Of a stretch of DNA of 47,417 bases, positions 1 through 47,417 are shown one piece after another; position 1 is the stretch's first letter, and the number at the start of each line of letters is the position of its first letter. The translations under genes were made by a program, and so were the position numbers. The notes below the pieces were generated by a model. The model saw only the letters and a program-made list of their open reading frames with translations. It was not told the DNA's origin and ran no database searches. Source of the stretch: Clostridiisalibacter paucivorans DSM 22131 (GTDB taxonomy: Bacteria; Bacillota; Clostridia; Tissierellales; Clostridiisalibacteraceae); assembly GCF_000620125.1 (NCBI RefSeq), contig NZ_JHVL01000027.1:1-47417 (forward strand). The letters run 5' to 3'.

Positions 1-35
1 CACCTTTCCTAGAAAATGGAGAACAATTAGTAAAA

Positions 36-266
36 GAGATATCCTAATCTTAGTCGCTAACTGCAACCTCGCACTATTAGCATTCATCTTTGAAAACTAA
101 CCTTGCTGTTGGTCTAATCAAAGAGATGCAGCATCTGTAGTATGCAGGTTATGACAACTAAGTCAGGAAGCATGCTTTTCTGGCAATAACCTTATGGTTT
201 TGCAAGGAGGACAAGAATTATCCTTTGCTAACTATTCTTAATCTTATTTTAGCACTAGGATATCTC
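36..266 (+). ncRNA. Structured non-coding RNA, possibly raiA-like
   Basis: No convincing reading frame. An 11-bp perfect stem (36-46 with 256-266) closes the element. Inside are a helix 80-83/126-129 continuing as 87-92/119-124, a hairpin 146-152/186-192 capped by 164-182, and a hairpin at 201-228. This multi-branched fold of about 230 nt is denser than the AT-rich spacers nearby. It does not match RNase P, tmRNA, SRP RNA or any riboswitch I know. The size and branching remind me of raiA RNA of Firmicutes, with 6S RNA as a weaker alternative because 6S is rod-like. The strand is assumed from the downstream gene. The family name is a guess; the fold itself is seen. Confidence 0.5.
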
Positions 267-300
267 AATTAAAAATTGTAATAAAAATAAATAAAAAAAA

Positions 301-337
301 TATGCTTAGAACACTTATAAAAGTGTTTCTAAACATA
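301..337 (+). promoter_or_regulatory. Inverted repeat just upstream of korC-like gene
   Basis: A near-perfect hairpin with one mismatch, one bulge and an ATAA loop ends 7 nt before the GAGGAG ribosome site of the next gene. No T-run follows, so it is not a standard terminator. It could be an operator (for example for the adjacent RpiR-type regulator) or an mRNA 5' stabilising stem. Confidence 0.4.
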
Positions 338-356
338 TTATACGAGGAGAGATCTT

Positions 357-917
357 ATGAGGATTCATAAAGAAATAATGTTAAGTGGGTCTGGCGGTCA
401 AGGACTCATATTGGCTGGTATAATATTGGCTGAAGCGGCTATTTCAGATGGATTAAACTGTGTCCAAACTCAATCCTACGGTCCTGAAGCAAGGGGAGGT
501 TCTAGTAAGGCTGAGGTTATAATAAGCGACAATATTATTAATTATCCAAATATAATGCAATGTGATATATTATTGTCTTTAACAGAAGATGCTTGTAAAA
601 AATATATCTGTTCATTAAAGCCAGGAGGTACTCTAATTTTAGATAGTAAAATTAATTTACCTGAAAGAAGAGATATAGATATTTGGCATGTGCCTATATT
701 GGATACCGCATTATTAGATCTGAAAAATCCTGTTGTTTCAAATATAGTTGCATTGGGCACATTAAGTGGTATAATAAATATAGTATCCGAGTATTCTATA
801 ATAACTTCTATTTTAAATAGAGTGCCATATGAGTTAAGAGATCTAAATAAAAAGGCTTTTTATAAAGGTTTAAAATTACAAGAACAGGGTGAAAAGTATT
901 TATATGAAAGAAAATGA
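357..917 (+). CDS. 2-oxoacid:ferredoxin oxidoreductase gamma subunit (KorC/PorC family)
   Basis: 186 residues, the usual length of the stand-alone gamma subunit of 2-oxoglutarate or other 2-oxoacid:ferredoxin oxidoreductases, which use CoA and ferredoxin in the cytoplasm. GSGGQG (11-16) and the QSYGPEARGG segment are family hallmarks. The ATG follows GAGGAG. Normally the gene ends a korDABC/porDABC operon, but here about 340 bases of non-coding DNA lie upstream, so alpha and beta partners are not adjacent. Its end overlaps the following regulator gene, suggesting co-transcription. The substrate cannot be told from sequence. Confidence 0.85.
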   Translation: MRIHKEIMLSGSGGQGLILAGIILAEAAISDGLNCVQTQSYGPEARGGSSKAEVIISDNIINYPNIMQCDILLSLTEDACKKYICSLKPGGTLILDSKINLPERRDIDIWHVPILDTALLDLKNPVVSNIVALGTLSGIINIVSEYSIITSILNRVPYELRDLNKKAFYKGLKLQEQGEKYLYERK

Positions 918-1791
918 AAAAGATTTAATGCGACTAATTCAACTTAATTTTACTAGACTAAGTAAAGGACAAAAACTTATTGCAGAGTACATAACATCTC
1001 ATTATGACAAAGCTGCATTTATGACAGCTTCAAAATTAGGGGAAAAGGTAGGAGTAAGTGAATCTACCGTTGTAAGATTTGCTAATGCTTTAGGATTCTC
1101 TGGATATCCTAGTTTGCAAAAGGCATTACAAGAACTTATTAAAAATAAGCTTACTACAGTTCAACGATTAAGTCTTTCTGATGAGTTATCAGAAAAAGGT
1201 GCTTTTATTGAAAATATATTGAAAGCTGATATAGAAAACATAAAATCCACCCTTGAGGACATAGATGTAGAGGTATTTAATCAAGTGGTAAATATGATTT
1301 GCGATGCTAAAAGAATATATATACTTGGTCTTAGAAGCTCCACTGCGTTAGCTGGATATTTAGGATTCTACTTGAGTTTGATGTTAGAAAATGTTAAAGT
1401 TGTAAGTTTCGGTATGAGTGACATATTTGAGCAATTACTGAGAGTTACTAACGATGATTTAGTTATAGGTATAAGTTATCCTAGGTATTCAAGAAAAACA
1501 TTGGAAGCTCTAAAATATGTGAAAGACAATAATTGTAAGATTGTAGGTATCTCTGATAGTATGATGTCTCCTGTATCTAATATGGCTGATTATACATTAA
1601 TAGCTAAAAGCAATATGGTTTCTTTTGTAGACTCCTTAGTTGGTCCAATGAGTCTTATAAATGCAATTATAATTTCCATAGGGGTTAGAAAAAAAGGAGA
1701 ACTCAAAGACTATTTTACTAAATTAGAAAAGGTATGGAATGATTACAATATTTATGGTAATAGAGATAAATCGGATATGTTTGGGTTATAA
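904..1791 (+). CDS. MurR/RpiR family transcriptional regulator
   Basis: About 295 residues from ATG 904. An N-terminal RpiR-type helix-turn-helix (LGEKVGVSESTVVRFANALGF) is followed by a SIS sugar-phosphate-binding domain over the C-terminal two thirds, with the ILGLRSSTALAGYLG phosphosugar-loop region. Such proteins sense phosphosugars and repress or activate catabolic genes. GTG 889 and ATG 928 are alternative starts; none has a strong ribosome site. The start overlaps the end of the oxidoreductase gamma gene, so both probably share an mRNA. A strong hairpin follows the gene. The effector and targets are unknown; the 301-337 inverted repeat is a candidate operator. Confidence 0.85.
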   Translation: MKENEKDLMRLIQLNFTRLSKGQKLIAEYITSHYDKAAFMTASKLGEKVGVSESTVVRFANALGFSGYPSLQKALQELIKNKLTTVQRLSLSDELSEKGAFIENILKADIENIKSTLEDIDVEVFNQVVNMICDAKRIYILGLRSSTALAGYLGFYLSLMLENVKVVSFGMSDIFEQLLRVTNDDLVIGISYPRYSRKTLEALKYVKDNNCKIVGISDSMMSPVSNMADYTLIAKSNMVSFVDSLVGPMSLINAIIISIGVRKKGELKDYFTKLEKVWNDYNIYGNRDKSDMFGL

Positions 1792-1794
1792 TAA

Positions 1795-1844
1795 TATATA
1801 TTAAAATCCTCGGGCCTTAAATTGTCCGAGGATTTTAATATATA
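1795..1844 (+). terminator. Strong hairpin, probable terminator/attenuator
   Basis: A 19-bp perfect stem (1795-1813 with 1826-1844) with a 12-nt loop lies between the RpiR gene and the phosphatase gene. The 3' arm contains TTTT but the sequence after it is TATATCTAAGGAGG, the next ribosome site, so termination and 5' structure for the next gene are both possible. Confidence 0.6.
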
Positions 1845-1861
1845 TATCTAAGGAGGGGATT

Positions 1862-2491
1862 ATGACTAAATTATTTTTAGTGAGACATGGAGAATCAACT
1901 TGGAATTTAGAAGGTAAAGTGCAGGGTCAACATGATACTCATTTAACTAAAAAAGGAATATCTCAAGCTACAGCATTAGGTAACAGATTAAGATCTGAAA
2001 ATATACATATAAATTCTATTTATTCTAGTGATTTAAAAAGAGCTTTTGAAACAGCTAAAACAATACATAGTTGTCTAAATAATGTTACAACTTTTAAAAA
2101 AAATATAGCATTGAGAGAAAGACATTTTGGTTTATGGCAAGGGCTGAATATAGATGATATTAAAAGCAAGTATAAAAAAGATTATGATATATGGAAAAAA
2201 ACACCCCATCAGCTTATAATAGAAAATGGAGAATCTTTACAAGATGTACAAAAAAGAGTTATGAAATTTATAGATAGATTAATACACGAAACAAAAGATG
2301 CCAATATATTGATAGTTTCACATACTGTCGTTTTAAAACTTATTATTCTAGGATTATTAAAGCTACATATTAAAAATTATTCTAGTCTTAAATTAAGTAA
2401 TACAAGTTTAAGTATAATAGAAATACCTGTTGGAAAACGGCCTTTTATAAGGGTTTTAAATGATACATGCCACCTTAAAGGTTTAAAATAA
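1862..2491 (+). CDS. Histidine phosphatase family protein (phosphoglycerate mutase-like)
   Basis: 209 residues. The phosphohistidine loop VRHGES (7-12; H9), R60, E86 and H154 (VSHT) give a complete catalytic set of the branch-2,3-bisphosphoglycerate-mutase/phosphatase superfamily. The short length suits a GpmB/CobC/PhoE-like broad-specificity phosphatase rather than a glycolytic mutase. The ribosome site AGGAGGGG precedes the ATG closely. It stands between two strong hairpins and looks like its own unit. Substrate is unknown; a cobalamin role (CobC) has no support from neighbours. Confidence 0.85.
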   Translation: MTKLFLVRHGESTWNLEGKVQGQHDTHLTKKGISQATALGNRLRSENIHINSIYSSDLKRAFETAKTIHSCLNNVTTFKKNIALRERHFGLWQGLNIDDIKSKYKKDYDIWKKTPHQLIIENGESLQDVQKRVMKFIDRLIHETKDANILIVSHTVVLKLIILGLLKLHIKNYSSLKLSNTSLSIIEIPVGKRPFIRVLNDTCHLKGLK

Positions 2492-2514
2492 AGTTTTATT
2501 TTACTCATAAATAG

Positions 2515-2556
2515 CCAATAATAAATAAGTAAAGATTATTACTTATTTATTATTGG
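2515..2556 (+). promoter_or_regulatory. 18-bp hairpin overlapping the ribosome site of the next gene
   Basis: A perfect 18-bp stem (2515-2532 with 2539-2556) has loop AGATTA. Its last two G residues are the first two of the GGAGGA ribosome site (2555-2560) that serves ATG 2566. There is no T-run after it. It may terminate weakly or gate translation by hiding the ribosome site, as RNA thermometers do; that is inference. Confidence 0.5.
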
Positions 2557-2565
2557 AGGAACTTT

Positions 2566-3012
2566 ATGAAAAAAAATCATAAATATGATAAAATAGAAAA
2601 ATCATTACTGAATTCAACTATAATATTTTTTTTAATTCTAATTTTCTTTCAAAGTATATTATTGAATGACAAAATTAGTATGTTTTTAAATAGAGAAACT
2701 ATCAATCATAGTCTTTTTAATTCATCTTTACATAACCAATTAGGAAATTTGACATTAAAAATAAATAATGATCAATATAAAAATATAGAAGTTTTTATAA
2801 ATGGAGACATGAAATTTAATTTTAAAAACAAATCTAAAATTAAATTTGAAGTCTATGACAATGATTTGATAGAAATTAATGGTAGCATGTATGAAGAAAA
2901 AGTAAATATATATTTAGTAAATATTTCTGATAATATTAAAACTCAATATTTAAAAACACATATTGCTACAAATGGAAATATAAAACCATTGGGCCAGATA
3001 AGATTGAAATAA
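2566..3012 (+). CDS. Unknown membrane-anchored protein
   Basis: 148 residues; I do not recognise the family. A charged N-terminus of about 16 residues is followed by one hydrophobic segment (about 17-33, rich in I/F/L) and then an outward-facing, Asn/Lys-rich domain of beta-strand character (NLTLKINND, IEVFINGDMKF, INGSMYEEKVNIYLVNIS). This suggests an uncleaved signal anchor with a small extracytoplasmic beta domain. It has its own ribosome site, part of which lies in the hairpin at 2515-2556. It sits just before cmk but a promoter separates them. A role in envelope or sporulation is possible but unsupported. Confidence 0.65.
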   Translation: MKKNHKYDKIEKSLLNSTIIFFLILIFFQSILLNDKISMFLNRETINHSLFNSSLHNQLGNLTLKINNDQYKNIEVFINGDMKFNFKNKSKIKFEVYDNDLIEINGSMYEEKVNIYLVNISDNIKTQYLKTHIATNGNIKPLGQIRLK

Positions 3013-3037
3013 ATTATTTTATTATTTATTATGAAAC

Positions 3038-3066
3038 TTGAGAAGGTATAAATATTGGTATATAAT
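3038..3066 (+). promoter_or_regulatory. Sigma-A-type promoter of the cmk operon
   Basis: TTGAGA (3038-3043), a 17-base spacer and TATAAT (3061-3066) form a near-consensus promoter. Transcription would begin about 3073, leaving a leader of some 85 bases before cmk. Confidence 0.7.
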
Positions 3067-3113
3067 ATTTTTGTATCCGTTAGAGACATTATAATCAAGG
3101 TTTCAGCTTTTAA

Positions 3114-3138
3114 ACCACCTTTGAAGGTGGTACATTTT
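3114..3138 (+). terminator. Small leader hairpin with T-rich tail
   Basis: ACCACCT (3114-3120), loop TTGA, AGGTGGT (3125-3131), then ACATTTTT. It lies in the leader between the promoter and cmk, so it could be an attenuator. The stem is only 7 bp and the T-run is offset by three bases. Confidence 0.4.
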
Positions 3139-3157
3139 TGTTTAGGGAGGATTGATT

Positions 3158-3814
3158 GTGAATAATATTGTTATCGCTATAGATGGTCCAGCAGGATCAG
3201 GTAAAAGCACTATTGCAAAATTATTAGCTAAAAAACTCAATATAGAGTACATAGATACTGGTGCAATGTATAGAGCAATTACTCTTAAATTTTTAAGCAA
3301 CAATATTGACTTAAGTGATAAAGAAAAAGTACTACAAATACTAGAGAATACAAAAATTGATTTTAAGGACAAACATATATTTCTTGACGATAAGATAGTA
3401 GATAATGAGATAAGAAAAAATTATATTAGTAAGAATGTTTCAGCTATAGCAAAAATAAAAGAGGTAAGATTAAAGCTTGTTAAAATCCAAAGATTCATTG
3501 CTATTAATAAAAGTATTGTCATGGATGGAAGAGATGTAGGCAGTTATGTATTGCCAAATGCTAATTACAAATTTTATATAACTGCATCTCCTGAAGAACG
3601 TGGCTTAAGAAGATATAAAGAATTAAAAGAAAAGAAAGAAAATGTCATTTTAAATAAAATAATAGAGGAAATAAAAAATAGAGATAGAATAGATAGTACA
3701 AGGGCATTTTCACCCTTAATTAAATCTGATGATGCAATTATAATTGATACTACTAATAAGTCTATAGAAATAGTATTAAAAGAAGTCATAGACCACATAA
3801 AAGAGGTGAAGTAG
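3158..3814 (+). CDS. cmk: Cytidylate kinase
   Basis: Phosphorylates CMP/dCMP with ATP in pyrimidine salvage and mRNA-turnover recycling. GPAGSGKS (10-17) is the P-loop, DTGAMYRA the CMP-binding segment, and MDGRDVG plus the DRIDSTR region complete the family pattern; 218 residues is typical. I chose GTG 3158 because GGGAGG (3145-3150) sits 7 bases before it; TTG 3152 would be only one base away. The gene is followed after three bases by plsC and then ispH/rpsA, the cmk-plsC-ispH-rpsA order known in Clostridia. Confidence 0.95.
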   Translation: MNNIVIAIDGPAGSGKSTIAKLLAKKLNIEYIDTGAMYRAITLKFLSNNIDLSDKEKVLQILENTKIDFKDKHIFLDDKIVDNEIRKNYISKNVSAIAKIKEVRLKLVKIQRFIAINKSIVMDGRDVGSYVLPNANYKFYITASPEERGLRRYKELKEKKENVILNKIIEEIKNRDRIDSTRAFSPLIKSDDAIIIDTTNKSIEIVLKEVIDHIKEVK

Positions 3815-3817
3815 TTT

Positions 3818-4399
3818 ATGCGATTTTATAATTTAGCTAGATTTTTAGCTAAAGTGGTACTAAAAATATTATATAAAGTTGAGATACATGGTTTAGAAAA
3901 CATACCTAATAAAGGAAAAATTGTAATATGTTCAAATCATAGTAGTTTGTGGGATCCAGTTATAGTAGCAACATCAATATCAAGGCAAGTTTCTTTTATG
4001 GCTAAAAAGGAATTGTTTAATAATAAGATTCTCAAATCAATAATTTTGAAATTAGGTGCGTTCCCTGTAAACAGGAAAGGTGCTGATTTAAATGCTATAA
4101 AAACATCTTTGCGGATATTAAAAAAAGGAGGAGCATTAGGGATTTTTCCTGAAGGTACCAGAAATATAGAAGGTAAAAGAATAGATGCAAAACCTGGAAC
4201 TGCTATGATTGGTATAAAATCGAGGACTCCAATAATACCAATGAGAATCATAACTAATTATAAATTTTTTAATACTATAAAAGTTTTCATTGGAAAACCA
4301 ATATATTTGGAAAGATATTTTGGCCAAAAATTATCTATGGATAAATATTCTGAAATTAGTAATGAGATTATGAATAATATATATGGATTAGGTGATTAA
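3818..4399 (+). CDS. plsC: 1-acyl-sn-glycerol-3-phosphate acyltransferase
   Basis: Adds the second acyl chain to lysophosphatidic acid to make phosphatidic acid at the membrane. It has the catalytic NHSSLWD motif (NHx4D; H41, D46) and the acceptor-binding FPEGTR (110-115). It is 193 residues, normal for a short Firmicute PlsC. The ATG follows GAGGTG three codons after cmk's stop, and the end abuts the IspH gene, so it is the middle of an operon. Confidence 0.93.
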   Translation: MRFYNLARFLAKVVLKILYKVEIHGLENIPNKGKIVICSNHSSLWDPVIVATSISRQVSFMAKKELFNNKILKSIILKLGAFPVNRKGADLNAIKTSLRILKKGGALGIFPEGTRNIEGKRIDAKPGTAMIGIKSRTPIIPMRIITNYKFFNTIKVFIGKPIYLERYFGQKLSMDKYSEISNEIMNNIYGLGD

Positions 4400-4400
4400 T

Positions 4401-6356
4401 ATGAAAATTATTTTAGCTGAAAACTCTGGATTCTGTTTTGGTGTAAAAAAAGCTATAGATACCGCTATGGAATCATTAAAGAAAAATGATAATGCCTATT
4501 CATTAGGTGCTTTAATCCATAATAAACAGGTTATTAAAAAGCTTAATGATATGGGTCTTAGTGTTATTGAAGATTTGTCTAATATTAAACAAGGTAAACT
4601 CATAATTAGGTCTCATGGTGTACCTCTAAGTTTGTACTCAAAGGTTAAAAATAAAGATATAGATATAATAGATTCTACTTGTCCCTTTGTTAGAAAAATA
4701 CAAAACAAAGTAAATAAATACAGTAAAGAAAATTATAAAATTGTTATAATAGGGAATCCTATTCATCCAGAAGTTATTGGAATCAATGGTTGGTGTAACA
4801 ATGAAGCTTATATAGTTAATTCTCAAGAAGATATTGAACATATAAAAAAATGTGATAAAATATGTATTGTAGCACAAACTACTATGACTCAGGAAAAATT
4901 TGAGAACTTATCTTATTTAATATCACAGAAAGCAAATGAGTCTAAAGTGTTTAATACTATTTGTAGTGCTACTAGACTAAGACAAGAGTCTTGTTTTGAA
5001 GTATCAAAAATGGTAGATGCAATGATTGTAATTGGAGGATATCATAGCTCCAATACACAAAAACTTGCTGAGATAAGTAGAAGAAATTGTTCTAATACAT
5101 ATCATATTGAGACGATTGATGATCTACCATTACAAAAAATTAAAAAATACAAAACAATAGGAATAACAGCAGGTGCATCTACGCCTGACTGGATTATTAA
5201 GGAGGTTGTAAACACATTGAGTAATATTGATAATGATATGGACAAAATGATGAAAGAAATTGAAGAATCTATGGTTCAATTAAAAAGGGGAGAAATAGTA
5301 AAAGGTACTGTTATATCGGTTAATAGCAATGAAGTTATGGTCAATATTGGTTATAAATCAGATGGTATTATTGAAAAAAGCGAGCTTTCTAACGATCCTT
5401 TTATAAATCCAGAGGATATGTTTAAACCTGGAGATGAAATAGATGTATATGTTGTAAAAGTCGATGATGGAGAAGGTAATGTATTACTTTCTAAAAAAAG
5501 AGTAGATAATATAAAAGGTTGGGAAGAGTTAGAAGATATTTATAAAAATGGTGAAAAAATAAATGCTAAGATTGTAGAGATAGTTAAAGGTGGAGCAATA
5601 GCAGTAGTTAACAATCTAAGGGCATTTATTCCAGCATCTCATGTATCAGTAGAATTTGTAAAAGACCTAAATGAATTTTTAGGAAAAGATATGGTAGTGA
5701 AAATTATTGAAATAGACAAAGATAAAAAAAGAATAATAGTATCAAGAAAAGAAGTTGAAAAAGAAGAAATTAAAGTCAAAAGAGATAAATTGTGGGAATC
5801 ATTAGAAAAAGGACAAATAATAGATGGTGAAGTGAAAAGAATAACTAATTTTGGGGCATTTGTAGATATAGGTGGCATAGATGGCCTAGTCCATATTTCT
5901 GAATTGTCATGGGGCAGAGTTGATCATCCTTCTGAAATAGTTAGTGAAGGAGATGATGTCAAAGTAATAGTATTAGATTTTGATAAGTCAAAAGGAAGAA
6001 TATCTTTAGGCTTAAAACAAACAAAAGCTCATCCATGGGAAAATATAGATGAAAAATATAATATAGGCGATATAATAGAAGGTAAAGTTGTAAAATTAGT
6101 AGATTTTGGTGTTTTCGTTGAATTAGAACCAGGTCTTGATGGTTTAGTTCATATTTCTGAGATATCTCATAAACATATAGCTAAACCTTCAGATGTATTA
6201 GCTGTTGGAGATACAGTAAAAGTTAAGATCCTTGATATAAAGAAAGAAGAAAAAAGAGTAAGCTTAAGTATGAAGGAATTAGAAGATATGACACAATCAG
6301 ATGAGAATTATGAAAATGATAATAGTGATTTAACGATAGGTGATATAGTAGAATAA
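4401..6356 (+). CDS. ispH: IspH-ribosomal protein S1 fusion
   Basis: 651 residues in two parts. Residues 1 to about 285 are 4-hydroxy-3-methylbut-2-enyl diphosphate reductase, the last step of the MEP isoprenoid pathway, with the three [4Fe-4S] cysteines C12, C94 and C188 and conserved H40, H72 and H122. The rest holds four S1 RNA-binding repeats, beginning near GEIVKGTV, GEKINAKI, GQIIDGEV and GDIIEGKV; the last two carry the classic FGAFVDI/FGVFVEL and DGLVHISE motifs. This fusion is known from several Clostridia. ATG 4401 follows AGGTGAT, almost touching the plsC stop. A strong terminator follows. The S1 part probably serves as RpsA. Confidence 0.95.
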   Translation: MKIILAENSGFCFGVKKAIDTAMESLKKNDNAYSLGALIHNKQVIKKLNDMGLSVIEDLSNIKQGKLIIRSHGVPLSLYSKVKNKDIDIIDSTCPFVRKIQNKVNKYSKENYKIVIIGNPIHPEVIGINGWCNNEAYIVNSQEDIEHIKKCDKICIVAQTTMTQEKFENLSYLISQKANESKVFNTICSATRLRQESCFEVSKMVDAMIVIGGYHSSNTQKLAEISRRNCSNTYHIETIDDLPLQKIKKYKTIGITAGASTPDWIIKEVVNTLSNIDNDMDKMMKEIEESMVQLKRGEIVKGTVISVNSNEVMVNIGYKSDGIIEKSELSNDPFINPEDMFKPGDEIDVYVVKVDDGEGNVLLSKKRVDNIKGWEELEDIYKNGEKINAKIVEIVKGGAIAVVNNLRAFIPASHVSVEFVKDLNEFLGKDMVVKIIEIDKDKKRIIVSRKEVEKEEIKVKRDKLWESLEKGQIIDGEVKRITNFGAFVDIGGIDGLVHISELSWGRVDHPSEIVSEGDDVKVIVLDFDKSKGRISLGLKQTKAHPWENIDEKYNIGDIIEGKVVKLVDFGVFVELEPGLDGLVHISEISHKHIAKPSDVLAVGDTVKVKILDIKKEEKRVSLSMKELEDMTQSDENYENDNSDLTIGDIVE

Positions 6357-6357
6357 A

Positions 6358-6405
6358 TTTTATACAAAAAAGAAAGTTGAAAAAAACTTTCTTTTTTGTA
6401 TAAAA
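6358..6405. terminator. Terminator of the cmk-ispH operon
   Basis: A 21-bp stem, 6358-6378 with 6385-6405, has a six-base loop and an A-rich 5' arm with T-rich 3' arm. It starts two bases after the IspH-S1 stop codon. Confidence 0.85.
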
Positions 6406-6433
6406 AATTTGATAAATGTTCATACTATATAAT

Positions 6434-6502
6434 GACCTCACAAAATACATCAAGACCCCCTTTACATTCTCTGTGGCTTTTATTGCCACAGACTTTTTTT
6501 TT
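6434..6502 (+). ncRNA. Candidate small RNA with C-rich stretch and intrinsic terminator
   Basis: TATAAT (6428-6433) is followed by about 35 unstructured bases containing ACCCCCTTT (6455-6463), then a TCTGTGGC...GCCACAGA hairpin (6470-6477/6485-6492) and a run of nine T. No reading frame is seen. C-rich unpaired stretches are typical of Firmicute small RNAs that pair with ribosome sites; CCCCTTT is complementary to the AAAGGGG (6537-6543) before cheR. The -35 is poor (TTGATA with only a 13-base spacer), so the start is uncertain. The terminator part is solid. Confidence 0.45.
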
Positions 6503-6550
6503 ATGCTAAAATATACTTAAACATCAAAAAAATAATAAAGGGGATACAAA

Positions 6551-7321
6551 ATGGATAAATATGAAATTTTTAAAGATAAAGTGTATAAACTGACGGGGAT
6601 AAACTTGTCATTATACAAAGAAAAACAAATGAAAAGAAGGATAGGCTCATTAGTTTCAAGGAATAATTATAATGACTTTGACGATTATTTTATGGCTCTA
6701 AAGAGTAATAAGAAATTATTTGATGAATTTTTAAATTACCTAACTATAAATGTATCAGAGTTTTATAGAAACCCTAATCAATGGCATATATTAGAAAAAA
6801 ATATTTTACCAGAACTCTTGAAAAAAAACAAAAAAATAAATATTTGGAGCAGTGCTTGTTCCACTGGAGAAGAGCCATATTCACTGGTAATGCTACTAAG
6901 TAACTTTATGGACTTAAATAAAATAAAGATTCTCGCTACAGATATAGATAAAGGTGCTATAGAAAAAGCTCAAGTTGGAGTTTATAGTGAAAAAAGTCTT
7001 AAAAACCTTCCTGAAAAATTCAAAAAGAAATATTTTACTAAAATTAGCAATTCTTATAAAATAAATGAAGATATTAAAAAATGTGTGGATTTTAAAAGCA
7101 TTAACTTATTAAAAGATAAATATCCTAAGAACTATCATTTGATTCTCTGTAGAAATGTCATGATATACTTTACTGAAGAGGCGAAATCTGAAATGTATAA
7201 TAAATTTCATGATTCTCTTGCTGATGACGGTGTATTCTTTGTAGGTAGTACAGAGCAAATTATATTACCTAATAAATATAATCTACAACCTATAAAAACT
7301 TTTTTTTATAAGAAAATTTAA
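6551..7321 (+). CDS. cheR: CheR-type protein-glutamate methyltransferase
   Basis: 256 residues. A small helical N-terminal domain is followed by a Rossmann SAM-binding domain with WSSACSTGEEPY (99-110), LATDID and LCRNVMIYF, all CheR hallmarks. CheR methylates glutamates of chemoreceptors. No other chemotaxis gene is in the window and the gene has its own ribosome site (AAGGGGA), so this is an orphan; it may act in the main chemotaxis system encoded elsewhere or in another receptor-like pathway. Confidence 0.9.
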   Translation: MDKYEIFKDKVYKLTGINLSLYKEKQMKRRIGSLVSRNNYNDFDDYFMALKSNKKLFDEFLNYLTINVSEFYRNPNQWHILEKNILPELLKKNKKINIWSSACSTGEEPYSLVMLLSNFMDLNKIKILATDIDKGAIEKAQVGVYSEKSLKNLPEKFKKKYFTKISNSYKINEDIKKCVDFKSINLLKDKYPKNYHLILCRNVMIYFTEEAKSEMYNKFHDSLADDGVFFVGSTEQIILPNKYNLQPIKTFFYKKI

Positions 7322-7351
7322 TAAATCTTTGTATAGAAGGAGTGTATTATT

Positions 7352-8383
7352 GTGTTAATAGAAGATTTTTTAGTAGAAGCTACACAGTGTCCATCAGTTT
7401 CTGGATATGAATATAATGCTGTGAAAATAATAAAGGATTACTTTAAAACTTATACAGATACTATTACTACAGATAAACTCGGAAATGTAATAGCTCTTAA
7501 AAGAGGCACCACAAGTAATTTCAAAATAATGTTGGCTGCCCATATGGATGAGATAGGACTAATGATTACGGATATTAAAAAAAATGGAAGCATTAAATTT
7601 ACTCAAATTGGAGGTTTTGATCCTAGAACATTAATAAGTCAAAATGTAGTTATACATGGGGCTAAAGATATAACAGGTGTTATTGTTTTATCTGATGAAA
7701 GTAAAACAGAGAAAGTTAAATTGAAGGACCTTCATATTGATACAGGATACACTAAAAAAGAATTAATTACATTAGTCAATGTAGGAGATATAATAACTAT
7801 AGATAGAAAAATGTCTAAACTTGACAACAATATTTTAACAGGTAAATGCCTTGATGATAAAGCAGGCATAGCTGTAATGTTACAATGTGCTAAGGAATTA
7901 TCTAATATGAAACATGATGGAGATATATATTTTGTTTCTACAGTTCAAGAAGAAGTTGGATACAATGGAGCTAAAACTGGAATTTATAGCATAGACCCTG
8001 ATATAGGTATTGCCATTGATGTAGGTTTTGGAAAAACTCCTGAAATACCTGATGATAGAGCTATCCATATGGGTAAAGGTGCCGCCATTACTATGGGAGG
8101 TAATATACACCCTTCATTAAGAAAACATATGACTGAGGTTGCTAAAAAATATAATATACCTCATCAATTTGAAGTATCGCCAGGTGCTACTGGTACTGAC
8201 GCATGGATAATGCAAATATCTAAAGCAGGTATTCCTTGTATTTTATTATCGATACCATTAAGGTATATGCATACATCGGTAGAAACTGTTGACATAAAAG
8301 ACATTTTAAATGCAGGTCAATTATTGGCACAATTTATTATTAATATAACTGATGATTTGTTGGAGGGATTATTATGTTATTAA
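7352..8383 (+). CDS. M42 family aminopeptidase (copy 1)
   Basis: 343 residues. It belongs to the M42 glutamyl-aminopeptidase/TET group (YsdC/FrvX-like), cytoplasmic dinuclear-metal enzymes forming large tetrahedral dodecamers that trim peptides. All ligands and catalytic residues are visible: HMD (H64, D66), DD (D168, D169), EE (E200, E201), D223 and H307 (RYMHT). GTG 7352 follows AAGGAG. Its last 10 bases overlap the start of copy 2, indicating translational coupling. First of three tandem paralogues. Confidence 0.93.
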   Translation: MLIEDFLVEATQCPSVSGYEYNAVKIIKDYFKTYTDTITTDKLGNVIALKRGTTSNFKIMLAAHMDEIGLMITDIKKNGSIKFTQIGGFDPRTLISQNVVIHGAKDITGVIVLSDESKTEKVKLKDLHIDTGYTKKELITLVNVGDIITIDRKMSKLDNNILTGKCLDDKAGIAVMLQCAKELSNMKHDGDIYFVSTVQEEVGYNGAKTGIYSIDPDIGIAIDVGFGKTPEIPDDRAIHMGKGAAITMGGNIHPSLRKHMTEVAKKYNIPHQFEVSPGATGTDAWIMQISKAGIPCILLSIPLRYMHTSVETVDIKDILNAGQLLAQFIINITDDLLEGLLCY

Positions 8384-9384
8384 AAAAACTATCACAGTCC
8401 AGTGGTGTATCAGGCAATGAGGGAGAAATAAGGCAGGTTATTATAGAAGAGATTAGAGAGTATGTTGATAAAATATCTATTGATAAAATAGGTAATATAA
8501 TAGCTTTTAAAAAAGGTACAAATCCATCATGTCGATTAATGCTATCTTCTCATATGGATGAAATAGGACTTATAGTTACTAATATAGATGATTGTGGGTT
8601 AATAAAATTTTCTCCAGTGGGAGATGTTGATAAGAGAACATTATTATCAAAACAAGTTTTTATAGGAAATAATAAAGTTCTCGGAGTTATAGGTGGGAAA
8701 CCTATTCATTTGCAAAAACAGAATGAAAGAGAGAAGTTTTTAGATTTTAAAGATATGTATATAGATATAGGTGCAAAAAGTAAAGATGATGCTGAAAAAT
8801 TAGTATCTATTGGAGATTATATATCATTCAATACAGATTTTTATCTTGTAAATAATACTTTGTTAAAAGGAAAGGCTTTAGACTCTAGGTCAGGATGTAA
8901 TATATTGATTGATTTAACAAAAAATGATTATAAGAATGATATATATTTTGTATTTACTGTAATGAACAAAATTGGTGTTAGAGGAGCTGGCCCAGCAGCT
9001 TTTCAAATAAATCCTGACTTAGCAATTGTTTTAGAAAGCACTGAAACAGATGATATGGTTGAAAACAAAGAACATATACCAAAAATAACTTTGGGGAAAG
9101 GACCAGTATTGGGACTTATGGGAAAAAATATTATTTATAATGAAGAACTAAAAAAGATCATAATAAGAATAAGTAAGAAAAATAACATTGATATTCAATA
9201 TCAAACCGATTCAAAGCATTTAAGTGATGCTTTTGCTATCCAAACTTCAGCAACAGGAATAAAAGTTGCAAGTATATCAGTACCTGTTAGATATATGTAT
9301 TCTTTTAACAAATTAATAAGTAAAAATGATTATGATAATTTTAAAAAACTTTTAGATTTATTTCTAAAGGAATATAATAAATAG
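8374..9384 (+). CDS. M42-like protein with degenerate active site (copy 2)
   Basis: 336 residues, clearly homologous to its neighbours along the whole length and intact as a reading frame, but key residues differ. HMDEIG (H60, D62) is kept, while DD becomes D170-S171, EE becomes N198-K199, the DVG aspartate becomes E221, and the C-terminal histidine of RYMHT becomes tyrosine (Y309). From knowledge of the family, the catalytic glutamate and at least two metal ligands are therefore missing. It is likely a pseudo-enzyme, perhaps a structural or regulatory subunit in a mixed oligomer with copies 1 and 3. The ribosome site GGAGGG lies inside copy 1. Confidence 0.85.
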   Translation: MLLKKLSQSSGVSGNEGEIRQVIIEEIREYVDKISIDKIGNIIAFKKGTNPSCRLMLSSHMDEIGLIVTNIDDCGLIKFSPVGDVDKRTLLSKQVFIGNNKVLGVIGGKPIHLQKQNEREKFLDFKDMYIDIGAKSKDDAEKLVSIGDYISFNTDFYLVNNTLLKGKALDSRSGCNILIDLTKNDYKNDIYFVFTVMNKIGVRGAGPAAFQINPDLAIVLESTETDDMVENKEHIPKITLGKGPVLGLMGKNIIYNEELKKIIIRISKKNNIDIQYQTDSKHLSDAFAIQTSATGIKVASISVPVRYMYSFNKLISKNDYDNFKKLLDLFLKEYNK

Positions 9385-9395
9385 GAGGATAAAAG

Positions 9396-10403
9396 ATGAC
9401 TATAGAAAGCGGTTTATTAAAAAATTTGACTCAAATATTTTCTCCATCTGGATATGAAGATTCTATTAGAGACTTTATAAGGGAAGAAATAAAAGAGTAT
9501 GTAGATGAAATATTTATTGATAAGCTTGGTAACCTAATTGCACGAAAAAAGGGAAATGGTAAAAAAATAATGGTTGCTGCTCATATGGATCAAATAGGTA
9601 TGATGATTACTAATATTGATAATAATGGCTTTTTAAGATTTACTGGAATAGGAGGAGTTTTTCCACATCATGTTATAGGACAAAAAGTAATTTTTGAAAA
9701 TAAAACAGTGGGCATAATTGAAATGGAAGAAAAAATAGAGAATAAGGATAAACTAAAATTAAAAGACCTTTATATAGATATAGGCGCAAAAGATAAATCA
9801 GAAGCTATGAAAACCGTCAATATTGGAGACACATGTGTATTCCATAGTGAATACCACGAAGACGACAATAGAGTGGTAACTAAGGCCCTCGATGACAGAA
9901 TTGGGTGCTATATATTAATAAAAACAATAAAAGATTTAATTGAATCTCCAAATGATATATATTTTACATTTACTGTACAAGAAGAGTTAGGGCTGAGGGG
10001 CGCTAAGACATCAGCATTTTTTATAGAACCTGATTTAGGAATATCTGTAGATATTACAGGTTGTGGAGATACTCCCAATGCTGAACTCTTTGCTGTCAAA
10101 CTTGATGGAGGTACAGCTATTAAAGTAAAAGATAATTATTTAATAACCCATCCAAAAGTTAAAAATTTAATGGTTAATATAGCAAAAGAAAATGAAATTA
10201 AATATCAGATGGAAGTTCTTGAATATGGTGGCACAGATTCTGGTGCTATTCATACATCAAAATCTGGGGTGCCTTCTGGAGTTATTTCTGTACCCACTAG
10301 ATACTCTCATACAGATCATGAGACTGTATTTAAATCAGATGTTAATGCATCATTAAGATTATTAATGGCTATTTTACAGAAAGATGTTTCTCTTTATCTT
10401 TAA
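9396..10403 (+). CDS. M42 family aminopeptidase (copy 3)
   Basis: 335 residues with a full active site: HMDQIG (H63, D65), ALDDR, VQEELG, SVD and RYSHTDHETV. ATG 9396 follows AGGAGG and starts 11 bases after copy 2, so the three genes form one operon. Probably an active metallo-aminopeptidase that trims peptides imported or released by proteolysis, suited to a peptide-fermenting lifestyle (inference). The specificity of M42 enzymes (Glu/Asp, Leu, Lys) cannot be read from the sequence. Confidence 0.92.
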   Translation: MTIESGLLKNLTQIFSPSGYEDSIRDFIREEIKEYVDEIFIDKLGNLIARKKGNGKKIMVAAHMDQIGMMITNIDNNGFLRFTGIGGVFPHHVIGQKVIFENKTVGIIEMEEKIENKDKLKLKDLYIDIGAKDKSEAMKTVNIGDTCVFHSEYHEDDNRVVTKALDDRIGCYILIKTIKDLIESPNDIYFTFTVQEELGLRGAKTSAFFIEPDLGISVDITGCGDTPNAELFAVKLDGGTAIKVKDNYLITHPKVKNLMVNIAKENEIKYQMEVLEYGGTDSGAIHTSKSGVPSGVISVPTRYSHTDHETVFKSDVNASLRLLMAILQKDVSLYL

Positions 10404-10469
10404 TTGTATCGCATTATCTGATATGATTATTGTATGGAAACAAAATGTCTGTAAATGTGGAGGATTAAA

Positions 10470-11915
10470 ATGAATAGTATATATGATATAAGTCTTGATA
10501 GAAGCTCCAATCAACATCTTTATATACAATTATACAATGAAATAAAAAAGCTTATAGTAGATAAGGAATTAAATCCTCACCATAAGCTACCACCTATTAG
10601 AAAATTATCTGAATTTCTAAATGTAAATAATGTAACTGTTGTAAATGCATATAAATTACTTGAACAGGAAAACTTTGTTTATAAAAAAATAGGTAGTGGT
10701 ACATTCGTAAACAAAATAATACCTAACTCAATGATGGATATGGAATCAAATCAAGATATTAAAAAAAATAATGAAGATATAATAGACTTTGCCAGTGCTA
10801 CCCCTACTCCTGATCTTTTTCCCGTATCTGACTTTAAGCTTGTTATGAATGAAGTACTAGATAGAGATAAAGGAGATGCTTTTGGATATCAAGAAAGTCA
10901 AGGCTACCTTCCATTAAGAAAGTCTATAATGGAATATATTAGTAATTATAATATACATACCAGATTAGAAAATATTCATATAGTATCTGGTGCTCAACAG
11001 GGAATTGATATAATATCAAAATCTCTCATTGATTATGGAGATATTGTATTCATAGAAAGCCCTACTTATACTGGAGCTATTGGCACTTTTAAATCTAGAG
11101 CTGCTAGAATAATAGAAATTCCTATGCTGGAAGATGGGATTGACATCCAAACATTAGAAAACAAATTAAAAACCTTTAAGCCTAAATTTATTTATGTGAT
11201 GCCCAATTTCCAAAATCCCACTGGCTTTTCATATAGCTTAGAAAAAAAACAACAATTATTAAAATTAGCAAATGAATATGATATATATATTGTTGAAGAT
11301 GATTATTTAAGTGACTTATCTTTTTATAGCAATGAAAATACTACTTTAAAATCTATGGATAAAAATGATAAAGTCATATATATAAAAAGTTTTTCTAAAA
11401 TATTTATGCCGGGATTGAGACTAGCTTTTGTAGTAATTCCAATATCTCTTACTAGAGAGTTTATTGCAGCCAAACATATATCAGATATATCTACTTCTAG
11501 TCTTATACAGAGGGCATTTGATTTATATCTTAAAAAAGGAATATGGCAAAAACATATAAACTATATGGAAAATATTTATAAAAAAAGATTTGAAATAATG
11601 TCTGAAGGACTAAAAAAGTATATGCCTAAGGCTCTAAATCTTTATAATCCTATGGGCGGATTAAACTTTTGGATATCTTTGCCCCATGGCTTTTCCGCTG
11701 ATGTATTATATGAAATATCCATTCATGAAAATATAACTTTTGTACCTGGATCCTATTTTTTCTTAAACAAAAGAGATGATAACCATTTTAGGCTAAGCAT
11801 TGCATCAGTCTATGCTGATGAGATTTATAAAGGTATAGAAAAAATGAGTACTGTTATTAAAAAATATCTAAGTGAACAAATATATGTAAGAGATGAACAG
11901 ACACCTTTACTATAA
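10470..11915 (+). CDS. MocR-type GntR regulator with aminotransferase domain
   Basis: 481 residues. Residues 1 to about 75 form a GntR winged helix (LPPIRKLSEFLNVNNVTVVNAYKLLEQE), and the rest is a class-I aminotransferase fold with the PLP lysine in YIKSFSKIF and NPTGF, GAQQGI and DDYLSD motifs. MocR proteins bind PLP and control amino-acid, vitamin B6 or GABA genes. ATG 10470 is preferred over ATG 10455 because the GGAGG ribosome site lies between them. It follows the M42 cluster but a 66-base spacer separates them; whether it regulates them is unknown. Confidence 0.92.
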   Translation: MNSIYDISLDRSSNQHLYIQLYNEIKKLIVDKELNPHHKLPPIRKLSEFLNVNNVTVVNAYKLLEQENFVYKKIGSGTFVNKIIPNSMMDMESNQDIKKNNEDIIDFASATPTPDLFPVSDFKLVMNEVLDRDKGDAFGYQESQGYLPLRKSIMEYISNYNIHTRLENIHIVSGAQQGIDIISKSLIDYGDIVFIESPTYTGAIGTFKSRAARIIEIPMLEDGIDIQTLENKLKTFKPKFIYVMPNFQNPTGFSYSLEKKQQLLKLANEYDIYIVEDDYLSDLSFYSNENTTLKSMDKNDKVIYIKSFSKIFMPGLRLAFVVIPISLTREFIAAKHISDISTSSLIQRAFDLYLKKGIWQKHINYMENIYKKRFEIMSEGLKKYMPKALNLYNPMGGLNFWISLPHGFSADVLYEISIHENITFVPGSYFFLNKRDDNHFRLSIASVYADEIYKGIEKMSTVIKKYLSEQIYVRDEQTPLL

Positions 11916-11919
11916 ATTA

Positions 11920-12951
11920 TCAATTAGGAGATATACATATCAATATATCTCCTTTATTTAATATCGTGCTAGATGATGGACATATATTTTTTTGTTTTTC
12001 TCGTATAAATCCTACTATTGTTACTTTGCTATCTAAAAAATGATTTAATACTTCCATATATGTTTTTCCATAGCAATATGAAGGAAGTTTAATCTTAAAA
12101 CTTTTATAATAAGACATCTTCTCAAAAGATTCACTATCTTTATTTAGTAATTTATATAAAACATTTTTAACTAAGATTTCACTTTCTATTTCATTACTTA
12201 TAAAAATATAATCTACATTTGCTCTTTTGAAATGAATCTTATTATCAGGGTTAAGTGCTTCAGCTATTAAAAATATATTGGAATTCAAATGGTCTATAGC
12301 TAGACAAGTTAATATGGATTTTGCATCTTCCATATGGGAATCCTTACTTTTTTTATTTACAAGTACCATTGCTGTTTGAGCTTCCTTAATATTAGCCCTC
12401 AATAAAGTCTTATCATACCAGGGATTCCCTTTAATAAATGATACATTCTTATTGTCAAAGGGATTGTATTCAATATCATCTATCAATACAATCTTTATAT
12501 CTTTATTCTCTTTTAAAAGTGTGTTTATTATTATACTAGAACGTTCATCCCAACCTATTATAATTATATGTTCTTTAAAATTAACATCCAATATACCCAT
12601 ACCTTTCTTAAGATTTTTCTCTATTAATATAGATGCAAATGATGCAGCTATATAACCAAAGATACCTATACCTATAAGCATTAATAACATAGCTATAATA
12701 CGGCCAGCAATAGTTATAGGAAATATATCACCATAACCTACAGTTGTACTAGTTACAATACCCCACCAAAGGGCATCCCATATTGAATTTACGCTGCTAT
12801 TAATATTTGATTCAAGACAATAGAACACTATTGAAAAAGCTATAATTAATATAATCGATATAATAAAGCCCTTATATATTTTTCCTTCAAACATTATATG
12901 ATGTATTTTCTTTATATAAATTAAAATACTTCTAACTTTCACTACCTCCAT
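11920..12951 (-). CDS. Two-TM potassium channel with RCK (TrkA-N) domain
   Basis: 343 residues. TM1 is about 29-45, followed by a pore helix and selectivity filter TVGYGD (70-75), then TM2 about 84-105. A cytoplasmic RCK/TrkA-N Rossmann domain starts near 127 (IIIIGWDERS) and a TrkA-C-like domain ends the protein (GKTYMEV... LICISPN). This is an MthK/YugO-like K+ channel gated by ligand binding to the RCK ring. The ATG is close to an internal GGAGGT, so a slightly later start (GTG 12942) is possible. Convergent with the MocR gene, four bases between stops. Confidence 0.93.
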   Translation of the reverse strand: MEVVKVRSILIYIKKIHHIMFEGKIYKGFIISIILIIAFSIVFYCLESNINSSVNSIWDALWWGIVTSTTVGYGDIFPITIAGRIIAMLLMLIGIGIFGYIAASFASILIEKNLKKGMGILDVNFKEHIIIIGWDERSSIIINTLLKENKDIKIVLIDDIEYNPFDNKNVSFIKGNPWYDKTLLRANIKEAQTAMVLVNKKSKDSHMEDAKSILTCLAIDHLNSNIFLIAEALNPDNKIHFKRANVDYIFISNEIESEILVKNVLYKLLNKDSESFEKMSYYKSFKIKLPSYCYGKTYMEVLNHFLDSKVTIVGFIREKQKNICPSSSTILNKGDILICISPN

Positions 12952-13153
12952 CCATATATAATGAGTTTCAAATGTATCTGTTTAAAATATTGAAATATGC
13001 AGTATTATTATATATATATTTCATGTTTTTTATTTACTTATTTGTGATAACTATAACTGTATAATTGTAGTGAAGTATACAATATTGATTCATTCATATA
13101 GTGCCATTTTAAATCTTATTATCTGATATATATGAATAATTTCATATATTGAC
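12952..13153. other. AT-rich divergent spacer
   Basis: About 200 bases between the K+ channel gene (left, - strand) and the promoter of the small Cys-rich gene (right). I see no reading frame, no strong hairpin and no known regulatory element; a promoter for the channel must lie here but is not obvious. Confidence 0.5.
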
Positions 13154-13182
13154 TTGCAATTAACGAAAAAATCTGGTATAAT
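13154..13182 (+). promoter_or_regulatory. Sigma-A-type promoter of small Cys-rich gene
   Basis: TTGCAA (13154-13159), a 17-base spacer ending in TGG, and TATAAT (13177-13182), 28 bases before the ATG. Confidence 0.7.
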
Positions 13183-13210
13183 ATAGAAAAGGTTATAGGA
13201 GGGATGAAGC

Positions 13211-13360
13211 ATGGAAAATAATATCATTCAAAACAACCAACATGAATTTGAAAGTAGATTAAAAAAATGTGGTGCTATAACGTGTATTCATAATATAGAT
13301 GGATATTGTAATATGGAAAAATGTGAGATTTATGAGAGAACCCTAAGACAAGAACATTAA
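13211..13360 (+). CDS. Small Cys-rich protein, DUF1540-like
   Basis: 49 residues starting at ATG 13211 after GGAGGG. The second half has four cysteines, C20, C25, C33 and C38, in the pattern C-x4-C-x7-C-x4-C within CGAITCIHNIDGYCNMEKC. This resembles the short DUF1540-type Cys motif of Clostridia and likely binds a metal. A clean promoter and terminator frame the gene, supporting a real stand-alone unit. The function is unknown. Confidence 0.75.
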   Translation: MENNIIQNNQHEFESRLKKCGAITCIHNIDGYCNMEKCEIYERTLRQEH

Positions 13361-13378
13361 AATAATATTTTCTATATT

Positions 13379-13402
13379 AAAACACCTTTAGGTGTTTTTT
13401 TG
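13379..13402 (+). terminator. Terminator of small Cys-rich gene
   Basis: AAAACACC, short loop, GGTGTTTT followed by more T: a compact intrinsic terminator 19 bases after the stop. Confidence 0.85.
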
Positions 13403-13438
13403 TTTGCCGAAGATATTACTTATTAATAAAAATAAAAA

Positions 13439-13493
13439 AACCCTCTTGTCATATATAGTCAGGAATACTAACTAAATAAGACAAAAGAGGGTT
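13439..13493 (-). terminator. Terminator-like inverted repeat after aminotransferase gene
   Basis: The arms AACCCTCTTGTC (13439-13450) and GACAAAAGAGGGTT (13480-13493) pair with a small bulge around a loop of about 29 bases, itself able to fold (TAGT/ACTA). On the - strand the stem is followed by seven T, so it can end the aminotransferase mRNA. The long loop is unusual. Confidence 0.6.
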
Positions 13494-13539
13494 GCTAATA
13501 CTTTAGCATATAAATTTTTACTCTCTTATTATGATTTTA

Positions 13540-14733
13540 TTATTTTCTACCTGGATAAGCTTTAAGCCCTTCTGCTAATATTTCCATAGCTCTTTTCAAG
13601 TCCTCTTCTTTTAAAACATAAGACATTCTTACTTCATCTCTACCTAATCCTTCTGTTGCATAAAAACCTTCAGCTGGAGCAAACATAACAGTTTCGTTAT
13701 CTAGATCAAATTCTTCTAATAGCCATACTACAAATTTCTCTGCATCATCTACTGGTAACTTAGCAATTATATAAAATGCACCATGGGGTTTTTCGCAAAG
13801 TACTCCATCCATTTGTTTAAGTGCATTATATACAACATCTCTTCTATTTTTGTATTCAGCTACAACTTTATCAAAATAATCTTTAGTTACGTTTGTTAAA
13901 GCAGCAGCTCCAACTTGTTCGATAGTAGGTACACAAAGTCTTCCCTGACAAAGTTTTAATATTTGCTTTATTAATGTTTTATTCTTACTAGCTATACATC
14001 CTATTCTAGCACCACAAGCACTATATCTTTTAGATATACTATCTGTTATAACTACTCTATCTTCAATTTCAGCTACTTCACCAAAACTTATATAATCAAA
14101 ACCATCATAAATAAATTCTCTGTAAACTTCGTCAGCTACTATAAATAAATCGTTTTCCTTGGCAATATCGCCTAACATATATACTTCTTCTTTTGTATAA
14201 ATAGCTCCTGTAGGATTGCCTGGATTTGATAATAATATAGCCTTAGTCTTAGGAGAAATTAGTTTTTCTATTTCTTCTTTTTTAGGCAAATGAAATCCAT
14301 CTTCTGCTTTAGTTGTAATAGGCTTAACCTTTACACCTATTTCTCTTCCAAATCCATTGTAATTTGTATAGAATGGCTCTGGTATAAGTACTTCATCTCC
14401 ATCGTCACATACAGCTAAAAGGGTAAACAATATGGCTTCACTACCACCATTTGTTACTAATATGTCTTCTGGTTTAAAATCTATTCCATAATCGTTATAG
14501 TATTTTGTAAAACTATTAATTAATTCAGGTATACCTTGTGAAAAACTATAAGCTAGAACTTCTTCATCAAAATTCTTTACTGCATCAAAGAAAAACTTCG
14601 GTGTCTTAATATCAGGCTGTCCAATATTAAGATGATATACCTTTTTACCATTTTTTTTAGCCTTTTCAGCTATTGGAACAAGTTTTCTTATTGGTGATTC
14701 TTGCATAGATGTAATTCTGTTAGATAATTTCAT
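13540..14733 (-). CDS. PLP-dependent aminotransferase (aspartate aminotransferase family)
   Basis: 397 residues, fold-type I class I/II. It shows NPGNPTGA, VADEVYREF and the PLP lysine in SISKRYSACGARIG, with the C-terminal arginine in DEVRMSYVL. It probably transfers amino groups between aspartate or another amino acid and 2-oxoglutarate. The ATG follows an AGGGGGT ribosome site. It is a single-gene unit divergent from miaB. A second aminotransferase of another subgroup lies at 27790-28992, so each may have a distinct substrate. Confidence 0.9.
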   Translation of the reverse strand: MKLSNRITSMQESPIRKLVPIAEKAKKNGKKVYHLNIGQPDIKTPKFFFDAVKNFDEEVLAYSFSQGIPELINSFTKYYNDYGIDFKPEDILVTNGGSEAILFTLLAVCDDGDEVLIPEPFYTNYNGFGREIGVKVKPITTKAEDGFHLPKKEEIEKLISPKTKAILLSNPGNPTGAIYTKEEVYMLGDIAKENDLFIVADEVYREFIYDGFDYISFGEVAEIEDRVVITDSISKRYSACGARIGCIASKNKTLIKQILKLCQGRLCVPTIEQVGAAALTNVTKDYFDKVVAEYKNRRDVVYNALKQMDGVLCEKPHGAFYIIAKLPVDDAEKFVVWLLEEFDLDNETVMFAPAEGFYATEGLGRDEVRMSYVLKEEDLKRAMEILAEGLKAYPGRK

Positions 14734-14993
14734 TTAAGATACCCCCTAAAAAATATTTTATATAATGCATAAAAATATAGATGGTTAAACATTTTCCATC
14801 TATATCTAACTTCCATTTATATGATAACATATAAATAATACAAATAATAGATACTAATCATAAAATTTATATTATTTTTAATAGTGTATTTTTAAGACAA
14901 AAAAAAGTAATATGTTATAATAAAATATATGATTAAAATTGATATTTTGGTATAATAATTGAATATAGAACTAAAATCATAGGAGGAATTATT
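14734..14993. other. Divergent promoter spacer (aminotransferase / miaB)
   Basis: AT-rich, no reading frame. TATAAT occurs at 14916-14921 and again at 14951-14956, the likely -10 region for miaB, but neither has a good -35 at 17 bases. No riboswitch was recognised. Confidence 0.4.
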
Positions 14994-16343
14994 TTGAATA
15001 TAGATGGAAATAGAAAAAGCAAAAAATATCTAATATCTACTTGGGGTTGTCAAATGAATGAGCACGATTCCGAAATGATTATTGGTATATTAGACCAAAT
15101 GAATTTCACTCAGACTGAAAATAAAGCAGAAGCTGATTTAATAATATTTAATACATGCTTGATTAGAGAAAATGCTGAAAATAAAGTTTATGGAAATTTA
15201 GGAGAATTAAAAGAACTAAAAAAAGAAAATCCTGAACTTATAATAGCAGTATGTGGATGTATGATGCAGAAAAAAGAGATAAGAGATATTATAAAATCTA
15301 AATATAGACATGTTGATATAATATTTGGAACCCATAACATTCATAGATTGCCAGAGTTATTATCTAAATATAATCAAAATGATGAAATGTTAATAGAGGT
15401 ATTGGAAGATAGTGACCATATAACAGAATATGTACCCGTTAAAAGGAAATTTAGTTTTAAAGCCTATGTTAATATTATGTATGGATGTAATAATTTCTGC
15501 ACGTATTGTGTTGTTCCCTATACTAGAGGTAGAGAAAAAAGCAGGGAGCCTGAAGATATATTAAATGAAGTACTTAAACTTAGCAAAGAAGGATATAAGG
15601 AAATTACCTTATTAGGACAAAATGTTAATTCTTATGGAAAGACTTTGGACAGCAAGTTAACATTTGCTCAATTGCTATATATGTTAAATGAAGTGGATGG
15701 AATTGAACGGATTAGGTTTATGACTTCACATCCCAAAGATCTTTCGGATGAATTAATAGAGGCTATAAAGAAATGTGATAAAGTGTGTGAGCATATACAT
15801 TTACCATTTCAATCTGGAAGCAATAATATACTTAAATCTATGAATAGAAAATATACAAAAGAAAAATATTTAGAACTTGTAGAAAAAATAAAGAAAGAAA
15901 TACCAGATATAGCTGTTACTACAGATATTATTGTTGGCTTCCCTGGGGAAACAGAAGAAGACTTTGAAGAAACTTTAGATGTAGTTAAGCAAGTAGGTTA
16001 TGATTCTGCTTTTACTTTTTTATATTCTATTAGAAAAGGAACTCCTGCTGCAAAAATGGAAGATCAAGTCCCCGAATCAATAAAAAATAAAAGATTTCAA
16101 AAACTTTTAGATACACTTCACCCTATTAGTTATAATAGAAACCTTCCATATTTAAATAAAATAGTGGAAGTATTAGTAGAGGGTACTAGTAAAAACAATG
16201 AATCTATACTTTCTGGCAGAACTAGAACTAATAAATTGGTTCACTTTAAAGGAGAAAAAAGCTTAATAGGAAAACTAGTTGATGTTAAAATTAACACAGT
16301 AAAGACTTGGACATTAGAAGGAGATCTCATAACTACAAAATAG
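14994..16343 (+). CDS. miaB: tRNA-2-methylthio-N6-dimethylallyladenosine synthase
   Basis: Radical-SAM methylthiotransferase that turns i6A37 into ms2i6A37 in tRNAs reading UNN codons. The 449 residues comprise an N-terminal UPF0004 domain with cluster cysteines ([23 protein letters not shown]), a radical-SAM CNNFCTYC core and a C-terminal TRAM domain. TTG 14994 follows AGGAGG. MiaA, which makes its substrate, lies 6 kb downstream on the same strand, with mutS and mutL between, a classic Firmicute order. Confidence 0.96.
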
Positions 16344-16461
16344 ATTATGAATTTTTAAAAACATAAGGTAAGGGAGAAAAGTTGTATATGTTATAATATT
16401 TGTATCCATTATTGAAAATTATATACACTTTTTTTATAAATCAATATAGGAGGAATATAGT

Positions 16462-19101
16462 TTGAGTAATTTAACTCCCATGATGAAACAATATATGGAG
16501 ATAAAATCTAGACATAAGGATGCTATTCTGTTTTTTAGATTAGGAGATTTTTATGAAATGTTTTTTGATGATGCTATATTAGCATCAAAGGAATTGGAAA
16601 TAGCCTTAACTGGTAGAGATTGTGGTCAAAGGGAAAAAGCCCCTATGTGTGGTATCCCTTACCACTCTTCTGATTCCTATATAGCGAAATTAATAAAAAA
16701 GGGATATAAAGTAGCTATATGTGAACAAGTTGAAGATCCCGCTAAATCAAAGGGGATTGTTAAAAGAGATGTAGTAAGAATAATTACTCCAGGAACTATA
16801 ACTGATGCTAAAGTATTAGATGAAAAGAGAAATAATTATCTATCGTGTATATATATGGATAAAGATGGATTTGGCATATCTTATAGTGACATAACTACTG
16901 GTGATTTATACACTACTGAAATAGCAAATAACAATACAAATATAGAGCATAAATTGCTTGATGAATTAGCTAAAATTCAACCTACAGAAATCATTGTAAA
17001 TAGCTTTTTATATGAAAACGAAAAACTCATAAAAAAAATTAAGGATAGATTCAATTTAGTATTAAACACTTATCATGATTGGGCATTTGAAATTTCCCAT
17101 TGTAAAAATAAGATATTAAATCATTTTAATGTACTTACTTTAGAAGGATTTGGAATAGAGAATAAAAAGTATTCCACATCTTCTTTAGGAGGCTTATTAG
17201 AATATTTGACAGAAACTCAAAAGATTGTACTAAGTCATCTGAATACTGTGAGATACTATAGTATGGATAAATATATGGTATTAGATATAAATACTAGACG
17301 AAATCTAGAATTAACAGAGACCATGAGAGATAAATCTAAAAAAGGGTCTCTATTATGGTTATTAGATAAAACATCTACAGCCATGGGGGCAAGACTATTA
17401 AAAAAATGGATAGAAGAACCTTTATTAGATAGAACTAAAATAATTGAAAGACTTAATGCTGTAAAATTCTTATACAATAATAAGGATACTGTAGATTCTT
17501 TAAAAGACTTGTTGAAATCAATATATGACATGGAAAGACTTATGGGTAGAATATCTTATGGTAATTGTAATGGAAGGGACTTGATCTCTTTAAAAGATTC
17601 TATAAAAGTTATTCCTGATATTAAAGATATACTTATATCTGCGGACACCAAGCTTTTAGTTAAACTTGGTAACAAAATAGACGAGCTAATGGATGTCTAT
17701 AATTTGATAGAAGATTCAATTATAGATGAGCCTCCTTTAACGATAAAAGAAGGAGGAATAATAAAGCCCCAATATGATGAAACTCTTAAGGAATTGAAAG
17801 AAGCTTCAGCTAAAGGTAAGGAATGGTTATCTAGCTTAGAAGAAAATGAAAAATTAAGAACAGGTATAAAATCTCTTAAAGTAGGATATAACAAAGTTTT
17901 TGGATACTATATAGAAGTAACTAAAACAAATATTAAAAATGTTCCAGATAATTATATGAGGAAACAGACATTGGCTAATTCAGAAAGATATATAACTCCT
18001 GAATTAAAAGATATGGAAAGTAAAATATTAGGTGCAGAAGAAAAAAGTATGAATATAGAATATCAAATCTTTATGGAAATTAGAGATAGAATAAGAAATG
18101 AAGTGAAAAGAATTCAGTCTTGTGCACATATAATATCATGCATAGACTGTTTATTATCTTTAGCTATTATAGCATTTAATAATAACTATATCATGCCAAC
18201 ACTAAACACTGAGGGTATTATTGATATACAATCTGGTAGGCATCCTGTAGTGGAAAAAATGATAGATCAAGAGTTATTTGTTCCTAATAATACCTTCTTA
18301 GATAATAAAAATAGGATTATTATTATCACTGGACCTAATATGGCAGGTAAATCTACATATATGAGACAAGTTGCCTTAATAACTTTAATGGCTCAGATCG
18401 GTAGTTTTGTTCCTGCTGAATCAGCTAATATTGGAATAGTCGATAAAATATTTACTAGGGTAGGTGCTTCTGATGACCTTGCACAGGGGCAAAGTACATT
18501 TATGGTCGAAATGAGTGAAGTGGCAAATATATTAAACAATAGTACTAAAAACAGCCTTGTAATTCTGGATGAAATAGGTAGAGGAACTAGCACCTTTGAT
18601 GGGCTTAGTATTGCTTGGTCTGTAGTGGAATATATAAGTAACAAGGATAAGATAGGAGCTAAAACCCTTTTTGCTACCCACTATCATGAATTAACAGAAT
18701 TAGAAGGTAAAATTGATGGAGTAAAAAATTATAAAATATTAGTTAAAGAAAAGGGAGAAGATATAATTTTCCTTCGAAAGATTTCAAGGGGTGGAGCAGA
18801 TAAGAGTTATGGAATAGAAGTAGCTAGATTAGCTGGAGTTCCTAAAGAGGTAATAGATAGAGCGAAAATTATTTTGAAAAGTCTTGAAGAAAAAAATATT
18901 ACTAAAAAAGGAAAACTTTCAGATATCGTTCCAAAAGAAAAGAACAGTAAGAATAATGATAAAGAAATGCAATTAGATTTATTTAATGCTAAGGAAAAAG
19001 AAATAATAGATAAGATTAAAAATGTAGATATCATGGATACAACCCCTATGGATGCTATGAATCTACTCTATTCTCTTATTAAAAAAGTTAAAGATTTGTA
19101 G
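16462..19101 (+). CDS. mutS: DNA mismatch repair protein MutS
   Basis: 879 residues. The N-terminal mismatch-binding domain has the FYEMF motif (Phe-x-Glu) and TPGT. The C-terminal ABC ATPase has Walker A GPNMAGKST (from residue 624), the STFMVEMSE signature and LDEIGRGTSTFDG Walker B. It ends with a helix-turn-helix dimer segment. TTG 16462 follows AGGAGG with 7-base spacing. It recognises mismatches and recruits MutL, whose gene follows with its ribosome site overlapping the mutS stop. Confidence 0.97.
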   Translation: MSNLTPMMKQYMEIKSRHKDAILFFRLGDFYEMFFDDAILASKELEIALTGRDCGQREKAPMCGIPYHSSDSYIAKLIKKGYKVAICEQVEDPAKSKGIVKRDVVRIITPGTITDAKVLDEKRNNYLSCIYMDKDGFGISYSDITTGDLYTTEIANNNTNIEHKLLDELAKIQPTEIIVNSFLYENEKLIKKIKDRFNLVLNTYHDWAFEISHCKNKILNHFNVLTLEGFGIENKKYSTSSLGGLLEYLTETQKIVLSHLNTVRYYSMDKYMVLDINTRRNLELTETMRDKSKKGSLLWLLDKTSTAMGARLLKKWIEEPLLDRTKIIERLNAVKFLYNNKDTVDSLKDLLKSIYDMERLMGRISYGNCNGRDLISLKDSIKVIPDIKDILISADTKLLVKLGNKIDELMDVYNLIEDSIIDEPPLTIKEGGIIKPQYDETLKELKEASAKGKEWLSSLEENEKLRTGIKSLKVGYNKVFGYYIEVTKTNIKNVPDNYMRKQTLANSERYITPELKDMESKILGAEEKSMNIEYQIFMEIRDRIRNEVKRIQSCAHIISCIDCLLSLAIIAFNNNYIMPTLNTEGIIDIQSGRHPVVEKMIDQELFVPNNTFLDNKNRIIIITGPNMAGKSTYMRQVALITLMAQIGSFVPAESANIGIVDKIFTRVGASDDLAQGQSTFMVEMSEVANILNNSTKNSLVILDEIGRGTSTFDGLSIAWSVVEYISNKDKIGAKTLFATHYHELTELEGKIDGVKNYKILVKEKGEDIIFLRKISRGGADKSYGIEVARLAGVPKEVIDRAKIILKSLEEKNITKKGKLSDIVPKEKNSKNNDKEMQLDLFNAKEKEIIDKIKNVDIMDTTPMDAMNLLYSLIKKVKDL

Positions 19102-19113
19102 GTGATTATTTTA

Positions 19114-20958
19114 ATGACAACTAAAATTAATATATTAGATGATACTACTATTAATAAAATTGCAGCTGGTGAAGTTATAGAAAATCCATCTTCTATAGTA
19201 AAGGAATTGGTTGAAAACTCTATAGATGCTGGATCTAAATCTATAATTATTGAAGTTAAAAATGGAGGAAAAACTTATATAAGAGTAACAGACAATGGAA
19301 CGGGAATAGATATAAGTGACATAAATCTTGTATTCTTAAGACATACTACTAGTAAAATAAAATCTGCTAAAGACTTGGAAAAAGTAATGTCCCTTGGCTT
19401 TAGAGGAGAGGCGTTAGCAAGTATAGCGGCTGTTTCTCACGTTCAAATGATAACTAAGACCAAAGATGCCTTAGAAGGTATCGAAGTAAATGTTAGAGGT
19501 GGAAAAATAGTAGACAAAAATGAAGTTGGATGTCCGTCTGGTACTACTATTGTTATAAAAAACCTTTTTTACAACACACCAGTAAGAAAAAAATATTTGA
19601 AGACAGAAGCATCAGAATCATCTAAGATTACAGATATAGTATATAAATTGTCATTAGCACATCCAGAGATATCTTTTAAATATATAAGAGATAATAAGAT
19701 GATACTAAAAACTTCAGGAAATAATGACATCAAGTCAACTATTTATGATGTCTTTGGCAAAGATATATTCCAAAATATTATTCCCATATCTTATAAAGAT
19801 AGTAATGTTGATATAAATGGATTTATTTCTAATCCATCATATACTAGAGGCAATAGGAAATATCAATATTTCTTTGTTAACGATAGATACGTTAGAAGTA
19901 AAATGATTTCTAAGGCAATAGAAGAGGGGTATAAGGAGTTATTAACAATTAATAGATATCCTGTAGCTATTTTGTGTTTAAAATTAAATCCTGAAACTAT
20001 AGATGTAAATATACACCCTAGTAAGCTCCAAATAAGATTTCAGCAGGAAGAACTAATTAAAAAAATCATTTATAATTTAGTACACAATACAATTAAAAAC
20101 AAATATATAATTCCTGAAATAAAATCGGAAAAAAAAGTGAAAAAAGAAGAAAAACAAACATCCTTTATAGATATAAAAATTGAAGACAATAATAGTAGCA
20201 ATAATAAAGATGTTGAACCATCTGTAAAAGGATATGAAAAAAGATTATCCTATAATATTAAAGAAAACAATAATAACTATGGTAATATAAATATTAAAGA
20301 TGAAAAAAAATTTATATTTGAAAGCAAAAAAAATCTTCCTTCTGATGATAAAAACAAAAAAAAGGATACTGGAATATTTCCAAATCTGAAAGTTGTAGGA
20401 GTAATCTTTTCTACATATATATTGGGAGAAGATTTAGATAATAAAATTTTTTATATTATTGACCAACATGCTGCCCATGAAAGAATTATGTATGAAAAAT
20501 ACAAAGAACAGTATTTAAATGAACATATCGTTATACAAAACCTACTAGCTCCAGAAGTAATAGATGTATCATTTAAAGATTATGAGTCAATAATCAATAA
20601 TATTGAAATATTTAAAAGACTAGGTTTTATAATAGAAGATTTTGGAGGTAATAATTTAATATTACGAGGTGTACCTATGATATTTGGGAAACCAAATTCA
20701 AAGGAAATGTTTATGGAAATTTTAGATAATATAAGATCAGATTTAAATACTACTTATGATCTTAAAATAGATAAAATTATGAAATTGGCATGTACAAATT
20801 CTATTAAAGGAGGGGATAGAATACAGGATATAGAAATAAAAAAACTTATAAATGATTTAAGTAAATCCCAAAATCCTTTTACATGTCCCCACGGAAGACC
20901 TATAATAATAAAAATGACTAAATATGAATTAGAAAAAAAATTTAAAAGAATTCAATAA
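19114..20958 (+). CDS. mutL: DNA mismatch repair endonuclease MutL
   Basis: 614 residues. The GHKL ATPase has ELVENSIDAG, DNGTGI, GFRGEAL and GTTIVIKNLFYNTPVRKK-type motifs. A low-complexity Lys/Asn-rich linker spans roughly 345-420. The C-terminal dimer domain carries the endonuclease motif DQHAAHERI from residue 450, ACTNSI, and CPHGRP from 591, so this MutL should nick DNA itself, as expected where MutH is absent. ATG 19114 is chosen because AGGTGAT, formed at the mutS stop, precedes it; longer starts lack a site. Confidence 0.96.
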   Translation: MTTKINILDDTTINKIAAGEVIENPSSIVKELVENSIDAGSKSIIIEVKNGGKTYIRVTDNGTGIDISDINLVFLRHTTSKIKSAKDLEKVMSLGFRGEALASIAAVSHVQMITKTKDALEGIEVNVRGGKIVDKNEVGCPSGTTIVIKNLFYNTPVRKKYLKTEASESSKITDIVYKLSLAHPEISFKYIRDNKMILKTSGNNDIKSTIYDVFGKDIFQNIIPISYKDSNVDINGFISNPSYTRGNRKYQYFFVNDRYVRSKMISKAIEEGYKELLTINRYPVAILCLKLNPETIDVNIHPSKLQIRFQQEELIKKIIYNLVHNTIKNKYIIPEIKSEKKVKKEEKQTSFIDIKIEDNNSSNNKDVEPSVKGYEKRLSYNIKENNNNYGNINIKDEKKFIFESKKNLPSDDKNKKKDTGIFPNLKVVGVIFSTYILGEDLDNKIFYIIDQHAAHERIMYEKYKEQYLNEHIVIQNLLAPEVIDVSFKDYESIINNIEIFKRLGFIIEDFGGNNLILRGVPMIFGKPNSKEMFMEILDNIRSDLNTTYDLKIDKIMKLACTNSIKGGDRIQDIEIKKLINDLSKSQNPFTCPHGRPIIIKMTKYELEKKFKRIQ

Positions 20959-20971
20959 AGGTTGTGATAAT

Positions 20972-21922
20972 ATGTATACAAAACAGCCTCTTGTTATATT
21001 AGTAGGGCCTACTGCTATAGGAAAAACAGCTATTTCTATACAAATAGCTAAAAAAATTGATGGAGAAATTATATCAGCTGATTCTATGCAAATATATAAA
21101 TATATGGACATAGGTACTGCAAAAGTCAATGAAGAAGAGATGAACTCTATTAAACATTACATGATAGATGAAATTCTTCCTAATGAAGAATTTAGCGCAT
21201 CGGATTTTCAACAAAAAGCAAAATATTATATAAAGACAATAGCAAATAAAGGGAAAATCCCTATGCTTGTTGGAGGCACAGGACTATATATTAATTCTAT
21301 TGTATATAATCTTGACTTTACAAATGCAGTTTCTGATTGGGAATTAAGGGCTAAATATAATAGAATTGCTGAAAAATTTGGAAATGGATATCTACATGAA
21401 GAGCTAAAAAAGGTAGATTTAGAATCATATAATAGAATACATATAAACGATAGAAAAAGAATAATAAGGGCATTAGAAATATACCATATAACTGGAAAAC
21501 CCATGTCTTATTACTATAAGAAGTTTAGAGAAGAAAATAAAGAGTATAGACTGATTTTTCTTGGATTAAATATGAATAGAAAAAGACTATATGAAAGAAT
21601 AAATAAAAGAGTAGATACAATGATTGAAAAGGGAATAATAGATGAAGTGAAGAATCTATTATCAAAGGGGTATAGTCCTTCTTCTATAGCATTACAAGGA
21701 TTGGGGTATAAAGAAATAATTAAATATTTAGAGGGTGAATGGTCTTTGGAAGAAGCTATCCATATCTTAAAAAGAGATACTAGAAGATTTGCTAAAAGAC
21801 AGATTACTTGGTTTAGAAGAGATAAAAGAATAAGATGGTTTAATAAAGATAATTATGAAAATGATACATATCTCACTGAAGATATAGTGAAGTATATAAG
21901 AAAAGATTTAAATCATTCTTAG
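20972..21922 (+). CDS. miaA: tRNA dimethylallyltransferase
   Basis: 316 residues. It transfers a dimethylallyl group from DMAPP to A37 of tRNA, providing i6A for MiaB. It shows the P-loop GPTAIGKT (12-19), DSMQIYK, MDIGTAK, VGGTGLY and the RQITWFRRD segment. It starts 13 bases after mutL and continues the repair/tRNA operon toward hfq. Confidence 0.96.
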   Translation: MYTKQPLVILVGPTAIGKTAISIQIAKKIDGEIISADSMQIYKYMDIGTAKVNEEEMNSIKHYMIDEILPNEEFSASDFQQKAKYYIKTIANKGKIPMLVGGTGLYINSIVYNLDFTNAVSDWELRAKYNRIAEKFGNGYLHEELKKVDLESYNRIHINDRKRIIRALEIYHITGKPMSYYYKKFREENKEYRLIFLGLNMNRKRLYERINKRVDTMIEKGIIDEVKNLLSKGYSPSSIALQGLGYKEIIKYLEGEWSLEEAIHILKRDTRRFAKRQITWFRRDKRIRWFNKDNYENDTYLTEDIVKYIRKDLNHS

Positions 21923-21987
21923 TCTTTAACATTAACATTTTATTTATAATAATTTAAGGAAATAAATAGATTTTAGGAGGGGTATAT

Positions 21988-22224
21988 TTGAAAAGCAATA
22001 TAAATCTTCAAGATGCTTTTTTAAATAAAGTTAGAAAGGAAAACATAGGTATAACTATCTATCTAATTAATGGTTATCAACTGAAGGGTCATGTAATGGG
22101 ATTTGATAATTATACTGTAGTACTTGCTTGTGATGGTATTCAACAGCTTATATATAAACATGCAATATCTACTATAATACCCAGTAAAAAAGTAACTTTT
22201 ATGAATAAAGAAGGAAGTAATTAA
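21988..22224 (+). CDS. hfq: RNA chaperone Hfq
   Basis: 78 residues. Sm1 motif region [18 protein letters not shown] and Sm2-type region [12 protein letters not shown] (YKHA rather than the Gram-negative YKHA-with-basic rim context) make a normal Firmicute Hfq hexamer subunit. TTG 21988 follows AGGAGGGG. The miaA-hfq order is widely conserved. A hairpin follows at once. In a Firmicute its role in small-RNA regulation is less sure than in enterobacteria. Confidence 0.95.
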
Positions 22225-22253
22225 AGATAGCTGGTCTAAGACCAGCTATCTTT
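22223..22253 (+). terminator. Hairpin after hfq
   Basis: AAAGATAGCTGG (22223-22234) pairs with CCAGCTATCTTT (22242-22253), and the loop can extend the stem. It overlaps the hfq stop. Only three T end it, so it may be partial, allowing reading into the next gene. Confidence 0.6.
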
Positions 22254-22288
22254 AGGTAAATATATAATAAACTAAGCAGGTGATATCG

Positions 22289-23581
22289 ATGAATGAATTT
22301 ACTATAAAATTATTATGTAAACAGTTTGATTTAGATAAATATGTTATTTCATATATAAATGAAATAGAAAAGAAAATAACTCAGCAATTTAATAAAATTG
22401 ATTCAATAAAAGAATTAAATCAATATAAAATAATAAGTAGCATGCAAAGGGCTAAATTAGATGATACACATTTTAACTGGACTACTGGATATGGTTATGA
22501 TGATGTGGGTAGAGAAAAGGTGGAAGAAATTTTTAGTTATATATTTAATACTGAAGATGCATTAGTAAGACCTACTATTGTCTCAGGTACCCACGCTTTA
22601 ACTTTAACGTTATCAGGGATACTAAGGCCAGGAGATGAGATGATATCTGCTGCTGGTGCTCCTTATGATACTTTACAGAAGGTTATAGGTATAAAAGGAA
22701 ATGAACCAGGAAACTTAAAAGAATATGGAATCAATTATAAAGAAGTTCCTTTGACAGATCATGGAGAAATAGATTTAGATTTATTAGAACATACAATATC
22801 TGAAAAAACAAAGCTTATATTAATACAAAGGTCTACTGGATATAGTACTAGAAAAGCATTAACCATAAAAGAAATAGAAAATACAATACGTTTTATAAAA
22901 TCAAAATACAATAATATAGTTTGTATGGTAGATAACTGTTATGGTGAATTTGTAGAAGAATTAGAGCCTACTGATGTGGGAGCAGATATTATGGCTGGTT
23001 CTTTAATCAAAAACCCTGGAGGGGGATTAGCATTAAGTGGAGGATATATAGTAGGGAAAAAAGATTTAGTCACTAAAATCGCCAATAGAAGTACTGCACC
23101 AGGTATTGGAAAAGAATGTGGCCTTACCTTTGGAACTACTAGAACTACGCTTCAAGGTTTGTTTTTATCTCCTCATACAGTTAGTGAGGCATTGAAAGGT
23201 GCTGTACTAGTAGCAGCAACTTTTGAAAAATTAGGGTTTGAAGTCATACCAAACTTAAAAGATAAAAGAAGTGATATCATACAAGGAATTCAACTTAATA
23301 CCGAAGAAAGAGTAGTGGCCTTTTGCCAAGGAATACAAAGCGCTTCTCCTGTAGATTCCTACGTGACTCCCATACCTTGGGACATGCCAGGGTACGAAAG
23401 TAAAGTAATTATGGCAGCAGGAGCATTTGTACAAGGGTCTTCTATAGAACTTAGCGCCGATGCACCTATTCGTAAACCATTTATGGTTTATTTTCAGGGA
23501 GGACTTGTTTATGAACATTGTAAACTAGGATTATTGAAAGCAGTCGATAAGTTATACAAAAATAAATTAATAGAGATATAG
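22289..23581 (+). CDS. Methionine gamma-lyase-family PLP enzyme (YnbB-like)
   Basis: 430 residues. It resembles the Met_gamma_lyase/aluminium-resistance family (B. subtilis YnbB), a fold-type I Cys/Met-metabolism-like PLP enzyme of unsettled function. RPTIVSGTHAL, DNCYGEFVE and the PLP lysine in SLIKNPGGGLA are visible, as is the typical QGSSIELSADAP near the end. ATG 22289 follows AGGTGAT; the earlier GTG 22280 overlaps that site. It lies between hfq and lexA as in many Clostridia. Reaction and substrate are not known from sequence. Confidence 0.88.
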   Translation: MNEFTIKLLCKQFDLDKYVISYINEIEKKITQQFNKIDSIKELNQYKIISSMQRAKLDDTHFNWTTGYGYDDVGREKVEEIFSYIFNTEDALVRPTIVSGTHALTLTLSGILRPGDEMISAAGAPYDTLQKVIGIKGNEPGNLKEYGINYKEVPLTDHGEIDLDLLEHTISEKTKLILIQRSTGYSTRKALTIKEIENTIRFIKSKYNNIVCMVDNCYGEFVEELEPTDVGADIMAGSLIKNPGGGLALSGGYIVGKKDLVTKIANRSTAPGIGKECGLTFGTTRTTLQGLFLSPHTVSEALKGAVLVAATFEKLGFEVIPNLKDKRSDIIQGIQLNTEERVVAFCQGIQSASPVDSYVTPIPWDMPGYESKVIMAAGAFVQGSSIELSADAPIRKPFMVYFQGGLVYEHCKLGLLKAVDKLYKNKLIEI

Positions 23582-23602
23582 CTTTACATAATAAATTTAT
23601 GT

Positions 23603-23642
23603 AAAGTAAAGCACAGACAATACATTGTCTGTGCTTTACTTT
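23603..23642. terminator. Bidirectional terminator between ynbB-like gene and lexA
   Basis: A 19-bp perfect stem, 23603-23621 with 23624-23642, lies between convergent genes. A competing hairpin (CTTTACATAA/TTATGTAAAG, 23582-23606) overlaps its left arm. Confidence 0.8.
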
Positions 23643-23655
23643 AACATTTAAAATG

Positions 23656-24279
23656 CTATTTTATTTTTCTAAAAACCCCTATTACTTTTCCTAAAATTAT
23701 AACGTCCTTAACACATATAGGTTCCATATATGGATTTTCAGGTTTTAATTTAATAAACTGGTCTTCTATATAAAACCTTTTTATTGTAGCTTCATTTTCT
23801 AATAGTGCAACAATAATATCTCCATTGTTAGCAGTGTTTTGTTGCCTGACCAATACATAATCTCCATCTAATATACCAGCACCTATCATACTTTCACCTT
23901 GAACAGACAACATGAAACTATCATTATTGTCTACAAAGTCTACAGGTAGTGGGAAGGTATCTTCTATATTTTCAACAGCCAATATGGGTTGTCCTGCAGT
24001 TACTTTTCCAACTATGGGAACTTGAACTATTTCTTTTTTAGAAAAATAAGAAATATCGTTATTGCTCTCTAGAATTTCAATAGCCCTAGGCTTAGTAGCA
24101 TCTCTTCTTATGTATCCTTTATCTTCAAGCTTAGAAAGATGCCCATGTACTGTAGAAGTAGATCTTAGCCCCACAGCTTTACATATCTCTCTAACAGAAG
24201 GAGGGTACCCCTTGTCTTGAATCTCTTTTTTTATAAAATCAAGAATTTTTAATTGGCTCTTTGATAAATCTTCATACAT
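23656..24279 (-). CDS. lexA: SOS repressor LexA
   Basis: 207 residues. The N-terminal winged helix reads [21 protein letters not shown]. The autocleavage site is A95-G96 (VTAGQP), with catalytic S130 (GESM) and K167 (ATIKRF), a complete S24 self-cleaving repressor triggered by RecA filaments. ATG 24279 follows GAGGTG. Its promoter carries a LexA operator, so it is autoregulated, and it is divergent from the LysM/YneA-like gene as in B. subtilis. Confidence 0.96.
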
Positions 24280-24310
24280 AATAGCACCTCACATGGTTAT
24301 ATTTAGAATA

Positions 24311-24350
24311 ATTATAACATAATTATAAAATTTTATCAAACATTCGTTCC
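24311..24350 (-). promoter_or_regulatory. lexA promoter with LexA operator
   Basis: On the - strand TTGATA (24334-24339), a 17-base spacer and TATAAT (24311-24316). The operator GGAACGAATGTTTG (24337-24350) overlaps the -35 and fits the Firmicute SOS box CGAACRNRYGTTYG at all but its first base. Confidence 0.8.
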
Positions 24351-24358
24351 CCAAACCC

Positions 24359-24409
24359 TTGACATAGAACATAAGTTCTATTATAATTAGATTAACGAAC
24401 AAACGTTCT
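24359..24409 (+). promoter_or_regulatory. yneA-like promoter with two LexA operators
   Basis: TTGACA (24359-24364), 17 bases, TATAAT (24382-24387): full consensus. Operator AGAACATAAGTTCT (24366-24379) lies inside the spacer; CGAACAAACGTTCT (24396-24409) covers the start region and is a match to the SOS consensus except the last base. A strong promoter held by two operators suggests tight LexA repression. Confidence 0.85.
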
Positions 24410-24423
24410 TAGGAGGGATTTAA

Positions 24424-24732
24424 GTGCATAAAAAGAGATTAGTTATTGTTAGCAAACCTAGATTTATAACATTCCTTATAATTGTATTTTTATTTTTGAT
24501 GATACTTATAAATATTGCATTAAACAATGATAAGGTATACAGTAGTACATATACAAAACGATATAAAGAGATAATTGTAGACAGAGGAGATACCCTGTGG
24601 ACTATAGCAAAGAACAATAAAAAGAATGGGGAAGATATAAGAAAAATAATACATAATATCAAAGAAATTAATGATATGGATAGTGTTCTAATTAAACCAG
24701 GAGATATTATCAAAGTCCCGATATTAAAATAA
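24424..24732 (+). CDS. SOS-induced LysM cell-division inhibitor, YneA-like
   Basis: 102 residues. GTG 24424 follows AGGAGGGA. One TM segment (about 14-32) is followed by an outward LysM peptidoglycan-binding domain (about 46-100; VDRGDTLWTIA... IKPGDIIKVP). Size, layout, divergence from lexA and two LexA operators match YneA, which blocks division during SOS while DNA is repaired. Sequence identity to YneA was not checked, so the gene symbol is withheld. Confidence 0.85.
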   Translation: MHKKRLVIVSKPRFITFLIIVFLFLMILINIALNNDKVYSSTYTKRYKEIIVDRGDTLWTIAKNNKKNGEDIRKIIHNIKEINDMDSVLIKPGDIIKVPILK

Positions 24733-24763
24733 AAGCAAATCTCATTTTAAGAGATTTGCTTTT
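24731..24763. terminator. Terminator after the YneA-like gene
   Basis: AAAAGCAAATCTC (24731-24743) and GAGATTTGCTTTT (24751-24763) form a 13-bp stem overlapping the stop and followed by ATTTTAA. It can also serve the small - strand gene that ends four bases further on. Confidence 0.85.
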
Positions 24764-24766
24764 ATT

Positions 24767-24880
24767 TTAATATCTACCAAAGCCATTCGGCATAAATAAT
24801 ACTACTAATAACAAGAAAAAGAATAACAATTCACTACCACTTTCTCCAAAACCTCCGAACAAACCTTTACTTTCAGCCAT
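24767..24880 (-). CDS. 37-residue Gly-rich membrane peptide
   Basis: Too short for usual gene calls. ATG 24880 follows TAGGAGG with good spacing. The protein has a Gly/Ser-rich start (KGLFGGFGESGSE), a hydrophobic helix of about 13 residues (LLFFFLLLVVLFM) and ends PNGFGRY. The layout resembles small YjcZ-type sporulation membrane peptides of Firmicutes; that is an analogy, not an assignment. The terminator on its far side supports expression. Confidence 0.65.
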   Translation of the reverse strand: MAESKGLFGGFGESGSELLFFFLLLVVLFMPNGFGRY

Positions 24881-24956
24881 TATACAACCTCCTATTATTT
24901 ATTTGACTATTAATACATTGTATTATGAAAAATATATTTTGTTACTAGCTGAAAGC

Positions 24957-25931
24957 TTAAACCTTTTTATCTTTTTTATTATTAGAAAGGGGATTACTTT
25001 TAACCGCTTTTCTAAGTCTATCATCATCTATATGGGTATATATCTGAGTAGTAGATACACTTTCGTGTCCTAAAATCTTTTGTAAAGCACGAATATCTAC
25101 ATTACCATACTTATACATCAATGTAGCTGCTGTATGCCTCAATTTATGAGGAGAGTATTTCTCAGTATCTAAGCTTGCTTTCTCCATATATTTCTTAACT
25201 AAATGTTGTACGGCCCTTACACTAATACGATTTTTCCTTTTGCTTAAAAATAGGGCCTTCTTATCTTTCACACCTTCAGTAGGTCTTACGGATAAATACC
25301 TATTTATACTATCTATACAGGCATCATTTAAATATATAGTACGTTCCTTATTTCCTTTGCCCACAACAGTTAAAGTATCATCTTTAATTTTATTTATATC
25401 TATACTGATTAGTTCTGATATCCTTAGACCACAATTCAAAAATAGGGTAATGATGGCATAATCTCTTTCTTTATATGTTCCATCTATAATATCTAAAAGA
25501 AACTTAGATTCATCTAATGTAAGATAAACAGGTTGCCTAGAATCAGTTTTAGGGGTTTCTAGATTCAATGCAGGGTTAGTATCTACTAGCTTTACAATTG
25601 TATGTAGATATTTAAAAAAAGATCTTATGCTGGCTACTTTTCTTGCTTTTGCAAAATTAGAATTATTCCTCTTTATATCAGAGTAAGATATAAAGGCAAA
25701 TAGGTCTTGCAATGTAATTTTATCTATAAATTTTTCATCAATATCATCAATAGGTATAGAGTCGAAGTCCATATTTCTATCTACAAACCTATATCTTATT
25801 TTTAGAAACCTAAATAAAGTTCTTAAATCATAATAATATTCTTTTACTGTATTTTGAGATTTTCCTTTTATAGTGCCTAAATAGTTTAAAAAATCTTCTA
25901 GTATCAAAGGCATTGGTTCATCAAATATCAT
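24957..25931 (-). CDS. Tyrosine recombinase XerC/XerD family
   Basis: 324 residues. An N-terminal SAM-like core-binding domain precedes the catalytic domain with Arg in NCGLRISEL, HKLRHTA, and GHESVSTTQIYTHI containing the nucleophile Tyr, thus the full R-H-R-H-Y set. It could resolve chromosome dimers or act as a tyrosine integrase; with lexA near and no mobile element visible, a housekeeping Xer role is likelier. ATG 25931 follows GAGGG. A 16-bp palindrome lies 32 bases upstream. Confidence 0.9.
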   Translation of the reverse strand: MIFDEPMPLILEDFLNYLGTIKGKSQNTVKEYYYDLRTLFRFLKIRYRFVDRNMDFDSIPIDDIDEKFIDKITLQDLFAFISYSDIKRNNSNFAKARKVASIRSFFKYLHTIVKLVDTNPALNLETPKTDSRQPVYLTLDESKFLLDIIDGTYKERDYAIITLFLNCGLRISELISIDINKIKDDTLTVVGKGNKERTIYLNDACIDSINRYLSVRPTEGVKDKKALFLSKRKNRISVRAVQHLVKKYMEKASLDTEKYSPHKLRHTAATLMYKYGNVDIRALQKILGHESVSTTQIYTHIDDDRLRKAVKSNPLSNNKKDKKV

Positions 25932-25962
25932 TTTTTACCCTCATTTCTTATTAGTTTTTGAG

Positions 25963-25996
25963 TATTAGTCGCAAAATATCTATTTTGCGACTAATA
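25963..25996. repeat. 16-bp perfect inverted repeat upstream of recombinase gene
   Basis: TATTAGTCGCAAAATA (25963-25978), TC, TATTTTGCGACTAATA (25981-25996). It is not followed by a T-run on either strand, so it is not a normal terminator. It may be an operator of the recombinase gene. Confidence 0.6.
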
Positions 25997-26299
25997 TATA
26001 AGTAATATTCTATAAAATAGTGACCAATTCCTGCTTTTATCTATAAAAATATAAAAAATTATTAATTTGAAACTATCTAAACAAATTTTGTCTATTTTAG
26101 TCTTTATTTATCCTTACAGCTATTTTTATACATAATACGACATATACTATGTTTTAATCATTTTAATAGCTTTAAAATCAATCTGAATCGTTACATATTT
26201 TTACAATCAGTGCATTAAAAGTTCATTTTTGTTTCTAATTATATAAAAATAATAAAGGCTATTGAGTTTAAAATATTCTCAGATATCATTCCAATTCAA
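25997..26299. other. AT-rich spacer with no recognised feature
   Basis: About 300 bases between the recombinase leader and the purB terminator. I find no reading frame with a ribosome site, no strong hairpin and no known regulatory element. Confidence 0.5.
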
Positions 26300-26350
26300 C
26301 CAAATAAAAAAGGTTAACATAATTTAATTATGTTAACCTTTTTTATTTGG
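26300..26350 (-). terminator. Terminator of the aspC-purB operon
   Basis: A 23-bp perfect stem (26300-26322 with 26328-26350 approximately) has a TTAA loop and an A-run/T-run inside the arms. It lies 13 bases past the purB stop and can work in both directions. Confidence 0.85.
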
Positions 26351-26362
26351 TTTCAAAAAACA

Positions 26363-27793
26363 TTAAACTTTCAATTCAATATCAATTCCGACATATTCTT
26401 TATATTTATTAAGTATAGGTTTAATATAGTCTGCTATAAATTCTTCAACTTGTTTTGCAGATCTTCCAATATATTTTTTATGTTCCAATATATTTTCTAA
26501 TTCATCTTTTGATAGTTGGAACTTATCTGAAGATATTATTCTATCTAATAAATCGTTTTTCTTTCCAAGCTCCTTGACCTGGTATCCAGCCTCCATTGAT
26601 AACTGCCTAATAACTTCATGTAATTCCTGTCTATCTCCCCCTTTTTTAACAGCCTCCATCAAGATATTTTCTGTAGCCATAAAAGGAAGCTCATTTTCTA
26701 TATGTTGTTTTATCACATTTTCATATACTACAATGCCATCAAAAATATTTATTCCTATTTCCAATATTGCATCACATGCTAAAAATGATTGGGCTATAAC
26801 CAATCTCCTATTTGCAGAATCATCAAGGGTTCTTTCAAACCATTGGGTAGAAGATGTCATCGCCGGACTCATCAAATTAGAAATAATAAATCTAGCTAGA
26901 GATGCTATCCTTTCGCTTCTCATAGGATTCCTTTTATAAGCCATTGCTGAAGAGCCTATTTGGTTTTTGCCAAAGGGTTCTTCGATCTCCTTTAGATGTT
27001 GTAGAAGCCTTATATCATTAGTAATCTTATGCATAGACTGTGCTATTCCTGATATCACAGACAGTATATCGAAATCAACCTTTCTAGAATACGTCTGTCC
27101 AGTGACTGGATATGTATCTTCAAAACCCATTTTTTCAGCAACCAATTTGTCTAATTTTTTTACTTTTTCATGGTTTCCATCAAATAAATTTAAATAACTA
27201 GCTTGTGTTCCAGTTGTACCCTTTGCTCCCCTCATCTTTAGGCCTTTGATGCCATCAATTAAATTGTTATAATCTAGATATATATCATGTAACCAAAGAG
27301 AGGCCCTCTTGCCCACTGTAGTCATTTGAGCTGGTTGAAAATGAGTGAAGCCCAATGTAGGCATATCTTTATACTTTAAAGAGAACTCAGTTATTTTGTC
27401 CATCAAATTTACAAGTTTTATCTTTATAAGATTCATAGCTTCTTTCATAACGATTATGTCTGTATTATCTCCTACAAACGCACTGGTTGCTCCTAAATGT
27501 ATTATTCCTTTAGATTTTGGACATACATGTCCATATGTATGAACATGGGCCATTACATCGTGACGAAATTTTTTCTCCATTTCTGCTGCCATATCATAAT
27601 CTATGCTTTCTAAATTATCTTTCATCTCACTAATCTGATCATCGGTTATATTTAGCCCTAATTCCTTTTGTGACTCCGCTAAAGCTATCCACAGTCTTCG
27701 CCAAGTTTTAAACTTCGTATCAGGCGAAAATATATTTGCCATCTCTTTGCTACTATATCTTGTTATAAGTGGATTTTCATATAATTTTTTCAT
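26363..27793 (-). CDS. purB: Adenylosuccinate lyase
   Basis: 476 residues. It cleaves SAICAR and adenylosuccinate, releasing fumarate, in purine synthesis. It has the fumarase-superfamily signature SSAMAYKRNPMRSE, catalytic-type segments TSAFVGDNTD and GFTHFQPAQ, and a typical C-terminal domain. ATG 27793 follows AGGAGG and overlaps the previous stop by ATGA, so translation is coupled to the aminotransferase upstream. No other purine gene is near. Confidence 0.95.
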   Translation of the reverse strand: MKKLYENPLITRYSSKEMANIFSPDTKFKTWRRLWIALAESQKELGLNITDDQISEMKDNLESIDYDMAAEMEKKFRHDVMAHVHTYGHVCPKSKGIIHLGATSAFVGDNTDIIVMKEAMNLIKIKLVNLMDKITEFSLKYKDMPTLGFTHFQPAQMTTVGKRASLWLHDIYLDYNNLIDGIKGLKMRGAKGTTGTQASYLNLFDGNHEKVKKLDKLVAEKMGFEDTYPVTGQTYSRKVDFDILSVISGIAQSMHKITNDIRLLQHLKEIEEPFGKNQIGSSAMAYKRNPMRSERIASLARFIISNLMSPAMTSSTQWFERTLDDSANRRLVIAQSFLACDAILEIGINIFDGIVVYENVIKQHIENELPFMATENILMEAVKKGGDRQELHEVIRQLSMEAGYQVKELGKKNDLLDRIISSDKFQLSKDELENILEHKKYIGRSAKQVEEFIADYIKPILNKYKEYVGIDIELKV

Positions 27794-28992
27794 ATTATGC
27801 CTCCTCGTATAAATCTTTCTATCCTATCTAGACCTTTTTCTATATTATCCATAGATGTAGCATAAGAAATCCTTATATAATCATCATTGCCAAAAGCTAT
27901 TCCAGGTATTACAGCTACATGTGCTTCTTCTAAAAGAATATTAGAAAATGTCATAGATGAATCTACTAATCGTCCATTAATACTTTTATTTTTAAGTTTA
28001 GAAATATTGGCCATTATATAAAATGCTCCACCTGGATTATAGCATGACATTCCAGGTATGGAATTTATTTTTTCTACCATATAATCTCTTCTATTGATAA
28101 AATGATTTCTCATATTATTAATAATATCATAACTTTCTGTAAGGCCTTTAATGCTAGCGTATTGAGAAATTGAAGAAGGATTAGATGTTGTATGACTTTG
28201 AAAATTGGACATTAACCTTATTATTTCATCATTAGCTGCCGCAAAGCCTATCCTCCAACCAGTCATAGAAAATGCCTTAGACATACCATTAATTACAATA
28301 GTCAATTCTTTAATTTCTTTTCCCAATGATGCAATACTAATATGTTTATTGTCATCGTATATTAACTTTTCATAAATTTCATCTGAAATAACCAAAACCT
28401 TATTTTCCACAGCCCAATCCGCTATATCTTTCAATTCAGTTTCATTATATACAGAACCAGTAGGATTATTGGGAGTATTTAATATAATAGCTTTTGTATT
28501 TTCAGTAAATGCTTTTTCTAAATCCATTACAGTATATTTAAAATGATTTTCTTCTTTTGTCTCTATTAATACAGGTTTACCTCCAGCTAACTTTATGAGT
28601 TCAGGATAGCTTACCCAATAAGGCGAAGAAATTATGACTTCATCTCCAGGATTTAATATAGCGCACAACGCATTATATAAAGAATGTTTAGCCCCATTGG
28701 ACACTATTATATTATCTTGAAGATATGCTAAATTATTATCTTTTTTAAATTTTTCACATATAGCATCCTTTAATTCTTTTATACCCGATGCAGGAGTATA
28801 TTTAGTCTTCCCCGATATTATGGCATCGATAGCCCCATATTGTATATTCTCAGGAGTGTTAAAATCAGGCTCACCAGCTCCAAATCCTATAATATCAACC
28901 CCATTGTCTCTCATTTCATTGGCCTTTGCTGTAATCTTTAATGTCATAGAAGAAGATACGTTTTTTAATTTTCTAGATAAATTTAATTTCAT
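27790..28992 (-). CDS. Aspartate aminotransferase-type PLP enzyme
   Basis: 400 residues, class I, subgroup Ib-like. Motifs are GAGEPDFNTP, TPNNPTGS, ISDEIYEKL and PLP lysine SKAFSMTGWRIG, with YATS...ERF at the C-terminus. It probably makes aspartate from oxaloacetate and glutamate. Coupled to purB by a 4-base stop/start overlap; aspartate is the co-substrate of the step before PurB (PurA), which gives the pairing metabolic sense (inference). It is distinct from the aminotransferase at 13540-14733. Confidence 0.92.
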   Translation of the reverse strand: MKLNLSRKLKNVSSSMTLKITAKANEMRDNGVDIIGFGAGEPDFNTPENIQYGAIDAIISGKTKYTPASGIKELKDAICEKFKKDNNLAYLQDNIIVSNGAKHSLYNALCAILNPGDEVIISSPYWVSYPELIKLAGGKPVLIETKEENHFKYTVMDLEKAFTENTKAIILNTPNNPTGSVYNETELKDIADWAVENKVLVISDEIYEKLIYDDNKHISIASLGKEIKELTIVINGMSKAFSMTGWRIGFAAANDEIIRLMSNFQSHTTSNPSSISQYASIKGLTESYDIINNMRNHFINRRDYMVEKINSIPGMSCYNPGGAFYIMANISKLKNKSINGRLVDSSMTFSNILLEEAHVAVIPGIAFGNDDYIRISYATSMDNIEKGLDRIERFIRGGII

Positions 28993-29025
28993 ATAAGCCC
29001 TCCATAGTAATTTATAATATATCTT

Positions 29026-29397
29026 TTATAATTTCATTTCATATATATCTGTTAGAACATTTGTTATTATAGTCAGAGAATCCATAAAATTGACCTTATA
29101 TGTATTCTTTATGGTCTTATAATGCTTAAACCCTTCATCAGTTAGTCTATAATGCCTTATAGACCTTTTATCAGGTTCTTGCCATCGTCCCTTGATATAT
29201 CCTTTTTCTTCTAACTGTCTCAATAAAGGATATATCATACCAGGACTAGGTTCCCATTTATCATCTAACCTCTCTTTTATCACTTCTATTATTTCATTGC
29301 CATAATAACTTTTATCCTTTAGTAAGTGCAATATATATAATTTAACAAAAGACGTAGTACTTATTTTGGAAGGAAATTGCCTGTTTCTTTTATTCAA
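29026..29397 (-). CDS. PadR family transcriptional regulator
   Basis: 123 residues. A PadR winged helix (YILHLLKDKSYYGNEIIEVI ... WEPSPGMIYPLLRQLEEKGYI) is followed by a short C-terminal helical dimer region. Usually a ligand- or stress-responsive repressor. TTG 29397 follows AGGAGGGG. It sits 12 bases after the PHP gene and 33 before the aminotransferase, so all may be one operon. No target is evident. Confidence 0.88.
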   Translation of the reverse strand: MNKRNRQFPSKISTTSFVKLYILHLLKDKSYYGNEIIEVIKERLDDKWEPSPGMIYPLLRQLEEKGYIKGRWQEPDKRSIRHYRLTDEGFKHYKTIKNTYKVNFMDSLTIITNVLTDIYEMKL

Positions 29398-29409
29398 TAT
29401 TACCCCTCC

Positions 29410-30228
29410 TTACAGCTGCTTTAAAAATTTATGTTCTTTAGATACATTTATATAATAATCTCCAACAATAGGAATGCCATCAAACAATCTTCCATGGCAA
29501 TCAGAGCCTCCTGTCATTATTAACTCTAATTCTTTTGCCATAGTTTTAAATTTCAAAACATCTTCATTAAAGTGTTTCGAATGTATAACTTCAATACCAT
29601 CAAAATTTTCCTCTATCAATAACTCCTTTACATTAATATCTCCCTGTATGATGCCAGGATGGGCAAGTACTGCAAATCCACCTAATCTATGGATTAAATT
29701 TACAGATTCATTAACAGTTAATTTAAATCTTGGTTCATAAGCTGGACCATTATATTTTAAATATTTATCAAATGCTTCCTCTATACTCTGAACATATCCA
29801 TTATCAATTAGCGCCATGGCTATATGAGGTCTTCCTATAAAATCTTCACCTACATTTTTCCTTATGTCCTTTTCACTTATGTGTATATTTAAACCTTCTA
29901 ATTTTCCAATTATTTTTTTTGCCCTCAATATCCTTTGACTTTTTATTTTTTCAGATAAATTGTATAACAAATTTGACTTATAATCAATACAATATCCTAA
30001 AACATGTATTTCACTATTATTTAATTCACTACTAAGTTCTATTCCAGGTATTATTTTTAAGTGCTTTTTATTATTAGCATTTAACGCTCTATCAATTCCT
30101 TTAGTAGTATCATGGTCAGTAATTGCTATAATATCAACTTCCTTTTTTATAGCCCAATCAACAACCTCTTCTGGTGTAAATAGTCCATCAGATGCTGTAG
30201 TATGGATATGTAAATCAGCTTTTATCAT
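29410..30228 (-). CDS. PHP-domain phosphoesterase (TrpH/RNase AM-like)
   Basis: 272 residues. The metal-binding motifs of the PHP superfamily are visible: HIHTTASDG at the N-terminus, ITDHDT, PGIELSS, LAHPG and GGSDCHG near the end. TrpH/YciV-like members hydrolyse 3',5'-nucleoside bisphosphates and trim short RNAs or rRNA 5' ends. ATG 30228 follows AGGAGGGC. Start of the PHP-padR-aspC-purB run. The exact substrate is inferred from family only. Confidence 0.9.
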   Translation of the reverse strand: MIKADLHIHTTASDGLFTPEEVVDWAIKKEVDIIAITDHDTTKGIDRALNANNKKHLKIIPGIELSSELNNSEIHVLGYCIDYKSNLLYNLSEKIKSQRILRAKKIIGKLEGLNIHISEKDIRKNVGEDFIGRPHIAMALIDNGYVQSIEEAFDKYLKYNGPAYEPRFKLTVNESVNLIHRLGGFAVLAHPGIIQGDINVKELLIEENFDGIEVIHSKHFNEDVLKFKTMAKELELIMTGGSDCHGRLFDGIPIVGDYYINVSKEHKFLKQL

Positions 30229-30262
30229 AAGCCCTCCTTATTATAGTCCATATTAAATAATG

Positions 30263-30297
30263 AAAAACCTGCCTATAATTTATTATGGCAGGTTTTT
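30263..30297 (-). terminator. Terminator of spoVS
   Basis: AAAAACCTGCC (30263-30273) pairs with GGCAGGTTTTT (30287-30297). On the - strand the T-run follows directly; 11 bases past the spoVS stop. Confidence 0.85.
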
Positions 30298-30308
30298 TGC
30301 TTATTATT

Positions 30309-30569
30309 TTATCTTGGTGCTACAATTAATTTAATAGCTGTTCTTTCTTCACCGTCTATTTCAATATCGGTAAAAGCTGGTATGCAAATAAGATCAACGC
30401 CACTAGGAGCAACAAAACCTCTAGAAATAGCTACTGCTTTCACTGCTTGATTAAGTGCACCTGCACCAATTGCTTGAATTTCAGCAGATCCTTTTTCCCT
30501 CAAAACTCCTGCTAAAGCCCCTGCAACAGAATTTGGATTTGATTTTGCTGATACTTTTAATACATTCAT
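30309..30569 (-). CDS. spoVS: Stage V sporulation protein S
   Basis: 86 residues, almost invariant family; KVSAKSNPNSVAGALAGVLR, IGAGALNQAVKA and TDIEIDGEERTAI are diagnostic. An Alba-like small protein needed for late sporulation (septum, coat) in B. subtilis. Lies downstream of rny as in many Bacilli/Clostridia, but with its own promoter-like sequence and terminator. The ATG follows AGGGGGC. Good sign that the organism forms endospores, though spoVS also occurs in non-sporulating relatives. Confidence 0.97.
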   Translation of the reverse strand: MNVLKVSAKSNPNSVAGALAGVLREKGSAEIQAIGAGALNQAVKAVAISRGFVAPSGVDLICIPAFTDIEIDGEERTAIKLIVAPR

Positions 30570-30618
30570 TTTTAAAGCCCCCTTAGTATTTTATAATTTA
30601 TTACAATATAATACTTTT

Positions 30619-30643
30619 ATTCTACAAATAACTATGAAACCCT
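30619..30643 (-). promoter_or_regulatory. Possible sigma-H promoter of spoVS
   Basis: On the - strand AGGGTTT (30637-30643), 11 bases, GTAGAAT (30619-30625). This resembles the sigma-H pattern (AGGAWWW, 11-12 bases, RnnGAAT) with one deviation. In B. subtilis spoVS is sigma-H dependent, which supports the reading. Confidence 0.4.
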
Positions 30644-30697
30644 TTTTTTATTTAAATTTTTTTATATTATTTTTAAATTATACTTTTTGTTAATAAA

Positions 30698-30726
30698 AAA
30701 ATAGAGAAGTTTAAACTCCTCTATTT
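30698..30726 (-). terminator. Terminator of rny
   Basis: An inverted repeat with one mismatch centred on TTTAAA overlaps the rny stop codon, with seven T downstream on the - strand. Confidence 0.7.
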
Positions 30727-32256
30727 TGCATATTCTACAGCTCTTGTCTCTCTTATAACATTAACTTTTATTTGGCCTGGATATTCTAATTCATTTTCAA
30801 TTCTTTTAACTATATCTCTAGCTATGTGTATTGTATCTAAATCATTAATTTCATCAGATTTCACAATTATTCTTACCTCTCTACCAGCTTGTATAGCATA
30901 TGACTTTTCTACTCCTTCAAAACCGTTAGCTATTTCTTCCAACTTCTCAAGCCTTTTAATATAAGCTTCTAATGTCTCTCTTCTAGCCCCTGGTCTTGCT
31001 GCAGATACAGCATCAGCAGCTTGGACTAATATAGCTTCTATGGTTTCAGGCTCTACATCTCCATGATGAGCAGCAACGGCATGAATAACTTCTTTAGATT
31101 CTCTGAACTTTCTACATAAATCTACTCCAATGTCTACATGAGGACCCTCCACTTCATGATCTACTGCTTTTCCTATATCATGAAGTAAGCCAGCTCTTTT
31201 CGCTATCTTTACATCAGCGCCTAACTCAGCCGCCATTATACCGGCAAGATGAGATACTTCTATGGAATGATTTAATACATTTTGTCCATAGCTAGTTCTA
31301 AATTTAAGTCTTCCCAACAATCTAACCATTTCAGAATGTATACCATGTATACCAGTGTCAAATGTAGCTTGTTCTCCTACTTCTCTGATATGTTCACTTA
31401 CTTCTTTTCTTGCCTTGTCAACCATTTCTTCTATTCTAGCAGGATGTATCCTTCCATCAGAAATAAGCTTTTCCAATGCTATTCTTGCTACTTCTCTTCT
31501 TATTGGATCGAATCCAGATAAAATAACTGCTTCGGGGGTGTCATCTATTATTAAGTCTATACCTGTTAAGGTTTCTAATGTTCTAATATTTCTACCTTCT
31601 CTTCCTATTATCCTACCTTTCATTTCATCATTAGGAAGGGACACTACTGAAACTGTGGTTTCAGCTACATGATCAGCTGCACATTTTTGAATTGCATGAG
31701 ATATAATTTCCCTCGCTCTTTTAGATGCCTCATCCTTAGCTTTATATTCAATTTCTTTAATCATAATTGCAGCTTCGTGGCTTGTTTCTTTTCTGACATC
31801 ATTCAATAATAGTTCCCTTGCTTGATCAGATGTTAAACCAGATAATTTTTCTAATTCTTCTACCTGTTTTTTATACAATTCTTCAATGTCAAGCTCTCTT
31901 TTTTCTATTTCTTTATTCTTTTTGTTTAAAATGTCCTCTTTTTTCTCTAAGGATTCACCTTTTCTATCCAATATTTCTTCTTTATGGACCAATCTTCTTT
32001 CCAACCTTTGAAACTCATTTCTTCTTTCTCTATTTTCCCTCTCCAAATCCGTTCTCATTTTATGAATCTCTTCTTTACCCTCTAGAAGATATTCTTTTTT
32101 TGAAGTTTCTGCTGTCTTTATTCCTTCTTCTATAATTCTTTTTGCTTCTTCCTCTGCTGTTTTTATTTTTGCTTCTGCTATAGTCTTTCTAATATAAATA
32201 CCAGCAAAAATACCAATTGCCAGTCCTAATATACCTGATAATAGATAGTATACGAT
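30721..32256 (-). CDS. rny: Ribonuclease Y, apparent ATC start
   Basis: Membrane-bound endoribonuclease that starts mRNA decay. The first ATG in frame (32058) would remove the anchor, but the frame continues open for 66 codons upstream: a TM helix ([18 protein letters not shown]), then a long charged coiled coil, giving 511 residues, the normal RNase Y length. Next come a KH domain ([15 protein letters not shown]) and an HD domain ([10 protein letters not shown]... LLHDIGKA). A strong AAAGGAGGTG lies 7 bases before ATC 32256, and there is no ATG, GTG or TTG in frame between it and 32058. GTG and TTG in the other frames hit early stops. So an ATC start, or an indel, is implied. Upstream of spoVS on the same strand. 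Confidence 0.9.
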
Positions 32257-32538
32257 GGCAAAGCACCTCCTTTAACAATATTTATTTTCCAAGTTTCAAT
32301 ATCAATTAAGTAGTATTTGCTATTGATTATTAATTAAGACTAATAAATTAATAAAATATAAGTAGAATTAAATCAAAGAAAATCAATACAAACACTATAA
32401 ACATTTAAAAACTGTAAAGACCCCACAACAAAATCCTAATTTCAAATATATCTTATTTAATATAGATTTTGTCAATTCATATTACAAAAATACATTCACA
32501 AAGTTTTTGAATATATTTTGTAGGTGTTATAAAAATAT
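32257..32538. other. Leader/spacer upstream of rny
   Basis: About 280 AT-rich bases. On the - strand TTGACA (plus 32470-32475) is a possible -35 with TATATT 19 bases later, so the rny mRNA could carry a leader of some 180 bases. No reading frame and no known riboswitch seen. Confidence 0.4.
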
Positions 32539-32558
32539 AAACCGAGTACACTCGGCTT
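32539..32558 (-). terminator. Short terminator after the split-Rad50 cassette
   Basis: AAACCGAG, TACA, CTCGGCTT. On the - strand the stem is followed by ATATTTTTAT. It lies about 105 bases past the last gene of the cassette. Confidence 0.6.
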
Positions 32559-32663
32559 ATAGGGCTCTACTTTACATATGATTTGTAGACTTATAATGCC
32601 TAAAACAACAACTGATATTCGTTATTATTTTATTACTTTTACACTATTATGTCAAGTTAAATG

Positions 32664-33329
32664 TTACTCCTCTATAGGCTCAATATAGCTTATACTCCCC
32701 CTTAGAACCACTCTATAAGATAGTGTAGCTATAGAAGATAAATGATTATCATGAGTAACCATTATAATCTGCCTATCGAACATTTCAGAGACTTCTTTTA
32801 AAAATTCAGCCACATTAAAAATATATTCATTGCTTACATGCTTCGCTGGTTCATCTAGGATCAAAGGGCCTTCTACCTTAGGCATATGCAATTGAAGAAA
32901 TGCGATTCTAAGAGCCAAAGATATTATATCTACTATACCTCCACCTCTAGACTGTTGTGGTTTAGTTTTAATCATTTGATCTTCATACTTAGTTATAACA
33001 TAAAATTCAGCATTAGGTTTACCATAGAGTTCATCTATTTCTATTTTGAACTCTATGTCAGAATTAAAGATATATTGAAGACAATTTGTTACCAAGCCCT
33101 CAATTTGCTTTTTAGCTTGTTCCCTTGCAAACTTAGAAGTTTTCTGTAAAAGTATATTAGTCTTCTCTAGTAAATCTATATTTTCATTTACTGTTTTCAA
33201 TGCATTCTTTTTAAGCCTTATTTCTTCCTGTATCCGTTCTCTTTTACCAGTTTCTCTAATAAAGTGTTCCTTTAAACTAATAATATCTTTATTGAGACCA
33301 TCTATATTATAGTCTTCCGTAATCAACAT
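32664..33329 (-). CDS. Rad50/SbcC-like ATPase, C-terminal half as separate protein
   Basis: 221 residues from ATG 33329, chosen because GAGGTGG lies just before it. A coiled coil covers roughly residues 10-85. The rest is an SMC/Rad50 C-lobe: signature region QQSRGGGIVDII (SRGGG 127-131, unlike the usual SGGE/LSGGQ), Walker B LILDEP (156-161), D-loop AKHVS and switch histidine in VTHD (H193). There is no Walker A, so it cannot be a full ATPase alone; the partner lobe is encoded at 33603-35027. It starts 7 bases after the small coiled-coil gene. Probably forms a composite ATP site with the partner. Confidence 0.8.
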   Translation of the reverse strand: MLITEDYNIDGLNKDIISLKEHFIRETGKRERIQEEIRLKKNALKTVNENIDLLEKTNILLQKTSKFAREQAKKQIEGLVTNCLQYIFNSDIEFKIEIDELYGKPNAEFYVITKYEDQMIKTKPQQSRGGGIVDIISLALRIAFLQLHMPKVEGPLILDEPAKHVSNEYIFNVAEFLKEVSEMFDRQIIMVTHDNHLSSIATLSYRVVLRGSISYIEPIEE

Positions 33330-33336
33330 ATCCACC

Positions 33337-33588
33337 TCAATCATTCTTTAATATATCTGTAGGTAATAACTCTGTTGCTTTTTTAAAAAGTTTTTCTATT
33401 TCTTTTTCAAGCTTTTCTATTTCTTCATCTAAATCATCAGGACTAACACCCAAATCATTAAGTTCATCAATTATATCCTGTTGTTGTCGATTTAACTGTT
33501 CTAGACGAGCTTCCGCCTTATATTTTAAAGTTTTTGCTTTTTCTAAATTATTTTTAAGCTCTGATAAATGTTTTTCATGATTAGTCAT
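33337..33588 (-). CDS. Small coiled-coil protein in split-Rad50 cassette
   Basis: 83 residues, almost all heptad-like and highly charged (LKNNLEKAK, RLEQLNRQQQDIIDELNDLG, DDLDEEIEKLEKEIEKLFKKA). No cysteine, no catalytic motif. ATG 33588 is used because GGGAGGT precedes it; an earlier ATG overlaps that site and the preceding stop. Tightly packed between the two ATPase halves, so it may supply a piece of the coiled-coil arm or cap the complex. I do not recognise a family. Confidence 0.7.
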   Translation of the reverse strand: MTNHEKHLSELKNNLEKAKTLKYKAEARLEQLNRQQQDIIDELNDLGVSPDDLDEEIEKLEKEIEKLFKKATELLPTDILKND

Positions 33589-33602
33589 TCTCAAACCTCC
33601 CA

Positions 33603-35027
33603 TTATTTAAGATTATTTAAAATTCTATTTATATCTTCTTTATTTATTGAATTAAAGCATAGAGGACATACTTTCATATCTTTCATTAACTTACTATAAT
33701 TATTTAGCAATGACTCTATATCATTTTTTAAAGTTTTTAGCTTTTCTTCATTTTTATGAATATTATCTGAAATAACTTTATAATTTTGTCTTGTTTTTAT
33801 ATATCTACTCATCAAATTAATATTTTTATAAATTTTTTCTACTATATTATCAACAATATATATATTATCAAACTTCTTAATATAATTATGACCCTTATCT
33901 ATATTATTCTTTATCAATTTAAATTTAGCATCTACTTCCTTAAACTCTTTGTACTTGAGTATATATCTATGCAGTGTTTCTGAATCTTTATATAATTTAT
34001 CTATATGTTTCAGTTTATCTAAATAAGATCTATTTCTATTTATCAATTGTACATTCTCTTTATATTTATTATTTAAACTAATAATAAAATCTTGTTTTTT
34101 GATCAATTTATTCAATATATCGATTGAATTATCTATTTCATATATTTTTGATAAGGCATTGTTTTGACAAACCATTTTTTTGATTTCAGTTTCAGTTTTT
34201 GTAAAAGTTTTTTTCTTTGACAGTAAAGATTTATACCTTGGTATAATTACTTCTATTTCATTTAGTGCACTTGCTAAATAGTCTATATCCTTTAATTTTT
34301 TGAGCATAACATATGTATTATTGATTTCTGACTTTACTAAATCATGCTTTCCCTTTAATTCTCTGATTTTTTTTAATTTATATTTTTTTTCAATTATTAA
34401 ATCCCGTGTTTTTTCTAATTTTGATATTTTATATTTTAATTCATCTAAATATTCATAACTTTTTAAAGTATCTTCTAAATCGTCTAGTTCTTTTTCCGAT
34501 TTTTTCTTATCCATATTTAAATTTCTATAGTCTCTCAACGTATCTTTTACAGCCTTGTCTACAATATGAACATCTACTAATCTACCTATAGCTTTTGCAC
34601 GAGTGGCTGGCTTTTCCGATAATAAAAAAGGACCTTCTAATTGTTCTCCAACATTTATAGAAGTAGAATGTTTACCATCTAAAAATAATTTTCTAATATT
34701 TAACTTTTCAATTATCTCTAAAGGTACTGAAGTGCCAAACCCCTCATAAATTTCTTCATTATACATATAAATATTCTTACTAGCACTTCTAAGTCGCTGA
34801 ATCTTTACACCATTACTAAAATATATGGTTACACTACATTCTTTTTCTCCCTCTCTAATAAAAAAAGTCCCTGCAGGTTCATTGTATAAAACCCATTTTA
34901 TACCTCGTATAATAGCAGTCTTTCCATGATCAGAGGGTCCAACTATCACATTTAAACCATTTTCAAAATCTATTTCTGTATATTTATGGGATTGGAAATT
35001 TTCAAGAATCACCTTAGTTATATACAT
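33603..35027 (-). CDS. Rad50/SbcC-like ATPase, N-terminal half with zinc-hook CxxC
   Basis: 474 residues. The N-lobe begins ITKVILENFQSHKYTEIDF with Walker A GPSDHGKT (30-37), typical of Rad50/SbcC/RecF. Coiled coil extends from about 165 to 450, then CPLC (C454-C457), a zinc-hook-like pair, only 17 residues before the end. Signature, Walker B and the returning coil are missing and appear in separate downstream genes. A natural split, not a frameshift: each part has its own ribosome site and stop. It begins two bases after the Mre11-like gene. Confidence 0.82.
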   Translation of the reverse strand: MYITKVILENFQSHKYTEIDFENGLNVIVGPSDHGKTAIIRGIKWVLYNEPAGTFFIREGEKECSVTIYFSNGVKIQRLRSASKNIYMYNEEIYEGFGTSVPLEIIEKLNIRKLFLDGKHSTSINVGEQLEGPFLLSEKPATRAKAIGRLVDVHIVDKAVKDTLRDYRNLNMDKKKSEKELDDLEDTLKSYEYLDELKYKISKLEKTRDLIIEKKYKLKKIRELKGKHDLVKSEINNTYVMLKKLKDIDYLASALNEIEVIIPRYKSLLSKKKTFTKTETEIKKMVCQNNALSKIYEIDNSIDILNKLIKKQDFIISLNNKYKENVQLINRNRSYLDKLKHIDKLYKDSETLHRYILKYKEFKEVDAKFKLIKNNIDKGHNYIKKFDNIYIVDNIVEKIYKNINLMSRYIKTRQNYKVISDNIHKNEEKLKTLKNDIESLLNNYSKLMKDMKVCPLCFNSINKEDINRILNNLK

Positions 35028-35029
35028 CT

Positions 35030-36010
35030 TTAATCATCATCTCCTGTATATGCGATTTGAGCCTGTTCTATACGGGATATGGCTTCTTTTTTTACTTTTT
35101 CCTCCACATTTTCTGCCATTAATAAATTATCTAAAATATGGTTTATCCCTAATTTTTCAAAGTCACCAGCTGAATCTACAGATTGTTTAAATTGAATCAA
35201 TTTTTCACTTCTATAAATAGATAAGTCTAACTGTTCTCTATCAAGCACTTCTTCTCCAGGTAATATGTTCTTTAGTGGTATTAATTTAATATCTATTTGT
35301 TTCTCCAATGTAATTAAAACAACCTTTGGTACCCTATTGATCTCTTTTATACTATTTGTTATCCTTATTAGACTTCCAGGATTAACAAAATACTTATTTT
35401 CCAATGTTTTTATTCCAAACCCAGAATGATAATGACCTGATAATGTTATATCGGCTAATGTATCTTTTAAATCATCTATTAAAGAATAAGGAATTCCCTT
35501 TATAAAAGGTCTATCCAAAAGCATACCATGTACCATATGGATTGAGTAATCAATATCTCTGTCTTTATCTGTAACTATATAACCCTTTTTATTATTTCCA
35601 TCGATATCATATCTATAAGGCTGCCCTGTAAGCTGAAGTTTAACATCTTTATTAATTATTATTTTCTCATTTTCTTTTATCAGTCTTATGAGTCCCATGG
35701 CATCAAATATACCCAACATAGTTCTATATATGGTTTTAGGATTATGACCATATATATCATGATTCCCTGCGATAGCTAAAATAGGTGCTCTGAATTTATT
35801 TAGAATCAAGGCAAATCTTCTTACTATTGCTGGCGATACATCAGGTCTATCAAATAAATCTCCCCCATGAAGCACATAATCAACGTTTAAATTATTGGCT
35901 ATATTTACAATCTCATTAAATTTAGTTTCTAAAGTCTCTACAATATTATCTTTTCTATTTTTAGGAGAAGTTCCTCTGATGTGAGTATCAGTAAAAAAAA
36001 GTAATTTCAA
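35030..36010 (-). CDS. Mre11/SbcD-like metallophosphoesterase
   Basis: 326 residues. It carries all calcineurin-type motifs: FTDTHIRG (D8, H10), GGDLFDR, GNHD, VHGM and SGHYH, plus a C-terminal extension that may be the ATPase-binding region. Mre11/SbcD nucleases cut DNA ends and hairpins with Rad50/SbcC. TTG 36010 follows GGGAGTG. It is the first gene of the four-gene cassette; the recA terminator lies 54 bases upstream, so expression may come from recA read-through or a nearby promoter not identified. Confidence 0.85.
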   Translation of the reverse strand: MKLLFFTDTHIRGTSPKNRKDNIVETLETKFNEIVNIANNLNVDYVLHGGDLFDRPDVSPAIVRRFALILNKFRAPILAIAGNHDIYGHNPKTIYRTMLGIFDAMGLIRLIKENEKIIINKDVKLQLTGQPYRYDIDGNNKKGYIVTDKDRDIDYSIHMVHGMLLDRPFIKGIPYSLIDDLKDTLADITLSGHYHSGFGIKTLENKYFVNPGSLIRITNSIKEINRVPKVVLITLEKQIDIKLIPLKNILPGEEVLDREQLDLSIYRSEKLIQFKQSVDSAGDFEKLGINHILDNLLMAENVEEKVKKEAISRIEQAQIAYTGDDD

Positions 36011-36063
36011 ATTTATAACACTCCCTAATATTAGTTATTATCTTATTAAATTATAACATAAAT

Positions 36064-36103
36064 AAAAGATTAAAAACTTCCCTCGGGAAGTTTTTAATCT
36101 TTT
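36064..36103 (-). terminator. Terminator overlapping the recA stop
   Basis: A 19-bp stem (36064-36082 with 36085-36103) includes recA's last codons and stop. The - strand side has AAAAGATTAAAAACTTCCC before GA and a T-rich 3' arm. Closely spaced to the Mre11-like gene. Confidence 0.8.
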
Positions 36104-37131
36104 ATTTTAGCTTTACTCTCATCTTTTTTATTTTCATCTTTCTCTTCAATTAAACCATATTTTTCTCTTACCTTTGTTTCTATTTCATTTGCTACTTCAG
36201 GATTTTTAACTAAATAATCTTTAGAATTTTCTCGTCCTTGTCCTAGCTTTATATCTCCATAGCTATACCAAGAGCCTGCCTTAGTTACTATATCTGCCTT
36301 TACACCTACATCCAATATATTACCCTCTTTAGAAATACCTACACCATACATTATATCAAACTCTGCTTTCTTAAATGGTGGGGCAACTTTGTTCTTAACT
36401 ACTTTTACTCTAGTCCTATTACCTATTATATCATCACCTTGTTTTAGGCTTTCAATTCTTCGTACATCTAATCTAACAGATGAGTAAAACTTTAAAGCTC
36501 TTCCTCCAGGAGTTGTTTCAGGATTTCCAAACATAACTCCTACTTTTTCTCTCAACTGATTTATGAAAATAGATGTAGTATTAGACTTCTTAATAGCCCC
36601 AGCTAATTTTCTTAGGGCTTGAGACATAAGCCTTGCTTGTAACCCTACATGACTATCTCCCATTTCTCCTTCAATTTCTGCCTTAGGAACTAAAGCAGCT
36701 ACAGAGTCTACAACAATAACATCAAGCGCTCCACTTCTAACCAAAGCCTCTGCTATCTCTAAAGCTTGTTCTCCAGTATCTGGCTGTGAAATAATCAAAT
36801 TTTCTATATCTACTCCTAATTTTTTTGCATATCCTGGATCCAGTGCATGCTCTGCATCAATAAATGCAGCATCCCCACCGTTCTTTTGGGCCTCTGCTAT
36901 CATATGAAGTGCAACTGTTGTCTTACCTGATGACTCGGGCCCATATATCTCTACTATCCTTCCTCGTGGAACTCCTCCAATTCCTAGAGCAATATCAAGA
37001 TCTAAGGCTCCAGTTGAGATTGATTCTATATTTAATTTAGAATCTGCACCTAATTTCATTACAGAGCCCTTACCAAATTGTTTTTCAATTTGATTCAAGG
37101 CCATTTCTAAAGCTTTTTTCTTTTCCATCAT
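36094..37131 (-). CDS. recA: Recombinase RecA
   Basis: 345 residues from ATG 37131 (or 344 from the next ATG). [24 protein letters not shown] is the usual N-terminus. Walker [22 protein letters not shown] and the DNA-binding-loop segment [17 protein letters not shown] are all present, and an acidic/Lys-rich tail ends it. An open frame extends 23 codons further up to 37200, but this runs through the LexA operator and the promoter, so it is not translated. It drives strand exchange and LexA self-cleavage. Confidence 0.97.
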
Positions 37132-37169
37132 ATTATTCCCAGAAAATCTGGTACACCACCTTTCCATTT

Positions 37170-37220
37170 CGAACAAATGTTCTATATGGTTATTATACAT
37201 GATTTGGTATAAAAGGTCAA
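37170..37220 (-). promoter_or_regulatory. recA SOS promoter and LexA operator
   Basis: On the - strand TTGACC (37215-37220), 17 bases, TATAAT (37192-37197), followed by operator AGAACATTTGTTCG (37170-37183), a LexA box at about the transcript start. It fixes recA's true start downstream. Confidence 0.85.
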
Positions 37221-37260
37221 TGATTCTCAGTAATTTTATTTTTATCTATATACAATACAT

Positions 37261-38496
37261 CTATAGTTTTTTCAGATATTTTATTAATTCATAATAGGCT
37301 AAATTAGCTGTCTTATTTTGTATAGAAGTCCTATTCCCAAATAATTTCTTCTCAATAAAGAAAGATTTTCTTTTAGTAGATATCCCTATATAAACTAAAC
37401 CTACTGGCTTTTCATCACTACCTCCATCAGGGCCTGCTATCCCCGTTACAGATAAAGCGATATCTACATTAGATTTTTTTAATAATCCTTGAGACATTTC
37501 TAATGCAGTTTCTTTACTAACTGCACCATAGTTTTTTAGAGTAGAAGATTTCACTGATAATTCATCCATCTTAGCTTCATTACTATATGTTACAATACCT
37601 CTGTCGAAAACCTTAGATACTCCAGGTATTGCTGTAAATCTACTAGAAATAAGTCCACCAGTACATGACTCACAAAACGCTATCTTTAATTTTTTTTCAA
37701 TTAATAACTGAAAAGTTTTTTCTTCTAAAGATTCATTGTCATAACCATATATATGGCCTTCTATTAAATCATTAATTTCTTTTTCTGTATTTTCTATTAA
37801 GCTATTGACTTCTTCATCACTAGAAGCCTTTGCAGTTACTCTTATTTCCACTTGACCTTCCTTTGCGTATGTTGCAACAGTAGGATTCGATTGATTATCT
37901 ATTATATCTTTTAATATAGTTGCTACTTTAGACTCACCCAGACTTATAGTTTTTAATACTTTAGACTTAATTATATAATTAGACTTTTTATTTAAAATAG
38001 GAAATAGCTTTTCTTCAAACATATGTTTAAGTTCCCTAGGTGGTCCTGGAAGCAATGCTATAATTTTGTCATATTCTTCTAAAAGTATACCTGGTGCTGT
38101 TCCAAAATCATTCTCTAATATTTTACTTCCTTCAGGAATATATGCCTGTTTAATATTGTTTTTAGTCATATTAATATTATTGCTTTTGAAAAAAGTCTCA
38201 ATCTTATGTAAAGAATCTTCATCTAATATAAGTTTCTTATTCATAACTTCAGATACAATTTCTTTAGTTATATCATCTGAAGTAGGTCCTAATCCTCCTG
38301 TTATTATTATAAAATCAGACCTCTCTATTGCACTTTTTAAAATATCTTTTAATCTTTCTCCATTATCTCCAACTGTGGTATGATAATAAATGCCTATTCC
38401 AATATCAGCTAATCTTTCAGATAAATATTTAGAATGTGTATTTAATATATTGCCCAATAATATCTCTGTGCCTACATTTATTATTTCTCCATTCAT
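37261..38496 (-). CDS. cinA: CinA family: competence/damage-inducible protein with NMN deamidase domain
   Basis: 411 residues. The N-terminal MoaB-like CinA domain (NVGTEILLGNILNTHS, IITGGLGPTSDDITKE) is followed by a C-terminal PncC nicotinamide-mononucleotide deamidase domain (CESCTGGLISSRFT, SVTGIAGPDGG). It recycles NMN to NaMN in the pyridine-nucleotide cycle. ATG 38496 is used since AGGGGAT precedes it by 7 bases. cinA-recA adjacency is classic; here recA has its own SOS promoter. Confidence 0.95.
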   Translation of the reverse strand: MNGEIINVGTEILLGNILNTHSKYLSERLADIGIGIYYHTTVGDNGERLKDILKSAIERSDFIIITGGLGPTSDDITKEIVSEVMNKKLILDEDSLHKIETFFKSNNINMTKNNIKQAYIPEGSKILENDFGTAPGILLEEYDKIIALLPGPPRELKHMFEEKLFPILNKKSNYIIKSKVLKTISLGESKVATILKDIIDNQSNPTVATYAKEGQVEIRVTAKASSDEEVNSLIENTEKEINDLIEGHIYGYDNESLEEKTFQLLIEKKLKIAFCESCTGGLISSRFTAIPGVSKVFDRGIVTYSNEAKMDELSVKSSTLKNYGAVSKETALEMSQGLLKKSNVDIALSVTGIAGPDGGSDEKPVGLVYIGISTKRKSFFIEKKLFGNRTSIQNKTANLAYYELIKYLKKL

Positions 38497-38526
38497 CTTA
38501 TGCATCCCCTAACAATAAAATTGATA

Positions 38527-39072
38527 TTATTTTGAACTAGAATGAAAAACTTTTCTATTCTTATATAAATAATCCATCCCTGATAGAATAGTAAATATAA
38601 CAGCTAGTAAAACCGCTATTTGATCAAATGGAAAATTTAATAAACTAAAAGGAAAATTATTTAATAATAAAGCTACTATAGCAACTATTTGAGTTATAGT
38701 TTTTATCTTTCCCCACCAGCTAGCAGCGATAGTTATTCCTTCTGATGCAGCTAACACTCTTAACCCAGTTATTGCAAATTCCCTTGCTATTATTACAAAT
38801 ACTATCCATGATGATAACTTATCCATTTCTATTAATGAAACCAATGCAGCAGAAACCAATAATTTGTCTGCCAAAGGATCCATGAATTTACCAAATTTAG
38901 TGATTTGATTTCTACTCCTTGCTATATAACCATCAAGACTGTCAGTAAGAGCAGCTATTATAAATATACCTGCTGCTATATACTCTCCATAAGGGATTTT
39001 CAAAAATAAAAAAAACATAAAAACAGGAACTAAAAATATTCTAATTATAGTTAACTTATTCGCTAGATTCAT
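38527..39072 (-). CDS. pgsA: CDP-diacylglycerol-glycerol-3-phosphate 3-phosphatidyltransferase
   Basis: 181 residues, a multi-pass membrane enzyme making phosphatidylglycerol phosphate. It has the CDP-alcohol phosphotransferase motif spread over DSLDGYIAR and FGKFMDPLADK (DGx2ARx8Gx3Dx3D). Overlaps the end of rimO by 17 bases, so translation is probably coupled; cinA follows 21 bases later. The rimO-pgsA-cinA order is common in Firmicutes. Confidence 0.95.
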   Translation of the reverse strand: MNLANKLTIIRIFLVPVFMFFLFLKIPYGEYIAAGIFIIAALTDSLDGYIARSRNQITKFGKFMDPLADKLLVSAALVSLIEMDKLSSWIVFVIIAREFAITGLRVLAASEGITIAASWWGKIKTITQIVAIVALLLNNFPFSLLNFPFDQIAVLLAVIFTILSGMDYLYKNRKVFHSSSK

Positions 39073-40402
39073 CAGCCAATTCTCCCCTTAAATCATATTC
39101 TAAAAACTCAGTAATCTTCACTCGAAAAAAATCACCTATCTCCAATTCATTTTTACTATTTATATAGACTCCACAATCTATTTCTGGGCTATCCATATAA
39201 GTCCTTCCAAAGAAAAGATTTTCATCAACTTTTTCTTCAATTATTACATCATATATTTTACCAACTTTCTTTTCATTTAAATCATATGATATGTCCCTTT
39301 GCAATGACATTATTTTGTCGCTTCTCTGTTTTTTAATAGAATCATCAACCTGATTAGGCAAAGAGGCAGCTGCAGTGTCCTCTTCTTGAGAATAAGAAAA
39401 TACCCCCAATCTATCAAATTTAACTTTTTTTACAAATTGATATAATTCTTCAAAATGATTTTTATCCTCACCAGGAAATCCTACTATTAAAGTAGTTCTT
39501 ATTATTATATCTGGAATTTCGTTTCTTAGTTTATTGATAATTGATTCTATTTCTTCTTTCGTAGCTTTTCTATTCATCATCTTTAATATATGATTATTTA
39601 TATGCTGTATAGGTATGTCTACATACTTTAATACTTTATCATTTTTTTTAATACTATCTATAAGCTTTTGATTAAAAGTCTCAGGATAAATATACAATAC
39701 TCTAATCCATTTTAAATTTTTAATATCATTTAACTTATCTAATAACTCTGGAAGTTTAAATTCGCCATATAAGTCTAAACCATATTTTGATGTGTCTTGA
39801 GCAATCAATATAATCTCTCTTACTCCATTTTTGACTAAATAATTTACTTCCTCCAAAATTGATTCCATAGCACGACTTCTAAATTTTCCTCTAAGCTTAG
39901 GTATAATGCAATAAGTACAGAAATTATCACATCCCTCTGCTATTTTTACATATGCCATATGAGGGGGAGTAGATTGAACTCTCACAGTATTATTAATATT
40001 AGAAAATGTATTGTTAATATTACCTACTCTAATTATTTTTTGTTTATTCTTTAGTTTATTTATAACTTCTACTATCTCATCTATATTCCCCGTCCCTATT
40101 AAAGCATCTATCTCAGGGATTTCATTCATTAGTTCAGATTTATATCTTTCACTTAAACATCCTGTAACTATTAAGTACTTACAATTATACTCTTTTTTAA
40201 GCATTGCACACTCTAATATTGTATTTATAGATTCTTCCTTAGCATCATTAATAAAACTACATGTATTTACAATTATAATTTCAGCATCATCAATATCATT
40301 TACCAAATTCAAATTAGCATTTTCTATTAATCCTGCCATTATTTCAGAGTCAATTAAATTTTTAGAACATCCTAAAGAAACCATATATATTCTATCTTTC
40401 AC
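39056..40402 (-). CDS. rimO: Ribosomal protein S12 methylthiotransferase
   Basis: 448 residues. The N-terminal UPF0004 domain has cluster cysteines (VSLGCSKNLIDSE, NTCSFI, TGCLSERY); the radical-SAM core has CDNFCTYC and IIPKLRGKFRSR, the latter distinguishing RimO from MiaB; a C-terminal TRAM domain follows. It adds a methylthio group to an aspartate of S12. Same operon as mnmH (28 bases upstream) and pgsA. Confidence 0.95.
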   Translation of the reverse strand: MKDRIYMVSLGCSKNLIDSEIMAGLIENANLNLVNDIDDAEIIIVNTCSFINDAKEESINTILECAMLKKEYNCKYLIVTGCLSERYKSELMNEIPEIDALIGTGNIDEIVEVINKLKNKQKIIRVGNINNTFSNINNTVRVQSTPPHMAYVKIAEGCDNFCTYCIIPKLRGKFRSRAMESILEEVNYLVKNGVREIILIAQDTSKYGLDLYGEFKLPELLDKLNDIKNLKWIRVLYIYPETFNQKLIDSIKKNDKVLKYVDIPIQHINNHILKMMNRKATKEEIESIINKLRNEIPDIIIRTTLIVGFPGEDKNHFEELYQFVKKVKFDRLGVFSYSQEEDTAAASLPNQVDDSIKKQRSDKIMSLQRDISYDLNEKKVGKIYDVIIEEKVDENLFFGRTYMDSPEIDCGVYINSKNELEIGDFFRVKITEFLEYDLRGELADESSE

Positions 40403-40430
40403 AATAATTCACCTTTCCAATCATATGCAA

Positions 40431-41474
40431 TCATAATAATTTGTTCTCAAATTCTATCAAATTTTTCACTGCATCATCTAAATTTTTATACATAATTATT
40501 TTATCATATTTACTTATTTTATCAATCGAGTATTGATATAGAGGATCATAATATTCAACCATTAGTTTTTCACACACATATTTATAATCATTTAACTGTA
40601 TTTTGTTAATTAAACCATCACAAATACTATTTCCAATCCTCTTTCTAAGCTTATCTATACTATTAATTAAAGCTTCATCCCTACAATTATCTTCTACATA
40701 TACGTAATCCTCAATAATATTTTTAATTCTATTTTCCATATTAGTATTAATAAGTATATGAAATCCTGATTCCATCTTTTCAAATATTGGATCAGGAACT
40801 ATACAATTTCCTATCCTTTTACTTTCACTTTCTATAAAGATATATTTACTTGGTGCATCTTTAAGTTCTTCAACAATTGACGATTCAAATTTTTTTTGAG
40901 ATATAAATTGATTATTGAATACAATATTCCCAAAAACTGAGCCACTATTACGAGCTAAATATTCTAAATCTAAAACAGAATGTCCTTCTTTCTTTAATTT
41001 CACTAAAATCTTAGTTTTGCCTACTCCAGTATATCCATGTAGCACTATGCATTTAATCTTTTTACTATACTTATCTATACTATCAATTACATACTTTCTA
41101 TAACTTTTGTACCCACCATCAATAACATATACATTAATCCCCATTATATCAAGAACTTTTGCCAATGAATTACTTCTCATACCACCTCTATAGCAAAATA
41201 ATGCTATTTCTTTATTATTTTGCTGCAATTCCTTTATTTTTTTGTAATAAAGAGGTAATTTCTTCGAAGCATACTCAAGACCCATTTCTTTAGCTTTTTC
41301 TTTGTTAATCTGAGTATATATATATCCTACTGTTTCTCTTTCCTGATTATCTAAAATAGGTAAATTTATAGCACCTGGGACAGTATCTTTGTTAAACTCC
41401 ATAGGACTCCTTACATCAATAAAACAAATACTGTCTTTTTTAAGCGCATCATATATATTTATTTTTTTTATCAT
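40431..41474 (-). CDS. mnmH: tRNA 2-selenouridine synthase
   Basis: 347 residues. An N-terminal rhodanese domain with active-site C94 in FCYRGGMRSN and a P-loop domain (GYTGVGKT, 147-154) form the SelU/MnmH arrangement. It replaces sulfur of 2-thiouridine at the wobble position with selenium, through a geranylated intermediate, using selenophosphate. This predicts selD in the genome. Placed between ftsK and rimO; the position is not universal, so gain of the gene here is possible. Confidence 0.93.
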   Translation of the reverse strand: MIKKINIYDALKKDSICFIDVRSPMEFNKDTVPGAINLPILDNQERETVGYIYTQINKEKAKEMGLEYASKKLPLYYKKIKELQQNNKEIALFCYRGGMRSNSLAKVLDIMGINVYVIDGGYKSYRKYVIDSIDKYSKKIKCIVLHGYTGVGKTKILVKLKKEGHSVLDLEYLARNSGSVFGNIVFNNQFISQKKFESSIVEELKDAPSKYIFIESESKRIGNCIVPDPIFEKMESGFHILINTNMENRIKNIIEDYVYVEDNCRDEALINSIDKLRKRIGNSICDGLINKIQLNDYKYVCEKLMVEYYDPLYQYSIDKISKYDKIIMYKNLDDAVKNLIEFENKLL

Positions 41475-41502
41475 TTACAACCATCTGCCTTTTCTATAAA
41501 TA

Positions 41503-43719
41503 TTACATCAAATCTTCTTCGTCAATCAATACTTTTCTTGGTTTACTCCCTTCATGTCCTCCAACTATACCTCTTTCTTCCATATCATCAATTAATCTTG
41601 CAGCTCTAGAGTAGCCAATCTTTAATTTCCTCTGAAGAAAGGATATGGACGCTTGTCCTTCAGCTACAATCAATTTAATGGCATCTTCCAATAGTTCATC
41701 ACTATCACCATTTGATAAATTAACCTCTTTTTCGATATCTTCAATAACCTCATTATTATAATTAGTATCATGTTGAGATTTTAAAAATTCTACAATGTTT
41801 TCTACTTCTTTTTCACTAATAAAAGCACCTTGAATCCTTGTTGGTTTTGGAGAGCCTACAGGATAAAAAAGCATATCCCCTTTGCCTAATAGTTTTTCTC
41901 CTCCTCCCATACCTAAAATTGTTCTTGAATCTCCTTGAGAAGATACCGCAAAAGATATTCTTGATGGTATATTAGCCTTTATAGTTCCTGTTATTACATC
42001 TACCGAAGGTCTTTGTGTAGCCACTACTAGATGTATACCTGCAGCCCTAGCCATTTGTGCTAATCTACATATACTATCTTCTACTTCTGAAGGAGAGGCC
42101 ATCATTAAATCTGCTAACTCATCTATTATTATCAATATTTGTGGTAATCTATCTCCATCTTTTTTTTCATCTATTTTATTATTATAACTTGAGAAATCTC
42201 TAACATTATTCTTAGCAAATAAATTATATCTCTTAGTCATTTCCTCAACAGCCCAATTCAAAGCACTAGCTGCTTTTTTAGCATCAGTTACTACAGGAAT
42301 CAATAAATGAGGGATTCCATTATATACACTTAATTCAACCACCTTGGGATCTATAAGCAATAATTTTACTTCATCAGGTCTTGATTTAAAAAGTATACTG
42401 GTTATAAGAGTATTAATACAAACACTTTTTCCAGATCCAGTAGCTCCTGCTATAAGCAAATGAGGCATTTTGGCTATATCAGTTACCATAGGATTCCCAC
42501 TTATATCTTTACCCAATGCAAAGGGTAATTTTGTATTTATTTGTTTATACGCATCTGATTTAAACACTTCTTTCAAAAATACATCTGCTTTGTTAAGATT
42601 TGGTACTTCTATGCCAATAGCAGATTTTCCAGGGATAGGTGCCTCTATTCTTATCCCTGATGCTGCCAATCCAAGTGCTATATCATCAGTTAAATTTAAT
42701 ATTTTACTAACCTTAACTCCTGGTGCTGGCTGTACTTCAAACCTTGTAATTGTAGGGCCTCTACTTATTTGGATTATTTCTGCATCAATACCAAAATTGA
42801 ATAACGTTTCTTCAAGCCTCTCAGCCTTATTTATTATTTCTTCACTTTCATCTGTATTGCTAGAGATATTTTCGTTTAAAAGATTTTCCAAATTGGGATA
42901 TTTATATTGACTAAAATCCTCACTCATAGATACCTGAACTTCATCAATTTCTTTATAATTGGTTTTTTCATTTTTAGACCTATTATTATTTTTAGTATAA
43001 TCTAATATTTTTATCTTTTTATTAAAATTTTCTTCTTCCTTTTCAATATTCTCACAATTAGTATCTTCATCCTTAGGTTCAATTATAGATTCGTATTTGC
43101 TATCTTTTTTTTCAACTAATACAAAATTTTTAATTCCTTCAAAACTATTTTTAAATATATTCACTAAAAACTTATATATGTTTTTCATTACTGATACTAT
43201 GCTTTTATTTGTTATTAAAAGACAGGATATAAGTATAATAGAAACTAGAATAATATAAGAACCTATAACTCCAAAAAGCTTTAAAAATATATATGAAAAT
43301 ATAGAGCCTATTATGCCCCCTCCACTACCATCCATCCCAAACGCTGAGGAAACTCTAACCTTACTTAAAAAATCTAAATCAGAATAATTACTAAATATAT
43401 ATATATCTAATAATATTAAATAAGTTATAAAAATAGTTATTATAGAAGAAGTTTTTTTGTTAGAATAAAATTTAAATCTATTTAACAAAAATAATATACC
43501 TATAATTAAAATTATGTATGGGACTATATATCCTCCAAATCCCATTAATTGAAATATTCTCTTTTTCATAAATATGCCAATATACCCTGTAGAATTATTA
43601 TACATACTTACAAGAGAAAGTATACCAAAAGAAATAATAATTATACCTATTATCTCTTTATTTAATTGCTTCTTTTTGTTCTTTTTCTTGCTTTTTCTAG
43701 TGGTTGTTTTTCTTTTCAT
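41503..43719 (-). CDS. DNA translocase FtsK/SpoIIIE
   Basis: 738 residues. A very basic N-terminus and about four TM segments (roughly residues 15-170) precede an acidic linker and the RecA-like motor with Walker A GATGSGKS, Walker [11 protein letters not shown] and a C-terminal winged-helix gamma domain ([19 protein letters not shown]) that reads KOPS/SRS sequences. It pumps chromosomal DNA through the division or sporulation septum. ATG 43719 follows AGGAGGTGAT; GTG 43728 lies in that site. FtsK and SpoIIIE cannot be told apart here. Confidence 0.96.
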
Positions 43720-43817
43720 GTATATCACCTCCTATGATTATTTCGTTATATATCATAGAATATCCTTTTGCTTAATCAAAACCATAATCTAAAATTTAAA
43801 ATACCTCATATGAATCT

Positions 43818-44642
43818 TTAACCCTTAAAATTTAAAAATATTAATAATCCGCCAAGTAGCCATAGATATATTGAAAAGTAATAAAGCTTACCCTTCTTTA
43901 GTAAATTAACTAATAACTTTATAGCAAAAATACCAGTAATGGCAGAAACTAGAGTTCCTACAATTATAGGTAATGTTAAAGCCATACTATTATTTAAAAT
44001 CACATCAACAAAATCTAAAACTGACGCCCCCAATATAGCTGGTATTGCCATTAATAAAGAAAATTTTGTGGCTGTTTCTTTGTTAAGTCCTCTAAATAAA
44101 CTTCCTACAATAGTTGAACCAGACCTAGAGATGCCTGGAGTTATGGCACACCCTTGAAAAACACCTATTATTAATGCATCAAATATAGAAATGTTTCTAG
44201 CCCTTTTATATCCTGATAAAAATTTTTCAGAAATGAATAGTATAGCACCAGTTATCATAAAAGCTATAGCTACTGCTAATAAAGAACTATATAATCCTTC
44301 AAAAAAATCCTTAAAAAAAACACCCATTATTCCAGTAGGGATTGTCGCTATTATAATCATTAAAGCAAAATTTTGATATCCATTTTCTATATTAATCCTT
44401 TTGTTTTTTACTAAATTAATTAAAAGTCTAATAAAACCTAAAACTATTTTGTATATATCGTTGAAATAATAAATAAAAATTGATATTAAAGATCCAAAAT
44501 GAAACATAACAGTAGAAAATAGTACTCCTTCTTTTATTCCAAAAATATTGTTTAGTAATACTAGATGCCCCGAACTACTTATAGGCAAAAATTCTGTAAC
44601 TCCTTGCAAAAAACCTAATATTATTCCTTGTAGTAGACTCAA
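43818..44642 (-). CDS. uppP: Undecaprenyl-diphosphate phosphatase
   Basis: 274 residues, BacA/UppP type. The polytopic membrane protein shows LPISSSGHLVLL near the N-terminus and ITPGISRSGSTI in the middle, the two active-site regions. It recycles the carrier lipid of peptidoglycan synthesis and can give bacitracin resistance. TTG 44642 follows AGGAGGGG. It lies between tepA and ftsK; a terminator separates it from tepA. Confidence 0.95.
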   Translation of the reverse strand: MSLLQGIILGFLQGVTEFLPISSSGHLVLLNNIFGIKEGVLFSTVMFHFGSLISIFIYYFNDIYKIVLGFIRLLINLVKNKRINIENGYQNFALMIIIATIPTGIMGVFFKDFFEGLYSSLLAVAIAFMITGAILFISEKFLSGYKRARNISIFDALIIGVFQGCAITPGISRSGSTIVGSLFRGLNKETATKFSLLMAIPAILGASVLDFVDVILNNSMALTLPIIVGTLVSAITGIFAIKLLVNLLKKGKLYYFSIYLWLLGGLLIFLNFKG

Positions 44643-44677
44643 TTAGAACCCCTCCTAAAAAAAATTATACAAAAATG

Positions 44678-44706
44678 AAAGTGTTAATGAACGTCATCAA
44701 CACTTT
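44678..44706 (-). terminator. Terminator of the tepA-like gene
   Basis: AAAGTGTT (44678-44685) and AACACTTT (44699-44706) with extra internal pairing; on the - strand the stem is followed by CATTTTTG. Confidence 0.65.
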
Positions 44707-44762
44707 TACTCAAGTAATTATAACATAATTTATATTAATATACTATTTTTATTTATCTATTA

Positions 44763-45437
44763 TTACTCGTTAAATAGTTCTTGTAGCTTATTTATAGAAT
44801 CTTTTAATCCTCCTACCTCATCTATAACTCCTACCTCTACAGTTTCCTTCCCTATTAATACAGTGCCCACATCATTAGCTATTTCATCAGTATCATACAT
44901 TAGATCTTTAAGTTTATCCTCTGTTATCTTTGACGTTCTCAATATGAAATCAAATATCCTTTGCTGCATCTTTTGAAAATACCTAAAAGTTTGAGGTACT
45001 CCTATGACTAAACCATTCATCCTAATAGGATGCAATGTCATCGAAGCAGTAGGAGCAATAAACGAATAATCTGCTGATGTGGCCAATGGAACTCCAATGC
45101 TATGACCTCCACCTAATACTAAAGATACAGTAGGCTTACTCATACTATTTATCATCTCTGATAATGCTAATCCAGCTTCTATATCACCGCCTACAGTATT
45201 TAATAATATCAGTATTCCTTTTACTTTTGGATCTCTTTCAGCTGATAGTAATTGGGGTATTATATGTTCATACTTTGTTGTTTTTTTATTAGGAGGTGAA
45301 GCATTATGACCTTCTATTTCTCCAATTATTGAGACAAAAAATATGTCTTTAGGTACTGTTGCTATTGTAGGACTCCCCATAGATTCTATATTTTTTCGGG
45401 TATTATTTTTTAAGTCCTTATTCTCTTTTGATATCAT
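44763..45437 (-). CDS. ClpP-fold serine protease, TepA/YlzJ-region type
   Basis: 224 residues. It belongs to the ClpP/crotonase-fold SDH-type proteases: LLNTVGGDIEAGLA oxyanion region, nucleophile S113 in GGGHSIGVP and H136 in MTLHPI. B. subtilis TepA (translocation-enhancing protein), encoded at the same place between dapG and spoIIIE, degrades spore SASPs and aids protein export. Lacks any signal peptide, so cytoplasmic or membrane-associated. ATG 45437 follows AGGAGAAT. Confidence 0.88.
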   Translation of the reverse strand: MISKENKDLKNNTRKNIESMGSPTIATVPKDIFFVSIIGEIEGHNASPPNKKTTKYEHIIPQLLSAERDPKVKGILILLNTVGGDIEAGLALSEMINSMSKPTVSLVLGGGHSIGVPLATSADYSFIAPTASMTLHPIRMNGLVIGVPQTFRYFQKMQQRIFDFILRTSKITEDKLKDLMYDTDEIANDVGTVLIGKETVEVGVIDEVGGLKDSINKLQELFNE

Positions 45438-45465
45438 TTGAATTCTCCTTCTTAAACAAATTAAA

Positions 45466-45490
45466 AAAAGTAGACTTTTAGTCTACTTTT
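45466..45490 (-). terminator. Terminator overlapping the dapG stop
   Basis: AAAAGTAGAC (45466-45475) and GTCTACTTTT (45481-45490) with an A-run on the plus strand that gives a T-run on the - strand. Confidence 0.8.
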
Positions 45491-46703
45491 CCCCCAATCC
45501 AAATTCTTTATGCAAAACCTGCAAAGCCTTGCTAGAATCTTCATGTCTTACTAAACACCAAATTGTTGTATGTGAATCAGCACTTTGTAATATTTCTATA
45601 TTAGCTTTATTAAGAGTATTTACTATTTTAGCCATAACTCCTGGAATTCCATGCATTTTATGTCCAATTAAACTCAATTTGCAACATCTTTCTATTATAT
45701 TGTAATTATAATTACCTTTTTCTAAAATATTTTTAATTAGTACTGTATCTTCACTATCAATAGTAAATACTTTTTTATCAGTAAAAAAGTTTATCAAGTC
45801 TATACTTATATCATTTTGAGTTATATTGGTCATAAGATTATCTATTTCATTTTGTTTATAAATACCATTTATAGTTATTTGTGTTCTATTATTCTTATAT
45901 GTTATTGCATTTATTACTTGGTATTTATTCATATAATCATTATTATATCTAAAATCGTTAAACCTGATACCTCCCACTACAGTACCTTCACAATTAGTCA
46001 TAGTATTTTTAATTATTACCTCTATATTGCTTCTTTCAGCTATTTCTACAGCTCTAGGATGAATCACTTTTGCTCCATCTTCAGCTAATTGATATAATTC
46101 ATTATAACAAATTGAATCTATTACTTTAGCATCTGGAACTATTCTAGGATCTGCTGTCATTATTCCATCAACATCTGTATATATTTCTACAGATTTACAA
46201 TTTAAACTTTCTGCTAAAACAACAGCACTGGTATCACTTCCGCCTCTCCCTAATGTAGTAAGCTCTCCATTAGAAGTTCCTCCTTGAAAACCTGTAACTA
46301 TAACTATTTTATTCTGTTTCAAAGCATCATTTATCTTATCAGTATTTACAGATAAAATTTTAGCATTACCAAATGTATCATCAGTTTCTATACCTGCTTG
46401 ATATCCCGTTAAAACACAGGTTTTAAAACCCTTTTTATTTAATAGATTAGCAAGAATAACAGAAGATATCATCTCACCACAAGACATCAATAGATCTATA
46501 TCTCGTAAATCTGAATACCCTTTGTCAATTAAGGATAATAATGTATCAGTGGCATAAGGATTTCCTAGCCTACCCATCGCTGATACAACAACAACAACTC
46601 CCATTTTTTTATTATATTTATCAATTATTTTATTAGTAACTAGTTCTCTAGTTTTATTATCTGAAAGAGAAGTTCCCCCAAATTTTTGTACGATTATTTC
46701 CAT
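45483..46703 (-). CDS. dapG: Aspartate kinase
   Basis: 406 residues. It phosphorylates aspartate, the first step toward lysine, diaminopimelate, dipicolinate and methionine/threonine. QKFGGTSL at the N-terminus, LGRGGSDTSAV and the TDVDGIMTADPR segment make the kinase domain; two ACT domains at the C-terminus suggest feedback by an end product. Position beside ymxH and tepA matches dapG of B. subtilis, which supplies cell-wall and spore diaminopimelate; other aspartokinases may exist elsewhere. The start is preceded by GGGGTGA. Confidence 0.9.
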   Translation of the reverse strand: MEIIVQKFGGTSLSDNKTRELVTNKIIDKYNKKMGVVVVVSAMGRLGNPYATDTLLSLIDKGYSDLRDIDLLMSCGEMISSVILANLLNKKGFKTCVLTGYQAGIETDDTFGNAKILSVNTDKINDALKQNKIVIVTGFQGGTSNGELTTLGRGGSDTSAVVLAESLNCKSVEIYTDVDGIMTADPRIVPDAKVIDSICYNELYQLAEDGAKVIHPRAVEIAERSNIEVIIKNTMTNCEGTVVGGIRFNDFRYNNDYMNKYQVINAITYKNNRTQITINGIYKQNEIDNLMTNITQNDISIDLINFFTDKKVFTIDSEDTVLIKNILEKGNYNYNIIERCCKLSLIGHKMHGIPGVMAKIVNTLNKANIEILQSADSHTTIWCLVRHEDSSKALQVLHKEFGLGEK

Positions 46704-46788
46704 AGTTTCACCCCAAATTTTTGTTTATTTAGGTATTTATCAATATATTATATGTTATTTAAGTTCTTTTGTTAATTCAGTAGTTATT

Positions 46789-47058
46789 TTATATCATATA
46801 ATTTTTTTTCATAGTTTTTTTTGGATCAATCTCAACTATTATCATATCATCCCCAATTTTTCTAATTGTCTCCCAAGGGATTTCTATCAAATCCCTTTCT
46901 CCAAAAAATTTAAATGCAGAAGATGTATAAGGTAATAATAAAGCCAATATTTTACCATTTTTTTCATCAATTAGTAGGTCCGAATCTGCAATAATTCCTA
47001 GTCTTCCCCCATCGTTGAGATTAACAATCTCTTTTCCCCCCAATTTTGATAATTTCAA
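46789..47058 (-). CDS. ymxH: YlmC/YmxH family PRC-barrel sporulation protein
   Basis: 89 residues. PRC-barrel family member (LGGKEIVNLNDGGRLGIIADSDLLID ends in IVEIDP). YlmC/YmxH proteins are short, of unclear function, and tied to sporulation in Firmicutes. I use TTG 47058 because GAGGAGGT lies 7 bases upstream; an open frame goes on to 47211 but the extra 51 residues pass through this ribosome site and look unlike the family. Placed before dapG as in B. subtilis (mlpA-ymxH-...-dapG). Confidence 0.85.
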   Translation of the reverse strand: MKLSKLGGKEIVNLNDGGRLGIIADSDLLIDEKNGKILALLLPYTSSAFKFFGERDLIEIPWETIRKIGDDMIIVEIDPKKTMKKNYMI

Positions 47059-47221
47059 TTTTATACCTCCTCGTATAATATAGTTAGAACATTTGATAGA
47101 AATTAAATCTATTTTCAAGCAAACATTCTTATAAAATTTCAAATTAATATTCATATACTTAGTAAAGCTTTTCTTTATAAACATCATTTCTTTAAATATT
47201 GTTTCTATCATAAATCTTTAG

Positions 47222-47403
47222 CAGGAAACTCAGCAAATTAATGCTATGTTATCATGCTGATTCATAATATAATATCTCCTGAATAGAGGTTAGACGTACA
47301 CCTCCTGGATGGTTTTTATAAACCGATATCCGTGAAAAAGCGTGTCATTCCATCAGTGAGATTCTATGTTTTAGCTGGTTGGGTTTCCTTCTAGGAATTA
47401 CCC
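47222..47403. other. Unidentified hairpin-rich non-coding region
   Basis: No reading frame with a ribosome site. Several short helices are visible: 47222-47226/47278-47282 enclosing 47230-47235/47255-47260; 47286-47290/47300-47304; 47311-47315/47320-47324; and 47381-47388 with 47394-47403 (two-base bulge). CGTGTCA occurs twice (47341 and 47404). The region could be a leader or RNA gene cut by the window edge; the strand is unknown and it matches no riboswitch or RNA family I know. Confidence 0.35.
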
Positions 47404-47417
47404 GTGTCACTTACGAG

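Follow-up and report, generated by a model that had tools for sequence, protein, structure and literature searches.

We found that the window (the whole 47,417-nt stretch of Clostridiisalibacter paucivorans DNA analysed here) codes for an Mre11-type nuclease together with a Rad50 divided between two genes and a small two-helix protein. These proteins very probably form a housekeeping end-processing complex that displaces SbcCD and most likely feeds HerA-NurA. The module and its neighbours are:

35030..36010, minus strand: mre11/sbcD-like nuclease gene (326 aa, TTG start; PF00149 2e-15)
33603..35027, minus strand: radN, the Rad50 N half (474 aa; N-lobe, long arm and C-terminal zinc-hook motif)
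33337..33588, minus strand: cc, gene of a two-helix coiled-coil protein (83 aa; phrog_18563 1.9e-10)
32664..33329, minus strand: radC, the Rad50 C half (Rad50 chain 3qkr_B 2.3e-17 by profile)
36094..37200, minus strand: recA, adjoining the module upstream (kept in loci L006-L010 and L012)
30721..32058, minus strand: rny (RNase Y), the module's downstream neighbour

The initial annotation had described four tightly packed Mre11/Rad50-type genes, and all the motifs it named were recovered. It had read Rad50 as split into three; the split holds, but it is better described as two halves with a two-helix accessory protein. Each gene is preceded by a ribosome-site-like sequence: AGGGAG 5' of mre11, AGGAG 5' of radN, GGGAGGT 5' of the cc ATG at 33588 and GAGGTGG 5' of the radC ATG at 33329. 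No such sequence precedes the upstream radC ATG at 33344, so 33329 is the likelier start. The N half, the small gene and the C half are consecutive in 29 of 30 order loci (L013-L042, own genome counted), and rny comes next, no more than about 500 bp past radC, in 28 of them, the exceptions being contig edges. Since relatives align along the full length of all four genes, the module is neither a chance arrangement nor a sequencing artefact. Five genomes, all of one family, have the N and C halves at different loci, either 0.33-1.1 Mb apart on one contig (two genomes) or on different contigs (three genomes). A frameshift or assembly artefact is ruled out by this separation, by the separate ribosome sites and by conservation in many genomes, which bears out the earlier claim that the split is not a frameshift.

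Judged by its residues, the phosphoesterase of the module is of the Mre11 type, with what should be a full set of metal ligands: D8, H10, D51, N83, H84, H161, H193 and H195 are invariant in 29 aligned sequences, and we take them to be these ligands. The N half matches PF13476 (4e-14) and the Rad50 NCBIfam models (1.7e-19, yet far under the model cut-offs), and its profile A5 matches the Rad50 structures 5f3w (2e-16) and 3aux (5e-16). The model of its lobe fits SMC, Rad50 and RecF heads with Z of 11-15, values that do not separate the three. Q129, presumably the Q-loop, is invariant. The profile over the hook region matches the Rad50 chains 6zff and 1l8d, which we take to be zinc-hook structures. 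The N half appears to carry a CxxC zinc hook at the tip of its arm, where zinc binding is predicted. The features of radN are:

34917..34940, minus strand: Walker A, GPSDHGKT (residues 30-37; G30, G35 and K36 invariant in 37 and 43 sequences)
33657..33668, minus strand: zinc-hook motif CPLC (residues 454-457, 17 residues from the C terminus; C454, P455 and C457 invariant in 37/37 aligned N halves)
33735..34439, minus strand: five 47-residue arm repeat units (residues 197-431; autocorrelation and shuffle control)

The arm is predicted as a helix of about 297-298 residues (154-451), modelled by AlphaFold2 as near-continuous helices with breaks near 191, 294, 339-347 and 388, at a pTM of only 0.31. 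Its autocorrelation peaks at lags 47, 94 and 141. Across 184 non-redundant N halves, the arm takes discrete lengths (147-194-250-297-344), mostly 47 residues apart; the gaps are 47, 56, 47 and 47, the 56 being without explanation, and in the short phage class the landmark may be misplaced (a second landmark, Walker A to D157, gave scattered values). Because of the 56-residue gap, the best single period is 50.5 (R of 0.908; the maximum over 2000 smoothed resamples was 0.254). In a control with five aligned SbcC reference proteins, the leading arm autocorrelations were 0.22-0.36, often at lag 21 and also at others; SbcC arms, unlike the radN arm, do not have 47 among their leading repeat lags. 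Weak signals close to 47 arise by chance, given that values of 0.199 (lag 48) and 0.268 (lag 49) occurred in single SbcC arms.

The hydrophobic period of the radN arm is 3.34-3.42 residues in 10 of 12 sequence windows. A plain coiled coil is doubtful, since this period is tighter than the heptad value of 3.5; a uniform two-strand coil of the 47-residue repeat needs 47/14 = 3.36. The repeat also led us to consider a folded helical hairpin. Unlike canonical Rad50/SbcC, this Rad50 is not one chain with two equally long arms: there are two genes, and an N arm of 297 residues faces a C-half helix of about 80. The initial annotation had noted this inequality, which stands with its lengths corrected (about 298 instead of 285 residues for the arm helix, about 80 instead of 75 for the C-half helix). 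Its deduction that no normal antiparallel arm can form also stands, for a better reason. C-half length hardly tracks arm length (Spearman 0.21), with C-half medians of 217-219.5 residues across the five arm classes. Because arm length changes in steps while the median C-half length is constant, the arm, whose fold we infer, should not be a canonical antiparallel Rad50 coil.

The C half is predicted to start with the helix of about 80 residues and carries the motifs SRGGG, LILDEP and VTHD, with both the Walker B and the H-switch of a Rad50 C-lobe. Its model (pLDDT 94) matches 1f2u_B, which we take to be the ATP-bound C-lobe of P. furiosus Rad50, with a Z of 15.5 and an rmsd of 2.3 over 143 residues. 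Two elements depart from the canonical form:

32934..32948, minus strand: divergent ABC signature RGGGI, vs LSGGE (residues 133-137 counted from 33344; G134-G136 invariant in 42 sequences)
32832..32864, minus strand: Walker B and D-loop, LILDEPAKHVS, with the D-loop Asp replaced by Ser in the alignment to Rad50 (D164, E165 and S171 invariant in 42 sequences)

The canonical signature serine is absent from the C half of the window. RGGG[VI] is found in 95 of 157 non-redundant C halves and an R precedes GGG in 98, counted with a pattern that took the first match per sequence and failed on at least 4 of the 157; a minority are SGGG-like and retain the serine beside the glycines. Profile alignment to Rad50 puts the canonical serine over the first G of RGGG (GGG over SGG); the SGGG phage forms would instead align the R with this serine, and we keep both alignments. 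Since the host forms replace both the signature serine and the D-loop aspartate, their ATPase cycle may differ from that of canonical Rad50.

The complementary motif sets of adjacent genes support a composite head. That the two halves have different partners and share no head is very improbable: the C half does lie at a distant locus or on another contig in the five genomes mentioned, but each half is without motifs that an ABC head needs, the N half is present in all 35 C-half genomes checked for it, and a fusion family joins both halves with Mre11. In the three genomes found of this family (L274-L276), Mre11, N-lobe and C-lobe form one ORF of 684-700 aa, in which a CxxC motif was sought and is absent in all three. 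In phage contigs L096, L106 and L109, Mre11 and the N half are fused and the C half is separate.

In a sample of 120 genomes of the order, the split system was found in 66 (E <= 1e-15). SbcC (PF13558 over cut-off) was found in 41 genomes, 1/66 with the split system and 40/54 without it (Fisher p 1e-18), although some SbcC may be overlooked, as 2 and 3 of the 14 control genomes go undetected with PF13558. TIGR00618, over cut-off in only 1/14 control genomes, is a weaker test. In the class sample, two of 21 split genomes were over the PF13558 cut-off (G060 and G203; Fisher p 4e-4, with four further matches of E 1e-4 to 7e-4 taken as under cut-off), and the G203 match is a protein of a different type of about 1397 aa. 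The initial annotation had allowed for a full SbcC/SbcD pair as the true partner of the nuclease. A search of the own genome gave no PF13558 match and none over cut-off with TIGR00618; a separate YhaN/YhaO-like pair (L243) is present, as is a divergent AddAB-like pair (L340; AddA 291 bits, under cut-off), so end processing may be shared with these two pairs. The canonical AddA model is over cut-off in 4/66 split and 43/54 other genomes of the order sample, but 46/66 split genomes keep a sub-cut-off match, usually an ORF of about 1100 aa, and we therefore do not claim a loss of AddAB.

NurA shows the opposite distribution to SbcC, being present in 66/66 split genomes and 1/54 others of the order sample (67 in total; p 1e-33). 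In the phylum sample (398 genomes), 65 have the split system, 71 have NurA (PF09376 over cut-off) and 53 have both (p 2e-38), neither sample being phylogenetically independent. PF09376 finds no NurA in 12 of these 65 split genomes, three of which are the fusion family, and 18/71 NurA genomes are without the split system. Several of the PF09376-negative genomes look like phage contexts or cut contigs, and in another, G724, our own profile finds nurA at L326. The nurA and herA genes are linked to the module in 31 of 66 loci read, and other Bacillota have the same genes as nurA-herA-mre11-radN-cc-radC operons; in the own genome, nurA-herA is at a separate locus (L339). The link to recA proposed at the outset does exist as synteny in many lineages, with recA and/or rny beside the module in 21/66 loci, but it is NurA-HerA that points to function.

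The suspicion that split forms occur in phages and other Bacillota was also right. PHROGs holds the parts as separate families: phrog_16465 (N half, 2.6e-74), phrog_18563 (small protein, 1.9e-10) and phrog_15167 (C half, 2.3e-60). Phage contigs carry the same parts, with 100 distinct C-half ORFs in viral loci; one phage record annotates a "chromosome segregation protein". Viral loci with any match number 146, and 129 of them have a free-standing C half; in 127 of these 129, a cc-profile match or a small charged ORF ends no more than 330 bp upstream. P50 of the cc protein is invariant in 31 sequences. A search of plasmids gave 11 distant N-half matches.

The host copy might be the relic, with little function, of a phage recombination module domesticated once. 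The many phage contigs with the same parts agree with this, and so does a quick, unrooted tree in which most cellular C halves fall into one supported group of 62 rows, 8 of them from phages. Such a relic is nevertheless very improbable given the conserved active-site residues, the complete NurA pairing in the order sample and the lack of inner stops in 63/66 C-half matches there (the exceptions are G075, G091 and G107), and a phage origin would be compatible with present function. A few single N halves are broken elsewhere (L100, L308).

It is very improbable that the module is an anti-phage or anti-plasmid defence system made of Rad50-like parts, such as a relative of Lamassu. HerA also occurs in defence contexts, and the PADLOC LmuB profile PDLC03859 matches residues 1-451 of the N half (1e-12) and, with the C-terminal portion of the profile, residues 12-204 of the C half (9.3e-7); LmuB matches to the C half range from 2.8e-7 to 9.3e-7, and the AriA and GajA profiles match the N half too. 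However, Rad50 models beat LmuB on both halves (1.7e-19 and 4.5e-9), and the fourth member of the module is an Mre11-type nuclease, with no effector gene. The module moreover adjoins recA and rny or nurA-herA in many families, nearly excludes SbcC and is carried by phages. In Lamassu, the LmuA effector is in the LmuB operon; LmuA is not among the best 25 PADLOC matches listed for the four proteins.

We therefore favour the end-processing complex, in which the N half would provide the Walker A/Q-loop lobe, long arm and zinc hook, and the C half the signature/Walker B/D-loop/H-switch lobe plus the helix of about 80 residues; this helix and the N-arm base probably pair up, and Mre11 would bind the resulting coil root. 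The halves would bind each other, two composite heads sandwiching ATP on an Mre11 dimer with nuclease and ATPase activity, while two N arms would be joined through their CPxC hooks. The two-helix protein of about 83 aa probably caps or braces the arm and substitutes for the missing return strand. The complex would displace SbcCD in the lineage and most likely hand ends to HerA-NurA for resection, followed by RecA loading. A broader reading, evenly poised in our judgement between right and wrong, is that a major, so far undescribed branch of Mre11-Rad50 exists in Bacillota and their phages, with a two-chain Rad50 that has abandoned the return arm for a stand-alone rod of 47-residue units, changing length by whole units. 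Hook and head would communicate force or spacing through the N chain only, possibly with two N arms running in parallel, and with HerA-NurA the complex would be the main resection machine, replacing SbcCD and partly canonical AddAB.

Mre11-Rad50 is a universal DNA break-repair machine, and how hook and head signal to each other through the arms is an open question. The available part of Burmann et al. 2017 (PMC5344682) calls it unclear whether periodic elements of the Rad50 arm are critical. With the return arm gone, the head in two proteins and a strict 47-residue repeat of discrete lengths, this question becomes directly testable by adding or removing units. The system would also mean that a HerA-NurA-Mre11-Rad50 set, of a kind best known from archaea, takes the place of SbcCD in these bacteria, and it suggests a likely function for many phage genes labelled "exonuclease", "ATPase" or hypothetical.

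The literature searched (mostly open-access, bioRxiv excluded) yielded no description of a Rad50/SbcC that is split or bipartite, nor of HerA-NurA accompanying such a protein in Bacillota. Both the split system and SbcC-SbcD belong to the Mre11/Rad50 superfamily, and the role of SbcC-SbcD is probably the one replaced, but SbcC is a single chain (913-1181 aa in 20 same-order proteins) with its CxxC near mid-chain in 5/5 examined, whereas the split Rad50 has two chains. The L243 pair, which we take to be of the YhaN/YhaO type, also combines an Mre11-like and an SMC-like protein, but its ATPase is a single chain of 746 aa. Phage SbcC and SbcD genes are described in the available parts of PMC5105663 and PMC7824862, which mention no split SbcC. 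Bacillus phage vB_BboS-125 (phrog_16465/phrog_18563/phrog_15167) has the same three proteins in the same order with mre11 nearby, although an AP2-domain gene separates its N half from the small protein; PHROGs labels these families only as exonuclease, unknown and ATPase. Mre11/Rad50 fusion proteins were reported by Yoshida et al. 2011 (PMC3175470), whose available text describes no separate C half; the L274-L276 fusion has no hook and lacks most of the arm. According to the same text, the fusion A7KV18 of Bacillus phage 0305phi8-36, the top viral structure match of our N half, is without one P-loop NTPase segment. This would be expected with a separately encoded C half. A near search with L106 matched nothing in the phage collection, so we do not equate L106 with 0305phi8-36.

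Another close counterpart is the archaeal Mre11-Rad50 with HerA-NurA, whose four activities are shared by homology. Archaeal Rad50 proteins are the best structure matches of the split halves, and the archaeal herA-mre11-rad50-nurA linkage, as given in the available part of PMC2288612, is mirrored by the six-gene operon of Bacillota. The split system differs from the archaeal set in being bacterial, in dividing Rad50 between two genes and adding a small two-helix protein, and in its RGGG[IV] signature, D-loop Ser and arm of 47-residue repeats.

The recA and rny genes flank a tightly spaced set of four genes on the minus strand:

36010-35030, minus strand, mre11-like gene, with a phosphoesterase domain (Pfam PF00149)
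35027-33603, minus strand, radN, the N half of Rad50, with an AAA_23 head (Pfam PF13476)
33588-33337, minus strand, cc, a small two-helix protein with its own PHROGs family
33329-32664, minus strand, radC, the C half of Rad50, with its own PHROGs family and under Pfam cut-offs

The analysis confirmed the initial annotation of an Mre11-like gene followed by a divided Rad50, and its reading as an Mre11/Rad50-type system proved right in kind, if incomplete. No Pfam match of radC reached its cut-off, and the best NCBIfam models for both halves are Rad50 models, with scores far under the model cut-offs (some are archaeal by name, and we take the others to be so as well). PHROGs assigns radN, cc and radC to a separate family each. 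Next to the set (32058-32260, minus strand), the first standard start codon of rny gives a 445-aa RNase Y, and an open, membrane-like N-terminal segment lies in frame upstream of it, after a GGAGGTG site. This segment contains no in-frame ATG, GTG or TTG and has ATC at that position, so a non-canonical start codon is possible; among the three relatives listed, of eleven queried, two (L006, L010) have the segment likewise placed and the third (L012) has a normal ATG. Elsewhere in the window (7352-10403), three tandem genes of ~335-343 aa each resemble related metallopeptidases by appearance.

The motifs of Rad50 are divided between the two halves. Across 37 aligned N halves, Walker A, Q129 and the CPxC zinc hook are invariant; radC carries Walker B, the H-switch, an atypical D-loop (KHVS) and, where LSGGE would be expected as the ABC signature, RGGG[IV]. 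Among 157 non-redundant C halves, arginine precedes GGG in 98, and SGGG is found in a minority of those from phages. The metal-ligand set of Mre11 is complete (29 sequences). The structure predicted for radC (pLDDT 94) is close to that of the Rad50 C-lobe 1f2u_B, with a Z score of 15.5 and an rmsd of 2.3 over 143 residues. The modeled N-lobe of radN resembles SMC, Rad50 and RecF heads with Z scores of 11-15 that do not separate the three types; by sequence profile the N half comes closest to two Rad50 chains, 5f3w and 3aux, and two others, 6zff and 1l8d, match the end of the N half.

Scored by a C-half match (E <= 1e-15), the split system is present in 66 of the 120 genomes of the order, and SbcC (PF13558 over cut-off) in 41, two of which match solely through a ~1370-1400-aa protein of another type. 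Without those two, SbcC is found in 1/66 split-system genomes versus 38/54 of the others; both systems occur together in G060 only, and 14 genomes have neither. The swap occurs within families: one (f8) has one split-system genome and three with SbcC, and another (f4) has 15 with the split system (one also with SbcC), plus three that carry SbcC alone and two that lack both. Among the 291 genomes sampled from the class, 21 have the split system and 135 match PF13558 over cut-off; in the phylum sample, 65 of 398 genomes have the split system. The C. paucivorans genome has no PF13558 match. It does code for a second Mre11-like/SMC-like pair (746 and 363 aa; L243:4297-7625), of YhaN/YhaO type and adjoined by another small phosphoesterase, and for a divergent pair (L340:1728-8217) of an AddB-like protein (1056 aa, judged by eye) and an AddA-like one (1116 aa). 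This AddA falls under the curated cut-off, and so does that of 46 of the 66 split-system genomes of the order.

The survey of neighbors covers 66 loci. Two of them are L087 and L091, and the other 64 surround matches from the phylum sample, in 61 genomes of which three contribute a second copy; G000, G003, G004 and G477 are not included. In 31 of the 66 loci (29 without L087 and L091) nurA and herA join the module, most commonly as nurA-herA-mre11-radN-cc-radC; the remainder have recA and/or rny (21/66), other neighbors (11/66, some ending at contig edges or resembling phage regions) or a fusion (3/66). NurA (PF09376) is present in 67 of the 120 order genomes, 66/66 with the split system versus 1/54 without, and in the phylum sample in 53/65 versus 18/333. 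In C. paucivorans, nurA adjoins herA on another contig (L339). The second copy in G043 (L091), a genome that also has an ordinary one, is a divergent split cluster with nurA, a gene with a sub-threshold match to DUF1173, and herA.

Scans of viral contigs turned up relatives of the C half at 67 loci and of the N half in 459 stretches, 80 of which were kept for analysis. Of the 147 viral loci read, 146 had any match and 129 a free-standing C half, these counts including repeats of one contig (100 distinct C-half ORFs). The N half was found in 127 of the 129, together with mre11 in 119, and 127 either match the cc profile within the locus or have the end of a small charged ORF no more than 330 bp before the C half, on its upstream side. 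Bacillus phage vB_BboS-125 has all four genes, the listed annotation having no feature over mre11; an AP2-domain gene, perhaps a homing gene, lies between its N half and small protein (L003:9410-9982). In Microbacterium phage Magritte ~93 kb separates the halves when the record is read as linear, and 39 kb if the ends join.

In five genomes of one family (f70), radC stays beside rny and mre11-radN-cc lies 1.1 Mb (G333) or 0.33 Mb (G386) away, or on other contigs. Fusions also exist. In three phage contigs (L096, L106, L109) one joins Mre11 to the N half, with the C half separate, and in family f138 (G440, G688, G749) a single ORF of 684-700 aa, devoid of CxxC, comprises Mre11, N-lobe and C-lobe. 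This hookless ~690-aa fusion, seen in one Bacillota family (L274, L275, L276) with an AddB-looking gene adjoining, suggests a natural minimal Mre11-Rad50. A fusion without one P-loop segment is described for Bacillus phage 0305phi8-36 by Yoshida et al. 2011 (PMC3175470).

Since the motifs of the halves are complementary and fusions exist, radN and radC most likely join as a single ABC head that sits on a dimer of Mre11. The further steps we infer from Mre11-Rad50 and HerA-NurA biology: the 80-residue helix of radC would pair with the base of the radN arm, the hook would link two radN arms and cc would brace the arm; the action of Mre11 at DNA ends and hairpins would be gated by ATP-driven engagement of the head, and further resection for RecA would fall to HerA-NurA. 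In a quick, unrooted C-half tree (137 rows), most cellular sequences fall within one supported 62-row group that includes eight phage rows, with recA-linked and nurA-linked forms intermixed. Our literature searches found no account of such a split variant; it is a widespread, new variant of Mre11-Rad50.

The initial annotation had remarked on unequal arms; the 47-residue periodicity of the radN arm is the most unusual feature of the system. Hydrophobicity along residues 161-450 (alignment of 37) has an autocorrelation of 0.705 at lag 47, 0.627 at lag 94 and 0.592 at lag 141, versus <=0.45 at every lag of 30-99 in 2000 block shuffles. In single radN sequences, lag 47 is the best of 25-80 in 103/181 (49/94, 7/21, 33/49 and 14/17 in the arm classes, in order of increasing length). 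It is outside the six commonest best lags in 40 arm segments from 20 SbcC of the same order, and in five aligned reference SbcC the highest values are 0.22-0.36, frequently at lag 21; near 47, single values reach 0.199 (lag 48) and 0.268 (lag 49). AlphaFold2 predicts long helices for the radN arm, with low pTM. For 167 of 184 non-redundant N halves the locus includes a C half. Of these 167 C halves, 162 are 200-245 residues long; the median is 217-219.5 residues whichever of the five arm classes is taken, and longer arms go with only slightly longer C halves (Spearman 0.21, p 0.006). SMC proteins are known to have length modes ~100 residues apart and to be under periodic constraints on length (PMC5344682). 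The distances from D157 of radN to the hook cluster at 147, 194, 250, 297 and 344 residues (184 N halves).
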